From assembly GCF_000522505.1 (NCBI RefSeq), contig NZ_AZMV01000007.1:806001-870000 (forward strand): 64,000 nucleotides of DNA, in the 5' to 3' direction. Each line of letters opens with the position of its first letter. The stretch's first letter is position 1. Positions 1-64,000 of this stretch are shown piece by piece. The notes under the pieces are model-generated. The model made no database searches, had not been told where the DNA came from, and saw only the letters and a list, made by a program, of their open reading frames with translations. Source of the stretch: Bifidobacterium moukalabense DSM 27321 (lineage in GTDB: Bacteria; Actinomycetota; Actinomycetes; Actinomycetales; Bifidobacteriaceae). Made by a program: the position numbers and the translations under genes.

Positions 1-2
1 TC

Positions 3-479
3 GACGTGCAGAAGACCGTCGGCAACGAAATGGCCCGTTTCGGCTTTACCGTGGTCAAGACGCTGATCACGGCCATCGACCCGAGCCCGCAGGTCAAGAA
101 TGCCATGGATTCCATCAACGCCGCCCAGCGAGAGAAGGAGGCCACCCGTCAGCGTGCCGAGGCGCAACGTATCCAGATTGAAACCCAGGCCGCCGCAGAG
201 GCCGAGAAGACTCGACTGCAGGGCGAAGGCCAGGCCAACTACCGTCGTGAGATAGCCAACGGCATCGTCGACCAGATCAAGAGCCTGCAGGCCGTCGGCA
301 TGAACATCAACGATGTGAATAACGTGGTGCTGTTCAACCAGTATCTTGACGTGATGCGTTCGCTGAGCGAGTCCGACAACACCAAGACCGTAGTGTTGCC
401 GGCGTCGACGCCAGGCGGTTATCAGGATCTATATGAGCAGGTCACCAAGGCCATGCTTACCGCCAGCGAGACGAAATGA
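3..479 (+). CDS. SPFH/band-7 (prohibitin-like) protein, 5' partial
   Basis: This is the C-terminal 158 residues of a protein whose frame stays open to the left edge, so the real start lies outside the window. The visible part fits the end of an SPFH domain (conserved segment TVVKTLITAIDPSPQVKNAM) followed by a long charged Glu/Ala/Gln/Arg-rich helix, the usual coiled coil of stomatin/prohibitin-type proteins. Family members form membrane-anchored oligomers on the cytoplasmic face. The N-terminal membrane anchor cannot be seen. A hairpin at 490-523 closes the gene. The exact role is unknown; the family call is from recognisable sequence character only. Confidence 0.8.
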   Translation, partial: DVQKTVGNEMARFGFTVVKTLITAIDPSPQVKNAMDSINAAQREKEATRQRAEAQRIQIETQAAAEAEKTRLQGEGQANYRREIANGIVDQIKSLQAVGMNINDVNNVVLFNQYLDVMRSLSESDNTKTVVLPASTPGGYQDLYEQVTKAMLTASETK

Positions 480-489
480 CGCATCCTTT

Positions 490-523
490 CTTCTCGCTTC
501 CTTCGTCTGAGGGAAGCGAGAAG
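490..523 (+). terminator. Hairpin downstream of SPFH gene
   Basis: Twelve-base arms (490-501 and 512-523) pair perfectly around a 10-base loop, starting 10 bases after the stop codon. There is no clear U run, so termination is inferred from position and stem strength. Confidence 0.55.
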
Positions 524-536
524 CGGATATGAAAGA

Positions 537-602
537 ATCCCTCCTTTCGGCTGAACCGCATGAAGTGTGACGGAGAGTGCGGCTCTAGTCGGAAGGAGGG
601 AT
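537..602. repeat. Long imperfect hairpin with 10-bp outer stem
   Basis: Arms 537-546 and 593-602 are perfect 10-base inverted copies (ATCCCTCCTT and its complement). An inner stem CCGCA (556-560) with TGCGG (578-582) continues the structure. It lies between the convergent SPFH and HTH genes, and a third hairpin (GCACCGT with ACGGTGC, about 619-636) follows. It may be a terminator for the minus-strand gene, a small RNA or a dispersed repeat; nothing in the sequence decides this. Confidence 0.45.
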
Positions 603-671
603 CTGTTGTATTTGGGCGCACCGTGTATCGAACGGTGCACGTCTTGTTATATAGCGGTGGGAGGGCGCGTG

Positions 672-1109
672 TCAGGCGGCGCTTCCGACCAGCTCCTTTA
701 CCGGCATCATCGGCATGGCACCGGTATCGTTGACGGCTTCAAGGGCGTTGATGCGGCTCTGCAGATCGATGACCTTCTTTTCCAGCCATTTGATGGTCAT
801 GGATTGGGTGAGCACCAACAGATCACGCTGATTGGAGCTGGATTCATTGGCGAAATCCTGTGCTTCGAGCATGATCTGCGGATCGGCCTTCCAACGGGCG
901 ATGGCACGTTCGATACGCTTGCCGCCGATGATTTTCGGATCAAGCCCGGCACTGGCGAAGATGCTGGTCGGACCATTGCCGCGCAAATACTGTGCCATGC
1001 AACGCACTTGGAAGTCGTGGGAGTAGGTAATGCGGTCAGCGGAAGCTCGCTCGACCGCGGGTAGGGTGTTCAGGTAGTATACTTCGGCCTGAGTGAAACG
1101 ACGACGCAT
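672..1109 (-). CDS. HTH-domain protein resembling an IS3-type transposase OrfA
   Basis: A 145-residue protein with an N-terminal block (FTQAEVYYLNTLPAVERAS, then a conserved GLDPKIIGGKRIERAIARWK region at about 57-76) typical of the helix-turn-helix module of IS3-family OrfA and of related stand-alone proteins common in Firmicutes and Bifidobacteria. The C-terminal third is a predicted coiled coil (IKWLEKKVIDLQSRINALEA). The start has a GGGGA ribosome site 7 bases upstream. No OrfB (DDE integrase) or terminal inverted repeat is seen nearby, so it is either a domesticated regulator or a relic. Function is not assigned. Confidence 0.55.
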   Translation of the reverse strand: MRRRFTQAEVYYLNTLPAVERASADRITYSHDFQVRCMAQYLRGNGPTSIFASAGLDPKIIGGKRIERAIARWKADPQIMLEAQDFANESSSNQRDLLVLTQSMTIKWLEKKVIDLQSRINALEAVNDTGAMPMMPVKELVGSAA

Positions 1110-1393
1110 GATAATCCCCTTTTCCTAATGGCCAGCTCCGACTTTCAAGCTGTTCTGAATGTCGATGTTGATGGTTCCATTCTATTTTCGTGGTTTATCG
1201 GGTGAATGGGTTCTGGCACGAAACGGGGTGCTTTTGGCACGAAACGAGGGGGTTGTCGTATCCCCAAGATGCGACGAATACGACGATGAACCGTTGAAAT
1301 CAAGTGGGTCAGGGTGTTCCCCTAGGGGATGCAGGGAAAACGAAAAAGGTATAGACTCGAGGCCAGAAACCTAAGGGAAGGCGAAGAGGGCTT
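1110..1393. promoter_or_regulatory. Repeat-rich control region of the ABC operon
   Basis: No convincing gene lies here. Two exact 11-base copies of GGCACGAAACG start at 1215 and 1236, 21 bases apart (two helical turns). A 7-base inverted repeat, GTCGTAT (1255-1261) and ATACGAC (1278-1284), follows. A perfect palindrome TCCCCTAGGGGA spans 1318-1329. A plausible -10 (TATAGA, 1350-1355) lies 39 bases before the proposed start; no good -35 matches it, which would fit an activator-dependent promoter. The binding proteins are unknown. Confidence 0.5.
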
Positions 1394-2173
1394 GTGGGAG
1401 GGACTGTGTCATTGCATCCGATATCGGCTGAGCGAACAGATGCGACGGCAGCTGCCGGCACAGCTGCCAGACCAATCATCGAAGTGAGGAACCTGCGTAA
1501 GGAATACCCGGTGCTTGACGAGACCGTTGTGGCGCTGGAACGCATCAACCTCAATATTCCACGCGGTCAGATCTGCTGTATCTACGGCGAATCCGGTTCC
1601 GGCAAATCGACGCTGCTCAACCAGCTGGCGGGTATGGAAAAGCCCACAAGGGGCGGCGTGCGCATCGGTGGCGTGCCGATCTCCCGCCTCGACGAACGGC
1701 AACTGGCGGAATTCCGGCAGAAACATCTCGGATTCGTGTTCCAGTCCTACAACCTGCTGCCAAATCTCAACGCCATCGAAAACGTGGCGATGCCGCTGAT
1801 GTTCCGGGGCATTCCCAGGCAGAGGCGTGAGGCCGTCGCCAGGACCATGCTCCGGCGCGTGGGCCTCGGCAAGCGCATGAGGCATTATCCGACGCAGATG
1901 TCGGGTGGCCAGCAGCAACGCGTCGGCATAGCAAGGGCCTTCGTGGCCCGGCCGGAAGTCGTGTTTGCCGACGAGCCGACCGGCAATCTCGACTCCAAAA
2001 CCAAAACCGACGTGATGGATATGATTTGCGCATTCGCGCACGATTTCAATCAGACCATCGTGCTCGTCACACACGATGACAACATGGCGCAATACGCCGA
2101 CCGCATCGTCACCCTACTTGACGGACGCATCGTCGACGACCGACCCGTACATGACAGCCGCAACAGGGCCTGA
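1394..2173 (+). CDS. ABC transporter ATP-binding protein (MacB/LolD type)
   Basis: A 259-residue ATPase of the MacB/LolD group. Walker A is GESGSGKS at 65-72, the Q-loop FQSYNLLP at about 116-123, the signature SGGQQQR at 170-176, Walker B VVFADEP at 189-195 and the switch histidine at about 227. The first 28 residues are Ala/Thr-rich and not part of the fold. The first start (GTG 1394) and a second GTG at 1406 are both possible, since purine-rich sites precede each. It is the first gene of a three-gene operon with an anchored extracellular protein and an FtsX-like permease. By family this supports mechanotransmission or extrusion of a peptide, lipid or drug; the substrate is unknown. Confidence 0.9.
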
Positions 2174-2206
2174 CACAGATCGACACAGAGAAGAAGGACC
2201 GTTTCC

Positions 2207-3457
2207 ATGACCAACACCAACCGCAAGACACGATTCGTCAACCTGTTGATCGCCACGGTGGCGGCAGTGGTCATCATGCTGACCTGCATGGTGCCGCACG
2301 CGTTCGCCATGGCCGGAGGCGCGGAATACGAGACGGCACAGGCCACGGCCGGTCAGCTCGCCGATACCAGCGTCGATGGGGGCATAGGATCGAACGGTGC
2401 CGTCAATCCGGTGAATGAAAGCTCCGACGGCAATGGCGGCGGGAGCGAGCAGCTCGCCGGCCCCGTACCGAACATCATCATCACCAACTTCACCTATGGC
2501 GATGGCTCGGTTTCGGTCGGCAGCAACTTCAATCTCGACTTCACCTTCCAGAACATGGGCAAGGTGGCCGTGCAGAACATGGTCGTGACCGTCGACGGCG
2601 GAGAAAACTTCGCCATCTCCGGAGGTACGAACACCTTCTATTTCGATTCGCTGTGGGCCGGCTATTCGCTCACGCAAAGCGTGCCGATGCAGGCGCTGTC
2701 CGGCGCGAAAAGCGGCGCCCAGGGCATTACCGTAAGCTTCAAATACGAGTACGTCGATAATAATGTACGCAGCTCCAGCAGCTCCGACATCAAGATCTCG
2801 GTGCCGGTCTCGCAGCCGGACCGTTTCCAGCTGAGCGACCCCGTGCTGCCCGACACCATCAACGCGGGCGAGGAAACCACCATCACCATGGCGTATGTGA
2901 ACAAGGGCAAAGGCGATATCTCCAACGTCGAGGCATCCATCGAGGGCGACGGCATCACCAGCACCCAGGCCACGCAATATATCGGCAACGTGGCATCCGG
3001 CGCGTCCGGATCCATCGGCTTCGCATTCACGCCGAACGAAGCGGCGGAGACCGAGGCCAAGCTGCGCGTGACCTACGAGGACTCCGACGGACAGTCGCAG
3101 ACCAGGGAATTCCCGGTGACGTTCACCGCGCAGGAAGCCGCCAGGCCCGACATTAACGACGGGATGACGCCGGATGACGGGCAGAATCAGCAGGGTGTTC
3201 CGGTGTGGGTGTGGGTGGTCGTCGCCATCGTCGTCATTGTGGCGATCATACTGACCGTTGTACTGGTCCGTCGTCATAAGAAGACCAAGAAACATGGTAT
3301 CGATGAGGATTGGGACGATTGGGAAGCCGGCAGCCCTGCCGACTCCGTTGCGAAGGATGCGGCTGCGGCGGCTTCCGTGGCGACCGACGAGGCGCCGACG
3401 CAGATGATTGCGCCTGCCGATTCCGCATCCGCCGACTCCGCCAAGGGGCAGGCATGA
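2207..3457 (+). CDS. Membrane-anchored extracellular protein with CARDB-like repeats
   Basis: A 416-residue protein with a signal or anchor segment at about 11-34 (ending near AFAMA), an acidic, Gly/Ser-rich linker, then two immunoglobulin-like beta-sandwich stretches of the CARDB/S-layer-adhesion type (about 85-200 and 205-310). A C-terminal membrane helix lies at about 332-354, followed by KK/RR and a roughly 60-residue acidic, Ala/Ser-rich cytoplasmic tail. The body is therefore outside the cell. The gene lies between the ATPase and the permease, and its stop overlaps the permease start (ATGA), so it is likely the adaptor of this transporter. The ligand is not evident. Confidence 0.75.
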   Translation: MTNTNRKTRFVNLLIATVAAVVIMLTCMVPHAFAMAGGAEYETAQATAGQLADTSVDGGIGSNGAVNPVNESSDGNGGGSEQLAGPVPNIIITNFTYGDGSVSVGSNFNLDFTFQNMGKVAVQNMVVTVDGGENFAISGGTNTFYFDSLWAGYSLTQSVPMQALSGAKSGAQGITVSFKYEYVDNNVRSSSSSDIKISVPVSQPDRFQLSDPVLPDTINAGEETTITMAYVNKGKGDISNVEASIEGDGITSTQATQYIGNVASGASGSIGFAFTPNEAAETEAKLRVTYEDSDGQSQTREFPVTFTAQEAARPDINDGMTPDDGQNQQGVPVWVWVVVAIVVIVAIILTVVLVRRHKKTKKHGIDEDWDDWEAGSPADSVAKDAAAAASVATDEAPTQMIAPADSASADSAKGQA

Positions 3458-4938
3458 GATTCTCCGACATCCTGCATACCTGCGGCCAGAATCTGTTCCG
3501 ACGAAAGTCGCGTACGATTCTGACGGTGCTCGGCGTGATCGTCGGCTGCTGTTCGATCGTGCTCATGATCTCGATAGGGCAGGGCATCAACGAACGGAAC
3601 GAGCAGATGCTCAAAAGCATGGGCAGCCTCAACGTCATCACCGTATACGCCGGCAGCGGCTCCCAGGGAGGGGGCGGATACGCCGAAGGCATGGGCTCCG
3701 CATCCTCGTCCGAGGCGAAACTGAACGATGATGCCGTGCAGTCCTTTCGCAATATCGCAGGCGTGAGCGGTGTGCTGTCGGAAAAGACCCTGCAATACAC
3801 CGTGGACGCCACAGCCGGTGTCGGCAACCGATACGTGACGCAATACCTGCAGGTCATGGGCGTCAACACCGCACAGCTGGAAGCATCCGGCTATACGCTC
3901 AGAAGCGGCCGGTTGCCATCGCGAAGCGGTGAGGTGCTCGTCGGCGAAAAAACCGTCTATAACTTCCTCGACAAATACCGGTCCGGTGCGGACAATCAGC
4001 GGACCGCGCCGGGCGGTTACGTCTGCGATGAGAACGGTGAGTGTCGGGAAAGCGAAGGCGAGGAACCGTTCTTCGACATGCTTACCACGAAAATGACGCT
4101 GATCACCGGAGCAAATTACCAAAGCCCGGACGATTACCGTAATGTCGGCAGCGGGGCTGCAAGCGGTTCCGACACGGATGGCGGCGCCGGCCAGCAGACC
4201 TCGACCATCTCCAACGAGTACACGCCGGTAGGCGTGGTCAAGTCAAGCGGCAACGACTACGATGCGCTGGGCAGCGGTGTGGTCATGACCATGGACGATA
4301 TGAAAAGTCTGATGGCCAAGGCCACCAATACCAGCGTCGCAAACGTTTCCCGCAACTTCACCTACGATCAGATCGTGGTGCGGGCCGAAAACATCAAGGA
4401 TGTGCCGAACGTCGAATCCCAGATCAAATCGATGGGATACCAGACCTCGTCCTTCGAGCAGACGCGCAAGGAGCTTGAGAAGCAGACGCAGGGCATTCAG
4501 CTGGCATTGGGCGGCATCGGCGGCGTTGCGTTCCTGGTGGCCGCCATCGGCATCGCCAATACGATGATCATGTCGGTATCGGAACGAACACGTGAGATCG
4601 GCATAATGAAGGCTCTTGGCTGCTATGTACGCGACATTCGCGTGACCTTCCTGTGCGAAGCCGGTGCGATCGGTCTGATCGGCGGCGTGATAGGCTGCCT
4701 GATTTCCGCGTTGGGCTCGTTGGCCATCAATCTGGTTGCATTGCAGGGGTTCAGTTGGGAGAACATCGTCAAGGCCATTGTGGGCGGCGATGATGTCAGC
4801 AGAAGTTCCGTGATTCCATGGTGGCTGTTTGCGTCCGCCATCGTGTTCTCGATCGCCGTCGGCGTGATCGCCGGCTTCGGGCCGGCCAACAAGGCCGTGA
4901 GGATTCCGGCCCTCGACGCCATCAAAAACGATCAGTAG
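3454..4938 (+). CDS. ABC transporter permease, MacB/FtsX family
   Basis: The ATG at 3454 overlaps the preceding stop codon (ATGA), a translational-coupling start; the 494-residue protein then begins MRFSDILHTCGQNLFRRKSR. One membrane helix lies near residues 20-43, then a large extracellular domain (about 45-345) with Gly/Ser-rich insertions, then three C-terminal helices with the conserved FtsX segment (ERTREIGIMKALGC). This is the MacB topology. No MacA-type adaptor gene is present; the CARDB-like protein upstream may take that place. The 3' end overlaps the convergent DXS-like gene by 7 bases. Confidence 0.9.
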   Translation: MRFSDILHTCGQNLFRRKSRTILTVLGVIVGCCSIVLMISIGQGINERNEQMLKSMGSLNVITVYAGSGSQGGGGYAEGMGSASSSEAKLNDDAVQSFRNIAGVSGVLSEKTLQYTVDATAGVGNRYVTQYLQVMGVNTAQLEASGYTLRSGRLPSRSGEVLVGEKTVYNFLDKYRSGADNQRTAPGGYVCDENGECRESEGEEPFFDMLTTKMTLITGANYQSPDDYRNVGSGAASGSDTDGGAGQQTSTISNEYTPVGVVKSSGNDYDALGSGVVMTMDDMKSLMAKATNTSVANVSRNFTYDQIVVRAENIKDVPNVESQIKSMGYQTSSFEQTRKELEKQTQGIQLALGGIGGVAFLVAAIGIANTMIMSVSERTREIGIMKALGCYVRDIRVTFLCEAGAIGLIGGVIGCLISALGSLAINLVALQGFSWENIVKAIVGGDDVSRSSVIPWWLFASAIVFSIAVGVIAGFGPANKAVRIPALDAIKNDQ

Positions 4939-6875
4939 GCCATGCGGATGCGGGAGATGACCTGATCGGCGGTCAGACCGTAGCGCTCGTTGAGCCTTTC
5001 GCGTGGTACGCGATCGGTGAACTCCTTAATGGCTCCGAAGTTGAGCACGTGCACGGCATTGGCCTTCGCGTCGCGTGAGTTTGCGTAGAAAGCAGTAATC
5101 TTCTCCCCCCAGCCGCCTTCCAGCTGGCCGTCTTCAAGGGTCACCACGATCCGGTGGCCGTCCGCCAGCATGGACAGCATCTCCTCGTCCAATGAGGAAT
5201 ACTGCGGTGCCGCGATCAGCGTGGCGGTCACCGGAGGAACCGGCATGCCGATCGAATCATCATCCGTGTCGCCGCCCGACAGACGATCGACCACATGAGA
5301 GGCCAACGCGACGGTGTTGCCCAGCCCCAGAACCGCGACATCCCGCCCCGGCCGAAGAATCTGATACCTCTTGAAAGGGCAGTCTCCGGCACGGTCGACA
5401 GCCGGAACGACCGGTTCGTGGCCTTCGGCGCGCTCGATCGGATCGAACGCCACATCCGCGGCACGTTCCAGTTCGAGAATCTGCTCACCGGGCATGCGGA
5501 TCGCCACCGCACCATGCTCGGACGGACCGGTGGCCCACGCCAGCATGTCGAGCATCTGCTCGCCGCTGGTCGGCGCGAGGCAGGTCAGATTCGGGACATT
5601 CGCGAACATCGCAATGTCGAAGGCGCCGGAATGCGTATTGTCCGTACCGGAAATGCCGGCACCGAAAATCAGCAGCGTCGCCGGAACGCGGTTCAGTGAC
5701 AGCTCCTGCTGCAGCTGATCGAACGTACGCTGGAAAAACGTTGCGGAGGTCGCCAGCACCGGGCGGCCTCCAGCTTTGGCGATGCCGGCCGCGAAGGCCG
5801 CGGCATGCTCCTCGGCGATGCCGGTGTCGACATAGTGCGAACCCGCACGTTCGCGAAAATCGCGGGTGATGCCATTCGAACCGGGTGTCGCGGGGGAGAT
5901 GACCACCAATCCGGGTTCGTTCGCAAAACGGGATTCAAGCGAGGCCATCGCCATGGCACCGTAATATTTGCGTGCGTCAGGCATTCCGTCGGATACGGAA
6001 TCGGGATTCCTCCAATGATTGGCCTCGCACTGGCCGGCATGCGGTTCGGCGTTCGTCTGGTTGCAGCCATCCGAACCGTTCTCGGCGTCGCCGGGCGCCT
6101 CGTCGAAGCCGAGACCCTTGACGGTGTGCACATGTACCACGATCGGATGGTCGATGTCCCTGACCTCGCGCAACGTCTCCACCAGCGTATGCACATTGTT
6201 GCCTTGCTCCACGTACCGGTAATCCAGACCGAATGCCCTGAACGGATTCGATGCGGCCGTGCCGCCCGACTGTCGCAAGGCCGACAGCGAGCCGTACATG
6301 CCGCCGAAATCCTCGGCTATCGACATCTCGTTGTCATTGACGATGATGATGAGATTGCCGCCCTGTTCGGCGGCGTTGTTCAATCCTTCGAAGGCGATCG
6401 CCGAGCTCAACGCGCCGTCGCCGATCACGGCGATCACATTGCCGATACCGCTGCGACCGGATGCGGAGACCTGCATATCGCGCGCCTTCGCAAGACCGCA
6501 GGCCAATGAAATGGACGTGCCGGTATGGCCCAGCACGAAGGAGTCGTGCTCGCTTTCGCACGGATTCGTGAAGCCGGTCACCGACCCGAACCGTTCCGGA
6601 TCGGTATAGGCGGCGGCGCGGCCGGTCAGCATCTTATGCACATAGCTTTGGTGGGAGACGTCGAAGATAAAACGGTCATGCGGCGAATCGAATACGTGAT
6701 GCAAGGCCACCGTCAATTCCACGACACCCAGATTCGAACCGATATGACCGCCATGCTTTCGGCCATACTCCAACAGGGTTGTGCGAATCTCGGCGCATAG
6801 ATCGACAAGCTGCGAGGAGGAAAGGGCATGCACGTCGGCCGGAGAGTGTATCGAATTCAACATGCCAGCGGTCAT
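4932..6875 (-). CDS. dxs: 1-deoxy-D-xylulose-5-phosphate synthase-like transketolase
   Basis: About 647 residues with the DXS architecture: an N-terminal ThDP-binding domain (HIGSNLGVVELTVALHHVF; GDGALSS...NDNEMSIAEDFGG), a central pyrimidine-binding domain (DTGIAEEHAAAFAAG) and a C-terminal transketolase domain. DXS joins pyruvate and glyceraldehyde 3-phosphate at the start of the MEP isoprenoid pathway. Several signatures (DVSHQSY, VTGFTNPCESEHD, GHTGTSIS) match the divergent DXS subgroup common in Firmicutes rather than the E. coli type. A low-similarity insertion precedes the NHWRNPDS segment. TTG codons at 6887 and 6884 are alternative starts; ATG 6875 has AAAGG 12 bases upstream. Whether it is the pathway enzyme or a paralogue needs the rest of the genome. 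Confidence 0.8.
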   Translation of the reverse strand: MTAGMLNSIHSPADVHALSSSQLVDLCAEIRTTLLEYGRKHGGHIGSNLGVVELTVALHHVFDSPHDRFIFDVSHQSYVHKMLTGRAAAYTDPERFGSVTGFTNPCESEHDSFVLGHTGTSISLACGLAKARDMQVSASGRSGIGNVIAVIGDGALSSAIAFEGLNNAAEQGGNLIIIVNDNEMSIAEDFGGMYGSLSALRQSGGTAASNPFRAFGLDYRYVEQGNNVHTLVETLREVRDIDHPIVVHVHTVKGLGFDEAPGDAENGSDGCNQTNAEPHAGQCEANHWRNPDSVSDGMPDARKYYGAMAMASLESRFANEPGLVVISPATPGSNGITRDFRERAGSHYVDTGIAEEHAAAFAAGIAKAGGRPVLATSATFFQRTFDQLQQELSLNRVPATLLIFGAGISGTDNTHSGAFDIAMFANVPNLTCLAPTSGEQMLDMLAWATGPSEHGAVAIRMPGEQILELERAADVAFDPIERAEGHEPVVPAVDRAGDCPFKRYQILRPGRDVAVLGLGNTVALASHVVDRLSGGDTDDDSIGMPVPPVTATLIAAPQYSSLDEEMLSMLADGHRIVVTLEDGQLEGGWGEKITAFYANSRDAKANAVHVLNFGAIKEFTDRVPRERLNERYGLTADQVISRIRMAY

Positions 6876-7034
6876 CTTGCGCAACAATCCTTTCCCTTAC
6901 CTTCCAAAGGCGAAATCCTATCCCACCATATGCCCCCGCGGAGGGATTCGCGGGCAAATGCCTGCAAAGTCTTCTCAACTACGGCACAATGGAGTCTACG
7001 AGACGTTCAACACAGTATCCGTAAAGGAGGGCCG
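6876..7034. promoter_or_regulatory. Divergent intergenic region, dxs / quinone reductase
   Basis: This region separates two diverging genes and must hold both promoters. A GC hairpin (CCCGCG about 6934-6939 with CGCGGG about 6950-6955) is visible. A strong ribosome site AAAGGAGG (7023-7030) precedes the plus-strand ATG. Promoter hexamers are not clear enough to name. Confidence 0.35.
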
Positions 7035-8024
7035 ATGAAGGCCGTATATGCTGCAGGAGTAGACTACGACGACCCGTTGTCCGTACTTGGGATCGGCGAA
7101 CGGCCGGAGCCGCAGGCCAAACCGTTCTGGTCGACCATCCGTGTGCATGCCGCCACCGTGAACCACCATGATGTCTGGAGCCTGCAGGGCGTGGGGCTGA
7201 GCGCCGAGGTGACGCCGATGATTCTCGGCACCGACGCGGCGGGAGTGCTCGAAGAGGACATTCCCGTACGTAAAGGGCTCAAGGCCGGCAGCGAAGTGGT
7301 GCTCTACACGTTCATCGGCACCGACGGCGCGGGGGTGATGCCGGGGGAGCGGCGTACCATCCTGTCCGAGAAATATGCCGGAACCATGGCCGAACTGACG
7401 CAGGTGCCCAGCGCGAACGTGTTCGCCAAACCGGCCAACCTGAACCTCGATGAGGCGGCGGCACTCGGTACCAGCTGGCTGACCGCCTATTCGCTGGTGT
7501 TCACCTCGGCGAACGTGAAACCCGGGGATACGATTCTGGTTCAGGGTGCGGGCGGCGGCGTATCCACCGCAGCCATACAGCTTGCGCACGCGGCCGGTCT
7601 GGAGGTGTTCGTCACCTCACGCAACGAATCCAAACGCGTCCGGGCCGTGGAAATCGGAGCCGACGCGGCCTTCGAACCGGGTGCACGCCTGCCGCGTAAG
7701 GTCGACGCGGTCATCGAATCGGTGGGCGCGGCCACCTGGAGCCATTCGGTCAGGTCGGTGCGACCCGGCGGCACCATCGCCATCTGCGGCGCCACCACCG
7801 GAGACCAACCCGGAGCCGAACTGACCCGTGTGTTCTTCCAAGATATCCGCATACAGGGCAACACCATGGGAACGCGCGAGGATTTCGCAAGACTGCTTCG
7901 CTTCGTGGAACACGCCGACCTGCATCCGGTGATCGACGCCGCATTCGCGCTCGCCGACGCACGCCGGGCATTCGCCAGGATGATCGATGGCGACGTTTTC
8001 GGAAAGGTCGTGCTGCACATCTAG
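7035..8024 (+). CDS. NAD(P)-dependent quinone oxidoreductase, MDR superfamily
   Basis: A 329-residue zinc-independent medium-chain dehydrogenase/reductase. An N-terminal GroES-like domain (about 1-130) precedes a Rossmann domain with the dinucleotide motif VQGAGGGVSTAAIQLA at about 165-180. The structural-zinc cysteines of alcohol dehydrogenases are absent, which favours the quinone/enone reductase branch. ATG 7035 follows AAAGGAGG by 4 bases; upstream in-frame codons cross the dxs promoter and are unlikely. Substrate is unknown. It stands alone, with purE following 53 bases later and possibly cotranscribed. Confidence 0.8.
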   Translation: MKAVYAAGVDYDDPLSVLGIGERPEPQAKPFWSTIRVHAATVNHHDVWSLQGVGLSAEVTPMILGTDAAGVLEEDIPVRKGLKAGSEVVLYTFIGTDGAGVMPGERRTILSEKYAGTMAELTQVPSANVFAKPANLNLDEAAALGTSWLTAYSLVFTSANVKPGDTILVQGAGGGVSTAAIQLAHAAGLEVFVTSRNESKRVRAVEIGADAAFEPGARLPRKVDAVIESVGAATWSHSVRSVRPGGTIAICGATTGDQPGAELTRVFFQDIRIQGNTMGTREDFARLLRFVEHADLHPVIDAAFALADARRAFARMIDGDVFGKVVLHI

Positions 8025-8077
8025 CCGATTGCGTAAAGTAGCAAAGGTATTCTTGGCTATTCTCTACGGAGGTTTTC

Positions 8078-8575
8078 ATGGCAGACAATAAGCCCGAAGT
8101 GGCGGTGATCATGGGCTCGGCGAGCGACTGGGAGACCATGAAGCATGCATGCGAGATGCTTGACAGGTTCGGGGTGCCGTACATGAAGCAGGTGATTTCC
8201 GCACACCGCACTCCGGAACTCATGGGCGAATTCGCGCACAACGCACGTGCCAACGGTCTGAAGGTCATCATCGCCGGCGCGGGCGGCGCGGCCCATCTGC
8301 CGGGCATGGTCGCAGCCCAGACCACACTGCCGGTCATCGGCGTTCCGGTGCGTTCCCATGCCCTGTCCGGTTGGGATTCGCTGCTGTCCATCGTGCAGAT
8401 GCCGGGCGGCATTCCGGTGGCCACCACCGCGGTGGGCAATTCCGGTGCCACCAATGCCGGCCTGCTGGCCGTGAGCATGCTGAGCACCACTGACGAACGT
8501 TTGGCCGACGCCTTGCAGGAATACCGTGACTCGTTGAAGGAAAAGGTGGCTGAATCCAATGCCCAGCTTGTCTGA
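8078..8575 (+). CDS. purE: N5-carboxyaminoimidazole ribonucleotide mutase
   Basis: A 165-residue class I PurE that converts N5-CAIR to CAIR in purine synthesis. The active-site loop [17 protein letters not shown] (about 11-27), the SAHRTP motif and the GGAAHLPGM loop are all present, and the length is typical. It overlaps purK by 17 bases, indicating translational coupling. Presence of purK supports the two-step bacterial route from AIR. Ribosome site GGAGG lies 6-10 bases before the ATG. Confidence 0.95.
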
Positions 8576-9734
8576 GGAAACCGGCGGCCGCGTTGAACGC
8601 CTGATGCCGGGAGCCACCATCGGTATCATCGGCGGTGGCCAGCTCGGCCGCATGATGGCATTGTCCGCACGGTACATGGGCTTTAGAATCGGCGTGCTCG
8701 ACCCTACTCCCGACTGCCCGACCGCACAGGTGGCCGATTTCCAGATCACCGCCGAGTACGATGACATCAACGCCATCCGTGAACTGGCGGAGCGATCCGA
8801 TGTGCTCACCTATGAGTTCGAGAATGTGGACGCCGATGCCATCGATCAGGTGCGTGCCCTTGCGGCGGCGCCGCAAGGCACCGATCTTCTGCGGGTCACG
8901 CAGGATCGTGTCAACGAAAAGCGTTTCATCAACGATCATGGCACCGAAACCGCTCCGTGGAAGGCCGTGAACAGCTTCGAGGAGCTCGACGCGGCGCTGG
9001 ATGAGATTCATTACCCGGCCGTGCTGAAGACTCGCTCCGGCGGCTACGACGGTCACGGTCAGACCGTGCTGCGTTCCGACGCGGATCTGGAGAGGGTGCG
9101 TGCCCGTGGGGACCGCGGCGGCGGTTTCCCTCCCAGCATTCTTGAGGGATTCGTCGATTTCGCCTTTGAAGCGAGCATCCTTGTCGCCGGCAACGGTGAG
9201 GATTACGTGACCTTCCCGATCGTGCGCAACGAGCATCGCAACAACATCCTGCATATGACCATCGCACCGGCCGAAGTGAGCGATGAGGTGGCGCACGAGG
9301 CGCATGCACTCGCCTTGCGCTTGGCCGAAGGCTTCAGACTGGCTGGTATTCTGGCCATCGAACTGTTCGTCACCAAGGACGGCAGGGTGGTGGTCAATGA
9401 GCTGGCCCCGCGTCCGCACAATTCCGGCCACTACACCATCGAGGCCTGCTCCTTCGACCAGTTCGACGCGCACATTCGGGGCATCGCCGGATGGCCGCTC
9501 GAGCAGCCGCAGCTGTTGAAGCCGGCCGTGATGGTGAACGTGCTCGGCCAGCATGTGGCGCCGACCCGCGCCCTGATCGCCGACCACCCTGAATGGAACG
9601 TGCATGACTACTGCAAGGCCGAGGTGCGCCACGATCGCAAGATGGGGCACATCACCGTGCTGACCGACGATACTGCCGAAACCGTGGCCGGTCTGGAATC
9701 GACCGGCTGCTGGAACGACTTGAAGAAAGCCTGA
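8559..9734 (+). CDS. purK: N5-carboxyaminoimidazole ribonucleotide synthase
   Basis: A 391-residue ATP-grasp enzyme that makes N5-CAIR from AIR, ATP and bicarbonate. The N-terminal preATP-grasp segment [17 protein letters not shown] (about 20-36) and the ATP-grasp body with [14 protein letters not shown] and [26 protein letters not shown] are conserved. About 15 extra residues precede the usual start, because the ATG lies inside purE; an internal ATG (MPGATIG, residue 17) is an alternative. Paired with purE. Confidence 0.95.
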
Positions 9735-9745
9735 AATCCGAACCA

Positions 9746-10159
9746 ATGAGTGAACACATCGTGCGCCAGACCCGTCAGAAGGATGCGATTCGGGAGGCGT
9801 TGAGCGGCAATGACGAATTCATCTCCGCGCAGGACCTGCACCGCAAGCTGGAGGATGAGGGTGTGCATATCGGCTTGGCGACGGTGTACCGCCAGCTCAA
9901 TGCGCTGGTCGAGTCGGGCAGTGCCGACACGGTCCGACTCGATGGCCAGCAGCTGTACCGTCTGTGCGGTGATGACGGACACCATCATCACCTGGTATGC
10001 ACATCATGCGGTAAAACCGTGGAGATCGACCCTCCCAGCGAGGATTGGCTGCGTGGCATAGCGAAGAAGCATGGCTTCATCATCGAATCACACACCGTCG
10101 AGGTGTTCGGACTGTGCCCCGACTGCCAACGCGAACGGCGGTCTCACGAGGAAGCGTAA
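9746..10159 (+). CDS. Fur-family metalloregulator (Zur/FurB-like)
   Basis: A 137-residue DNA-binding regulator with an N-terminal winged helix (about 1-80) and a dimerisation domain containing GHHHHLVCTSCGKTVE and a C-terminal CPDC. The two CxxC pairs form the structural zinc site of the family, and the His-rich stretch belongs to the regulatory site. In Actinobacteria this architecture is often Zur/FurB, but sensing of zinc versus iron cannot be told from sequence alone. It starts 11 bases after purK and may be cotranscribed. No uptake genes for metals are adjacent. Confidence 0.8.
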   Translation: MSEHIVRQTRQKDAIREALSGNDEFISAQDLHRKLEDEGVHIGLATVYRQLNALVESGSADTVRLDGQQLYRLCGDDGHHHHLVCTSCGKTVEIDPPSEDWLRGIAKKHGFIIESHTVEVFGLCPDCQRERRSHEEA

Positions 10160-10273
10160 TGCCATCGCTTCCCGAGTAGCGAGAATCGTAAAGAAATATG
10201 TTCGCATGCCGCTCCTTTCAGGAATGTATATCACAATGAGCATGGCAAAACGTGAACAAAAGTGGGGAAACGC

Positions 10274-12337
10274 GTGACCAAAACATCCGTGAACAAACCG
10301 ATTGAAGAACTGAGCATCGCAACGCTCGACCCGTCCGCTCCCGTCAAGAGGCGCAAGGAATTTCCAGGTTGGCTCTATGCCGTGCTGTTTCTGGTATTCG
10401 ATTTTCTCGCGATTGCGATTCTGCAGTGGGGCGTTACGCTGACCAGCACCCGAGTGACGCTGTCCAGCCCGCTCAACGGTTTGGGCGATATGATCTCGAA
10501 GATGTGGCTGAAGTTCAACTTCGTGTTCCTGTTGAATATGATCATGGTCGGCATCATCTACCTGGTGTTGCTCATGCTGTTCAACCGATTCTGGATAGCC
10601 ACGCCGGTGCTGATCGCGATCGCCACGGTCATCGCGGTGATCGAACGGTTCAAGGTCGAGATTCGATATGAGGCGATTCTGCCGTCCGATCTGAACTTCC
10701 TTGGCTCGAATACCGGCAATCTCATGAGTTTCATGCCATCGAACGCACCGTTGGTGATCGGCGTGGCAGTGGCCGCATTCGCCGTGTTCGTGGCGCTGAT
10801 CGTGTTCCTCAACCATATCGACGGACGCCGCGGTCGTATGATCCGCGGCTCCAATCCCGGTCTTGCCGCGGTCTCCCGTCTGCTGCTGATTGCGGTGCCG
10901 GGTCTCGGGTTCGGTCTGTACATCGCGCAGGTCGGCACCGTTGATTCATGGGCGTACAACCTGTCCCGCGGCATGGGGGACACGCCTTCCATGTGGGATT
11001 CCGTCTACGACGCGCAGCGCAACGGCCCGGTCGTCTCCTTCGTGCGCCAGCTCAATCCGAAAGTCATGGACACGCCTTCCGACTATAGCGAGGAGACCAT
11101 GAAGGCCGTGGCCGCACGCTATGAAAAGGCCGCGAAGAAGATCAACGCGAACCGTTCCGCGAACATGACCGACAGCACCGTGATCTATGTGCTGTCCGAA
11201 TCCTTCTCCGACCCCTCGCGTGTGCCGGGCCTGAAGGTCAACAAGGATGCGATGCCGAACATCCGTTCCATCAAGAAGAACACCACCTCCGGCCTGATGC
11301 TGTCTTCCGGATACGGCGGCGGCACCGCCAACCTCGAGTATATGGGGCTGACCGGCCTGAGCATGGCGAATTTCGATTCATCGCTGACCAGTCCCTACCA
11401 GCAGCTGGTGCCGACCGAGCATTGGACGCCGACCATCAACCAGATGTGGGGCTCGGCCAGGAACTCCATCGGCCTGCATCCGTATGAGCCGTCCATGTAC
11501 TCGCGTGCCACGAACTATAAGAAGTTCGGTTTCTCGCATTTCTACACGCTTGAGGGCGACGACATCATCTCTCATCAAGACAAGATCGACGATTCTCCGT
11601 ACGTCAGTGACGAGGCCGCCTACAAGAGCACCATCGAAGAGGTGAAGAAGAGCAAGAGCGGCCAGTTCCTGCAACTCATCACCATGCAGAACCACATGCC
11701 GTACAAGAACTGGTACAAGAACAACGAGTTCAAGGTGGAGTCGACTACCGGCACACCGCTGGGGGAGGGCGAGACCGAATCGATCGAAACCTATGCCAAG
11801 GGCATGGAGCTGACCGACACCGCCACCAAGGACTTCCTTGACCAGCTTGACGAAATCGACAAGCCGATCACCGTGGTCTTCTACGGCGACCATCTGCCGG
11901 GCATCTACTCCTCCGCCAGTGAGGACGAAGACAACTCGCTCGACCTGCACCTGACCGACTATTTCATCTGGTCCAACAAGGCCTCGTCTTCGGCCAATAC
12001 CAAGATTTCCGACGACAACTATTCCTCGCCGAACTTCTTCGTGGCCGAGGCGGCCGAGCATATGGATGCCAAGGTATCGCCGTATCTGGCGTTCCTTACG
12101 CAGATGCACTCCAAGATCGCCGCCATGGAGCCGCCGGTCGTCAACAACATCCAGGGCTGGGACCGCATCCCCGAAGGCCAGAACATCTATCTTGACCAGG
12201 ATGGCAAGCCGATGGCCGAGAAGGACCTCGATGCCGAAACCAAGCAGCTGCTGGCCGACTACAAGTTGATTCAATACGACATCACGGCGGGTAAGAACTA
12301 CCTGAAATCCACAGGCTTCATGGATCTGCCGGAGTGA
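10274..12337 (+). CDS. LtaS-like phosphoglycerol transferase, sulfatase fold
   Basis: About 687 residues. Four to five membrane helices fill roughly residues 30-210, followed by an extracellular alkaline-phosphatase/sulfatase domain with metal and nucleophile motifs: YVLSESFSDP, GYGGGTANLEYMGLTG (the Thr in GGGT is the expected nucleophile), TMQNHMPY and VVFYGDHLPG. Such enzymes transfer glycerol phosphate from phosphatidylglycerol to lipoteichoic acid or cell-surface polysaccharide. GTG 10274 has a GTGGGG site 6 bases upstream; GTG 10262 in the same frame is an alternative. A terminator at 12377 follows. The acceptor is unknown. Confidence 0.85.
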   Translation: MTKTSVNKPIEELSIATLDPSAPVKRRKEFPGWLYAVLFLVFDFLAIAILQWGVTLTSTRVTLSSPLNGLGDMISKMWLKFNFVFLLNMIMVGIIYLVLLMLFNRFWIATPVLIAIATVIAVIERFKVEIRYEAILPSDLNFLGSNTGNLMSFMPSNAPLVIGVAVAAFAVFVALIVFLNHIDGRRGRMIRGSNPGLAAVSRLLLIAVPGLGFGLYIAQVGTVDSWAYNLSRGMGDTPSMWDSVYDAQRNGPVVSFVRQLNPKVMDTPSDYSEETMKAVAARYEKAAKKINANRSANMTDSTVIYVLSESFSDPSRVPGLKVNKDAMPNIRSIKKNTTSGLMLSSGYGGGTANLEYMGLTGLSMANFDSSLTSPYQQLVPTEHWTPTINQMWGSARNSIGLHPYEPSMYSRATNYKKFGFSHFYTLEGDDIISHQDKIDDSPYVSDEAAYKSTIEEVKKSKSGQFLQLITMQNHMPYKNWYKNNEFKVESTTGTPLGEGETESIETYAKGMELTDTATKDFLDQLDEIDKPITVVFYGDHLPGIYSSASEDEDNSLDLHLTDYFIWSNKASSSANTKISDDNYSSPNFFVAEAAEHMDAKVSPYLAFLTQMHSKIAAMEPPVVNNIQGWDRIPEGQNIYLDQDGKPMAEKDLDAETKQLLADYKLIQYDITAGKNYLKSTGFMDLPE

Positions 12338-12376
12338 TGGCGGCGGCGAACCGCAGTCGATGCGATTGACATGATC

Positions 12377-12411
12377 GAGGATGGCCGATGATATGCGGCC
12401 ATCCTCTTGTT
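12377..12411 (+). terminator. Rho-independent terminator after LtaS-like gene
   Basis: GAGGATGGCC (12377-12386) pairs with GGCCATCCTC (12397-12406) around a 10-base loop, followed by TTGTT. This separates the gene from the deo locus. Confidence 0.75.
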
Positions 12412-12432
12412 GTCTTGGCGACGTGCAGAAAC

Positions 12433-12470
12433 TTTACATTTGTTCATCTAAAAAAGTGGACAAATGTAAA
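12433..12470. promoter_or_regulatory. Deo operator (inverted repeat) before deoC
   Basis: TTTACATTTGTTCA (12433-12446) and TGGACAAATGTAAA (12457-12470) form a 14-base inverted repeat with one mismatch and a 10-base spacer. The core ACATTTGT recurs twice before deoA. A possible -10 (TAAAAT, 12467-12472) overlaps the right arm. The likely binder is the SorC-type regulator encoded at 14532; this is an inference from position and repetition. Confidence 0.7.
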
Positions 12471-12496
12471 ATACAGTGCTACGGTGAAACGTATTA

Positions 12497-12520
12497 CCAA
12501 CCAAGGAGGGTTGGTCCTCC
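12497..12520 (+). promoter_or_regulatory. Mutually exclusive hairpins in deoC leader
   Basis: CCAACC (12497-12502) can pair with GGTTGG (12509-12514), while GGAGG (12505-12509) can pair with CCTCC (12516-12520). The two stems share bases and cannot form together. They lie 36-59 bases before the deoC start. Confidence 0.35.
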
Positions 12521-12555
12521 AAATAGTTCACGTTGCATGAAAGGTCGTCGAAATC

Positions 12556-13230
12556 ATGAAGCTCACCCAGTCGCAGCTCGCCAAATACATGGACCATACC
12601 CTGCTCAAGGCGGATGCCACCGCTGCGCAGATCGATGCGGTGGTGGTCGAAGCCATTGGATATGGCACGGCCTCGGTGTGCATCAACCCTTATTGGGTGG
12701 CGCGGGTGCATGCCGCGTTGCAGGGCACCGACATCGCCACCTGCACGGTGATCGGTTTCCCTCTGGGGGCCGCCACGACCGCCGCCAAGGTGTTCGAAGC
12801 CCGTGACGCCATTGCACAAGGTGCGGATGAGGTCGACATGGTCATCAACATCGGCGAGCTTAAGGCGGGCGATGACGATGCGGTCCGTGCGGACATCAAG
12901 GCCGTTGCGGATGCCGTTCACGAAAACGGCGGGCTGCTCAAGGTCATCGTCGAGACGGCTCTGCTGACCGACGAGGAGAAGGTCCGGGCCAGCAGGCTCA
13001 CCGTTGAGGGAGGGGCCGATTTCGTGAAGACTTCCACCGGCTTCGCTTCGGCAGGGGCCACGGCCTCCGATGTCAGGCTGATGCGCAAAACGGTGGGCGC
13101 CGATTTCGGTGTGAAGGCGGCCGGCGGCATCCATGATCTCGCCGATGCCTACGCCATGATCGAAGCGGGGGCCGATCGCCTCGGCGTCTCCGCATCCGTG
13201 GCCATTCTGGAAGAGGTCGGAATTCGATAA
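12556..13230 (+). CDS. deoC: Deoxyribose-phosphate aldolase
   Basis: A 224-residue TIM-barrel class I aldolase that splits 2-deoxyribose 5-phosphate into glyceraldehyde 3-phosphate and acetaldehyde. The Schiff-base lysine is in [12 protein letters not shown] (about residue 157), and KAAGGIHD carries the second conserved lysine; the fold ends with the phosphate-binding loop AGADRLGVS. Length is typical. AAAGG about 10 bases before the ATG supports the start. First gene of the deo locus, controlled by the inverted repeat at 12433. Confidence 0.95.
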
Positions 13231-13268
13231 TCGGAAAATATTCGACTTTCAATGACGAAAGGAACGTT

Positions 13269-14481
13269 ATGACGGAACACGTCTTCACGAGATACAAACG
13301 CATACTGGCCATCGCGCTGGATTCCATCGGCATCGGACAGGCTCCGGACGCGGCCCGTTTCGATGATCTGGGAGCCGATACCCTCGGCCATATCGGTGAG
13401 TTCCTCGATGGCGGACTTCATGTGCCGAACATGGCACGTCTGGGGCTGGGCAACATTCGTCCCGACAATCCGATTGCGGGTGTGCCGGCGACCCAATCCC
13501 CGGTCGGCTGTTTCGGTAAGATGACCATCACCTCGCATGGCAATGATTCGTTGGATGGCCATTGGGAGATGATGTGCCTGCCGGTGCGTTTCGAGATGGC
13601 CACCTTCCCCGACGGCTTCCCGCAATGGATCGTCGACGGGCTGGAGGCGTTTTCGGGCCGCAGGGTCATCGTCAACAGGCCGTATTCGGGGACGGAGGTG
13701 ATCCGCGACTACGGCGAGCATCAGATGAGGACCGGGGACCTCATCCTGTATACGTCCGGAGATTCCGTGCTGCAGATCGCCGCACACGAGGATGTGATTC
13801 CGGTCGACGAGCTGTATCGCATCTGTGCATATGCGCGCACGCTGATCAACGGTCCCGAAGTGGTGATGGGTCGTGTCATCGCACGTCCGTATGTCGGTCC
13901 GGACAGGGATCACTTCGTCCGGACTTCGAATCGTCATGACTATGGGCTGGAGCCGATCGAAAAAAACCGCACTCGATCTTCTGCATGACGATGGCGTGGA
14001 CGTGCTGGCGGTAGGCAAGATCAACGACATCTTCTCCGGCCATGGCATCGACAAAGGCTGGCGCAACATGAGCAACATGGACGGCATGGACCATGTGGAC
14101 GAAGCCATGCGAGAGGATTTCACGGGCCTGTGCTTCGTGAACCTCGTGGATTTTGACGCCATGTACGGCCATCGTCGTGACGCCCAAGGGGACGGGGAGG
14201 CGCTGATGGCCTTCGACGAGCGCCTGGGTCTGGTCATGGAGACCATGCATGATGACGATCTGCTGCTTATCACGGCGGACCATGGCAACGATCCGACGTA
14301 CAAGGGCACCGATCATACCCGCGAATTCGTGCCGATCCTCGCCTACTCGCCGTCGATGTCGCATCCCGGCACGTCGCTGGGCGTACGGGCCATGGCGAGC
14401 GATATGGGCGCCACCATACTGGACAACTTCGGTGTTTCCGGCAACGGCAATGGCACGAGTTTCCTCGAGGCCATCAGCTAG
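13269..14481 (+). pseudogene. deoB: Phosphopentomutase, frameshifted at an A7 run
   Basis: Phosphopentomutase interconverts (deoxy)ribose 1- and 5-phosphate, linking the nucleoside phosphorylase to deoC. Family motifs are present throughout: [41 protein letters not shown] in the first frame, then [28 protein letters not shown] and HGNDPTYKGTDHTRE in the +1 frame. The frame breaks at seven A residues (13960-13966); six would restore I-E-K-T-A and give 403 residues. All other positions look intact and the gene is central to the locus, so the extra base is most simply a sequencing error or a recent slip; programmed slippage is a weaker possibility. AAAGGAA precedes the ATG. Confidence 0.88.
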
Positions 14482-14531
14482 GTTGGCTGTTCAGTGGGTA
14501 TTGATCGGAATCGATGCGGAAGGAATGCGAC

Positions 14532-15482
14532 ATGGTCTCGAAGGAAGAACGTGTGGCGGAGGCCCTGAAGGTGGCGAAACTGTACTACCGGGAAGGGCTC
14601 AGCCAGAACGACATCGCCGAGAGCATGTCCATCTCCCGTCCGACGGTTTCCCGACTGTTGAGCTTCGCACTCGACAGCGGGTTGGTCCGCATCGAAATCG
14701 GCGATCCGGCCGATGACATGAACCAGCTCGCCCGCGATCTGGAACGTCGATACGATCTCAAACGTGTGATCGCGGTGCCCACGGATGTCGTGGCGCCGTC
14801 CAACCGGCTTGATGCGGTCGGGCAGGAGGCGGCCCGGTACATCGAGGGCATCGTGCGCGATGATGACGTCATCGGCATCGGCTGGGGGCGGACCGTATAT
14901 GCCATTGGCGAGCACCTGGCCCCGAAGGATGTTCGCGGCGTCACCGTGGTGCAGGTCAAGGGCAGTGCGTCGAATACGGAAAGCAACAATTATGCGTTTG
15001 AAAGCGCGAATGCCTTTGCGAACGCCTTTCGTACGGTGCCGCAGTACCTGCCATTGCCGGTGATCTTCGAGAATGCGCAGACCAAGGAACTGGTGGAGCG
15101 TGAAACCTATATCCGGCGTATAGCGGATATGGGCAGGCGGGCCGATATCGTGGTGTTCACCGTCGGAACCGTGCGCGACACGGCGATGCTGTTCAATCTG
15201 GGGTACCTTACCGCGCAGGAGCAGGAACGGCTCAAACGCATCGCGGTGGGGGACGTGGTCTCCCGCTTCATCGATGCGGAGGGCCGAATCGCGGATGAGG
15301 ATATCGACCGACGTACCATCGGCATCCAGTTGGATGATCTGAAGAAGGTCGAACATTCCGTGCTGACCGTCGCGTCCGGGGCCAAGGTGTGCGCCGCGCA
15401 TGCCGCGATCGTGGCCGGGTATGCGAACACGCTGATAGCGGATGCCGACAGTGCCCGGCAGCTGCTTGATTTCGAGGGCTGA
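14532..15482 (+). CDS. SorC/DeoR-type transcriptional regulator
   Basis: A 316-residue regulator with an N-terminal helix-turn-helix (LYYREGLSQNDIAESMSISRPTVSRLLSFA, about 16-45) and a C-terminal SorC sugar-binding domain (about 55-315; IGIGWGRTVYAIGEHL, VVQVKGSASNTESNNYAFE). The same family includes Bacillus DeoR, which senses deoxyribose 5-phosphate. Position between deoB and deoA, with matching operators before deoC and deoA, suggests it controls this locus. ATG 14532 has AAGGAA 7 bases upstream; the in-frame ATG at 14514 has none. Confidence 0.88.
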   Translation: MVSKEERVAEALKVAKLYYREGLSQNDIAESMSISRPTVSRLLSFALDSGLVRIEIGDPADDMNQLARDLERRYDLKRVIAVPTDVVAPSNRLDAVGQEAARYIEGIVRDDDVIGIGWGRTVYAIGEHLAPKDVRGVTVVQVKGSASNTESNNYAFESANAFANAFRTVPQYLPLPVIFENAQTKELVERETYIRRIADMGRRADIVVFTVGTVRDTAMLFNLGYLTAQEQERLKRIAVGDVVSRFIDAEGRIADEDIDRRTIGIQLDDLKKVEHSVLTVASGAKVCAAHAAIVAGYANTLIADADSARQLLDFEG

Positions 15483-15590
15483 TCCGCCTTCGGCATATAT
15501 TCCGATGGCCCGATCGAAGACGATCTGACCGAAAATATTCCAACTGATGACGGTTGGTGTATTTTTTTATGCGTGATTTCCTACTCTTAT

Positions 15591-15650
15591 GAACATTTGT
15601 AGTAGTTTACGACACGCACATTTGTAAAATTTCCGATTTTGCTTTATTCT
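15591..15650 (+). promoter_or_regulatory. deoA promoter with two ACATTTGT operator half-sites
   Basis: ACATTTGT occurs at 15593-15600 and 15618-15625, 25 bases apart and in the same orientation, identical to the core of the deoC operator. The second copy overlaps a -35 (TTGTAA, 15622-15627), spaced 17 bases from a -10 (TATTCT, 15645-15650). Repression by occlusion of RNA polymerase is inferred. Confidence 0.6.
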
Positions 15651-15660
15651 ACTGATAATA

Positions 15661-15676
15661 GATAAAGCGCTTTATC
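15661..15676. promoter_or_regulatory. Perfect 16-bp LacI-type palindrome before deoA
   Basis: GATAAAGCGCTTTATC is a perfect palindrome with the central CG typical of LacI/GalR/CcpA-family operators. It sits just downstream of the proposed -10, so a bound repressor would block transcription. No LacI-family gene is in the window; the binder is probably global or encoded elsewhere. Confidence 0.6.
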
Positions 15677-15715
15677 AGAGTTGATATACATAATCACACA
15701 CAGACGAAGGAGTCT

Positions 15716-17020
15716 ATGGATATGCGCATGCTAGACATCATCGACGCCAAGCGCGGCGGCGACGCACTTTCCGAGGAGCAGATCAGGTTCTTTGTGGACG
15801 GCTATACCGCCGGTGACATCCCCGACTATCAGGCCAGCGCGCTGCTCATGGCCATCTGGTTCAACGGCATGAATTCCGAAGAGACCCGTGAGCTGACCAT
15901 GGCGATGCTGGAATCCGGCGATCGGCTGGACCTGGGCGATATACCTGGCATCAAGGTCGATAAGCATTCCACGGGCGGCGTCGGCGACAAGGTGAGCATT
16001 CCGCTCGCACCATTGGTGGCATCCCTCGGCATAGTCGTGCCGATGATCTCCGGCAGAGGATTGGGCTATACCGGTGGCACGCTCGACAAACTCGAGGCGA
16101 TTCCGGGTTATACCGTGGAAATCGAAGAGGACGCATTCAAGGAGCAACTTCGCAATGTCGGCTGCATCATCGCCGGAACCACCGGCAACATCGCGCCTGC
16201 CGACAAGAAGATCTATGCGTTGCGCGATGTGACCGATACCGTCGATTCCATTCCTCTGATCGCCGGCTCGATCATGAGCAAGAAGATCGCTTCCGGCACG
16301 GACGCGCTGGTCATGGATGTCAAGACCGGCTCGGGTGCGTTCATGAAGCGTGAGGAGGATGCGATCGCGCTTGCGGAGGCATTGGTCGCCATCGGCAAAG
16401 GCGTGGGCATGAACGCCATGGCGGTCATCTCCGATATGAATCAGCCGCTGGGCAAGGCCATCGGCAATGCCTTGGAAATCGAGGAATCCATCAGACTTCT
16501 TCGAGGCGAAGGGCCCGACGATCTGCTTGATCTCACGCTTACCATCGGCTCCCAGATGGTGGTTATGGCAGGTAAGGCGACAAGTCTTGATGAGGCCAGG
16601 GGCATGCTTGAAGCCAAGATCTCGGACGGGTCGGCCTTGGAACGCTTCCGCATGATGATCGAAGCCCAAGGCGGTGACGGCCGCGTGATCGACGACCCGA
16701 CCATCATGCCGCAGGCCTCCCGTCATATCGAGTTCGTTGCCGATAGGAGCGGCGTCATCGCCTCAATGAAGGCCGATGATCTGGGAATCGCATCCATGCT
16801 TTTGGGTGGCGGACGCTCCACCAAGGACGATCGACTGGACTACGCGGTCGGACTGACGCTCGACAGGAAGATCGGCGATCCGGTCACGCAGGGCGATCGG
16901 ATCCTGACCATTCACGCCAATCGTGATGACGTATCGGACGTGGAGCGACTGCTGCGTGAGGCGATCGTCATCGGCGACCATGCCGAACCGCTTACCCTGA
17001 TCCACCGCGTAATTGCATAG
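15716..17020 (+). CDS. deoA: Pyrimidine-nucleoside (thymidine) phosphorylase
   Basis: A 434-residue member of the PdP/DeoA family that cleaves thymidine, deoxyuridine and probably uridine with phosphate, giving the base and (deoxy)ribose 1-phosphate. The phosphate loop KHSTGGVGDKVSIPLAP (about 82-98), the TGGTLDKLE segment and VMDVKTGSGAFM are conserved. Length fits the Gram-positive Pdp type. The product enters deoB and deoC. ATG with GAAGGAG upstream; followed by the nucleoside permease after 60 bases. Confidence 0.93.
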   Translation: MDMRMLDIIDAKRGGDALSEEQIRFFVDGYTAGDIPDYQASALLMAIWFNGMNSEETRELTMAMLESGDRLDLGDIPGIKVDKHSTGGVGDKVSIPLAPLVASLGIVVPMISGRGLGYTGGTLDKLEAIPGYTVEIEEDAFKEQLRNVGCIIAGTTGNIAPADKKIYALRDVTDTVDSIPLIAGSIMSKKIASGTDALVMDVKTGSGAFMKREEDAIALAEALVAIGKGVGMNAMAVISDMNQPLGKAIGNALEIEESIRLLRGEGPDDLLDLTLTIGSQMVVMAGKATSLDEARGMLEAKISDGSALERFRMMIEAQGGDGRVIDDPTIMPQASRHIEFVADRSGVIASMKADDLGIASMLLGGGRSTKDDRLDYAVGLTLDRKIGDPVTQGDRILTIHANRDDVSDVERLLREAIVIGDHAEPLTLIHRVIA

Positions 17021-17080
17021 CAAGGCCTTTGTGGACTCCTGCGGAGTGTCCGGAGAACAGTAACAAGAAAAGGAGAGATC

Positions 17081-18406
17081 ATGTATCTCGCAATCAATAT
17101 CCTGGGGCTCGTGGTGTTTCTGGCCCTGGGCTGGGTCTTCTCGAACGACCGAAAAGGCATCCAGTGGAAGTCGGTCGGCTGCATGGTGGCGCTGAACCTT
17201 ATCATCGCGTGGCTGCTGACGAGCTTCGAAGGCGGCCGTGTCGTCGTGAAGGCCGCGGCCGACGGTTTCGCCTGGATCGTGAACATCTCATATCAGGGCA
17301 TCAACTTCGCCTTGGCAAACTGGGTCGGCGCCGACGGCACCAATCCGACCCCGGTGAACTTCATCGCCAGCGCACTGCTGCCGATCCTGCTTATCGTTCC
17401 CCTGTTCGATATTCTGACCTACATCGGCTTCCTGCCATGGGTCATCAAGTGGATCGGTCGTGGCCTGAGCTTCATCACACGACGCCCGAAATTCGAGACC
17501 TTCTTCGCCGTCGAAATGATGTTCCTCGGCAACACCGAGGCCCTCGCCGTCTCCAAGGTGCAGCTGCGGCGCATGAAGGCCGGCCGCAACGTGACCCTCG
17601 CCATGATGTCGATGAGCTGCATCACCGCGGCCATCGTCGGATCCTATATTCAGATGGTCCCTGGCGAATTCGTCATCACCGCCATTCCGCTGAACTGCAT
17701 CAACGCACTGATCGTCAGCCACATGCTGTACCCGGTCAGCGTCACCGCGGAGGAGGACGTCATCTATTCCACGGCCATGGACGTCGACGTGCTCGAAGGT
17801 CTGCCGGAAGAGGAACGTGCCAAGCGCGAGAAGGCGATTGCCGACTACAACGCATTGCCGTGGTATAGGAAGGTGTACAGGCGCGATCCCGCTCAGCCGG
17901 CCAAAGAGCCCTTCTTCTCGTTCCTAGGTGACTCCATTCTCTCCGGTGGCAGGCTGATTCTGATCATCACCGCCAACGTCATCGCATTCGTGGCGCTTGC
18001 GGGACTGATCGACAAGGTGCTCGCCCTGTTCTGGAACCAGCTGTCGTTGGAATCCATCCTCGGTGTGATCATGTATGTTCCGTCGCTGCTGCTCGGCCTT
18101 GATCCGGGAACCGCGTGGGATATGTCACAGCTTATGGGGCTGAAACTCGTGACCAACGAATTCGTGGTCATGGGGCAGATCACCGGTGACATCGCCACCT
18201 ATGCGACCCATTACAAGGCCGTGCTGACCGTGTTCATCACCTCTTTCGCGAACTTTTCCACGCTGGGCATGGTCATCGGTTGCTTCAAGGGCATGGTGGC
18301 CAAGGAGAAGAACGATGCCATCTCCAAGCAGGTCGGGCGCATGCTGGTCGCTGGCATCCTCGTCTCCCTGCTGTCCGCCGCAATGGTCGGCCTGTTCTGC
18401 TGGTGA
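17081..18406 (+). CDS. Concentrative nucleoside transporter (CNT/NupC family)
   Basis: A 441-residue membrane protein with about 9-10 hydrophobic helices. The CNT repeat motif appears as KFETFFAVEMMFLGNTEALAVSK and later as GLDPGTAWDMSQLMGLKLVTNEF, both parts of the nucleoside-binding core (EXXXLGXTE-like and NEF). It imports nucleosides by proton or sodium symport. Between a nucleoside phosphorylase and a nucleoside hydrolase, its substrate is almost certainly a nucleoside. A charged loop at about 235-275 interrupts the core. AAAGGAGAG precedes the ATG. Confidence 0.9.
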   Translation: MYLAINILGLVVFLALGWVFSNDRKGIQWKSVGCMVALNLIIAWLLTSFEGGRVVVKAAADGFAWIVNISYQGINFALANWVGADGTNPTPVNFIASALLPILLIVPLFDILTYIGFLPWVIKWIGRGLSFITRRPKFETFFAVEMMFLGNTEALAVSKVQLRRMKAGRNVTLAMMSMSCITAAIVGSYIQMVPGEFVITAIPLNCINALIVSHMLYPVSVTAEEDVIYSTAMDVDVLEGLPEEERAKREKAIADYNALPWYRKVYRRDPAQPAKEPFFSFLGDSILSGGRLILIITANVIAFVALAGLIDKVLALFWNQLSLESILGVIMYVPSLLLGLDPGTAWDMSQLMGLKLVTNEFVVMGQITGDIATYATHYKAVLTVFITSFANFSTLGMVIGCFKGMVAKEKNDAISKQVGRMLVAGILVSLLSAAMVGLFCW

Positions 18407-18477
18407 CGGCCGGTCCGGTATGGACGACGGATAGCCGTGTCATTATCAGTATCAAACAGTCATCAAAGGAGAATAAT

Positions 18478-19422
18478 ATGGTCACCAAAATCATTCTGGA
18501 TTGCGATCCCGGCCATGACGATGCGGTCGCGTTGCTGCTCGCAGTGGGCAATCCCGATATCGAACTGGTCGGTGTCACCACCGTCGGTGGCAACCAGAGC
18601 CTCGACAAGGTCACCTACAATGCGCGTGCCGTACTGGGAAAGGCACATGCCGCCGAAGTTCCGGTACGTGCCGGCTGCGGACGGCCATTGATCCGTCCGC
18701 TCAAGGATGCGGCCGACATTCACGGCGAGACCGGTCTGGACGGTGTCGAACTGCCTGTGCCAAGCCGACCGCTTGACGAGGGACATGCCGTCAACTGGAT
18801 CATCGATACCATCATGAACAGCGAGTCCGGAAGCATCACGCTGGTGCCGACGGGTCCCCTGACCAACATAGCCATGGCCGTACGTCTGGAGCCGCGTATC
18901 GTGGAACGCGTCAAGGAAGTCGTGCTGATGGGCGGCGGCTATCATGTGGGCAACTGCGGTCCCGTGGCGGAATTCAATATCTTCACCGATCCGGAAGCCG
19001 CACATATCGTGTTCAACGCGCCATGGCATCGCCTGACCATGATTGGCCTTGATCTGACCCATCAGGCATTGTGCACGCCTGAAGTGCAACGGCGCATCGA
19101 GGGTATCGGCACCGATCTCGCATGGTTCGTCTCCGGATTGATGGATTTCTTCCGCAAGGCGTACCGGAATGACCAAAGTTTTGTCGATCCGCCGGTGCAC
19201 GATCCCTGCACGATTGCATACCTGATCGATCCGGGCATCATCACCACCCGCCGTTGCCCGATAGACGTTGAGCTGCGCGGCGAGCTGACCGTCGGCATGA
19301 CCGTCGCCGACCTGAACGGCCTGGAACCGAGCGAGGAGGAGTGCCGCACCCAGGTGGCCACCAAGCTGGACTTCGGCAGGTTCTGGGCGTTGGTCGAAGA
19401 CGCCATCCGCACCATCGGCTGA
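18478..19422 (+). CDS. Inosine/uridine-preferring nucleoside hydrolase
   Basis: A 314-residue nucleoside hydrolase that splits ribonucleosides to base and ribose. The calcium-binding motif DCDPGHDDAVAL lies at about residues 8-19, and GGGYHVGNCGPVAEFNIFTDPEAA and the distal active-site region VHDPCTIAYL are present. ATG 18478 follows AAAGGAG by 7 bases, whereas upstream in-frame codons lie inside the permease gene. It ends the nucleoside locus and complements the phosphorylase by handling nucleosides without phosphate. Exact preference (purine or uridine) is not readable. Confidence 0.9.
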   Translation: MVTKIILDCDPGHDDAVALLLAVGNPDIELVGVTTVGGNQSLDKVTYNARAVLGKAHAAEVPVRAGCGRPLIRPLKDAADIHGETGLDGVELPVPSRPLDEGHAVNWIIDTIMNSESGSITLVPTGPLTNIAMAVRLEPRIVERVKEVVLMGGGYHVGNCGPVAEFNIFTDPEAAHIVFNAPWHRLTMIGLDLTHQALCTPEVQRRIEGIGTDLAWFVSGLMDFFRKAYRNDQSFVDPPVHDPCTIAYLIDPGIITTRRCPIDVELRGELTVGMTVADLNGLEPSEEECRTQVATKLDFGRFWALVEDAIRTIG

Positions 19423-19437
19423 TTGCGGTCGTGGAAT

Positions 19438-19500
19438 AAGCGAACCCGCGGATCGAATGGCCGGAAAAGTCAGGAGTCCATTCGATCCGAGGGTTCGCTT
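19438..19500. terminator. Large convergent hairpin between nucleoside hydrolase and purD
   Basis: AAGCGAACCC (19438-19447) pairs with GGGTTCGCTT (19491-19500), and an adjoining GGATCGAATGG pairs with CCATTCGATCC, giving an almost continuous stem of over 20 pairs. Lying between convergent stops, it likely ends both transcripts. Confidence 0.7.
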
Positions 19501-19517
19501 CGTATGTTCATACGCTG

Positions 19518-20780
19518 CTACGCGTTCAGGGCCTTGGCCCCGATATCGTGGCGATAGAACATGCCTGTGGTGTCGAGCTGGTCGATGATCTCATAGACTT
19601 TGTCTTGTGCGGTCTTGATATCGGAGGCGGAGGCCTCCACGAGCAGCACACGGCCGGAACTGGCCACCAGGCCGTGTGCGCCGTTGGACACGCCGGCATA
19701 GTAGACGTGGGAATTGGCATCGACCGGAATTTCGGGGATTGCGGCACCCTTGACCACGTTGACCGGATATCCTTCGGCTGCGAGTACCACACCGAGGGTG
19801 GCGTTCTCATCGTCCCAGGTGAATTCCGGGGTCTCGCCATTGAGGATGGCGTTGATGCCGGCACCGAGGTCGGAGGTGAGCTTCGGCAGCACCACTTCGG
19901 TTTCCGGATCGCCGAAGCGGGCGTTGAACTCGATGACCTTCGGGCCTTCGGCGGTGGCGATTAGACCCGCATACAGAATGCCGGTGAACGGCGTGCCCTC
20001 GTCGGCCATGGCCTCGACGGTCGGCCTGACGATGGTCTCAATGGCGGTATCGACCACGCTCTGGCTGATCTGAGGAACCGGGCTGTAGGCGCCCATGCCG
20101 CCGGTGTTCGGGCCCTTGTCTCCATCATAGGCACGCTTGTGATCCTGCGAAATCGGCATCGGCCAGAAGTCGGTGCCGTTTACGAAGCTCATCAACGAGA
20201 ATTCCTGACCTTCGAGGAAGTCCTCGATGACCACTTTGGCGCCGGCGTTGCCGAAACGATGATCGACGAAAATATCTTCCAAGGCGGCGATGGCGGCATC
20301 CTCGTCCATCGCGACGGTCACACCCTTGCCTGCGGCCAGACCATCGGCCTTGATCACAATCGGGGCGCCATGCTCCCGCACGTAGGCGACGGAACGGTCC
20401 AGCTCATCGAAGGTCCGATACTTCGCGGTCGGAATGTCATGACGTTCCATAAGCTGCTTGGCGAAGTCCTTGGAACCTTCGATCTGGGCGGCGGCCTTGT
20501 TCGGACCGAACGCCTTGATGCCGGCCGCGGCGAAATCGTCGACGATACCTTCGATCAGCGGTACCTCCGGGCCCACGAACACCCAGTCGTAGTCGTTGTT
20601 CTTCACGAATTCGACCAGCGCGGCATGGTTGGATGGATTGAGTTGCGTGATGCGGATGCCGTCCAGCTCCATGCCCGGATTGCCCGGAGCCACGGTGACC
20701 TCGCTGACGCTGCCGCCACGCATCAATGCGTGTGCGATGGCGTGCTCGCGCGCGCCGGAACCGATAACCAGAACCTTCAT
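19518..20780 (-). CDS. purD: Phosphoribosylamine-glycine ligase
   Basis: A 420-residue ATP-grasp enzyme that makes GAR from phosphoribosylamine, glycine and ATP. It begins MKVLVIGSGAREHAIAHAL, the typical PurD start, and has IKADGLAAGKGV, the ATP loop DHKRAYDGDKGPNTGGMGAYSP and VIEFNARFGDPETE. Length is typical. It is downstream of purM in a minus-strand purF-purM-purD block; a 10-base-pair hairpin (20831-20856) lies in the gap before it. A GGAGG ribosome site precedes the ATG. Confidence 0.95.
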   Translation of the reverse strand: MKVLVIGSGAREHAIAHALMRGGSVSEVTVAPGNPGMELDGIRITQLNPSNHAALVEFVKNNDYDWVFVGPEVPLIEGIVDDFAAAGIKAFGPNKAAAQIEGSKDFAKQLMERHDIPTAKYRTFDELDRSVAYVREHGAPIVIKADGLAAGKGVTVAMDEDAAIAALEDIFVDHRFGNAGAKVVIEDFLEGQEFSLMSFVNGTDFWPMPISQDHKRAYDGDKGPNTGGMGAYSPVPQISQSVVDTAIETIVRPTVEAMADEGTPFTGILYAGLIATAEGPKVIEFNARFGDPETEVVLPKLTSDLGAGINAILNGETPEFTWDDENATLGVVLAAEGYPVNVVKGAAIPEIPVDANSHVYYAGVSNGAHGLVASSGRVLLVEASASDIKTAQDKVYEIIDQLDTTGMFYRHDIGAKALNA

Positions 20781-20830
20781 TTTTCCTCCTATTACTGGCC
20801 CCCGCCGGCGAGGGCTGCCGTGAAGTGACC

Positions 20831-20856
20831 GGGGTGGCCCATAATCGGGCCACCCC
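20831..20856. repeat. Intercistronic hairpin purM-purD
   Basis: GGGGTGGCCC (20831-20840) pairs perfectly with GGGCCACCCC (20847-20856) around 6 bases. On the minus strand no U run follows, so it may pause transcription or protect the upstream message rather than end it. Confidence 0.5.
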
Positions 20857-20866
20857 TTAATTGCTA

Positions 20867-21901
20867 TTACCGAAGTTCGACGTCGTCGTTGGTCTTCTTC
20901 ACGATGCTGCCCAGCACGTAGCCGGTCTCACCGTTGCTCTTGAGCAGTTCCATGGTTTTGTCGGCATCCTCGGCACTGACTGCCAGTACCATGCCGATGC
21001 CCATGTTGAAGATGTTGAACATCTCCATATGATCGATTTCTCCGGCCTTCTCAAGCACATCGAAAATCGGCAGGACAGGCCAGGAACTAAGGTCGATGCG
21101 GGCGGCAAGACCGTCCGGAATCATACGCGGGACATTCTCGATGAAGCCTCCGCCGGTGATGTGGGCAACGCCCTTGACCACGCCTGCCTTGAACAGTGGG
21201 GAAAGGGCCTTGACGTAGATTTTGGTCGGGGTGAGCAGCACGTCGCCGAGTTTTTCCCCACCCAGTTCGTCCAGTACGGTGTCCACGGTGTAGCCGGCCT
21301 GCTCGAACAGGGCCTTGCGCACCAGGGAGAATCCATTGGAATGAACGCCGGTGGACGGCAGACCGATGAGCACGTCGCTTTCGCAGATGGTGGAACCGTC
21401 GACGATCGCTGATTTTTCGGCCACGCCGACTGCAAAACCAGCCAGATCATACTCGTCTTCATCGTACATGCCCGGCATTTCGGCGGTTTCGCCGCCGATC
21501 AGGCCGGATCCCGCCTGTACGCAACCGTCGGCCACGCCGGAAACGACCTGTTCGAGCAGGGCGGGATCGTTCTTGCCGCAGGCGATATAGTCCAGGAAAA
21601 AGAGCGGTTCGGCGCCTTGGGCGGCGATGTCGTTGACGCACATGGCCACACAGTCGATGCCGATGGTGTCGTGCTTGTTTGCCATCTTGGCCACGACCAG
21701 CTTGGTGCCGACGCCGTCGGTGCCCGAGATCAGTACGGGCTCCTGGTAACCGAGGGAAGCCAGATCGAACAAGCCGCCAAAGCCTCCGATGCCGCCGACC
21801 ACGCCCGGACGGTTGGTGCGTGCCACATGGGACTTGATGCGCTTGACGACTTCGTAACCGGCTTCGACGCTTACGCCGGCCTCTTCATATGCTTTTGGCA
21901 T
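20867..21901 (-). CDS. purM: Phosphoribosylformylglycinamidine cyclo-ligase (AIR synthetase)
   Basis: A 344-residue PurM that closes FGAM to AIR using ATP. The start [19 protein letters not shown] is preceded on the minus strand by AGAAAGG; the upstream open frame runs into the purF end and is not used. Conserved pieces include [44 protein letters not shown] and [13 protein letters not shown]. It lies between purF and purD in the same direction. Confidence 0.95.
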
Positions 21902-21959
21902 ATCAAACCTTTCTAGGGTTTCAGTGTTCTTCTTTGTGGTTGTGGACGTGCAATGGAGT

Positions 21960-21995
21960 CGGGTTCCGGACGGCCTGACCGCCACACGGAACCCG
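21960..21995. repeat. Intercistronic hairpin purF-purM
   Basis: CGGGTTCCG (21960-21968) pairs with CGGAACCCG (21987-21995), with an 18-base loop, in the gap between purF and purM. Similar hairpins follow purM and purC. Confidence 0.45.
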
Positions 21996-22001
21996 CAACG
22001 G

Positions 22002-23525
22002 CTATTCCCGTGCCTGTGCCGCTCCTGCAGGCTGCACCTTATACTCGTTGCCCTCATACTTGCTCTTGTACAGGGCGAATTCGGGCAGGCGCACACGGTC
22101 TTCGGGGGTGAGGGATTTAAGGAAATCGGCCTCATAATCGTCGAGGGCGGTGGGGTAGTCGCCGTTGAAGTAGGCCACGCACAGGCCTCCGTAGGGCGCG
22201 TCGGCACCCAGGCCGATGGATTCGACCAGGCCATCGAGCGATAAGAATGCCAGGGAATCGGCGCCGATGAAGTCACGGATCTCCTCAACCGATTTCTTTG
22301 CGGCGATAAGCTCCTTGGTAGTGGAGATGTCGATGCCGTAGAAGCAGGGGTATTTCAGTGGCGGCGAGCTGATGCGCATGTGCACTTCGGCCGCACCGGC
22401 CTCCTTGAGCAACTGCACGATACGCTTGGAGGTGGTGCCGCGCACGATGGAATCGTCAATGACGATCACGCGCTTGCCCTTGACTACGCCGCGCACGGCG
22501 GAAAGCTTCATGCGCACACCCTGTTCACGTAGCTCCTGCGTCGGCTGGATGAATGTGCGAGCCACATACTGGTTCTTGATCAGGCCCATTTCGTTGGGCA
22601 ATCCGGCGGCTTCCGCATAGCCCGAAGCCGCGGATAGCGAGGAGTTCGGCACGCCGATGACCATGTCGGCGTCCACCGGGGATTCCTGTGCCAGTCGTGC
22701 GCCCATGCGCTTGCGGGCGGAGTGCACGTTCACGCCGTAGATGTCGGAATCGGGGCGGGCGAAGTAGATGAATTCCATCGAGCAGATGGCCAGTTGCGTC
22801 TGGTTGGTGTACTGCACGATCCTGTAGCCATGGTCGTTGACGACCACGATTTCGCCCGGGCGGATGTTGCGTACCAGTTCGGCGCCGACGATGTCGAGCG
22901 CGCAGGTCTCGGAGGCGAGCACATAGGCGCCGTTCTTCATCTTGCCGAGGGACAGCGGGCGAAAGCCGTTCGGGTCGAGCGCGCCGATCATGGCGTCTTC
23001 GGTCATGATCAGATAGGCGAAGCCGCCGTGTACGGTGTTGAGCGCTTCCTTGAGCTTGTCCATGAACGTGCGTTGCGTGGAGCGACGCAGCAGGTGCATC
23101 AGCACTTCGGTGTCGGAGTTGGAGTGGAAGATCGCGCCTTCGTCTTCCAGCTTGCGGCGCAGGGACGGGCAGTTCGTCAGATTGCCGTTGTGGCACAGGG
23201 CCATATCGCCGTCATGGAAGCGGAAGATGAACGGTTGGATGTTGTCGGTACCGCCCGAACCGGCAGTGGCGTAGCGCACATGGCCGATCGCCCTGTCTCC
23301 CTTCAGACGTTCGATTTCGCGTTCGTCGCTGAACACCTGGGTCAGCAGACCCGTTCCGCGATGACCGATGAGATGACCATTATCGTTCGAGACAATGCCG
23401 GCGCCTTCCTGACCGCGATGCTGCAGCGCATGCAGACCGAAGTAGGTGAGTCGGGCGGCGTCAGGGTGGCCCCAAACGCCGAAAATACCGCATTCCTCGT
23501 GGATGTCTTCGAGTTCAGCTGACAA
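22002..23525 (-). CDS. purF: Amidophosphoribosyltransferase
   Basis: A 507-residue enzyme that makes phosphoribosylamine from PRPP and glutamine, the committed purine step. The start is TTG, preceded on the minus strand by GGAAGGAG about 8 bases away. An 11-residue leader precedes the Ntn nucleophile Cys12 ([11 protein letters not shown]), so self-cleavage is expected. The PRPP loop is [14 protein letters not shown]. Cysteines in YPCFYGIDI and GGLCVAYF fit the Bacillus-type iron-sulfur site. First gene of the minus-strand purF-purM-purD block. Confidence 0.95.
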
Positions 23526-23636
23526 GCCAAAGCTCCTTCCAAAACCATGGAGACAAGGGGTTCGCTACCGTTCAACCCTACCAACCGCCGGCTACAACCG
23601 GCGGGTTCGCATGGAATGCCGGAACGCGCGGTATGT

Positions 23637-23650
23637 CGAACAGATGTTCG
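23637..23650. promoter_or_regulatory. LexA (SOS) box before the Y-family polymerase
   Basis: CGAACAGATGTTCG matches the Gram-positive/actinobacterial LexA consensus CGAACNNNNGTTCG exactly. It covers the expected -35 position of a promoter with -10 TATGAT (23661-23666), so LexA would occlude RNA polymerase. This predicts DNA-damage induction of the two genes downstream. Confidence 0.82.
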
Positions 23651-23710
23651 AAGCTTTTGCTATGATGAAAGGGTGAATCGTCCATTGTCGGAGGGGTGGA
23701 AGAAGGAGTC

Positions 23711-25303
23711 ATGGCCGAACGTACGTATATCGCCATCGATCTGAAGTCCTTCTACGCCTCGTCCGAATGCGCGGAACTTGGTTTCGATGCGCTGCGTACG
23801 CATCTGGTGGTGGCGGACCAGTCGAGGACCGACAAGACCATTTGCCTGGCGGTGTCCCCATCGCTGAAGGAATATGGGCTTCCTGGTCGTGCGCGGCTGT
23901 TCGAAGTCAAGGCGAAGCTCAAGGAGGTCAATGCGGTTCGGCGCAGGGCGGCGCCGGGAGGCGTGCTCGTCGGCGAATCGTACCAGGTGGATGAGCTGGA
24001 GGCCGATCCGAATCTTGCCGCAGGCGTGTATATCGCCAAACCCCGCATGTCGCACTATCTCGCCGTCAGTGCGAAAATCTACGGCATCTATCTGCAGTTT
24101 GTGTCTGCGCAAGACATTCATGTCTATTCCATCGACGAGGTGTTCATGGATGTCACCGGGTACCTGCGCGCCTACGGCAAGGGCGTGCACAATCTGGCGA
24201 AGGAGATCATCCAACGGATCTTCGACGAAACCAAAATCACCGCGACGGCTGGCATCGGCACGAACATGTATCTTGCAAAAGTGGCCATGGACATTGTGGC
24301 GAAGCATATTCCGGCGGATGCGGACGGCGTGCGCATCGCGCAACTGGATGAGATGTCGTACCGGCGTCTGCTGTGGAACCACCGGCCGTTGACGGATTTC
24401 TGGCGCGTGGGCCGTGGATATGCGAAAAAACTTGAAGCCCAGGGACTGATGACCATGGGTGATATCGCACGATGCTCGCTGGGCAAGGCCTCCGAATACT
24501 ACAACGAGGATCTGCTGTACAGGATGTTCGGCGTGAACGCGGAGCTGCTCATCGATCATGCCTGGGGTTGGGAACCCTGCACCATTGCGGATATCAGGGC
24601 ATACAAGCCGGCCGGCCACAGCATGAGTTCCGGGCAAGTGCTCACGGGTGCCGTTGGTTTTGAGACCGCACGACTGATCGCCAAGGAGATGGCGGACACA
24701 CTGTCGTTGGATCTGGTGGCCAAGGGCGTGAAGGCCGGCCGTATGGGACTGATGGTCGGATATGATACCGCCAGTCTGGACCCGAAACGATTGGGGGAAT
24801 GCGGTACGCCGGAGTTGAGGATGATTGCCGGTCGTGCGGCCGCTGGGTATGACGGACCGGTCGCGATTGACCGGTATGGCCGCCGTGTGCCCAAACCCGC
24901 AACCGGATCGATTGGTCTGGGAGAGTGCAGTTCCTCGTCGGCCCGTATTCGTGACGCCGTGGATGAGCTGTTTTGCGCGATTGCGGACAGGCGGTTGCTG
25001 GTGCGGCGGCTGAATGTGGTCGCGGCGGATCTCATGACCGAGGAGGAGCTGGTCGCACATAGGGCTGCTTCCGACTATACCCAGCCTGATCTGTTCGACA
25101 CTGCCGATGGAGTTGCGCCATCACAGGATGTTGCGGCTTGCGGTGCTCAGCCGGAACCGGGAATGACCGAGCATCACGTGCAGCAAACCATCCTTGACAT
25201 CAAGCGTAAGTTCGGTAAAAACGCGGTCATCAAAGGCATGGACCTCTTTGACGACGCTACCGGTCAGCAGCGCAACAACCAGATCGGAGGCCATGCCGCA
25301 TGA
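23711..25303 (+). CDS. Y-family translesion DNA polymerase (UmuC/ImpB type)
   Basis: A 530-residue error-prone polymerase. The palm motif AIDLKSFYASSECAELGFD (about 6-24) and SIDEVFMDVTGYLRAYG carry the three metal-binding acidic residues; a helix-hairpin-helix region and a little-finger domain follow (about 230-420). The form resembles Firmicute UvrX/UmuC rather than DinB. ATG 23711 aligns with the family start, though an in-frame GTG at 23696 is possible. A LexA box controls it, and it overlaps a YolD-like partner gene by 4 bases. No umuD is present. Confidence 0.9.
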   Translation: MAERTYIAIDLKSFYASSECAELGFDALRTHLVVADQSRTDKTICLAVSPSLKEYGLPGRARLFEVKAKLKEVNAVRRRAAPGGVLVGESYQVDELEADPNLAAGVYIAKPRMSHYLAVSAKIYGIYLQFVSAQDIHVYSIDEVFMDVTGYLRAYGKGVHNLAKEIIQRIFDETKITATAGIGTNMYLAKVAMDIVAKHIPADADGVRIAQLDEMSYRRLLWNHRPLTDFWRVGRGYAKKLEAQGLMTMGDIARCSLGKASEYYNEDLLYRMFGVNAELLIDHAWGWEPCTIADIRAYKPAGHSMSSGQVLTGAVGFETARLIAKEMADTLSLDLVAKGVKAGRMGLMVGYDTASLDPKRLGECGTPELRMIAGRAAAGYDGPVAIDRYGRRVPKPATGSIGLGECSSSSARIRDAVDELFCAIADRRLLVRRLNVVAADLMTEEELVAHRAASDYTQPDLFDTADGVAPSQDVAACGAQPEPGMTEHHVQQTILDIKRKFGKNAVIKGMDLFDDATGQQRNNQIGGHAA

Positions 25304-25527
25304 GCCTGCAGGAGACCCATCGCTATGACGACATCATCGATCTGCCGCATTACCGGTCGCGCACGCATGCGCACATGAGCGCGCACAATCGTGCCGCCCA
25401 ATTCATGCCGTTCGCCGCCCTGACCGGTTATGAGGACATCATCAGACAGACCGCTGAATCCAGCAACGCGGCCGTCGAACGGGCCAATACGCCTGTGGGC
25501 CTTGAGGACGGATACTTTTCCGCCTGA
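25300..25527 (+). CDS. YolD-like small protein partnered with the Y-family polymerase
   Basis: A 75-residue protein whose ATG overlaps the polymerase stop (ATGA), so translation is coupled. The conserved segment MSAHNRAAQFMPFAALTGYEDIIRQT matches the short proteins of YolD type found directly beside UmuC-like polymerases in Firmicutes. These are thought to act with the polymerase in translesion synthesis, possibly in a UmuD-like way; that role is not proven. Shares the LexA-controlled transcript. Confidence 0.75.
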   Translation: MSLQETHRYDDIIDLPHYRSRTHAHMSAHNRAAQFMPFAALTGYEDIIRQTAESSNAAVERANTPVGLEDGYFSA

Positions 25528-25661
25528 GTTCTGTGCCTGACTGGTGCTCTCTGGAATGGTATCGGCGCCGGTTGAGTATGCTTGAATCTTATTTTGATTC
25601 AGAGACACCTGTTGCATATTAAAGGAGGAATGCTCACTCCATCCGTTCAGGTGTCGGATAG

Positions 25662-25935
25662 ATGTCGCAGGTGCCGGAGATAAAGAAGAGGCAATCAGTC
25701 TTGGCTGTATTTGCCATTATCTTCGCTTCGCTTTCCTTTTTGGCGTCTATTAATTAGTGGCGGCAGTACGCTTTCGACAGGTCTGATTGTATTCTGTGCT
25801 TCTCCGCCGGTTCTCTTTTCTGGATTGTCGTTCTATGCGACTCGCAAGGATGGCAAAGTTGGCGGAAGAGTCTTCGTGTATATTGCGATAGCCATTATCA
25901 GGCCTCTAATGCATCTGGCTATGGCGTTAGCTTAG
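25662..25935 (+). pseudogene. Broken small membrane protein, DUF4190-like
   Basis: One frame (25662-25757) encodes 31 residues, KKRQSVLAVFAIIFASLSFLA then a stop; the next frame continues with GLIVFCASPPVLFSGLSFYATRKDGKVGGRVFVYIAIAI. Joined, they resemble the two-helix DUF4190 pattern (hydrophobic helix, K-x-G-x-x-G turn, hydrophobic helix). A good AAAGGAGG site lies at 25621-25628, but the frame that follows it soon stops. The gene is probably decayed; a sequence error near the AT-rich 25750 is the alternative. No other gene is seen between 25528 and 26130. Confidence 0.4.
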
Positions 25936-26019
25936 ATCCTAAAACGACTGGTGTAAACAAAAACGTCATGTCCATCCCGGTATCGCGATAAAAAGCGGGA
26001 CATTGTTCGCAACCGAAGA

Positions 26020-26070
26020 CCGAGGGGCTGTGTCTCAGAATGAACCTTGAAACACAGCCCCTCGGCCTTT
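26020..26070. terminator. Terminator between the pseudogene and purL
   Basis: CCGAGGGGCTGTGT (26020-26033) pairs perfectly with ACACAGCCCCTCGG (26052-26065), followed by CCTTT on the plus strand. It lies about 60 bases beyond the minus-strand purL stop and may serve both directions. Confidence 0.7.
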
Positions 26071-26130
26071 CGCTCGGATGCCGCTCGGGTTATGTAGGTT
26101 GCTCTACGTGTCCTGGACCGGCATCGCGCA

Positions 26131-29100
26131 TCAGTCGGCGAAGTACTCCACGCCGGCCGCGAACAACGGCTGGTCCTTCTCGCCCGGCACGTTCTTGAAC
26201 GTGCCGTTGCTGTAGCGCTCGGAGTGGCCCATCTTGCCGAACACGCGACCGTCCGGGCTGGTGATGCCTTCGATGGCCAGTAGCGAGCCGTTCGGGTTCA
26301 CGTCGAGGTCCATACCCGGCACGCCGGCCTCGTCCACGTACTGCGTGGCGATCTGGCCATTGGCCTTGAGCTGAGCGAGCACGTCGTCGGAGGCCACGAA
26401 GCGGCCTTCGCCGTGGGAGATGGCGATGGTGTGCATGTCGCCCACCTCGGTCTTGGCGAGCCACGGGGAGAGGTTCGACGCCACACGGGTGCGCACCAGA
26501 CGGCTCTGATGGCGGCCGATGGTGTTGAACGTCAGCGTCGGGCATTCGGCGGTCATCGGCACGATGTCGCCGTACGGTACCAGGCCGAGCTTGATGAGCG
26601 CCTGGAAGCCGTTGCAGATGCCGAGCATCAGACCATCACGATTGTTCAACAGGTCGCGCACGGCTTCGGTCACGGCCGGGGCACGGAAGAACGCGGTGAT
26701 GAACTTGGCGGAACCGTCCGGCTCGTCGCCACCGGAGAAGCCGCCGGGAATCATGATGATCTGGCTCTTCCGGATCTCCTCGACCAGCGCGGCGGTGGAT
26801 TCGGCCACGGCGGCTGGGGTGAGATTGTTCACGATCAACGTACTCACATCGGCGCCTGCACGCTCGAAGGCGGCTGCGGAATCATACTCGCAGTTGTTGC
26901 CGGGGAACACCGGAATCACCACATGCGGCTTGGCGATGCCGGTGCCGGCATACACGGTCTTCTTCGGTGCCTCGAAGGAGATGGTCTCAGCCGTCTTGCC
27001 CTTCTCCTCATCCTTGGAACGATACGGGAACACGGATTCGATGCCGCCTTCCCATGCGTCCTGCAGCTCGGCCAGATCCAGTATCTCGCCGGCGGCGACA
27101 AACGAGTAGTCCTCGATGGTCTCACCGATCTCACCGACCTCGACGAGGTTGGACACAGCCGGAATCTTCGTGTCATCGGCCAGCTCCATGATGAAGGAGC
27201 CGTACGCCGGAGCGAACAGGTCATCCACGGAAATATCGGAGACGAGCTTCACGCCGATCTGGTTGCCGACGGTCATCTTGAAGAGGGCTTCGGCGGTAGC
27301 GCCGTAGCCTGGAGTGGACACGGCCAGAGCGTCACCGAAATCGGTCAGGGATTCAACGAGCAAGAACGCCTCCAGCAGTGCATCCTTGTTCGGCGTCAGG
27401 CCGTCTTCAAGGTAGCGTGGGGCGATACGGACCACGCGGTGGCCGGCGCCCTTGAATTCGGGGGAGGTGGCACGCTTCATGTTGCCTACGGCCACGGCGA
27501 ATGAGATCAGGGTCGGCGGAACGTCAAGCTGCTCGAAGGTGCCGGACATGGAGTCCTTGCCACCGATCGCACCGGCTCCAAGGTCCACTTGAGCCATCAG
27601 GGCGCCCAGTACGGCGGCCATCGGCTTGCCCCAGCGCTCCGGTTCATCGCGCAGTTTCTCGAAATACTCCTGGAAGCTCAGGTACGCTTTCTCGTGCTCG
27701 AAACCGGCGGCGACCAGCTTCGACAGGGATTCGACCACGGACAGGTATGCGCCCGTGAACTGGTTCTTCTCCATGATGTACGGGTTGAAGCCCCAGGCCA
27801 TCGCGGAGGCGGTGGTGGTCTCGCCGAACACCGGAAGCTTGGCGACCATGGCCATGTTCGGGGTCAGCTGCTTTCTGCCACCGAACGGCATGAGCACGGT
27901 ACCCGCGCCGATAGTGGAGTCGAAACGCTCACTCAACCCCTTGTTGGAGGCCACGTTCAGGTCGGTAAGCATGGTGTGCATACGCTCGGATAGCGAGCCG
28001 GAAGCCCACGGCGTGGCGTAATCATGCTGCGCCTCGACATGCACCACCTGATGCTTCGGAGCGCCATTGGAGGCGAGGAATTCGCGGGACAGGTCCACGA
28101 TCGTGTCTCCGTTCCACGTCATCGTCATACGCGGTTCCTCGGTCACCGTCGCGATGACCTCGGCCTCGAGGTTCTCTTCCCTGGCATAACCGAGGAATTC
28201 GTCCACATCCTCCGCAGACACATCCACGGCCATACGTTCCTGCGATTCGGAAATCGCAAGCTCGGTGCCGTCCAGACCCTCGTATTTCTTGGACACCTTG
28301 TTGAGATCCACATACAGGCCGTCAGCCAGCTCACCGACCGCCACGGATACGCCGCCCGCACCGAAATCGTTGCAGCGCTTGATTAGACGGCATGCGTCGC
28401 CACGGCGGAACAGACGCTGCAACTTGCGTTCGACCGGCGCGTTGCCCTTCTGCACCTCGGCACCGTCGAGTTCCAGCGATTCGACGTTGTGGGCCTTGGA
28501 AGCGCCGGTCGCGCCACCGATGCCGTCACGTCCGGTACGCCCGCCGAGCAGGATGATCTTGTCGCCGGGGGCCGGGGTCTCACGGCGCACATGATCGGCC
28601 GGGGTCGCAGCCACGACCGCACCGACCTCCATGCGCTTGGCCACATAGCCCGGGTGGTAGATCTCGTCGACCTGGCCGGTGGCCAGACCGATCTGATTGC
28701 CGTAGGAGGAGTAGCCGGCTGCGGCGGTAGTGACGAGCTTGCGCTGGGGGAGCTTGCCTTCGAGCGTCTCGGAAACCGGAACGGTCGGATCGGCGGCGCC
28801 GGTCACGCGCATGGCCTGATACACGTAGGAACGGCCGGACAGCGGATCGCGGATGCAGCCGCCGATGCAGGTGGCCGCGCCACCGAACGGCTCGATTTCG
28901 GTCGGGTGGTTGTGGGTTTCGTTCTTGAACAGGAACAGCCAATCCTCATCCTGGCCGTTCACATCCACCTTCACCTTGACGGTGCAGGCGTTGATCTCCT
29001 CGGACTCGTCAAGGTTCTTCAGAATGCCGTTCTTCTTGAGCCACTTCGCGCCGATCGTGCCCATATCCATCAGGCATACCGGCTTGGCATCACGGCCCAG

Positions 29101-29865
29101 TTCGTGGCGCATCTCAAGGTACTTGTCGAACGCGGCCTTGACGGCGGCATCGTCGATCGTGACCTCATCGAGCTGCGTGCCGAATGTGGTATGTCGGCAA
29201 TGATCCGACCAGTAGGTGTCGATCACCTTGATCTCGGTGATGGTCGGATCACGCTGCTCCTCGATGAAGTGCGTACGGCAGAACTGCAGGTCGGCCAGAT
29301 CCATGGCGAGACCACGGTCGGCGATGAACTGCTCGAGATCGGCGTCGCTCATGGTGCGGAAGCCTTCGATGACCTCCACCTTGCCCGGGACCGGCACCTG
29401 GGTCTTGAGCGTGGTCTTCGGCTTGAGGGAGGCTTCACGGGCCTCGACCGGGTTGATCACATAATGCTTGATGGCATCAACGTCATCGGCGGACAGTTCG
29501 CCCTCCAACGCATACACCTTGGCGGAGCGCACGGTAGGGCGCTCACCCTGCGAAATCAGCTGGATGCATTCACTGGCGGAATCGGCACGTTGGTCGAACT
29601 GACCCGGCAGATATTCCACGGCGAACACGGTATCGGCGCCAAAATCCGGTAGCTCGGTGCAGACATCATCCACCTGCGGCTCGCTGAACACGGTCGGCGT
29701 GGCTTGGGCGAACAGCTCTTCGCTGATGCCTTCCACGTCGTAACGGTTGACGAGACGCACGTTCTTCAGTGCCTTGATGCCGAGAATGGTTCTGAGCTCG
29801 TTGGCAAGCTGCCGCGCCTCGACGTCAAAGCCATGCTTCTTCTCCACATACACGCGGAAAACCAT
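26131..29865 (-). CDS. purL: Phosphoribosylformylglycinamidine synthase, single-chain large form
   Basis: A 1244-residue fusion of PurS-like, PurL and PurQ functions that makes FGAM from FGAR, glutamine and ATP. The N-terminus (VFRVYVEKKHGFDVEARQLA) matches the Clostridium/Streptococcus/Bifidobacterium-type large enzyme. The central synthetase has SDHCRHTTFGTQ and ETHNHPTEIEPFGGA; the C-terminal glutaminase has the nucleophile in LGICNGFQALIKLG and the AISHGEGRF histidine. The start was chosen because AAGGAG lies 9 bases before ATG 29865; an ATG at 29874 has no spacing. Most Actinobacteria use separate purS, purQ and purL, so this form is unusual for the phylum. Confidence 0.95.
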   Translation of the reverse strand: MVFRVYVEKKHGFDVEARQLANELRTILGIKALKNVRLVNRYDVEGISEELFAQATPTVFSEPQVDDVCTELPDFGADTVFAVEYLPGQFDQRADSASECIQLISQGERPTVRSAKVYALEGELSADDVDAIKHYVINPVEAREASLKPKTTLKTQVPVPGKVEVIEGFRTMSDADLEQFIADRGLAMDLADLQFCRTHFIEEQRDPTITEIKVIDTYWSDHCRHTTFGTQLDEVTIDDAAVKAAFDKYLEMRHELGRDAKPVCLMDMGTIGAKWLKKNGILKNLDESEEINACTVKVKVDVNGQDEDWLFLFKNETHNHPTEIEPFGGAATCIGGCIRDPLSGRSYVYQAMRVTGAADPTVPVSETLEGKLPQRKLVTTAAAGYSSYGNQIGLATGQVDEIYHPGYVAKRMEVGAVVAATPADHVRRETPAPGDKIILLGGRTGRDGIGGATGASKAHNVESLELDGAEVQKGNAPVERKLQRLFRRGDACRLIKRCNDFGAGGVSVAVGELADGLYVDLNKVSKKYEGLDGTELAISESQERMAVDVSAEDVDEFLGYAREENLEAEVIATVTEEPRMTMTWNGDTIVDLSREFLASNGAPKHQVVHVEAQHDYATPWASGSLSERMHTMLTDLNVASNKGLSERFDSTIGAGTVLMPFGGRKQLTPNMAMVAKLPVFGETTTASAMAWGFNPYIMEKNQFTGAYLSVVESLSKLVAAGFEHEKAYLSFQEYFEKLRDEPERWGKPMAAVLGALMAQVDLGAGAIGGKDSMSGTFEQLDVPPTLISFAVAVGNMKRATSPEFKGAGHRVVRIAPRYLEDGLTPNKDALLEAFLLVESLTDFGDALAVSTPGYGATAEALFKMTVGNQIGVKLVSDISVDDLFAPAYGSFIMELADDTKIPAVSNLVEVGEIGETIEDYSFVAAGEILDLAELQDAWEGGIESVFPYRSKDEEKGKTAETISFEAPKKTVYAGTGIAKPHVVIPVFPGNNCEYDSAAAFERAGADVSTLIVNNLTPAAVAESTAALVEEIRKSQIIMIPGGFSGGDEPDGSAKFITAFFRAPAVTEAVRDLLNNRDGLMLGICNGFQALIKLGLVPYGDIVPMTAECPTLTFNTIGRHQSRLVRTRVASNLSPWLAKTEVGDMHTIAISHGEGRFVASDDVLAQLKANGQIATQYVDEAGVPGMDLDVNPNGSLLAIEGITSPDGRVFGKMGHSERYSNGTFKNVPGEKDQPLFAAGVEYFAD

Positions 29866-29924
29866 GTGTGTCATCTCCTTCTCACAAGAGTTTCGGGATT
29901 TCAAAGAATGATGAAAACAAATTG

Positions 29925-29958
29925 AGCCCGCATCCGGCTTGCGCTCCGGATGCGGGCT
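29925..29958. repeat. Intercistronic hairpin purC-purL
   Basis: AGCCCGCATCCG (29925-29936) pairs perfectly with CGGATGCGGGCT (29947-29958). It lies directly after the purC stop on the minus strand, followed by bases with few U residues. It may attenuate or stabilise the message. Confidence 0.55.
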
Positions 29959-29967
29959 GCACACGTA

Positions 29968-30720
29968 TTATTCGGCTACTTCGATGCCTTCGGACTTGGC
30001 GAGTTCGGCCAATCGGCTTTCGATCTCCTCATATGCCGGAATGATGTCGCCCAGGTCGCGGCGGAACAGATCCTTGTCGAGATGTTCGACCTTGCCGGAA
30101 TGGTCGCGCTGGTCCCACAGGCGGCAGGAATCCGGGGTGATCTCATCGGCCAGCAGCAGCGTGCCGTCGCTGGTGCGTCCCATCTCGATCTTGAAATCCA
30201 CGAGCTTGACGTCGATCTTGGCGAAGATCTCGATCAGGGCCTCGTTGATGCGGCGGGCGAGCGGTGCGATTTCGGCGAGATCCTCACGGGTGCAAGTGCC
30301 CAAGGCCACCAGATCGTCGTCATTCACGAACGGATCATGCAGATCGTCGTTCTTCAGGAAGTATTCGAGCACCGGCTCCTTGAGGGCCATACCCTCCTCA
30401 ACGCCCAGGCGGGAGCAGAAATGGCCGGCGGCGGTGTTGCGCAGCACGATCTCCAGCGGGAACATGGTGACCTTCCTGACCAGCTGGGAGGTGTCACCGA
30501 CGCGGGCCACAAGGTGGCTTTCGATGCTGCGCTTCTTCAGAAGATCGAAGATCAGCGTGGTGATGAGGTTGTTCAACCTGCCCTTGCCGGCGAAGTCTTC
30601 CTTCTTCTCGCCGTCACCTGCGGTAGCGGAGTTCTTGTATTCGACCCAAAGCACTTCCGGATCGTCAGTTGCGTACAGTTGCTTGGCCTTGCCCTCGTAG
30701 AGCTTTTCCAGCTTCTCCAT
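29968..30720 (-). CDS. purC: Phosphoribosylaminoimidazole-succinocarboxamide synthase
   Basis: A 250-residue SAICAR synthetase that joins CAIR and aspartate. Starts [20 protein letters not shown], the family's usual N-terminus; [28 protein letters not shown] and [11 protein letters not shown] follow, and [15 protein letters not shown] is the signature near the C-terminus. Upstream in-frame codons were rejected because GGAAAGG lies just before ATG 30720. Second of three minus-strand genes purT-purC-purL. Confidence 0.95.
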
Positions 30721-30842
30721 TACTCGCCTTTCCTGGAATGGTAGGTAGATAGTTTGGTGAACTTGACGGTTAACAAGATACCAACTGGAGGCTACAATCG
30801 GGGCATTTTCGGTGCGTTTCACAGGGCGCCCCGAAGGGGTGG

Positions 30843-32096
30843 TCAGACGATGCCGACTCCAATCGTTTCGGCCACATGCGCGGCCTTGGCCCGAGCGGCG
30901 GATTCGTCGGTTCCGATAGCCAGCGCGACCGCCATACGGCGATGGCCATGCACCTCGGGCTTGGCGAAGATGCGCAGATCGGTCCCCGGCTCAGCCAATG
31001 CGTCGGCGACATTCGTGAATTCGACCTCACCGTCGCCCTCCACCACGATGGCACGGCTGGCCGCGACCGATCCCGCCGGAATGGAAAGCGCCACATGGCC
31101 TTCCGTGATCGGCATGCCGAGAATCGCACGGGCATGCAGTGCGAACTCGCTCAGCCGCTGTGAGGCCATGGTCACCATGCCGGTATCGTGCGGGCGGGGG
31201 GAGACCTCATTGAACAGCACGGAACCGTCGGTCAGCACGAACAGTTCCACGCCGAACACGCCCCAACCCTTCTCTCCGGAGGCCTGCGCCTTTGCCACAA
31301 GTCCCTTCACCGCAGCGTGCGCGATATGCTTCGCCTGTTCAAGCACCTTTGCGGTAAAGGTGGCGGGTTGCCAGGATTCACGGTAATCGCCGCTTTCCTG
31401 ACGCTGACCAATCGGAGCGCAGGTCACGATGCCCGCCGAAGAGCTTACGGTCAGTACGGTCAGCTCATAGTCAAGCGGTGCCAGAGCCTCGACGATCACC
31501 CGGGATACGTCTCCCTCGCCATGTGCGCGTCGACCTTCCTGCGCCTCGGTCCAGGCCGCGTCGATCGCATCGGCGGAACGTACCACGGACTGTCCGTGAC
31601 CGGATGAGCTCATAATCGGTTTGACCACACATGGGTATCCTACGGTTTCGGCACCGGCGCGCAGTTCTTCGAGCGAACCGGCGAAACGGTATGGCGTGGT
31701 CGGCAATTTCAGGTCCTCATGTGCAAGTACGCGCAGTCGTTCGCGATCCATGCAGATCGCCGCGATCTCTGCGCTCGGCACCACCTGTACGCCACGGTCG
31801 GCGGCCTCGGCCAGCTCGGCAGTGGCAATCGCCTCGACCTCCGGCACGATGATGTCCGGCTTGATCTCGTCGAACAACGTACGCAACCGTTCGGCGTTCG
31901 CCATATCGAGCACACGATATTCATGGGCGACCTGCTGGGCGGGGGCGCCGGCGTACGAATCGGCCGCGCATACCCATGCGCCGAGCCTCATCAGTTCGAG
32001 GGTGACCTCCTTGCCCAGCTCGCCGGAGCCGAGAAACAGAATACGGGTCGGATGTTTGCCAAGCGGGGTGCCCAAGGCACGATTCTCTTCAGTCAT
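30843..32096 (-). CDS. purT: Formate-dependent GAR transformylase
   Basis: A 417-residue ATP-grasp enzyme that makes FGAR from GAR, formate and ATP. The N-terminus [51 protein letters not shown] and [15 protein letters not shown] are characteristic. It shares ancestry with PurK but the GELGKE start marks PurT. It begins 35 bases from the divergent glycosyltransferase start, so promoters overlap; no clear ribosome site precedes the ATG, and a leaderless message is possible. Heads the purT-purC-purL series. Confidence 0.93.
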
Positions 32097-32131
32097 GATT
32101 CTTATTGTGCCATCGGCGTAGGATGGGGCGC

Positions 32132-33307
32132 ATGCTTGAGAACGAAAAGAAGGAGGCCGACCGCCCGCTGACCATCGCCATGGTGGTCGATACGTCGGGC
32201 AACCGAGGCAACGGCACTTCGAACTCCGCCCTGCAATGGGCGCAGGAGCTGGAACGGCAAGGGCACCATGTGCGTCTGGTCGGCATCGGGGCGCCTGATT
32301 TTCCGGCGCGCGTAAACCATGTGCCACTGGTGAGCTGGGTGGCGAAGCAGCAGCAGATGCAGTTCGCCGAACCAAGTGACACGCTATTCCGTGCGGCGTT
32401 CCTGGGTGTGGACGCGGTGCACATCTACACACCGTTCCGTTTCGGCCAACATGCCTGCAAGGTGGCCAAACAGATGGGTGTCACGGTCACCGCCGGCTAT
32501 CATGTGCAGCCGGAGAACATCACCTACTCCGCGGGACCGCTTAAGTACGTACCCGGCATCGACTCATTTATATATTGGCTGTTCGATATGTGGCTGTATC
32601 GCAGAATCGATCATGTGCATGTACCTACCGAACTGGGTGCCAGTCTGCTGCGCTCGCATGGCTATAAGGCGAAGCTGCATGTGATCTCCAATGGCTACGA
32701 GACTCGCTTCACGCCGAAAAAGCAGCGGGAGGGGAACGAATCGGCGGCAACGCCGTTTCGCATCGTCGCGTCTGGCCGCCTGACACACGAGAAGAATCAT
32801 GCCATGTTGATTCGTGCCATCGCGCGATGCCGCCACGCGCAAGACATCGAATTGACGATCGCCGGCACCGGTCCGCTGAAGAGGAAACTGCGGAAGATGG
32901 CCGATCGTCTGCTGGCCCGTCCCGCTTCGATCGGATTTCATAAGAACACCGAAATGCCGGCGTTGCTGCGTTCCGGCGACCTGCTGGTACACCCATCGAT
33001 CGCCGATTTGGAATCGGTGAGTGTGATCGAGGGTATGGCGGCCGGTCTGGTGCCGGTGATCGCCTCGTCACCGTTGAGCGCGGCCGGACAGTTTGCGCTG
33101 CGCGACGAATCGCTGTTCCCCGTTGACGATGTGGACGCGCTGGCTCGGCGTATTGATTGGTGGATCGACCATCCGGCGGAACTCAACGAGTGGGGTGCCA
33201 TCTACGCCGAACATACCCGGAAGCATTATTCGGTCGAGGCCTCCGTACGCCAGTTCGTGGCCATGGAGCACGAGGCCATCGCCGACAACGCTACAGCAGT
33301 GCGATAA
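32132..33307 (+). CDS. GT4-family glycosyltransferase
   Basis: A 391-residue GT-B glycosyltransferase. The N-terminal domain begins IAMVVDTSGNRGNGTSNSAL and includes TAGYHVQPENITYS; the C-terminal nucleotide-sugar domain has VASGRLTHEKNHAMLIRAIA and the E-x7-E motif in DLESVSVIEGMAAGLVPV. It looks like the enzymes that mannosylate or glucosylate lipids (diacylglycerol or phosphatidylinositol), but the acceptor cannot be told. Start ATG 32132 or 32123; ribosome site is weak. Its 3' end overlaps the convergent aldolase gene by 17 bases. Confidence 0.8.
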   Translation: MLENEKKEADRPLTIAMVVDTSGNRGNGTSNSALQWAQELERQGHHVRLVGIGAPDFPARVNHVPLVSWVAKQQQMQFAEPSDTLFRAAFLGVDAVHIYTPFRFGQHACKVAKQMGVTVTAGYHVQPENITYSAGPLKYVPGIDSFIYWLFDMWLYRRIDHVHVPTELGASLLRSHGYKAKLHVISNGYETRFTPKKQREGNESAATPFRIVASGRLTHEKNHAMLIRAIARCRHAQDIELTIAGTGPLKRKLRKMADRLLARPASIGFHKNTEMPALLRSGDLLVHPSIADLESVSVIEGMAAGLVPVIASSPLSAAGQFALRDESLFPVDDVDALARRIDWWIDHPAELNEWGAIYAEHTRKHYSVEASVRQFVAMEHEAIADNATAVR

Positions 33308-34316
33308 GCTTTTCGACCTGCTCGTCGGTGGTGGCCCAGCTGGTGCAGATGCGCATCACGGTGTGTGCGTCGTCGGCCTTTTCCATGAAGCCCAAGCGCA
33401 CATGTCGCTGCAGACGGTTCGACGTCTCATTGTCGAGCGTGACGAAAATCTGATTGGTCGGCGCATCGAAAGTCAACGTATATCCACGTTCCGAGAGTGC
33501 TTCACGGATGCGATCGGCCGCGGTATTGGCGCGATGCGCGATGCGACGGTATAGATCGTCGGTGAACAGCGTGTCGAATTGCAATCCGAGCAGCCATCCC
33601 TTGGCCAGCAGCGCACCGTGCCGCTTGACAAGCGTGACGAAATGTTCCGGCATGTTGCCATGCGTGAACACCACGGCCTCGCCGAACATCGCGCCCACCT
33701 TGGTGCCACCGATATAGAACACATCGGAGAGCCTCGCGATGTCCTGAAGCGTCACGTCATTGCCGGTGGCGGTCAACGCGTAGCCGAGGCGCGCGCCATC
33801 GATGAACAGCGGCAGTTCATATCCGTCACAGACCTTACGGATCGCCTTCAGCTCGGGCAGCGTGTACAGCGTGCCATATTCGGTGGCCTGAGAAATGTAG
33901 ACACAGCCCGGGAACACCATATGTGCGTGGTTGCCATCCGCATAGAAGTCCGCGCAGTACTCGTCAAGCTCGCGCGCGTCGATCTTGCCGTCATGGTGGG
34001 GGAGCGTCAGCACCTTATGCCCGGTGGATTCGATGGCGCCTGCCTCATGAACGTTCACATGGCCGGTGCCGGCGGCCACCACGCCGGCATATTGCGGGGT
34101 GATGGAGTCGATGACGATCTGGTTGGTCTGCGTACCTCCGACCAGAAAGAAGATTTCGGCCTTCGGACTTTCGCAGGCCGCGCGGATTTTCGCCTTGGCG
34201 GATTCGCAGATTTCGTCGCTGCCATAGCCCGGATACTGCTTTGCGACGGTCTGCCGGATGCCTTCGATGATTTCCGGTGTGGCGGTGCAGGAATAATCGT
34301 TTTCAAAAGACAGCAT
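33291..34316 (-). CDS. Low-specificity threonine aldolase family, PLP enzyme
   Basis: A 341-residue fold-type I PLP enzyme of the beta-eliminating lyase family. It begins LSFENDYSCTATPEIIEGI, has the AGTGHVNVHEAGAIE stretch, FIDGARLGYAL (the PLP-ring Asp) and the Schiff-base lysine in FYIGGTKVGAMFGEAVVF. Such enzymes cleave threonine or allo-threonine to glycine and acetaldehyde. The start at 34316 follows AAGGAGGG closely; an ATG at 34346 lacks a site. The sequence style is closest to Firmicute members; specificity is not readable. Confidence 0.85.
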   Translation of the reverse strand: MLSFENDYSCTATPEIIEGIRQTVAKQYPGYGSDEICESAKAKIRAACESPKAEIFFLVGGTQTNQIVIDSITPQYAGVVAAGTGHVNVHEAGAIESTGHKVLTLPHHDGKIDARELDEYCADFYADGNHAHMVFPGCVYISQATEYGTLYTLPELKAIRKVCDGYELPLFIDGARLGYALTATGNDVTLQDIARLSDVFYIGGTKVGAMFGEAVVFTHGNMPEHFVTLVKRHGALLAKGWLLGLQFDTLFTDDLYRRIAHRANTAADRIREALSERGYTLTFDAPTNQIFVTLDNETSNRLQRHVRLGFMEKADDAHTVMRICTSWATTDEQVEKLIALL

Positions 34317-34360
34317 GGCCCTCCTTGGATGATTGCCGTCGGTCATATGTTCCTGAGAAT

Positions 34361-34392
34361 AACAAAAAAACCTCGGAATGTCTTCCGAGGTT
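34361..34392 (-). terminator. Terminator of tRNA-His (minus strand)
   Basis: On the minus strand AACCTCGGAA (34383-34392) pairs with TTCCGAGGTT (34369-34378) around 4 bases and is followed by a U run (A residues 34364-34370 on the plus strand). It directly follows the tRNA gene. Confidence 0.85.
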
Positions 34393-34398
34393 TACCGG

Positions 34399-34472
34399 GG
34401 TGGCTAACGCGGCTCGAACGCGCGACCTTCTGAACCACAATCAGATGCTCTACCAACTGAGCTATAGCCACC
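34399..34472 (-). tRNA. tRNA-His (GTG)
   Basis: A complete cloverleaf. The acceptor stem is GGTGGCTA with TAGCCACC, including the extra G at -1 paired with C73 that identifies tRNA-His. The anticodon loop TTGTGGT gives anticodon GTG; the T-loop TTCGAGC and D-loop AGTTGGTA are conserved. The 3' CCA is not fully encoded (CCG follows), so it must be added after transcription. Confidence 0.95.
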
Positions 34473-34687
34473 ATGTTTTTACTCCCCTAAGGAAGCGCAA
34501 CAGGTGAATACTATACACGATTTTTCAGGGATGAATGTTCCGGCGTGTTGCGTTGGGTGGGCGGCGTCTGTAGTTCAGCATATGAGCGCGGTGTCACATG
34601 TGCGGCGCACGTTGGCATAGGTTGTATCGCGCAATCCAAAAGATGATGTTGACGTATCAATAATGACATTGCTGAATCGAGAGAGAA

Positions 34688-35764
34688 ATGCAGAAAGTCA
34701 AGGCCTTTGGTGAGTGGCTCACCAAATGGTTCACCGCAATCGTGATCGTGTGGGCCGTGTTCAACTATTTCGTGCCGCAGGCCAGCCTGTGGGGCAAATC
34801 CTACACCGGCTACTTCCTGGGCATCGTGCTGTTCGGCATGGGGCTGACGTTGACGCTTGATGATTTCAAGCGCATCCTCACCCAGCCGCTGATGGTGATC
34901 GTCGGCACCGTGGCGCACTTCGTGATCATGCCGCTCGTCGCCGTGCTGCTGTGCTGGATCTTCCGTCTTGACGGTGCGCTTGCCGTCGGCGTGATCCTGG
35001 TCGGTTGCTGCCCGTCCGGCACCTCATCCAACGTGATGAGCTACCTGAGCCGCGGTGACGTGGCTCTGGACGTGTCCATCGGCATCCTGTCCACATTGTG
35101 CGCCCCGTTCATGATTCCGCTGCTGATGCAGTGGCTGGCCTCCCAGTATGTGAGCGTGCCGGTCGAATCGTTGTTCCTCAACGCCATCAAGGTGGTGCTG
35201 TTCCCGATCGCCCTCGGTGTGATCTGCCATGCCATCTTCAAAGAGAAGATCGAGAGGATTACGGTGGCGTTGCCGATTGTCTCCCAGGTCGCCATCCTGC
35301 TTATCATCGGCGTGGTGGTCGCCGCCAACGGGCCGAAACTGTTCGTGGCCTCCTCCCTGCTGGCCATCCCGGTGGTCATCCTGCACAATCTGTGCGGTTA
35401 TGCGTTGGGCTTCGGTTTCTCCAAGCTCATGTACAAGGTGTACCCGAAAGGTTTCCGCTATGCGCAGCAGAAGGCCATCACCTTCGAGGTCGGCATGCAG
35501 GATTCCGCATTGGGTGCCACCTTGGCCCTGACCTCCTTCGCCTCCAACCCGCTGGCCGCCGTTCCGTCCACCTTCTTCAGCGTGTGGCACAACATCTCCG
35601 GTTCGGTGCTTTCCAGCTGGTGGCGCGAACATGATGACAGGCAACGGATCCACCCGGATTCCGACAACGGCGAAAAGGGTTCCGCAACCAGGATCGCGGA
35701 CTCCGAAGCCGAACGGAAGATCGTTGAGCCGACGGACGCCCGATCCGACTTCCCGGTCGTCTGA
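34688..35764 (+). CDS. Bile acid:sodium symporter (BASS) family transporter
   Basis: A 358-residue membrane protein with about 9-10 helices. BASS features include GMGLTLTLDDFKRIL, the VGCCPSGTSSNVMSYLSRGDVALD region that forms the substrate and sodium site, and KAITFEVGMQDSALGATLA. Family members move bile acids, keto acids, pantoate or glucosinolates; specificity is unknown here. A roughly 50-residue charged tail after the last helix is longer than usual. ATG 34688 follows GAGAGA; terminator follows at 35782. Confidence 0.85.
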   Translation: MQKVKAFGEWLTKWFTAIVIVWAVFNYFVPQASLWGKSYTGYFLGIVLFGMGLTLTLDDFKRILTQPLMVIVGTVAHFVIMPLVAVLLCWIFRLDGALAVGVILVGCCPSGTSSNVMSYLSRGDVALDVSIGILSTLCAPFMIPLLMQWLASQYVSVPVESLFLNAIKVVLFPIALGVICHAIFKEKIERITVALPIVSQVAILLIIGVVVAANGPKLFVASSLLAIPVVILHNLCGYALGFGFSKLMYKVYPKGFRYAQQKAITFEVGMQDSALGATLALTSFASNPLAAVPSTFFSVWHNISGSVLSSWWREHDDRQRIHPDSDNGEKGSATRIADSEAERKIVEPTDARSDFPVV

Positions 35765-35781
35765 GGCAATATGGGCATGAC

Positions 35782-35820
35782 ACCCCTGAACCGCTCAGAA
35801 CGGCTCAGGGGTTGTTCGTT
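35782..35820 (+). terminator. Terminator after BASS transporter
   Basis: ACCCCTGA (35782-35789) pairs with TCAGGGGT (35805-35812) around a smaller inner CCG/CGG stem, followed by TGTTCGTTTT. Its position shortly after the stop supports termination. Confidence 0.75.
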
Positions 35821-35940
35821 TTCGATGATAATTTCCTGTTGCTTGTTCGATTTTGTCACATCTCCTCAGAGAAGATGAAAGACATTGGAATTATTGGGAT
35901 TTGATGGTGTTCATGTCCGTGTTTCGTGTGCGATTTGGGG

Positions 35941-36253
35941 TATACTGATACATGAAGGCCGGAGTTGTGGATCGGTCGAGAATTCGTCAGGTCGCAACGA
36001 AGCGTCCACGGCCGCGAGGTTCATGCGCAACGCCTTCAAGATAATTGAACAATAACTGAAAAATAATTGAATATAGCGATTCAAGATGGCGGCAAGGGGT
36101 AGTACGGCGCGGAAGCCGGGCCGCGGCAAACAGACAGCAGACATAGTATTTGGGTTATTAGGACGCGCAAGGTGGCGCGTGAGAACTGAGTAAGGGAACC
36201 TCCTTCCCCGAGTGAATGGCCCCGGTGGCCGGTAGGCACCGGGGCCATTCTTT
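35941..36253 (+). ncRNA. Candidate structured noncoding RNA upstream of rpsL
   Basis: A -10-like TATACT (35941-35946) is followed by about 300 bases without a credible ORF, which end in a very strong terminator (36214-36253). The interval is rich in stems: CATGAA (35951-35956) with TTCATG (about 36020-36025), enclosing GGCC and GTGGA/TCCAC pairings; ACGCGC (36163-36168) with GCGCGT (36175-36180). A plus-strand terminator here needs a transcript to end, and no coding gene supplies one. Hallmarks of tmRNA, RNase P RNA and SRP RNA were looked for and not found; 6S-like or Ms1-like RNA remains possible. No -35 is convincing. Confidence 0.45.
36214..36253 (+). terminator. Strong terminator closing the noncoding region
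   Basis: GAATGGCCCCGGTG (36214-36227) pairs perfectly over 14 bases with CACCGGGGCCATTC (36237-36250), then TTT. It lies 25 bases before the rpsL promoter. Confidence 0.85.
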
Positions 36254-36277
36254 GCGCCGTGACACGGCGGAAGGCCA

Positions 36278-36305
36278 TTGTCCGACGTGAGCGTATACTT
36301 ATAAC
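36278..36305 (+). promoter_or_regulatory. Promoter of the rpsL-rpsG-fusA operon
   Basis: TTGTCC (36278-36283) and TATAAC (36300-36305) are spaced by 16 bases; TATACT at 36294-36299 overlaps as an alternative -10. The start would lie near 36312, leaving a leader of about 207 bases before rpsL. The leader carries no gene I can support. Confidence 0.6.
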
Positions 36306-36519
36306 TTGTGTGTGCCAACGGTATGCCTTATGTGACAGGTGTACGGGTTGGGATATCCCGGAACTCGAACGGATCACGCGCAGCAATGCGGCGGTGAGAG
36401 AGGGATGGGCCATCGGGCCGGTGGACTGTGGCTATCTTTACGATTCGGTGTCGTGGGGTGTGTGCGCAGTGCGGCGGTCACACGAAGACAAGAGAAACCA
36501 CTGAATCGGAGAATTCAAG

Positions 36520-36891
36520 TTGCCTACTATTGAACAGCTCGTCCGTAAGGGACGTCAGGCAAAGCCGAAGAAGTCCAAGACTTTGGCACTGAAGGGAAGC
36601 CCGCTGCGCCGCGGCGTGTGCACCCGTGTTTACACCACCACCCCGAAGAAGCCGAACTCGGCACTGCGTAAGGTCGCTCGTGTGCGCCTGAGCTCCGGTG
36701 TGGAAGTCACCGCTTACATCCCGGGCGAAGGCCACAACCTGCAGGAGCACTCCATCGTGCTCGTGCGCGGCGGCCGTGTCAAGGATCTGCCGGGTGTTCG
36801 TTACCACATCGTGCGTGGCGCCCTCGATACCCAGGGCGTTAAGGATCGCAAGCAGGGTCGTTCCCTGTACGGAGCAAAGAAGGCGAAGTAA
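36520..36891 (+). CDS. rpsL: 30S ribosomal protein S12
   Basis: A 123-residue S12 of the decoding site. It starts with TTG at 36520 ([19 protein letters not shown]), with GGAG about 8 bases upstream. [18 protein letters not shown] and [13 protein letters not shown] are intact; both lysines linked to streptomycin resistance (about 43 and 88) are wild type, so the sequence gives no sign of resistance. First of the str genes, 5 bases before rpsG. Confidence 0.98.
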
Positions 36892-36896
36892 GAGAT

Positions 36897-37367
36897 ATGT
36901 CACGTAAAGGACCTTCCAAGAAGCATCAGCTGCTGCCGGATCCGATTTACGGTTCCACCGTTGTGGCACAGCTCATCAACAAGATTCTGCTCGACGGCAA
37001 GAAGTCGATCGCCGAAGACATCGTCTACTCCGCTCTCGATATGGTCAAGGAGAAGACCGATCAGGAGCCGGTGGCCGTTCTGAAGCGCGCTCTCGACAAC
37101 ATCCGCCCGTCCCTCGAGGTTCGCTCCCGCCGTGTCGGTGGCGCCACCTACCAGGTTCCGGTCGAGGTGAAGCCGGCTCGTGCCAACACCCTGTCCCTGC
37201 GCTGGCTGACGGACTTCTCCCGCGCTCGTCGCGAGAAGACCATGGCCGAGCGTCTGGCCAACGAAATCCTCGATGCCTCCAACGGTCTCGGTGCTTCTGT
37301 CAAGCGCCGCGAGGATACTCATAAGATGGCGGAAGCCAACAAGGCATTCGCTCATTACCGCTGGTAA
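36897..37367 (+). CDS. rpsG: 30S ribosomal protein S7
   Basis: A 156-residue S7, the nucleating protein of the 30S head. [19 protein letters not shown] at the start, [17 protein letters not shown] and AHYRW at the end are typical. It follows rpsL closely and precedes fusA by 31 bases, the standard str order. In other bacteria S7 represses this operon by binding its message; no such site could be confirmed here. Confidence 0.98.
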
Positions 37368-37398
37368 TTAGTCGAGTAACGAGAGTTAAGGAATACTC

Positions 37399-39528
37399 AT
37401 GGCACTAGACGTGCTTACTGATCTCAACCAGATCCGTAACATCGGCATCATGGCTCACATTGATGCCGGTAAGACCACCACCACCGAGCGTATCCTGTAC
37501 TACACCGGCAAGAACTACAAGATCGGCGAGACCCATGATGGCGCCTCGACGATGGACTTCATGGCTCAGGAGCAGGAGCGCGGCATCACCATCCAGTCCG
37601 CCGCCACCACCTGCTTCTGGAACCGTCAGACCCATGACGAGAAGCAGAAGTTCCAGATCAACATCATCGATACCCCGGGCCACGTGGACTTCACGGCCGA
37701 GGTGGAGCGCTCCCTGCGAGTGCTTGATGGCGCCGTCGCCGTGTTCGATGGCAAGGAAGGTGTGGAGCCGCAGTCCGAGACCGTGTGGCGTCAGGCCGAC
37801 AAGTACGGTGTTCCGCGTATCTGCTTCATCAACAAGATGGATAAGCTCGGCGCCGATTTCTACTACTCCGTCGACACCATTAAGACCAAGCTGGGCGCGA
37901 CCCCGCTCGTCGTTCAGCTGCCGATCGGCGCTGAGAACGACTTCGCCGGCGTCGTCGACCTGATTCGCATGAAGGCCTACGTCTGGAACGACGTCAAGGA
38001 TGATATGGGTGCCCACTACGACACCACCGACATCCCGGCCGATCTGCAGGACAAGGCTGAGCAGTATCATGCAGAGTTGCTCGACCAGGTCGCCGAGTCC
38101 GATGAGGAGCTGCTCGAGAAGTACCTCGAGTCCGGCGAACTGACCGAGGAAGAGATTCGTGCAGGCATCCGTAAGCTCACCATCAACCGTGAGGCCTACC
38201 CGGTGCTGTGCGGCTCCGCCTTCAAGGACAAGGGTGTTCAGCCGATGCTGGATGCCGTCGTCGACTACCTGCCGAGCCCGGAGGACGTGCCGTCCATCGT
38301 CGGCTTCGACCCGAAGGACGAGTCCCACGAGATCGATCGTCACCCGACGACCGATGACCCGTTCGCCGCTCTGGTCTTCAAGATCTCCACCCACCCGTTC
38401 TACGGCAAGCTCGTCTTCGTGCGTGTGTACTCCGGTGCCGTCAAGCCGGGCGATACCGTGCTTGACTCCACCAAGGAGAAGAAGGAACGTGTCGGCAAGA
38501 TCTTCCAGATGCACGCCGACAAGGAGAACCCGGTGGATGCCGCCGAAGCCGGCAACATCTACACCTTCGTGGGCCTGAAGAACGTCACCACCGGTGATAC
38601 CCTGTGCGACGAGAAGGCTCCGATCTCCCTCGAGTCCATGACCTTCCCCGATCCGGTGATCGAGGTGGCCGTGGAGCCGAAGACCAAGGCCGACCAGGAG
38701 AAGATGAGCATCGCTCTGGCGAAGCTGTCCGACGAAGACCCGACCTTCCAGGTGAAGACCGACGAAGAGTCCGGCCAGACCCTGATCTCCGGCATGGGCG
38801 AGCTGCAGCTCGACATCATCGTCGACCGTATGCGTCGTGAATTCAAGGTGGAATGCAACGTCGGCAATCCGCAGGTTGCATACCGCGAGACGATTCGCAA
38901 GGCCGTCATGAACCAGGAATACACGCACAAGAAGCAGACCGGTGGTTCCGGCCAGTTCGCAAAGGTCCTGATGAACTTCGAGCCGCTCAACACCGAGGAA
39001 GGCGAAACCTACGAGTTCGTCAACGAGGTTACCGGCGGCCACATCACCAAGGAATTCATTCCTTCCATCGATGCTGGCGTGCAGGAAGCCATGGAATCCG
39101 GCATTCTCGCCGGCTTCCCGGTGGTTGGCGTCAAGGCGACCGTCACCGACGGCCAGGTCCACGACGTCGATTCCTCCGAGATGGCCTTCAAGATCGCGGG
39201 CTCCATGTGCTTCAAGGAAGCCGCCCCGAAGGCCAAGCCGGTCATCCTCGAGCCGATCATGGCCGTGGAAGTGCGTACCCCGGAAGAGTACATGGGCGAT
39301 GTGATGGGCGATCTGAACGCCCGTCGTGGTTCCATCCAGTCCATGACCGACTCCACCGGTGTCAAGGTCATCGATGCCAAGGTTCCGCTGTCCGAAATGT
39401 TCGGCTACATCGGTGACCTGCGTTCCAAGACCCAGGGCCGTGCAATGTTCACCATGCAGATGGACTCCTATGCAGAGGTTCCGAAGAACGTCTCCGAGGA
39501 GATCATCAAGGCCCAGCGCGGCGAGTGA
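37399..39528 (+). CDS. fusA: Elongation factor G
   Basis: A 709-residue translocase GTPase. G1 is [14 protein letters not shown]3 is [21 protein letters not shown] and G4 is [10 protein letters not shown]; domains II-V follow to [15 protein letters not shown]. Length is typical. It follows rpsG with a GTTAAGGA site and is separated from tuf by a 172-base gap containing a hairpin and possible promoter. Confidence 0.98.
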
Positions 39529-39558
39529 CACGCGCCGCCGCCTCATTGGAAGCTGTCT

Positions 39559-39592
39559 CCAGTCAGCGTTAGTATTTTGTAGCGCTGACTGG
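39559..39592 (+). promoter_or_regulatory. Hairpin in the fusA-tuf gap
   Basis: CCAGTCAGCG (39559-39568) pairs perfectly with CGCTGACTGG (39583-39592). A second possible stem, CTGGGTT (39589-39595) with AACCCAG (39624-39630), overlaps its 3' arm, so only one can form. No U run follows. It could be a partial terminator or an alternative-fold leader. Confidence 0.5.
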
Positions 39593-39607
39593 GTTCGGGC
39601 TCCAAAG

Positions 39608-39636
39608 TGGCACAAACCCGTCAAACCCAGTAAAAT
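39608..39636 (+). promoter_or_regulatory. Possible tuf promoter
   Basis: TGGCAC (39608-39613) and TAAAAT (39631-39636) are spaced by 17 bases, 65 bases before the tuf start. The -35 is a weak match. Confidence 0.35.
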
Positions 39637-39700
39637 GTAGCGAGTGCCTTGAACCGAGTTCAAGGCTGTTTACTACGAGACGTCCAGGAGGACAAAACAC

Positions 39701-40900
<1,200 letters not shown>

Positions 40901-40942
40901 TTTCACCCGATATCACAAGGCACGCTTGAACTAGCGTTCTAA

Positions 40943-40982
40943 GGAAAAACCTCCCAGGATTCATGTCTTGGGAGGTTTTTCC
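40943..40982. terminator. Bidirectional terminator after tuf
   Basis: GGAAAAACCTCCCA (40943-40956) pairs perfectly with TGGGAGGTTTTTCC (40969-40982), with an A run on the left and a T run on the right of the GC core. A strong canonical terminator. Confidence 0.92.
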
Positions 40983-41083
40983 GTATATATGGAAGGCGAG
41001 CAATCAAAGTATGCACGCCGTGGCATAATGGGCAAGGCTATTTTTAAGCTTTCCCTGTTAGTCGAAGAAATAGGTGAGTTAAT

Positions 41084-41647
41084 TTGGCACAGACTACCAA
41101 TGACATCAAGAACGGTTCCGTCCTGAACCTCGACGGCCAGCTGTGGTCCGTCATCAAGTTCCAGCACGTCAAGCCGGGCAAGGGCCCCGCCTTCGTGCGC
41201 ACCACCATCAAGAACGTGCTTTCCGGCAAGATCGTCGACAAGACCTTCAACGCCGGCATGAAGATGGAATTCGAAACCGTTGACAACCGTAACCTCCAGT
41301 ACTCCTATGAGGACGGCGACAACTTCGTGTTCATGGATATGACCACCTACGATCAGATCTACATCCCGAAGACCCTGGTCGGCGATCAGGCCAAGTACCT
41401 GCTCGAGGGCACTGACTGCGTCGTCTCCTTCCATGATGGCACCCCTCTGTCCGTGGAGCTGCCGGCTTCCGTGATCCTGACCGTGACCCACACCGAGCCG
41501 GGTCTGCAGGGCAACCGCTCCAACGCGGGCACCAAGCCGGCCACCGTCGAGACCGGTGCCGAGATTCAGGTGCCGCTGTTCATCGGCGAAGGCGAGAAGG
41601 TCAAGGTGAACACCACCGACGGTTCCTACCTCGGCCGCGAGAACTGA
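41084..41647 (+). CDS. efp: Elongation factor P
   Basis: A 187-residue three-domain factor that relieves stalls at polyproline codons. It starts with TTG ([20 protein letters not shown]) after AGGTGAG. The tip loop is [10 protein letters not shown], the form described for Actinobacteria whose lysine is thought to act unmodified; no epmA/epmB-like gene is nearby. The C-terminal signature [20 protein letters not shown] is complete. Possible extended -10 TGGCATAAT lies near 41021-41029. Followed after 25 bases by nusB. Confidence 0.96.
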
Positions 41648-41672
41648 GAGTAGAAGGGCGAAAGAAGCTTCC

Positions 41673-42116
41673 ATGGCACGTTCCACCGCTCGCAAAAGGG
41701 CTCTGAATACGTTGTATGAAGCGGATGAGAAGGGACAGGACATCCTGTCCCTTCTTGCTGAGCGCATCGAGCAGCCCGGCGCTCAGACACCGCTGCCTGA
41801 TTACGCCATCGAAATCGTTCGTGGCGTTGCAGAGAATCTTCACCAGATCGATTCCGTACTTGACGCGCATTCCACGGGTTGGAAGGTCAAGCGCATGGGC
41901 GTTGTCGACCGTAACATTCTGCGTATCGCCGTTTGGGAGATCATGTTCAATGATGATGTACCCAACATGGTGGCGATCGATGAGGCCCTAGGCCTTGCCA
42001 AGACGTTGTGCGATGACGATTCCCCGGCATTCATCCATGGCCTGCTCAGCGCGGTGAGCGCCGACGCGGGTGACGTTCAGATGGATGACCACCCGACCGA
42101 AAATTCAGTTCAATAG
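41673..42116 (+). CDS. nusB: Transcription antitermination factor NusB
   Basis: A 147-residue all-helical RNA-binding protein that acts with S10 in rRNA antitermination. The typical ARSTARKRALNTLYEADEKGQD start and RNILRIAVWEIMFNDDVPNMVAIDEALGLAKTLCDDDSPAFIHGLL core are present. The efp-nusB pairing is common in Actinobacteria and others. The carA gene follows after 88 bases. Confidence 0.95.
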   Translation: MARSTARKRALNTLYEADEKGQDILSLLAERIEQPGAQTPLPDYAIEIVRGVAENLHQIDSVLDAHSTGWKVKRMGVVDRNILRIAVWEIMFNDDVPNMVAIDEALGLAKTLCDDDSPAFIHGLLSAVSADAGDVQMDDHPTENSVQ

Positions 42117-42204
42117 AAGCTGAAAGGCAAGCGATTCGGCCGGGTCGCGAGTCCTAACCGGCCGCTATCCTTGGTACGAATACCTTGACTATAAGGGGGT
42201 TTTG

Positions 42205-43422
42205 GTGAACCAGTATGATTCCGAAGCCGTGACTTTTGCCCCTCAGGATGCCGTTCTCGTTCTCGAAGACGGACAAGTGTACGTGGGTGAACCTTACGGC
42301 GCGATCGGTACGACCAGCGGGGAGATCGTTTTCGCGACCGGCATGACCGGCTATCAGGAAACGCTTACGGACCCCAGCTACGATCGTCAGATCGTGGTAC
42401 AGACGTTCCCGCATATCGGGGACACGGGAATCAACGAGGAGGATCCGGAATCCTCCAGAATCTGGGTCGCCGGATATGTCGTGCGTGACCCCAGCCCGAA
42501 CGTGAGCAACTGGCGTGCCACGGGCAGCCTTGACGATGATCTGGAATCGAACCGCATCGTCGGCATCAGTCATATCGACACCCGCAAGTTGGTGCGTCAC
42601 CTGCGTTCCGCAGGCGTAATGCGCGCCGCCATCTTCTCCGGCGATGCCCTGCTTGACGAGTCCGGCAAGCTGCGCACCGTCGAATCCATGCTTGACGAGG
42701 TCAAGGCCATCCCGCAGATGAAAGGCATGAGCCTCTACGACGAGGTCAGCACCGGCAAGGCCTACACCATCGAGCCGTGCGGCGGGTTCGAAGGCAAGGA
42801 ACCGCTGTTCACCGTCGCCGCGGTCGATCTCGGCATCAAGGCCATGACGCCTCACCGTATGGCCGAGCGTGGCTGCCGCGTACATGTGGTGCCGTCCACC
42901 ATCACCTTCGATGAGCTTGAGGCCCTGAATCCCGATGGCGTGTTCTTCTCCAACGGCCCTGGCGATCCCGAGCAGGCCGATCCGGAAGTGAACCTGCTGC
43001 GCCAGGTGCTTGATGCGGGATATCCGTTCTTCGGCATCTGTTTCGGCAACCAGTTGCTCGGCCGCGCACTTGGCTTCGGCACCTATAAGCTCAAATTCGG
43101 CCATCGTGGCATTAATCAGCCGGTCAAGGACATGACCACCGGCAAGATCGAAATCACCGCGCACAACCACGGTTTCGCCGTGGACGCCCCCATCGGCGAG
43201 ACTGTGGAAGCCCCGTTTGAGAACGGCAAATACGGCAAGGTGTTCGTCAGCCATATCGATCTGAACGACAATGTGGTCGAGGGCCTGCAATGCGTCGATA
43301 TCCCGGCATTCTCCGTGCAATACCATCCGGAGGCCGCAGCCGGTCCGCACGATGCCGCATACCTGTTCGACCGTTTTGTGGATCTCATGCGTTCCGCCAA
43401 GGAGGGAAACCGCAATGCCTAA
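42205..43422 (+). CDS. carA: Carbamoyl-phosphate synthase small subunit
   Basis: A 405-residue glutaminase subunit that feeds ammonia to CarB for arginine and pyrimidine synthesis. The catalytic cysteine is in [17 protein letters not shown] and the histidine pair in [20 protein letters not shown] is conserved. GTG 42205 lies 5 bases after GGGGG; TTG 42202 is the alternative. Overlaps carB by 8 bases. Confidence 0.95.
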
Positions 43423-46400
43423 GCGCACAGACATCAAGTCCGTGATGGTCATCGGCTCCGGCCCGATTGTGATCGGCCAGGCCGCGGAATTCGATTATTC
43501 GGGTACCCAGGCCTGCCGAGTGCTTCGTGAAGAAGGCATTCGCGTCATCCTGGTCAATTCGAATCCGGCCACCATCATGACCGATCCGGAAATGGCCGAT
43601 GCCACCTACATCGAACCGATCGCCACCCCGATCCTTGAACAGATCATCGCCAAAGAACGCCCGGACGCACTGCTACCGACCCTTGGCGGCCAGACCGCCT
43701 TGAACGCCGCCATGGCTCTCGGCGAAGCCGGCGTGCTGAAGAAATACGGCGTCGAGCTGATCGGCGCGTCCCTCGAAGCCATCGACCGCGGTGAGGATCG
43801 TGAGCTGTTCAAGAAGGTCGTGGAAGAGGCCGGCGCCGAATCCGCACGTTCCGACATCGCACACTCCATCGAGGAAGTCGATAGGATCGCCGAGAAGTTT
43901 GGCTATCCGCTGGTCGTCCGCCCGAGCTTCACCATGGGCGGTCTCGGCTCCGGCATCGCGCATGACGAGGAGGAGCTGCACCGCATCGCCGGTGCCGGCA
44001 TCCATTATTCGCCGACCGACGAGGTCCTGATCGAAGAAGGCATCGAGGGTTGGAAGGAATACGAGCTCGAGCTGATGCGCGACAAGAAGGACAATGTCGT
44101 GGTCGTCTGCCCGATCGAGAACGTTGATCCGGTCGGCGTGCATACCGGCGATTCCATCACCGTGGCACCGGTCTTCACCCTGACCGACCGCGAATACCAG
44201 AAGCTTCGCGACATCGGCATCGCCATCATCCGTGGCGTGGGAGTCGACACCGGTGGCTGCAACATCCAGTTCGCCATCCATCCCGATACCGGTCGCATCA
44301 TCGTGATCGAAATGAACCCACGCGTGTCCCGTTCATCCGCGCTGGCCTCCAAGGCCACCGGTTTCCCGATCGCCAAGATCGCGACCAAGCTGGCTCTCGG
44401 CTACACGCTCGACGAAATTCAGAACGACATCACACAGTCCACCCCGGCCAGCTTCGAGCCGACCATCGATTACGTGGTCACCAAGGTGCCGCGTTTCGCT
44501 TTCGAGAAGTTCCCGGGCGCCGACCCGACCCTGACCACCTCCATGAAGTCCGTTGGCGAGGCCATGGCCCTGGCCGGCAACTTCCAGGAATCCCTCGGCA
44601 AGGCCATGCGTTCCATCGACAAGCGTCACATGGGCTTCAACTGGGATGGCGAAACGCCTTCGGCCGAGGAGGTCGAGCAGCTGCTTGAGGCCATCAAGGT
44701 GCCGACCGAACATCGCTATCTGCAGATCCAACGCGCTCTGTGGGGTGGTGCCACCGAAGAGCAGATCTTCGCGGCCACCAAGATCGACCCGTGGTTCATC
44801 CGTCAGTTCGAACTCATCAACGAGACCGCACTGGAGATCAAGAACGCCGAGAAGCTCACCAGAAGGCTTCTTAAGAAGGCCAAGCTCGCAGGTCTGTCCG
44901 ATCTGCAGATCGCCCATCTGCGCCGCCTTGGCGATGAGGGCGAGAACACCATCCGTGAACTGCGCTGGACTTACGATCTGCGTCCGGTGTTCAAGACCGT
45001 CGACACCTGCGCCGCCGAATTCGATGCGGTCACGCCATACTACTATTCCTGCTATGCCGACGAGACCGAGCTGCGCCCGCGCGATCGCGAGGCCGTGATC
45101 ATCCTCGGCTCAGGTCCGAACCGCATCGGACAAGGCATCGAGTTCGACTACACCTGCGTGCACGCCGTGCAGGAACTGGGCAAGGACTATGACACCATCA
45201 TGGTCAACTGCAACCCGGAAACCGTGTCGACCGACTATGACATGTCCGACCGCCTGTACTTCGAGCCGCTCACCTTCGAAGACGTGCTCGAGATCTATGA
45301 GGCCGAAAAGAAGATGGGCCCGGTCAAGGGCGTCATCGTACAGCTCGGCGGCCAGACCCCGTTGTCGCTTGCCGCACGTCTCAAGGCCGCCGGTGTGCCG
45401 ATCCTTGGCACTACGCCGGAATCCATCGATCTGGCCGAGAATCGCGAGCTGTTCGGTGAGGTGCTCAAGAAGGCCGATATGAACGCGCCGCGCTACGGCA
45501 CCGCACTGAGCTTGGAAGAGGCCCGCGAGGCCGCACATGGCATTGGATATCCGGTGCTGGTGCGTCCGAGCTACGTGCTTGGCGGCCGCGGTATGGAGAT
45601 CGTCTATGACGATGCCCAGCTGCGTAAGTACGTCGATCGTGCGTTGAGGCAAGCCCGGGCCGATACCGTGGTCTCCGGCCGTCTGCCTTCGCCGTTGCTC
45701 ATCGACAAGTTCCTGCAGGATGCCGTGGAGATTGACGTCGACGCGCTGTTTGACGGCGAGGAGCTCTACATCGGCGGCATCATGGAGCATGTCGAGGAGG
45801 CCGGTGTGCATTCCGGCGACGCCGCCTGCACCTTGCCTCCAAGCACGCTGTCCGACGACCAGATCCGCCGCCTGCGTGAAGGCACCTATGCCATCGCCAA
45901 GGGCTGCGGCGTACAAGGTCTGATCAACGTGCAGTATGCCTTCATGGCCAACACGCTGTACGTGATTGAAGCCAATCCGCGTGCCTCCCGTACCGTGCCG
46001 TTCGCCTCCAAGGCCACCGGAGTGGCATTGGCCAAGGCCGCCGCCCGCATCATGGCCGGGGAAACCATCCAGCAGCAGCGCGATAACGGCCTGCTTCTGC
46101 CCCATGGTGACGGTGGCGATATCCGCCGCGGCCAGCAGGTGGCCATCAAGGAGTCCGTGCTGCCGTTCAAGCGTTTCCGTACACCGCTCGGCAAAACCGT
46201 CGATGTACTGCTCGGACCGGAGATGCGCTCCACCGGTGAGGTCATGGGCTTCGACCGTGACTTCCCGCACGCCTTCGCCAAGAGCCAGCTCGCTGCCTAC
46301 GATGGAGGCCTGCCGACCAGCGGCAACGTGTTCATCTCCGTGAACGACACCGACAAACGTCAGCTGCCGCTGTTCGCCGCGCGTCTGGTGGAACTTGGAT

Positions 46401-46795
46401 TCAACATCTGGGCCACCGAGGGCACCGCTTCCGTGCTGCGCCGTTATGGCATCGACTCCAAGATCGTCGACAAGATCAGCGTGCGCATGGACTCCGATCC
46501 GGAGGATCCTGTCACCACCTATCACGCTGAAGGCAGCGTCGGCAAAAACGTGGTTCAGTTGATTGAGGAAGGGCAGATCGACCTTATCCTCAACACGCCG
46601 AATTCCCGCGGCTCACGTTCCGACGGCTATGCCATCCGTTCGGCCGCGATTGCAGCCGATCTGCCCCAGTTCACCACCATGACGGAATTCTCCGCCGTGT
46701 TGATGGCGATCGAGGCCGTGAAGAATAATGATTATCAGATCATGAGCATTCAGGATCATTCCAAACAGCTGTTCGAACTGGAAAGCCGTGAGTAA
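43415..46795 (+). CDS. carB: Carbamoyl-phosphate synthase large subunit
   Basis: A 1126-residue enzyme with two ATP-grasp halves, an oligomerisation region and a C-terminal MGS-type allosteric domain. The start [31 protein letters not shown] is preceded by AAGGAGGG and overlaps carA; the second half opens with [40 protein letters not shown] and [19 protein letters not shown] mark the two ATP sites. It is about 50 residues longer than the E. coli enzyme. Its TAA overlaps the next ATG. Confidence 0.96.
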
Positions 46796-47727
46796 TGATG
46801 AGTAGCCTCAGCAGTGAAGAGATACATGCCCAGCGTTCCGATTTCGGTCTGCGGCTGAGCAACTCCATGGCCAAGTATGGCCCGTTGTGCGTGGGCATCG
46901 ACCCACACCGCCAACTCCTCACTGATTGGGGCTACAACGTGGACGCCCTGGGCGCGGAGCTGTACGCCATGCGTATGCTCCAAGCCGCTAACGGCCGTGC
47001 GGCGGCCGTGAAATTCCAATCCTCCATGTTCGAGCGCTACGGGTCCAAAGGCATCGCGGCGCTCGAGCGTGTGCTCTATGCGGCGCGCCAGATGGGTACC
47101 ATCACCATCGTGGACTGCCTGCATGGCGGGTTGCCCACCACCATTTCGGCATTTGCGGACGCCTATTTCAAGCCGGGGGCTCCGTTGCTGGCGGATGCCA
47201 TCACCTTGCTGCCGTACTACGGTGCACGATCACTTGGTGGCGTCATCAATGACGCCCTCAACAACGGGCGAGGCGTATTCATCGCGTCACTGACCTCCAA
47301 CCAAGAGGGAGCCAGCCTGCAGACCGCCATTCGGCAGGCCGGCGAATACAAGGGCAAGACCGTGGCCTTCGGCATCGCCAGCACCGCGCAGAAATTCAAC
47401 AACGGCATCAACGGCATGGGCTCCGTTGGCCTGATCATCGGCGCCACCATCGGCCAGTGGATTAACGACAGCGGTGTGGATCCGTCGAAATTCACCGGTC
47501 CGATCCTGTCTCCGGGCTACGGATGGCAGGGCGCCGAAAAAGGCGATCTCAAAACCGTGTTCAAGGGGACCAAAGGCAATGTGCTGGTCACCGTCTCCCG
47601 CTTCATCGCGGCACACGGTCCCAGCATCTCCGCCCTGACCGAGGCCACTGAATCCGTGGCTCTCGACATTCGACAGGCATTGCTGGAGGCCTCCACGGAA
47701 GGCGAGGAAACCGACGAAGCCGACTAG
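46795..47727 (+). CDS. pyrF: Orotidine 5'-phosphate decarboxylase family protein, likely inactive
   Basis: A 310-residue protein with the long-form OMPDC fold: CVGIDPHRQLL (Asp36), VKFQSSMFERYG (Lys73), LLADAITLLPYYG, FIASLTSNQEGA and the phosphate loop GPILSPGYGWQGA. The third strand, where the family has D-A-K-R-G-D, reads D107-C-L-H-G-G: the catalytic Lys is Leu and the next Asp is Gly, so two of four catalytic residues are gone with the frame intact. It is translationally coupled to carB (TAATG). It may be a regulatory or substrate-binding relative; a true pyrF would be expected elsewhere. The gene symbol is by family, not by shown activity. Confidence 0.8.
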   Translation: MMSSLSSEEIHAQRSDFGLRLSNSMAKYGPLCVGIDPHRQLLTDWGYNVDALGAELYAMRMLQAANGRAAAVKFQSSMFERYGSKGIAALERVLYAARQMGTITIVDCLHGGLPTTISAFADAYFKPGAPLLADAITLLPYYGARSLGGVINDALNNGRGVFIASLTSNQEGASLQTAIRQAGEYKGKTVAFGIASTAQKFNNGINGMGSVGLIIGATIGQWINDSGVDPSKFTGPILSPGYGWQGAEKGDLKTVFKGTKGNVLVTVSRFIAAHGPSISALTEATESVALDIRQALLEASTEGEETDEAD

Positions 47728-47786
47728 GGCTGCCACCAGGCCCGGCTTTGCATACGCAGACGATATCAATCAAGGATCTTGTATTC

Positions 47787-48394
47787 ATGACTTGTGCACA
47801 TAATGAAGACGTACCCACCGTCACGGGAGACTGATCGTATTGTGCGGACCGGCAGGAGTAGGCAAGGGCACCGTGCTCGGCCGAGTGCGTGCGGAGCATC
47901 CGGAAATCTGGCTGTCCGTGTCCGCGACGACGCGTCGACCCCGCCCCGGTGAGGTGGATGGCGTGAACTACTACTTCATGAGTGAACAGGAGTTCCTCGA
48001 CAAGGAGGCCCAGGGCGAGTTTCTGGAAACCGCCGACGTGTTCGGGCTGGCACATTATGGCACGCCGATCCGGCCGGTCGTGGAACATCTGGAACGGAAT
48101 ATTCCAACCGTGCTGGAAATCGATATCCAGGGCGCGCGACACGTCAAGGAACGGGCGGAGGAACTTGGACTTGACGTGATGACCGTGTTCATCGCGCCGC
48201 CATCGTTTGAGGAACTCAAGAGGCGCCTGATCGGACGCGGTACCGAGACCGCGGAGCAGCAGGCTAAAAGACTTGAAACGGCGAAGGTCGAGCTGGCGGC
48301 CGAGTCGGAATTCGACGTGGTGATTGTCAACGAAGTAGTCGAAGATGCGGCTGCGAAACTGTGGAACGTTATCGCCATGGAATTCGGACTGTAG
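47787..48394 (+). CDS. gmk: Guanylate kinase with a displaced N-terminus (apparent frameshift)
   Basis: GMP kinase makes GDP from GMP. The frame from TTG 47840 gives 184 residues: GPAGVGKGT (P-loop), [27 protein letters not shown] (GMP site), [11 protein letters not shown] and RLIGRGTET. The residues GRLIV that normally precede the P-loop are encoded just upstream of TTG in the same frame, but the natural ATG (47787), with AAGGAT 10 bases before it, reads [15 protein letters not shown] and stops at 47832. One base missing near 47829 explains this; restored length would be 202. Alternatively the cell uses a non-ATG start. Follows the pyrF-like gene. Confidence 0.85.
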
Positions 48395-48433
48395 TTTCAG
48401 GTTGGTGTGACGCCCGCAGTTGCGGGAATGCAA

Positions 48434-48467
48434 AAGGGGCCACGCGGGTTTTTCCGCGTGGCCCCTT
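48434..48467. terminator. Convergent terminator gmk / ilvD
   Basis: AAGGGGCCACGCGG (48434-48447) pairs perfectly with CCGCGTGGCCCCTT (48454-48467). It lies between two converging genes and probably serves both. Confidence 0.85.
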
Positions 48468-48484
48468 GGAGTTTTACGGGGATC

Positions 48485-50344
48485 TCAGGCAAGGCCGGAA
48501 AGCTTGTCGATCAGCTCCGGGTCACGGGTCGCGCCCTTGTCCGCGGAGCGAGCGAAGGCGGCGTAGGCCTTGAGGGCCTGAGACACCTTGCGGTCACGGT
48601 GTGCCACATAGCCGTCTCCGGCTTCGATCTCGGCGCGACGCTGGGCCAGCTCATCATCGGTAAGCTCGACGTTCACGGTACGATTCGGAATGTCGATGGC
48701 GATGGTGTCGCCATTCCTGATCAGCGCAATCGGACCCTTGTTTGCGGCCTCAGGCGCGATATGGCCGATGGACAGGCCTGAGGAGCCACCGGAGTAACGG
48801 CCATCGGTCAGCAACGCGACTTCCTTGCCGATGCCCTTACCCTTGACAAAGGAGGTCGGGTACAGCATCTCCTGCATGCCCGGGCCGCCCTTCGGTCCCT
48901 CATAGCGAATCACCAGGGCCATGCCGGGCTTGAGTGTGTCGTTGAGGATGACCTCGATGGCCTCTTCCTGTGATTCCACGACCAAAGCCGGTCCGCGGAA
49001 CGTCCAGATTTCCTTCGGCACGCCGGCGGTCTTCACCACACAGCCGTCAGGGGCGAGGTTGCCGCGCAGCACGGCCAGACCGCCTTCGGTGACGGCGGGA
49101 TGGTCGATGTCGTGGATGGCGCCGTTGACGCGGTCTCGGTCGAGCGAATCGAACAGCGTGGTGTGCGTCCACGGATCAGGGGAGACAATATGGCCCGGAG
49201 CGGCCTTGTACATCCGCTGTGCCTCCTCGGTGCATGTGTCGCGCATGATGTCCCAGTCGTTGAGCTTGTCTTCCAGGGTCTTGTAGTCGACGGAATGCAC
49301 ATTGCGATGCAGCTTGCCCGCACGGTCGAGCTCGCCGAGGATACCGGTGATGCCGCCTGCACGGTGCACGTCGGAGATCTCCCATTCGCCGGATGGCGAG
49401 GCCTTGCAGATGCACGGCACGGTGTGTGAGATGCGCTCGATGTCATCCAAGGTGAAGTCCACGTCGGCGGACTGGGCCATGGCGAGAATGTGCAGCACGG
49501 TGTTGGTGGAGCCGCCCATGGCCACGTCCATGGTCATGGCGTTCTCGAAGGCCTCCTTGGTGGCGATGGAACGCGGCAGCACGGTTTCGTCGTCCTCGTC
49601 GTAGTACTGCTTGGCGATTTTGACGATCTGTTCGGCGGCGTGCTTGAACAAATCCTTACGATAGGAATGGGAGGCGAGAATGGTGCCATTGCCCGGAAGG
49701 GCCAGACCGATGGCTTCGGTCAGGCAGTTCATCGAGTTGGCGGTGAACATGCCGGCGCAGGAACCGCAGGTCGGGCAGACGGTCTTCTCGTAGGCGAGCA
49801 GGTCCTCTTCGTTCAGACTGTCATCGGCGGAGGCGTACATTACGTCGATCAGATCGGTGTTCTTCTTCACGGTGCCGTCGGGCAGCACGGTGGTGCCGGC
49901 CTCCATCGGGCCGCCGGAGACGAATACGGTCGGAATGTTCAGGCGCAGTGCGGCCATGAGCATTCCCGGCACGACCTTGTCGCAGTTCGGGATGCAGATC
50001 AGGGCGTCGGCGCAGTGGGCGTTCACCTGATATTCCACGGTATCGGCGATGATATCGCGGCTCGGCAGGGAGTACAGCATGCCGGTGTGGCCCATGGCGA
50101 TGCCGTCGTCAACGGCCATCGTGTTGAACTCGCGCGGGATGCCGCCGGCCTCCTTGATGGCCTCGGAGATCAGTCGGCCCACCTTGTTCAGGTGCACATG
50201 GCCCGGTAGGAACTCGTCGAAGGAGTTGGCAATGGCGATGATCGGCTTGCCGAAGTCCTTGCCGTCCACGCCGGCGGCACGATAGAGCGCGCGTGCGCCC
50301 GCGAATACACGTCCATTCATTAGTTTTGCAGATCGCATTTCCAT
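48485..50344 (-). CDS. ilvD: Dihydroxy-acid dehydratase
   Basis: A 619-residue iron-sulfur dehydratase of valine, isoleucine and pantothenate synthesis. The cluster cysteines lie in [12 protein letters not shown] and [28 protein letters not shown] and [20 protein letters not shown] are conserved. Starts at ATG 50344 or 50338 ([14 protein letters not shown]); only AGAGAA lies upstream, so initiation may be weak or leaderless. No other ilv genes adjoin. Diverges from rpoZ. Confidence 0.95.
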
Positions 50345-50462
50345 GTTCTCTATTCTGATAGCTGAACAGGACACGCGTTTTGTCAAGAGTCACTATGTGG
50401 AATTTTCAGAAGCGTTACATTTCCCAGGCGGCGAAGAAGGCCCCGAACATCCTATGCAAAGG

Positions 50463-50491
50463 TTGAATCCGTCCAGCTGCGCCTCTATACT
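50463..50491 (+). promoter_or_regulatory. rpoZ promoter
   Basis: TTGAAT (50463-50468) and TATACT (50486-50491) are separated by exactly 17 bases, 56 bases before the rpoZ ATG. This is one of the best sigma-70-type matches in the window. Confidence 0.75.
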
Positions 50492-50546
50492 TACGAGATT
50501 GGAAAAGAAGCTTCGCGTTTACCTGATGATTGGGAGATAATCAATT

Positions 50547-50831
50547 ATGGCATTCGGCACTCAGCCAACCCCGACCGGACTTGCGGATCCGCCGATCGAT
50601 GATCTGATGGAGCATGCGGACTCCAAGTACGCCTTGGCTATCTTCGCCGCCAAGCGTGCTCGCCAGATCAATTCCTACTTCACCCAGCTCAACGAGGGCC
50701 TGCTGCAGAACGTCGGCCCGCTGGTGGAGTACCAGAACCAGGAGAAGCCGTTGTCCATCGCTTTCCGCGAAATCGATGAGGGCCTGCTCGAGGAGACCCT
50801 CGGCGAGGACGACCTGACCGAAGGCAACTGA
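50547..50831 (+). CDS. rpoZ: RNA polymerase omega subunit
   Basis: A 94-residue omega subunit that helps assemble RNA polymerase. [30 protein letters not shown] is the family core (about 12-41). In many Actinobacteria gmk and rpoZ are adjacent; here ilvD on the other strand separates them. ATG follows GGGAGA by 9 bases. A large-loop hairpin with T run follows the gene. Confidence 0.92.
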
Positions 50832-50865
50832 TTCCCAAGGAATCGCACCTGATTTTACTTTCTTT

Positions 50866-50945
50866 CGCCCCGATACCTGAGCGGAGTGCATGAGATGGTA
50901 GTTGTTCATACTGTTGATTGCGTCTGTGGAGGTCGGGGCGTTTTC
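50866..50945 (+). terminator. Large-loop hairpin with T run between rpoZ and metK
   Basis: CGCCCCGA (50866-50873) pairs with TCGGGGCG (50933-50940), followed by TTTTC. The 59-base loop is unusually large for a simple terminator and may hold further structure. Confidence 0.5.
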
Positions 50946-50952
50946 TTATCTA

Positions 50953-50997
50953 CCATTCACGATGACAAGTATCCGGGCGGTGTTGGGATGGCCGCCC
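50953..50997 (+). promoter_or_regulatory. Possible pseudoknotted leader of metK (SAM riboswitch candidate)
   Basis: GGGCGG (50975-50980) pairs with CCGCCC (50992-50997), and the loop GGATGG (50986-50991) can pair with upstream CCATTC (50953-50958), giving an H-type pseudoknot 6 bases before the Shine-Dalgarno AAGGAG (51003-51008). SAM-VI riboswitches are known upstream of Bifidobacterium metK, which makes a SAM-responsive leader plausible. I could not fit the SAM-VI consensus by eye. Confidence 0.35.
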
Positions 50998-51016
50998 CAA
51001 GAAAGGAGCAGCCGAC

Positions 51017-52231
51017 ATGGCTGAATTGAAATTGATTTCCGCCGAATCGGTGACGGAAGGGCATCCGGACAAGGTTTGTGACCAGATCTCCGATGCGATT
51101 CTCGACGATATGCTGCGTCAGGATCCGCAATCACACGTGGCCGTGGAGACCTGCGCCACCACCGGACAGTTCTTCGTGTTCGGCGAAGTGACCAGCGAGG
51201 GTTACAGCGACATTCAGAATATTGTGCGCTCCGTGGTCCGTAACATCGGATACACCAGCTCTCAGGTCGGTCTTGACGCCGACTCCTGTGGGGTGGTGGT
51301 GTCGCTGACCGGCCAGAGCGCCGAAATCAACCAGGGCGTGGCCCGTCTGAATCGCGATGAGGAATCCGTGGCTTCCCGTGAGCAACGCTACGAGGCGCAG
51401 GGAGCCGGCGATCAGGGCGTGATGTTCGGCTATGCCTGCGATGAGACCGAGGCGCTCATGCCGTTGCCGATCCATTTGGCCCATCGTCTGGCCCATCGCT
51501 TGGCTGAAGTGCGTAAAAGCGGCGAAGTGGCGCATCTGCGCCCGGACGGCAAGACTCAGGTGACCATCGAATACGACGAGAACGACAATCCGATCCGTCT
51601 CGACACCGTACTGGTCTCCACCCAGCATGACCCTGAGGTGGATCAGGTCTGGCTTAAGGAGCAGTTGGCCGAGCATGTGATTCGCCCGGTGCTTGACGAC
51701 GTGCTCGCCGATCGCGTGGCGCACGATGAATACCGTCTGCTTGTGAACCCGACAGGGTCGTTCATTCTCGGTGGTCCGGCGGCCGATGCCGGTCTGACCG
51801 GACGCAAGATCATCGTCGACACCTACGGTGGTGCGGCACATCACGGCGGCGGCGCCTTCTCCGGCAAGGATCCGAGCAAAGTGGACCGCTCCGCGGCCTA
51901 TGCGGCCCGTTGGGTGGCCAAGAACATCGTGGCCGCGGGTCTGGCACACAAGGTCGAGGTGCAGGTGGCGTACGCCATCGGTGTAGCCGATCCGGTATCC
52001 ATCAACGTGGAAACCTACGGCACCGAAATCGGCGTGACCCGTGAGCGGATTCAGCAGGCGGTACGCAAGGTGTTCGATCTGCGTCCGGCCGCCATCATCG
52101 ACGAGCTCGACCTGAAACGACCGATTTACGCCAAGACCGCGGCATATGGCCATTTTGGCCGCAATGACGTCGACTTCACATGGGAGGCGACCAACAGGGT
52201 CGACGAGCTCAAGGCGGCGATCGCCGGATGA
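51017..52231 (+). CDS. metK: S-adenosylmethionine synthetase
   Basis: A 404-residue enzyme making SAM from methionine and [39 protein letters not shown] and [22 protein letters not shown] are the methionine, ATP-binding and P-loop signatures. Length is typical. The ATG follows AAAGGAG by 8 bases and a structured leader. Terminator at 52279 follows. Confidence 0.97.
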
Positions 52232-52278
52232 TCATGGCGCCGGGATTGTAACCAAGGACTGACGGCGCCCACCACCCA

Positions 52279-52328
52279 ACGTGTTGCGGAACGACTTCGG
52301 AAACGAATGCTCCGCAACACGTTTTTTT
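52279..52328 (+). terminator. Rho-independent terminator after metK
   Basis: ACGTGTTGCGGA (52279-52290) pairs perfectly with TCCGCAACACGT (52311-52322), followed by seven T residues. Canonical. Confidence 0.9.
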
Positions 52329-52431
52329 CGTTCTGTGAGGAATCGTCGGTTCCGTGTGATTCCCGCGAGACTACAATCTGCTGATTGAGGGTTGTATGGT
52401 TGGGGAGCATCATGATTGCTAAGGAGGCAAT

Positions 52432-53712
52432 ATGCGGATGAAGGTAGCCGATATGGTGCGGTTGTTCGTCAGGCCTGACGCACCGTTGCGCGTCGAAGCG
52501 TTCGATGGTTCATCCATGGGGCCGGACGATGCGCCGTTGTGCATTCAGGTGAAGAATTCCAGAGCCGTGTACTACATGGTGAACAATCCCGGAGAGCTTG
52601 GTCTGGCACGTGCCTATCTGCAGGGTGATATCGATTCGCCACAATTGGTGCCGGGTAACCCATATGCCGTATTCAAGCGACTTGCCGAATTGAAACCGTA
52701 CGTGCACAAACCCAATCCGTCCGCTCTGGCACAGGCGTTGGCCACGATCGCCTCGCACGGCATACGACGTCCGGCCGCGCCGAGCATCGAGGGGCCGAGC
52801 AGACTCAAACGCATCAGCGAAGGCCTGTTCCCGCATTCCAAAGCCGGGGATGCCGCCACAGTGAGCTACCACTATGACCAATCGAACGACTTCTATGCCA
52901 TGTTCCTCGGTCCTTCCATGACCTACACCTGTGCGGTGTTCGATACGCCGGAAACCACGTTGGAGGATGCGCAGAAGGCCAAGCTTGATCTGGTGCTCGA
53001 CAAGTTGAATCTGAAGGCCGGCGACCGCCTGCTCGACATCGGCTGCGGTTGGGGCTCGATGGAGATCGAGGCCGCCAGGCGCGGCATTCATGTGATCGGC
53101 GTGACCTTGGCCGAGGAACAGGTCAAGTGGGGTCAGGAATGGATTAGGCGCGAAGGCTTGGAAGACTTGGCCGAGATCCGGTTGATGGACTACCGCGACG
53201 TGCCGGAGGCGGACTTCGATGGCATCTGCTCGTTGGGTATGATGGAGCATGTGGGCGTCAAGCATTATCCGGCCTACTTCAAGGAGATCTACGACAAGCT
53301 CAAGCCGGGGGCGATGCTGCTCAACCATCAGATCACCAGAACCTGCTCATATGCGGGTAAATCCGCCGGTCCGTTCATCGACCGCTATATCTTCCCCGAC
53401 GGCCAGTTGGCCTCTCCCGGCGAGATCGAAACCAAGGTGCATGATGCCGGCTTCGAGGTGATTCATGAGGAGAACCTGCGTCAGCATTACGCGTTGACCC
53501 TGCACCACTGGAACGACAATCTCGTGGAGCATTGGGGTGAGGCCGTGAAGATGGTGGGTGAGCCGAAGGCCCGCCTGTGGGGACTGTACATGGCCGGCTG
53601 CGCCTACAACTTCGAGATGAACAATATCCAGATTCACCAATATCTGTGCATCAAGCCGAACCGTGACGGCACCGACACGTATCCGTTACGTCCTTGGTGG
53701 CCACTGCACTAG
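52432..53712 (+). CDS. cfa: Cyclopropane-fatty-acyl-phospholipid synthase
   Basis: A 426-residue SAM-dependent methyltransferase that adds a methylene across lipid double bonds. An N-terminal lipid-binding part (about 1-120) precedes the catalytic domain: SYHYDQSNDFYAMFLGPSMTYTCAVF, the SAM motif LLDIGCGWGSMEIEAA and GMMEHVGVKHY. Its neighbour metK makes the co-substrate, but a strong terminator separates them. ATG is preceded by AAGGAGG. Confidence 0.93.
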   Translation: MRMKVADMVRLFVRPDAPLRVEAFDGSSMGPDDAPLCIQVKNSRAVYYMVNNPGELGLARAYLQGDIDSPQLVPGNPYAVFKRLAELKPYVHKPNPSALAQALATIASHGIRRPAAPSIEGPSRLKRISEGLFPHSKAGDAATVSYHYDQSNDFYAMFLGPSMTYTCAVFDTPETTLEDAQKAKLDLVLDKLNLKAGDRLLDIGCGWGSMEIEAARRGIHVIGVTLAEEQVKWGQEWIRREGLEDLAEIRLMDYRDVPEADFDGICSLGMMEHVGVKHYPAYFKEIYDKLKPGAMLLNHQITRTCSYAGKSAGPFIDRYIFPDGQLASPGEIETKVHDAGFEVIHEENLRQHYALTLHHWNDNLVEHWGEAVKMVGEPKARLWGLYMAGCAYNFEMNNIQIHQYLCIKPNRDGTDTYPLRPWWPLH

Positions 53713-53741
53713 TGGCTGGCGTGATGCGTTAATCTGAAGGA

Positions 53742-55973
53742 ATGACCTATGAGGATGCCGAGCAGCTGGCGCTTGACGGGCTCGCCCCGCGTAAGCGACG
53801 CAAACGCACACCCGTAGCCAAAACGCCGGCGGCCGAGCATCCCATAGCCCAAGTGGTGTTGGATGTACAGGCCACGCATTTGGGGCAGACCTTCGACTAC
53901 TACGTCGAAGAGCAATACTCCGATGCCGCTCGACCCGGCGTGATGGTGCGCGTGCGATTCGGGGGACAGCGCGTCAACGGCATCATCTGGAGTCGCGCGG
54001 ATACCAGCGATACTCCGGCGTCCGCGCTGCGTTTCATTGAACGCGTGGTCACCGACGGCGTGCTGGTGCCACGGACCATGCGTGAGGACATCACGTTGAT
54101 TGCCGACGCCTTTGGCGGTACCCGCGCCAACATCCTGCGCCTTGCCGTGCCACCGCGCGTGGCCCGCGTGGAACAGGAACAGCGACGAGGCGGATCCACG
54201 GAACGTGAGAGCAGGGCGAAAAGGGAACGTCTGATTGCCGTGGAACAGGAGTTCTTCGACCAGCTGAAGACCCAATACGGCGGTATCAGCCTGCTGCGTG
54301 ACGCCTTGGGCGGCTCGCGCTTCCAATCCTTCGTATTCGATACCCTGCCCGGATCCGACCATTGGCGGCGGTGCGTGGCATGGATGGTCGCCACCGCGCT
54401 CTCGCACAACAGGCCGGCGGTGATCGTACTGCCCACCATGCGCGAGGTCAGCGACATGGTCGAGACCCTGCAATCCATCGGTCTGCGTATGTTCGCCCGT
54501 ACCAATGCCTCCAGCGGCGGCTATGACGGCGATATAGCCGTGCTGAATGCACAGATGTCACCTGCGGAACGGTACCGCGCCTATCTGGCTGCGAGTAACG
54601 GGCGGGTTCCGTGCATCATCGGAACTCGGGCCGCCATGTATGCACCGGTGGAAGGCCGGGCCTTGTTCCTGATCGTGGACGACGTATGCTATCAGGATGC
54701 GGACGGCATGATGCCCTACGCCAATGCCAGAGGGGTGCTGCGTCTACGGGCCAAGGCCCATGGCGGCGTATTCGTGGCGATGGCGAATTCCCGAAGCGTG
54801 CAAAGCCAGTGGGAAACCGACGCCACGCATGTGGGGGAGACACCGGTCAGCGGCTTCAGCACACCGATTCACGCGCTTCCGGCGGTGACGAAGGAGACGA
54901 GCCCATGGATCCGTTGGCTCAACCGTGACGAGTTGGCTCGCGTCGCCGATCCGACCATCGGCGCCCGCGTACCGCACACGGCCGTACGTGTGCTGTCCAA
55001 GGCATTGGAAAGCGGTCCGGTGCTGTTGTCCATTCCGCAGGACGGTATAACCGAGGCGCTCAGCTGTTCGCAATGCCATCGTCAGGCGCGATGCGCGCAA
55101 TGCACCGGACCATTGGAACGTCTGCGGGACGGCTCGATTCGATGCCGTTGGTGCGGTGCCGCCACCGTGCAATGGTCATGCCCGGCCTGCCATAATGAGC
55201 GGATGCGCGTGGTACGGGTCGGTGCGGCCGGCACCGCCCAAGAGCTGGGCAGACTGTTCCGTGGCGTGCCGATTGTGATCTCCACGCCAAGCCAGCCGCG
55301 AGGCATCGTACCCGATATCGCCTTCGCGCCGCAGCTGGTCATCGCCACCCCGGGCGCCGAGCCGCGTGTGCGAGGGGCCAGCCCGTATGAATGCGAATAT
55401 CGTGCGGTCGCCATTCTGGATGCATGGACCAGCCTGTATGCGTTCGGCATCGATGCGGGCGTGGACACGCTCACCGCTTGGATGCGTGCGGTGTCGTTAT
55501 GCGCTCCACGAAGTAGGAATGGGCAGGCGTTGCTGCTTGGCGAGACCGATCCGGTGCTCGCTCAATCATTGATGTTGTGGAATTCGCCGCATCTGGCGCA
55601 GACGGAGCTCGAGGAACGCGCGCAGACGGCCCTGCCTCCGGTGTTCGCTGCGGCATGCGTATGGGGCCGTCGGAGTGCGGTGAAAACCGCGTTGGAGCGA
55701 ATCGGCGCCTTGCCGGGTGGGGACATGGCCACCATCGATACCGTGGAAGGCGTCATGCCTTCGGTGCTGGGTCCCGTGCCGATTCCGCAACCGCGCACCA
55801 TCGACACCCGCGAATTGGAGGTGACCGCCGATCGGGTCAAGGCGATCGTTCGTGTTCCGCAAAGCGGACGTGCCGAACTGGCCCTGCGTCTGCGCAACGC
55901 CAGCGCACGGCATGTGGCCGCTCGGGAGGCGGGGGAGCTGCGCTTCCAACTCGATCCGAAGGAACGTATCTGA
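53742..55973 (+). CDS. priA: Primosomal protein N' (PriA), Actinobacteria type without helicase motifs
   Basis: A 743-residue PriA. The N-terminal 3'-DNA-end-binding domain starts near VVLDVQATHLGQTFDYYVEEQ, and the zinc region holds CSQC, CAQC, CRWC and CPAC pairs (about 447-487). The Walker A segment is not recognisable (LPGSDHWRR in its place) and the DEAH box reads DDVC, so ATP-driven unwinding is unlikely. Loss of helicase motifs is known for Actinobacteria PriA. It likely keeps a structural role in replication restart. Starts 29 bases after cfa. Confidence 0.85.
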   Translation: MTYEDAEQLALDGLAPRKRRKRTPVAKTPAAEHPIAQVVLDVQATHLGQTFDYYVEEQYSDAARPGVMVRVRFGGQRVNGIIWSRADTSDTPASALRFIERVVTDGVLVPRTMREDITLIADAFGGTRANILRLAVPPRVARVEQEQRRGGSTERESRAKRERLIAVEQEFFDQLKTQYGGISLLRDALGGSRFQSFVFDTLPGSDHWRRCVAWMVATALSHNRPAVIVLPTMREVSDMVETLQSIGLRMFARTNASSGGYDGDIAVLNAQMSPAERYRAYLAASNGRVPCIIGTRAAMYAPVEGRALFLIVDDVCYQDADGMMPYANARGVLRLRAKAHGGVFVAMANSRSVQSQWETDATHVGETPVSGFSTPIHALPAVTKETSPWIRWLNRDELARVADPTIGARVPHTAVRVLSKALESGPVLLSIPQDGITEALSCSQCHRQARCAQCTGPLERLRDGSIRCRWCGAATVQWSCPACHNERMRVVRVGAAGTAQELGRLFRGVPIVISTPSQPRGIVPDIAFAPQLVIATPGAEPRVRGASPYECEYRAVAILDAWTSLYAFGIDAGVDTLTAWMRAVSLCAPRSRNGQALLLGETDPVLAQSLMLWNSPHLAQTELEERAQTALPPVFAAACVWGRRSAVKTALERIGALPGGDMATIDTVEGVMPSVLGPVPIPQPRTIDTRELEVTADRVKAIVRVPQSGRAELALRLRNASARHVAAREAGELRFQLDPKERI

Positions 55974-56078
55974 ACATATCGGAGGTTCCTGGTCGAACCG
56001 TCTGCGAAGGTACGTCCCCTCGCCATGAAACACTATGGAAGACCTGAGGAATCCACCGGATATGAATGGAGGAAGCAC

Positions 56079-56789
56079 ATGAAAGGCTGGCCGGGAGAGC
56101 CCGACATGGAATACGGCGTGCTGATGGCCGACGATGAGGCCGCCGCCAACGCGGGCAAGCCGATCACCGATGTGATCTTCGATTTCGGCAACGTGCTGGT
56201 GTACTGGGATCCGGCCGCGGCGATGACGCCGCGATACGGCGACGAGCTCATCGAACGGTTCCTCGACAACGACATCTCCGGTTTTTACGATATCAACAAT
56301 CTGTTGGACGGTGGCATGTCCAACGACGAAGGCGTGGCGCTGATGCGTAAGACCAGCGGCGACCAGTGGGCCGACATGCTGCAGTACTATCTTGACAATT
56401 TCGTCGATTCACTCACCGGCGTCGTACCCGGAGCTCGCGTGCTGATCAACGATTTGAAGGCTGCCGGCATCGGCGTCTGGGGATTGAGCAATTGGCAGAA
56501 GGATCTGTTCCCGATCGCGCTGGAGCACTACGATATTCTACGGATGCTGAACGATCGCGTGGTCTCCGGTTACGTCGAACTGCGCAAGCCGCACAAAGAC
56601 ATCTACGAGCATGCGTTGGACCAATTCGGCATCGACGCCGCGGGCGCGATATTCGTGGACGACAAGGCGATGAACATCGTCGGGGCGAACGAAGCGGGCA
56701 TTCGTGGGGTGCGGTTCGGGGATTCGCGCGCCTTGCGGAATCTGCTGATCGCCAACGGCGTCGATGTTCCCGCCGTGCGGCAGGCATGA
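56079..56789 (+). CDS. HAD-superfamily hydrolase, subfamily IA
   Basis: A 236-residue phosphatase-type protein. Motif I is VIFDFGNVLVYWD with the nucleophile Asp; the second acidic position of the motif is not Asp, as in YihX-like members. Motif II WGLSNWQKD, the lysine in ELRKPHKDIYEHAL and motif IV FVDDKAMNIVGA are present, with a helical cap between. ATG 56079 follows GGAGGAAG closely; ATG 56025 in the same frame lacks a good site. Substrate unknown. Between priA and fmt. Confidence 0.8.
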   Translation: MKGWPGEPDMEYGVLMADDEAAANAGKPITDVIFDFGNVLVYWDPAAAMTPRYGDELIERFLDNDISGFYDINNLLDGGMSNDEGVALMRKTSGDQWADMLQYYLDNFVDSLTGVVPGARVLINDLKAAGIGVWGLSNWQKDLFPIALEHYDILRMLNDRVVSGYVELRKPHKDIYEHALDQFGIDAAGAIFVDDKAMNIVGANEAGIRGVRFGDSRALRNLLIANGVDVPAVRQA

Positions 56790-56859
56790 CATTCATCATC
56801 GTCGCCCTATGATGCCGCCGATGGCTTGTGATCGAGATGTGGAAAAAGGAGTCTGATTC

Positions 56860-57825
56860 ATGTTGAAGGTGCTTTTCGCCGGTTCCCCGGAAGTCGCCGT
56901 GCCGTCGCTGAGGATGCTTGCCGAGGATACCGAGCACTTTGAAGTGGTGGCCGTGCTCACCCGCCCGGATGCGCCGACAGGCCGTGGACGCAAGCTCGTA
57001 CCGAATCCGGTCAAACAGGCCGCATTGGAATTGGATCTGCCTGTCATCGAATCCGATCCGAGCGAGGAGACTTTCGTCAATGAACTTGCGGCCACCGGCG
57101 CACAGGTCGCCGCCGTGGTGGCCTACGGCAAGATCCTCAAGCAGGAGGTACTGGATGCCCTGCCCATGGGGTGGTACAACCTGCATTTCTCGCTGTTGCC
57201 GCAATGGCGTGGCGCCGCTCCGGTGCAGCGTTCCATCTGGGCGGGAGACACCCTGACCGGAGCCACGGTGTTCCGCATCGTCAGGAAAATGGACGCGGGC
57301 CCGATCCTGGCGCAATCCACCGTGGAGATCGGCGCGCACGAGACCGCCGGCGAGCTGCTGAACCGTTTGGCTGAAGATGGTTCCCGACTGCTGGCCGCCT
57401 CGTTGCAGGCCCTGGCCGACGATCAGATCGCTCCGGTCGAACAACCGACCGGAGCCTACGAGATCGCCCGGAAGATTTCCGTCGAAGACGCGCGTATCCG
57501 CTTCGACGTGCCCGTGTTCGCCGTAGATAGGCAGATTCGCGCCTGCACGCCGAACCCGGGTGCCTGGTGCGAACTGCATGCCTGTGCCGGCTCCGAACCG
57601 ACCATTCTGCATGTACTGCGTGCGCAGCCGGCTGACATGGACAATCCGAACGTTCCCACCACGCTTGAACCGGGGCATATCGTGGCCGGCAAGAAGAACG
57701 TGTGGATCGGTACCGCAACCCAGCCGTTGGAGATGGTTGAAGTCAAGGCTCAGGGCAAGAAGGCCATGCGCGCCGCCGACTGGGCCCGCGGAGCCCGTCT
57801 CGACGGGATGGCTTGCTGCAGGTAA
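56860..57825 (+). CDS. fmt: Methionyl-tRNA formyltransferase
   Basis: A 321-residue enzyme that formylates initiator Met-tRNA. The catalytic block is YGKILKQEVLDALPMGWYNLHFSLLPQWRGAAPVQ, with HFSLLP and the formyl-donor pocket intact. A C-terminal OB-like domain (about 210-321) is complete. priA-fmt adjacency with a small gene between is common in bacteria. AAAAGGAG precedes the ATG. Confidence 0.95.
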   Translation: MLKVLFAGSPEVAVPSLRMLAEDTEHFEVVAVLTRPDAPTGRGRKLVPNPVKQAALELDLPVIESDPSEETFVNELAATGAQVAAVVAYGKILKQEVLDALPMGWYNLHFSLLPQWRGAAPVQRSIWAGDTLTGATVFRIVRKMDAGPILAQSTVEIGAHETAGELLNRLAEDGSRLLAASLQALADDQIAPVEQPTGAYEIARKISVEDARIRFDVPVFAVDRQIRACTPNPGAWCELHACAGSEPTILHVLRAQPADMDNPNVPTTLEPGHIVAGKKNVWIGTATQPLEMVEVKAQGKKAMRAADWARGARLDGMACCR

Positions 57826-57912
57826 AAGCTTGTGGCAGCGGTGTCTGCGGGCGCAGACGTTCCGTTGTTCCGTAAGCCACGCAGCCTCGGCAGTGCGTGC
57901 AGAGGAGGGGAA

Positions 57913-58587
57913 TCACTCGAGAAAATCGAGGATTCTGACGAGGTTGCGGTCGTTCAGGCGGTACGGGGCCTCCTGTTGTACCTTCGGTTTGGCGCAGAAC
58001 GCTACGCCCAGGCCTGCCGCGTGAATCATCGGCAGATCGTTGGCACCGTCGCCTACGGCCATGGTCTGGTTCATGTCGATACCCATCCGGTCGGCCCATG
58101 TGCGCAATGACTCCAGCTTGACGTCCTTGGTGACGATGTCGCCAAGGATACGGCCCGTCAGCCTGCCGTCGGCGGCTTCGAGACGATTCGCGATCCAGTA
58201 ATCGATGCCTGCGTCCACGGCGAGACGGTCCACCACCTCATGGAACCCGCCGGAAACGACGCCGACCTTCCAACCGTGACCATGCAGGGCGTCGATCAGG
58301 GCAAGCGCGCCGTTGGTGAAGTGAACGGCACGGTAGACATCATCGAAAATCGAAACCGGCAGTCCCTCCAGCAGCGCGACGCGGGCACGCAACGCATCGC
58401 GGAAATCCAATTCACCGTTCATCGCACGGGCGGTGACGGATGCGATCCGCTCTCCGACACCGGCGGCGGTGCCAAGCTCGTCGATGACCTCTTCGTCGAT
58501 CAACGTGGAATCCACATCCATCACCAGCAGTCCCGGACGGGACAATGTGGGCAAGACGGTGGTATTCGACGTTTCTTTCTCAAGCAT
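57913..58587 (-). CDS. serB: Phosphoserine phosphatase
   Basis: A 224-residue HAD phosphatase for the last step of serine synthesis. The DxDxT motif is LVMDVDSTLIDEEVIDELG; VSGGFHEVVDRLA and the C-terminal MAVGDGANDLPMIHAAGLGVAFCAKP are the other signatures. No ACT domain is present. Divergent from arc, with only 29 bases between the starts. Confidence 0.92.
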   Translation of the reverse strand: MLEKETSNTTVLPTLSRPGLLVMDVDSTLIDEEVIDELGTAAGVGERIASVTARAMNGELDFRDALRARVALLEGLPVSIFDDVYRAVHFTNGALALIDALHGHGWKVGVVSGGFHEVVDRLAVDAGIDYWIANRLEAADGRLTGRILGDIVTKDVKLESLRTWADRMGIDMNQTMAVGDGANDLPMIHAAGLGVAFCAKPKVQQEAPYRLNDRNLVRILDFLE

Positions 58588-58616
58588 GGTTTCGATTGTC
58601 GGAAATCATTAGGACA

Positions 58617-60206
58617 ATGGGTATTCTTGACGGTGAGTTGAAGAAAGCGAGGGCCGGCATGGAGCAGCAGGGCGAGACGATGCAATCCCTCAGTGAGGCC
58701 AACGACCAGCTGATGGCCAAGAACCACGCGTTGGCGAAGGCGCTGACCCGTGCCACGAAGGAGCTTGCCAAGGCCAAGGCGCAGTTGAATCAGCTGGCCG
58801 GGCCTCCTCTGACCTTCGCCACCATGGTGCGCGTGCATGCGGCGAACACCGATGAACAGGGCGTGCAGCATGCCAGCGCCGAAGTGATCTCGGGCGCACG
58901 GCGCATGATCGTGCCGGTGGCCGCGAGCGTGCCGGCATCCCGTTTGGAAGCGGGGCGTACGGTGCTGCTCAACGAGAACATGGTGATTGTGAGCCAGCAT
59001 GACACCGATACGCTGGGCGCGGTGCGTGCCGTCAAACAGGTTTTCGACGATGGTCGTCTATTGGTGACCGATAGTGGGGGCAACGCCACCTTGGTACGCC
59101 GCGCCGGCATACTTGCCAAGGAGAGCATCAACACCGGGGATCGGGTGGGCGTGGACTCCTCCATCCGCCTTGCACTGACCCTGATTCCCGCCGAAGATGA
59201 TGCCGAGCTGGTGCTTGAGGAGACCCCGGACGTCACCTTCGATGACATCGGCGGTTTGGACGAGCAGATCGAACGCATCCGTGATGCCGTGCAAATGCCG
59301 TTCCTGCATCGTGAGCTGTTCGAACGCTACGATCTGAAACCGCCGAAAGGGGTGCTGCTGTATGGTCCTCCAGGCAATGGCAAGACGCTGATCGCCAAGG
59401 CCGTGGCGAACGCGCTCGCCGAAGGATGCGGCGCGGGCTCCGGCGTATTCCTTTCCGTGAAGGGGCCGGAGCTGCTCAATAAGTTCGTGGGTGAGTCGGA
59501 ACGTCTGATTCGCATGATCTTCAAGCGTGCGCGTGAACGTGCCGCCGACGGCAGACCGGTCATCGTGTTCATCGACGAGATGGATTCGTTGCTGCGCACT
59601 CGCGGATCCGGTGTGTCCTCGGATGTGGAGACCACCATCGTGCCGCAGTTCCTCTCCGAACTGGACGGCGTGGAAAGCCTCGATAACGTGATGGTGATCG
59701 GGGCATCCAATCGCATCGATATGATCGATCCGGCCGTGCTGCGACCGGGCCGCCTGGACGTGAAGATCCGGGTGGATCGTCCGAAGGCGAGGCAGGCCGG
59801 GCAGATCATCCGGCATTATCTGACCGATGATCTGCCGCTTACGCCGGGTATCGAAGCGAAGGCGCTGACCAGCGTGCTCGTTGCCGACATCTATGCGATC
59901 AGCGAGCACCGCCATCTATGCGACGTATGCGACGAGCATGGGCAGTGGTCGCCGGTCTACCTGGCCGACGTGGTCTCCGGAGCGGTGCTGAAGAACGTCG
60001 TGGATCGTGCTAAGACGAAAGCCGTCAAGATATCCATCGAATCGGCGGAACCGGCGGCGATAGGCGTAGATCTGCTGGCAAAGGCCGTGCAGGAGGAATT
60101 CGAGGAGACCCGAGACGCCATACTGGATGCCGATCCGGTGCAATGGAGCCGGATCAACGGGTTTGACGCAGGGCATGTGACGCGTATCAGGCCTGCGGCG
60201 CAATAA
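58617..60206 (+). CDS. arc: AAA ATPase forming ring-shaped complexes (ARC/Mpa family)
   Basis: A 529-residue AAA ATPase related to the mycobacterial proteasomal ATPase. An N-terminal coiled coil (about 5-65) that binds Pup is followed by OB-like domains (about 70-190) and the AAA module: GPPGNGKTLIAKAVANAL, VIVFIDEMDSLL and ASNRIDMIDPAVLRPGRLD. It ends IRPAAQ and lacks the C-terminal GQYL tail that docks on a 20S proteasome, fitting the absence of proteasome genes here. Start ATG 58617 is chosen on position; ATG 58660 is out of frame. The ribosome site is weak. Confidence 0.93.
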   Translation: MGILDGELKKARAGMEQQGETMQSLSEANDQLMAKNHALAKALTRATKELAKAKAQLNQLAGPPLTFATMVRVHAANTDEQGVQHASAEVISGARRMIVPVAASVPASRLEAGRTVLLNENMVIVSQHDTDTLGAVRAVKQVFDDGRLLVTDSGGNATLVRRAGILAKESINTGDRVGVDSSIRLALTLIPAEDDAELVLEETPDVTFDDIGGLDEQIERIRDAVQMPFLHRELFERYDLKPPKGVLLYGPPGNGKTLIAKAVANALAEGCGAGSGVFLSVKGPELLNKFVGESERLIRMIFKRARERAADGRPVIVFIDEMDSLLRTRGSGVSSDVETTIVPQFLSELDGVESLDNVMVIGASNRIDMIDPAVLRPGRLDVKIRVDRPKARQAGQIIRHYLTDDLPLTPGIEAKALTSVLVADIYAISEHRHLCDVCDEHGQWSPVYLADVVSGAVLKNVVDRAKTKAVKISIESAEPAAIGVDLLAKAVQEEFEETRDAILDADPVQWSRINGFDAGHVTRIRPAAQ

Positions 60207-60249
60207 CCGGAACGGATTGGACGATATCAGGCGGGAAAGGAATCTGCAG

Positions 60250-61833
60250 ATGAGTGTTCGTCGGGTGATGGGAACTGAAACCGAGTACGCGGTCTCCAGC
60301 CGTGGCGCAGGTCGGTACAATCCGGTGCAACTATCGTTCGACGTGGTCGGCGCGGCTTCGGACGAGCGTACGAAGCATATCCGATGGGATTACCGGCAGG
60401 AAGACCCCGTCAACGACGCCCGCGGCACCCGTCTGGAACGTGCATGCGCGCACCCCGACCTGCTCACCGATGCACCGCAGCTCAACATCACCAACGTGAT
60501 CGCGGCCAATGGCGGACGCGTGTATGTTGACCATGCGCATCCGGAATATTCCGCTCCGGAAACCACCGACCCCTTCGAAGCGGTGCGATACGACCATGCC
60601 GGCGACCTTATCATGCGGTGGGCCGCGTCGAAGGCGAGCGACATCACGGGGCATGCCATCGTGCTGCATCGCAACAACGTGGATGGCAAAGGCGCCAGCT
60701 GGGGCACGCACGAAAACTATACGCTGCTGCGTGCGGTACCGTTCGAGGAAGTGACGCGACTGATGACCGCGCATTTCGTATCGAGGCAGATCTATACGGG
60801 CTCCGGTCGCGTCGGCTTGGGGGAGCGCAGTGAACGCGCCGGCTACCAGCTCAGCCAACGCGCCGACTATTTCCATATGAAAGTGGGTCTGCAGACCACT
60901 TTCGACAGGCCCATCATCAACACCCGCGACGAATCGCACAGTACCGACGAATACCGTCGATTGCACGTGATCGTGGGCGACGCCAACCGTATGGATGTGC
61001 CGCAGGCGTTGAAACTCGGCACTACCAGCATGCTGCTATGGCTGCTCGAACATGCCGGCGAGGCAGGTCTTGACCTGAACGCGATGATGGATGCGCTGAC
61101 GCTCGCCGATCCGGTGGAGGCGATGCACACCGTTTCGCACGACCTGACGCTGAATGCCGAGCTGCCGTTGGAAAACGGCGGCACGACCACGGCATGGCAG
61201 ATGCAGGTCACCCTGCGGGGCATGGTGTATGCGGCGGCCGCGATGATCCACGGCAGCGACACGGCGGGGGAGCCGGCCTGGCCGGACCGTTCCACGCGCA
61301 ACATCATGGCGATGTGGGGCCAGGCGCTCGCCGACGTGGCCGCCATCCGCCATGCCGATGACGATCGGCGTCTGGGCATGAGTGAACAGGCCGGCCGCAT
61401 TGAGTGGCTGCTCAAGTGGAGACTGTTGGAAAAGCTACGTCGCAAAATCAACTCCGATTGGGCCGATCCGCGTCTGGCCGCCGTGGATCTGCAATGGGCC
61501 GCACTTGATCCCAAGGATTCGATCTTCGCGAAACTGGCGTCCCAGACGGAACGGTTGATTGGCGATGCGCAGCTGGAACAGGCGAGCGTGGAGCCGCCAA
61601 GCGATACGCGCGCTTGGTTGCGTGCACAGATGATTCGGCGGTTCCCTGAGCAGGTGGTGGCAGTATCATGGTCTCGTCTGACGGTTCGTTGTGAGACGAG
61701 TGGTGATAAATCCGTGGAGAATACCATGCTGTCATTGGACATGTCAGATCCCTTGGCCTTTGGTGAATCCCAGTGTTCGCGAGCCTTCGAGGGGGTATCG
61801 GACGCACGGGCGGTCATAGGCCGTTTGCGCTGA
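60250..61833 (+). CDS. dop: Depupylase/deamidase of Pup
   Basis: A 527-residue carboxylate-amine ligase-fold enzyme that removes Pup from targets. It starts SVRRVMGTETEYAVSS (the ETEYG-like nucleotide site), has the Dop-loop region with EDPVNDARG (about 50-62) absent from PafA, and the catalytic Asp in RVYVDHAHPEYSAPE. Pup here already ends in Glu, so deamidation is not needed and depupylation is the expected role. ATG follows GAAAGGAA. Between arc and the IMPase-like gene. Confidence 0.93.
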   Translation: MSVRRVMGTETEYAVSSRGAGRYNPVQLSFDVVGAASDERTKHIRWDYRQEDPVNDARGTRLERACAHPDLLTDAPQLNITNVIAANGGRVYVDHAHPEYSAPETTDPFEAVRYDHAGDLIMRWAASKASDITGHAIVLHRNNVDGKGASWGTHENYTLLRAVPFEEVTRLMTAHFVSRQIYTGSGRVGLGERSERAGYQLSQRADYFHMKVGLQTTFDRPIINTRDESHSTDEYRRLHVIVGDANRMDVPQALKLGTTSMLLWLLEHAGEAGLDLNAMMDALTLADPVEAMHTVSHDLTLNAELPLENGGTTTAWQMQVTLRGMVYAAAAMIHGSDTAGEPAWPDRSTRNIMAMWGQALADVAAIRHADDDRRLGMSEQAGRIEWLLKWRLLEKLRRKINSDWADPRLAAVDLQWAALDPKDSIFAKLASQTERLIGDAQLEQASVEPPSDTRAWLRAQMIRRFPEQVVAVSWSRLTVRCETSGDKSVENTMLSLDMSDPLAFGESQCSRAFEGVSDARAVIGRLR

Positions 61834-61865
61834 ACATCACGCCGGTCGCGTACTATTCGTGATGA

Positions 61866-61874
61866 TGGTATAAC
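61866..61874 (+). promoter_or_regulatory. Extended -10 promoter within the Pup cluster
   Basis: TGGTATAAC is an extended -10 (TGnTATAAC) about 92 bases before the IMPase-like gene; no clear -35 accompanies it. It suggests that IMPase-like, pup and pafA may be transcribed apart from arc-dop. Confidence 0.45.
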
Positions 61875-61965
61875 CATGCAAAGCAACTGGAACACAGGAA
61901 CATGCCCTGATATTCGGGAGAGAACGTATCGGGCGAGCAGTATGACGAACGAAAAGGCATAATCT

Positions 61966-62796
61966 ATGGAATTGAGGCAGGCGGCCCTCGAAGTGGCCCG
62001 TATTCTGCAGGATGCAGGCAAACATGCGTTGAACGATCAGACCAATCCGCGTGATATGAAAAGCCTTGAGCTGTCTGATGACCATCTGCATTTCACGTCG
62101 GATCTCGACAAGCGTCTTGCGCAGTTCATCAGCAACCGTATCACCTATGTCGATGTATTCGACGGATTCTGGCAGTTCCGTCCGGATGAGTGCCATCCGG
62201 GGGAGCGGTATTGGTGCGTCGGCGGCATCGACGGTGTGATCAACTTCGCCCACGACATGCCGGAGTGGGCCATCACCGTAACCTTGTTCGAATTCAACGA
62301 GCAATGCTCCGCGCAGCCGATTCTTGCGGTGGTGCACGCCCCGGCGTTGGGGTTGACGTATCTTGCGGTCCGGGGATCGGGTGCCATCCGCATCCGCCGT
62401 ACTCCGTTGGGTGACAAGCGCGAGAAGATCATTCCCTCCACCACGCCGTCGTTGGACGGGGCGGTGGTGAGCTTCGGCATGTCGTATGTGCCGTCGGAAT
62501 CCAAGCGATCCCTCGACGTGGTGGCGCGCATTGCCGGTCGTCCGGCCGACATCAAGCGTGTGGGGCCGGTGTCGTTGGATCTGTGCAAGGTGGCGGACGG
62601 CACGTATGACGCCTATTTCGAGCCGCATCTGCATAAATGGGATGTTCCCGCGGTGTCGGCGGGCGCCATGATGGTCTGGGAAGCCCAAGGCCACCTGAGC
62701 CAATGGAATGGCGACGGCATTCATTGGCGTCAGGAAAACGATGTGGTGGCCACCAACGGGCTCATCAACAACGATTTGCGTCAGTATTTGGTATAG
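61966..62796 (+). CDS. Inositol monophosphatase-like protein with degenerate active site
   Basis: A 276-residue protein of the IMPase/FBPase fold. Where active enzymes have D-P-I-D-G-T-x-N-F it reads G-G-I-D-G-V-I-N-F, losing the first metal-binding Asp and the catalytic Thr; the upstream Glu-Glu is also not evident, although the distal WDVPAVSAGAM Asp remains. It is therefore doubtful as a phosphatase of the usual mechanism. It follows dop and precedes pup. ATG has AAAAGG 9 bases upstream. Function not assigned. Confidence 0.75.
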   Translation: MELRQAALEVARILQDAGKHALNDQTNPRDMKSLELSDDHLHFTSDLDKRLAQFISNRITYVDVFDGFWQFRPDECHPGERYWCVGGIDGVINFAHDMPEWAITVTLFEFNEQCSAQPILAVVHAPALGLTYLAVRGSGAIRIRRTPLGDKREKIIPSTTPSLDGAVVSFGMSYVPSESKRSLDVVARIAGRPADIKRVGPVSLDLCKVADGTYDAYFEPHLHKWDVPAVSAGAMMVWEAQGHLSQWNGDGIHWRQENDVVATNGLINNDLRQYLV

Positions 62797-62895
62797 CGTC
62801 ATAGGGCATGCAAGTCATGGCCTAATGTGTGGCGCAGTCGGTATCGATGCGATGCCGTATCGCGGGTGGATGCCGAACGTATCGAAAGGGAAGCC

Positions 62896-63087
62896 ATGCC
62901 TCAGGAATTCGAACAGATCCGGACTGCGGACCAGCCTCAGGAGAACGAGGAAAGCACGGCGGTCGCCGGCGTGCGGACGGGCGATGCCGCGGACGCCCTG
63001 GATGCCGTGCTGGATGACATCGAATCCGTGCTGGAGACCAATGCCGAAGAATATGTCGGCAGTTTTGTGCAAAAAGGCGGTGAGTGA
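62896..63087 (+). CDS. pup: Prokaryotic ubiquitin-like protein Pup
   Basis: A 63-residue disordered, acidic tag with the conserved C-terminal half LDDIESVLETNAEEYVGSFV and ending GGE. The encoded terminal Glu allows direct ligation to target lysines by PafA without Dop deamidation. GAAAGGGAAG precedes the ATG. Its stop overlaps the pafA start (TGATG). The upstream in-frame extension is not used by family standards. Confidence 0.96.
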   Translation: MPQEFEQIRTADQPQENEESTAVAGVRTGDAADALDAVLDDIESVLETNAEEYVGSFVQKGGE

Positions 63088-64000
63088 TGCCGCAGCTGCG
63101 CGACAGCGGCAATCATTCGACGGCCCCGCTTGACGGTCGGACCCGCAGTGAAGTCGATGCGTTCACCCGCATCTTCGGCATCGAAACCGAGTATGGCGTC
63201 AGCGTGACCGGGGCCGATGCGCCTTGCAATTCGGGGCAGACGGCCATGATGATGTTCCAGCCGATCGTGGCCCGGTCCAGGTCGACGAACACCTATATCG
63301 AAAACGGTTCGAGACTGTATCTTGATGTCGGCTCGCACCCGGAGTACGCCACGGCGGAGGCCCGCGACCCCATGGACGCGCTGGCCCTTGACATGGCCGG
63401 CGAACTGGTGATGCACGATCTTGCCATGGATGCCCAGCGTAGGCTACGGGCAAGCCATGGCAAGCGCACCATGGTGCATGTATTCAAGAATAACGCCGAT
63501 TCCGCCGGCCATTCCTTCGGTTGCCATGAGAATTATCTGGTGCGTCGTTTCGTACCGCTGACTGTCATCGAGCATGAGCTGTTGCCGTTTCTGATCACCC
63601 GTCAGATATTCACCGGAGCCGGACGCGTGGGGGAGCGGGGCTTCCAGGTCACGCAGCGTGCCGACTTTTTGGATGAGGCCGTGTCTTCGGCCACCACGCG
63701 TTCGCGGCCGATGGTGAACACGCGGGACGAACCGCATGCCGACCCGGATGCGTTTCGCCGACTGCATGTGATCATCGGCGATTCCAACCGTTCCCAGTGG
63801 GCCACGATGATGAAGCTCGCCACCACGCATCTGGTATTGTGCGTCATCGAGCAGGCGGGTCGCGAAGGCCGCGAGTCCGGCTTCGCGCGATTGGCCTTCG
63901 TCGATCCCGGTGCGGCGAATCATGCCGTCAGCCGTGATGTGAGCGGTGTCGGTGCGACCTTCGATATGGCCGATGGTGGTGTGATCTCCGGCGGTGCGGT
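63087..64000 (+). CDS. pafA: Pup-protein ligase, 3' partial
   Basis: The first 304 residues of PafA, open to the window edge. An N-terminal tail (PQLRDSGNHSTAPLDGRTR) of about 28 residues precedes IFGIETEYGVSV, the nucleotide site; the catalytic Asp is in RLYLDVGSHPEYATAE; NNADSAGHSFGCHENYLV and RQIFTGAGRVGERGFQVTQRADF follow. It ligates the terminal Glu of Pup to lysines of target proteins using ATP. ATG 63087 overlaps the pup stop, so translation is coupled. The Dop-loop is absent, which separates it from dop. Confidence 0.95.
   Translation, partial: MPQLRDSGNHSTAPLDGRTRSEVDAFTRIFGIETEYGVSVTGADAPCNSGQTAMMMFQPIVARSRSTNTYIENGSRLYLDVGSHPEYATAEARDPMDALALDMAGELVMHDLAMDAQRRLRASHGKRTMVHVFKNNADSAGHSFGCHENYLVRRFVPLTVIEHELLPFLITRQIFTGAGRVGERGFQVTQRADFLDEAVSSATTRSRPMVNTRDEPHADPDAFRRLHVIIGDSNRSQWATMMKLATTHLVLCVIEQAGREGRESGFARLAFVDPGAANHAVSRDVSGVGATFDMADGGVISGGA

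Follow-up and report, generated by a model that had tools for sequence, protein, structure and literature searches.

What does a phosphatase-like gene do in the middle of the pupylation locus of Bifidobacterium moukalabense DSM 27321? In the window, i.e., the whole stretch of 64,000 nucleotides that was analyzed, an ORF that we call IMPL is found between dop and pup. A preliminary description had taken its product for a phosphatase-fold pseudoenzyme that has lost the metal-binding Asp and the catalytic Thr, and had proposed from the position of the gene that the protein acts as a regulator or adaptor in pupylation. The host genome comprises 2.5 Mb in 12 contigs, and the closest named relative among the matches listed, from which records of the own genome were possibly excluded, is B. 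ruminantium, with 87% identity. The features of the locus are collected in Table 1.

Table 1. Features of the IMPL region, with positions counted from the first nucleotide of the window
Feature	Position	Strand	Basis
Mpa/ARC proteasomal ATPase homolog, start as chosen here	58617..60206	+	TIGR03689, 680.4 bits
Dop, start as chosen here	60253..61833	+	TIGR03688, 633.9 bits
TACTAT, −10-like element (TAnnAT) just after the dop stop	61851..61856	+	10 of 10 aligned regions; consensus match only
TGGTATAAC, extended −10 of the preliminary description	61866..61874	+	2 of 10 aligned regions (own and a 99% relative)
IMPL, catalytically degenerate IMPase-fold protein, 276 aa	61966..62796	+	ORF (ATG at first position, stop ending at last), PF00459 match, AlphaFold2 fold
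QFR aligned with G-E-E, codons 70–72, metal Glu replaced by Arg72	62173..62181	+	Alignment
GGIDGV in place of DPIDGT, codons 86–91	62221..62238	+	Alignment, 51 canonical vs 101 IMPL proteins
WDVPAVSA, codons 225–232, WD kept, with 3-residue insertion	62638..62661	+	Alignment
Pup, ending in ...KGGE	62896..63087	+	Read from sequence, directly before PafA
PafA, 5′ part, running off the window	63084..64000	+	TIGR03686, 387.3 bits for the part in the window

The position of the gene is as previously described, with Dop upstream and Pup and PafA downstream. In Pup-plus genomes, the order of the probed genes, as read from the window, from L177, and from other loci, is fmt – (rsmB) – serB – mpa – dop – IMPL – pup – pafA – membrane protein – purB; the labels of fmt, rsmB, serB, and purB were assigned from sequence, as was that of the HAD/SerB-like gene near IMPL, and short unprobed ORFs lie between some genes of the compared loci. 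QYL-type C-terminal ends serve in proteasome docking, and the Mpa/ARC homolog of the window, which terminates in ...RIRPAAQ, is without such an end. A 20S proteasome gene (PF00227) was not found in the host genome. The host thus appears, from its genes, to pupylate proteins while having no proteasome, as is known from other Actinobacteria (PMC8223512).

The region between dop and IMPL was aligned for ten chosen loci, mostly from near relatives and with the window's own included. The extended −10 that had been assigned to IMPL as its own (TGG-TATAAC) is present in the window but conserved in only two of these ten regions. The TAnnAT element, which is found in all ten, is a candidate promoter for IMPL-pup-pafA, while a strict sigma-70 scan returned no plus-strand promoter between 60000 and 64000.

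The assignment of IMPL to the phosphatase fold is borne out at two levels. The protein matches the Pfam Inositol_P model PF00459 with 73.8 bits (E 2.1e-20, cut-off 27), and its AlphaFold2 model, built on a 30-row alignment, is predicted to adopt the IMPase fold with a pLDDT of 90.3 and a pTM of 0.89. The best solved fold matches to this model are P. aeruginosa SuhB, the T. maritima IMPase (TM1415), and E. coli SuhB, with VIA Z values from 31.6 (P. aeruginosa SuhB) to 31.3 and rmsd values of 2.0–2.7 Å over 242–256 residues. The fold is thus common to IMPL and the bacterial IMPase/SuhB proteins over the whole length (VIA Z of about 31), at an identity of 22–25% in the structural alignment. The two also have in common Asp89, Gly90, Asn93, Gly200, Glu219, Asp226, and the Glu239-Ala240 pair (IMPL numbering), and they differ in the loss of the Asp and Thr of DPIDGT and of the Glu of GEE, in a 3-residue insertion after WD, and in 21 clade-specific positions.

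To describe these differences, 115 distinct IMPase-family proteins were extracted from 146 of 148 loci. The IMPL set consists of 101 distinct proteins scoring more than 200 bits against the protein of the window, and the contrast set of 51 canonical proteins (52 loci tried), with 14 canonical paralogs from the 115 extracted and 36 of the 51 from outside Bifidobacteriaceae. The motif residues of canonical IMPases are metal and water ligands. In the DPIDGT stretch of IMPL, the metal Asp is replaced by Gly86 and the catalytic Thr by Val91, while Asp89 and Gly90 are kept. The metal Asp is present in 51/51 canonical proteins and in 0/101 IMPL proteins (97 Gly, 4 Cys), and the catalytic Thr in 50/51 and 3/101 (L131, L133, and L134), respectively. 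The metal Glu of GEE is found in all 51 canonical proteins and in 12 of the 101, with Arg in 62, in a stretch whose alignment is less certain than that of DPIDGT. The DPIDGT stretch reads C-P-[IL]-D-G-[TA] in four proteins from one family-level genus, which would fit a loss of the Asp before that of the Thr.

Other residues of the old site are fully retained: Asp89, Gly90, Asn93, Gly200, Glu219, and the WD-motif Asp226 are conserved in 101/101 IMPL proteins. The clade-specific insertion follows the latter, and its Pro228 is found in 96 of the 101, where 51/51 canonical proteins have a gap. In total, 21 positions are at least 95% conserved in IMPL and present in at most a tenth of the canonical proteins. 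They include W69, E100, R142, R152, P193, K197, P201, H223, and the inserted P228, and Gly86 is likewise listed among the invariants that are IMPL's own. The hairpin at 142–152 is basic and conserved.

IMPL was detected in 110 of the 112 genomes of the genus and in all 105 of good quality, and in 104 of the 110 carriers it is the only PF00459 protein detected. A second one occurs in six genus genomes (G009, G051, G058, G074, G097, and G102); the three second proteins that were extracted (L110, L112, and L114) have canonical EE and DPxDG motifs. In an order-level sample of 297 genomes, the 23 Bifidobacteriaceae that carry IMPL score 435–490 bits and the best outsider 117, and the best outsider in a phylum-level sample of 396 genomes scores 114; within the genomes searched, the IMPL clade does not extend beyond Bifidobacteriaceae. 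A quick tree of 18 selected IMPL rows and 51 canonical ones unites the former in a single clade (SH-aLRT 99) on a long stem branch, and among these rows it resolves no IMPase-family sister group to them. Strongly reduced family members, such as G121 (1.1 Mb) and G123 (0.8 Mb), each 99% complete, lack both IMPL and Pup; IMPL is therefore not indispensable in every cell.

We have also considered that IMPL descends from a canonical IMPase residing in other pup loci. The 36 loci of the best-scoring hits outside the family (ca. 2.5–3.8 kb each) contain no Mpa, Dop, Pup, or PafA, which speaks against such an ancestor among the best hits, a more distant case being possible. Iyer et al. (2008) list FKBP isomerases, a DeoR-type regulator, and PAC2 as pup-locus neighbors, and the words "phosphatase" and "inositol" have no match in the main text of that paper (PMC2588565). 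The main text of a B. breve TraDIS study (PMC5514069), whose gene list is in the supplements, does not mention proteasome, phosphatase, SuhB, or histidinol. No publication on IMPL appeared among the matches listed, which covered titles and the beginnings of abstracts on bifidobacterial pupylation, essential genes, IMPases, and pseudophosphatases.

The link of IMPL to the Pup system was tested by co-occurrence. The presence of Dop/PafA was scored by PF03136, and in the family sample only hits of at least 276 bits were counted as IMPL, with weaker ones taken as paralogs. PF03136 is matched in 98 of the 112 genus genomes: 97 have both, 13 have only IMPL, one has only the Pup ligase (G096, 82% complete and in 340 contigs), and one has neither (G055, 74% complete). 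The corresponding numbers for the 61 genomes of the family sample are 32, 7, 0, and 22. The IMPL-only share is therefore 13/110 carriers in the genus and 7/39 in the family sample. These 20 genomes are 83–100% complete, 17 of them at least 90%, and no match to Mpa, Dop, Pup, or PafA was found in their 20 loci, which span 16–20 kb around IMPL.

On the IMPL gene tree, the Pup-minus label changes six times, and all changes are forced by starred branches. Two fall in one family-level genus, where a loss followed by a regain is an alternative, and a second family-level genus, G125, G013, and a Gardnerella-like clade with genomes of 1.5–1.8 Mb have one each; the last is taken for Gardnerella from its genome size and GTDB placement. 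The Pup system was thus lost at least five times around IMPL, as counted on the gene tree and not on a species tree. In several Pup-minus genomes, mpa-dop and pup-pafA are gone from both flanks and IMPL is left in place: the order is fmt – serB – IMPL – membrane protein – purB in G109, fmt – IMPL – membrane protein – purB in G125, and fmt – rsmB – IMPL – membrane protein – purB in G113, G139, and G150. Other Gardnerella-like loci keep fmt – serB – IMPL, with no probed downstream gene within their stretch. The Pup-minus G013, which stands beside the Pup-plus G086, G087, and G090 on the gene tree, has an inverted IMPL as in the G085 group, with the pup genes absent. Within the Gardnerella-like Pup-minus group, the serB-like gene beside IMPL points one way in one sub-clade and the other way in another (L090 and L091).

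Selection on the gene was estimated as dN/dS by the NG86 method from pairs with a dS of 0.15–2, values that come from high dS and non-independent pairs: the median is 0.060 (range 0.025–0.123; 39 of 55 pairs) for 11 Pup-minus Gardnerella-like sequences, and 0.084, 0.150, 0.220, and 0.109 (22, 21, 26, and 27 of 28 pairs) for four Pup-plus groups of eight. There is no sign of relaxed purifying selection on IMPL in the one Pup-minus clade tested in this way. Because all 101 distinct orthologs, taken across the Bifidobacteriaceae, are without the metal Asp, chance or a sequencing error is excluded as the origin of its loss, and together with the low dN/dS this also rules out a recent pseudogene. 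New residues are fixed in the place of the lost motifs, and IMPL is therefore an old, selected pseudoenzyme. The motif losses and the pseudoenzyme status that had been assigned from the single sequence are in this respect well supported, with the Asp, the Thr, and in most members the Glu replaced; judged by its sequences, IMPL is a genuine pseudophosphatase.

We therefore turn to what such a protein would do. Relatives that lost pupylation have kept IMPL, and its role is therefore probably separate and basic. The explanation that we favor, and consider probable, is that IMPL is a non-catalytic IMPase-fold protein with a core role independent of pupylation, exerted by binding a ligand or a partner. 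It builds on what is seen here, i.e., the predicted fold, the motif losses, the new invariants, the family-wide retention under purifying selection, and the retention without Pup and without histidine synthesis. IMPL would have been inherited vertically in Bifidobacteriaceae as an old pseudophosphatase, keeping the IMPase fold and the substrate-pocket residues named above. With the first metal Asp and the catalytic Thr lost, and in most members the metal Glu as well, the usual site for Mg2+ and the activated water would not be assembled, while Trp69, Gly86, Glu100, Arg142, Arg152, Pro193, Lys197, Pro201, His223, and Pro228 would have become fixed. The protein could then work without catalysis: its altered pocket could bind a small phosphorylated ligand, or it could dock on a partner protein, by analogy with SuhB of Escherichia coli, for which the phosphatase activity is not needed. 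It would serve a core process that is kept even in the small bifidobacterial genomes of 1.5–1.8 Mb. Such a binding role is the best-supported reading of IMPL.

A specific form of this explanation, that IMPL is a SuhB-like factor of transcription or ribosome assembly, i.e., a Nus-type factor specific to the family that has shed phosphatase activity, is conceivable and on balance unlikely. In the cell, the phosphatase activity of SuhB is dispensable, as the effects of a suhB mutation can be relieved without it (PMC6614801), and a non-catalytic IMPase-fold factor is therefore plausible in general. The best solved relatives of the IMPL profile are E. coli SuhB chains, including those of rRNA antitermination complexes (79.1 bits), the fold of E. 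coli SuhB matches with Z values of 31.3–30.6, and the basic hairpin of IMPL is consistent with such a role. However, SuhB is barely above other IMPases in the profile comparison (75.9 bits for T. maritima, 68.7 for human IMPA1, and 63.0 for HisN), its fold is tied with that of human IMPase (VIA Z 30.8), and the tree does not place IMPL beside any resolved sister group. In addition, the acidic repeat of NusA to which SuhB binds (TIGR01954) has no match at E 0.001 in the host genome (G000), while 6 of 14 control genomes, including E. coli, were positive. A SuhB–NusA AR2 contact of the E. coli type can thus be rejected for this host, other contacts being possible.

The role that had been proposed from position, in which IMPL would be co-transcribed with pup-pafA and bind Pup, Dop, or PafA as a regulator or adaptor, perhaps in addition to a second, older role that would account for its retention in other genomes, is rather improbable. 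The linkage with pup in relatives holds in one sense, as IMPL adjoins pup-pafA in all Pup-plus loci read (a subset of the Pup-plus genomes), but IMPL also persists without pup genes. It lies directly before the pup-pafA side in 56 of 59 loci, the other three being from Pup-minus genomes, and does so also where the segment is inverted: in the Pup-plus genomes G085, G012, and G093 (L178, L179, and L180), the IMPL-pup-pafA block is inverted relative to mpa-dop and fmt and convergent with mpa-dop. A joint move as one block possibly fits some, weaker link; the wider fmt...purB neighborhood is likewise conserved. Moreover, the only Pup-plus genome without IMPL is the incomplete G096, with none in the family sample, so that no reasonably complete Pup-plus genome is without it. 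However, that Pup implies IMPL and not the reverse is expected of any core gene. IMPL resembles the accessory genes of the Pup-proteasome system in its position between dop and pup, and unlike them it outlasts the loss of mpa, dop, pup, and pafA; co-loss with the Pup system is not seen, as the 13 genus and 7 family genomes keep IMPL with Dop/PafA undetected, and dN/dS is low in the clade tested. On this pattern of co-occurrence, a pupylation partner is rejected as the main role. The link between IMPL and pupylation is positional: the place before pup-pafA would reflect an inherited gene order and at most shared transcription, while a second role touching pupylation is possible.

We also regard it as improbable that IMPL is still an enzyme, with a re-designed site in which Asp89, Asp226, and Glu219 act together with His223, Glu100, and Lys197 in a different chemistry or with a single metal. 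With Asp89, Glu219, and Asp226 in 101/101 IMPL proteins and the new invariants fixed, a weak or altered metal-dependent chemistry is possible as far as sequence can tell. Against this, the catalytic Thr has been lost, most members have neither ligand of the usual first metal site, and the metal-Glu position is variable, unlike a catalytic residue that has been re-used.

Finally, IMPL can hardly be a divergent histidinol phosphatase (HisN), the function that one class of IMPase-family proteins usually has in Actinobacteria: HisN, the IMPase-family HolPase of C. glutamicum (PMC1590026), belongs to the same superfamily and is the best NCBIfam match, and in most genus genomes no PF00459 protein other than IMPL was detected, but the match of 61.6 bits is far under the TIGR02067 cut-off of 275.15, the catalytic motif is lost, and IMPL is kept in 14 of the 15 genus genomes (of 112) in which hisD (PF00815) was not found, which include all 13 IMPL-only genomes, these being Pup-minus, and G012, so that this candidate is largely refuted. 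Proteins of B. longum appear in the IMPase tree figure of the same paper (PMC1590026).

As an observation on the genus in its own right, hisD was found in none of the 13 Pup-minus IMPL carriers (L089–L101), and among the 98 Pup-plus genomes only G012 and the fragmentary G096 are without it; Pup and histidine synthesis have been lost in the same genomes.

Returning to the binding role as the preferred reading, we put forward its most far-reaching version only tentatively: the Bifidobacteriaceae may have turned what is, in most genus genomes, their sole detected IMPase-fold protein into a dedicated factor without catalysis that is gated by a metabolite or binds a partner and serves a core process such as rRNA transcription or ribosome assembly. 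If true, IMPL would be the first representative of a new class of pseudophosphatases, its annotation having suggested a metabolic enzyme and its position a pupylation gene, both wrongly. Bifidobacterial models that give it inositol-monophosphatase or histidinol-phosphatase activity by its family name are probably wrong. The natural deletions that split IMPL from pupylation mark a limit of inferring function from gene position. As a conserved dead enzyme that has survived the repeated loss of its neighbors and is, in most genus genomes, the sole detected member of its fold, the protein is a clean target in the search for new non-catalytic functions in an important gut lineage.
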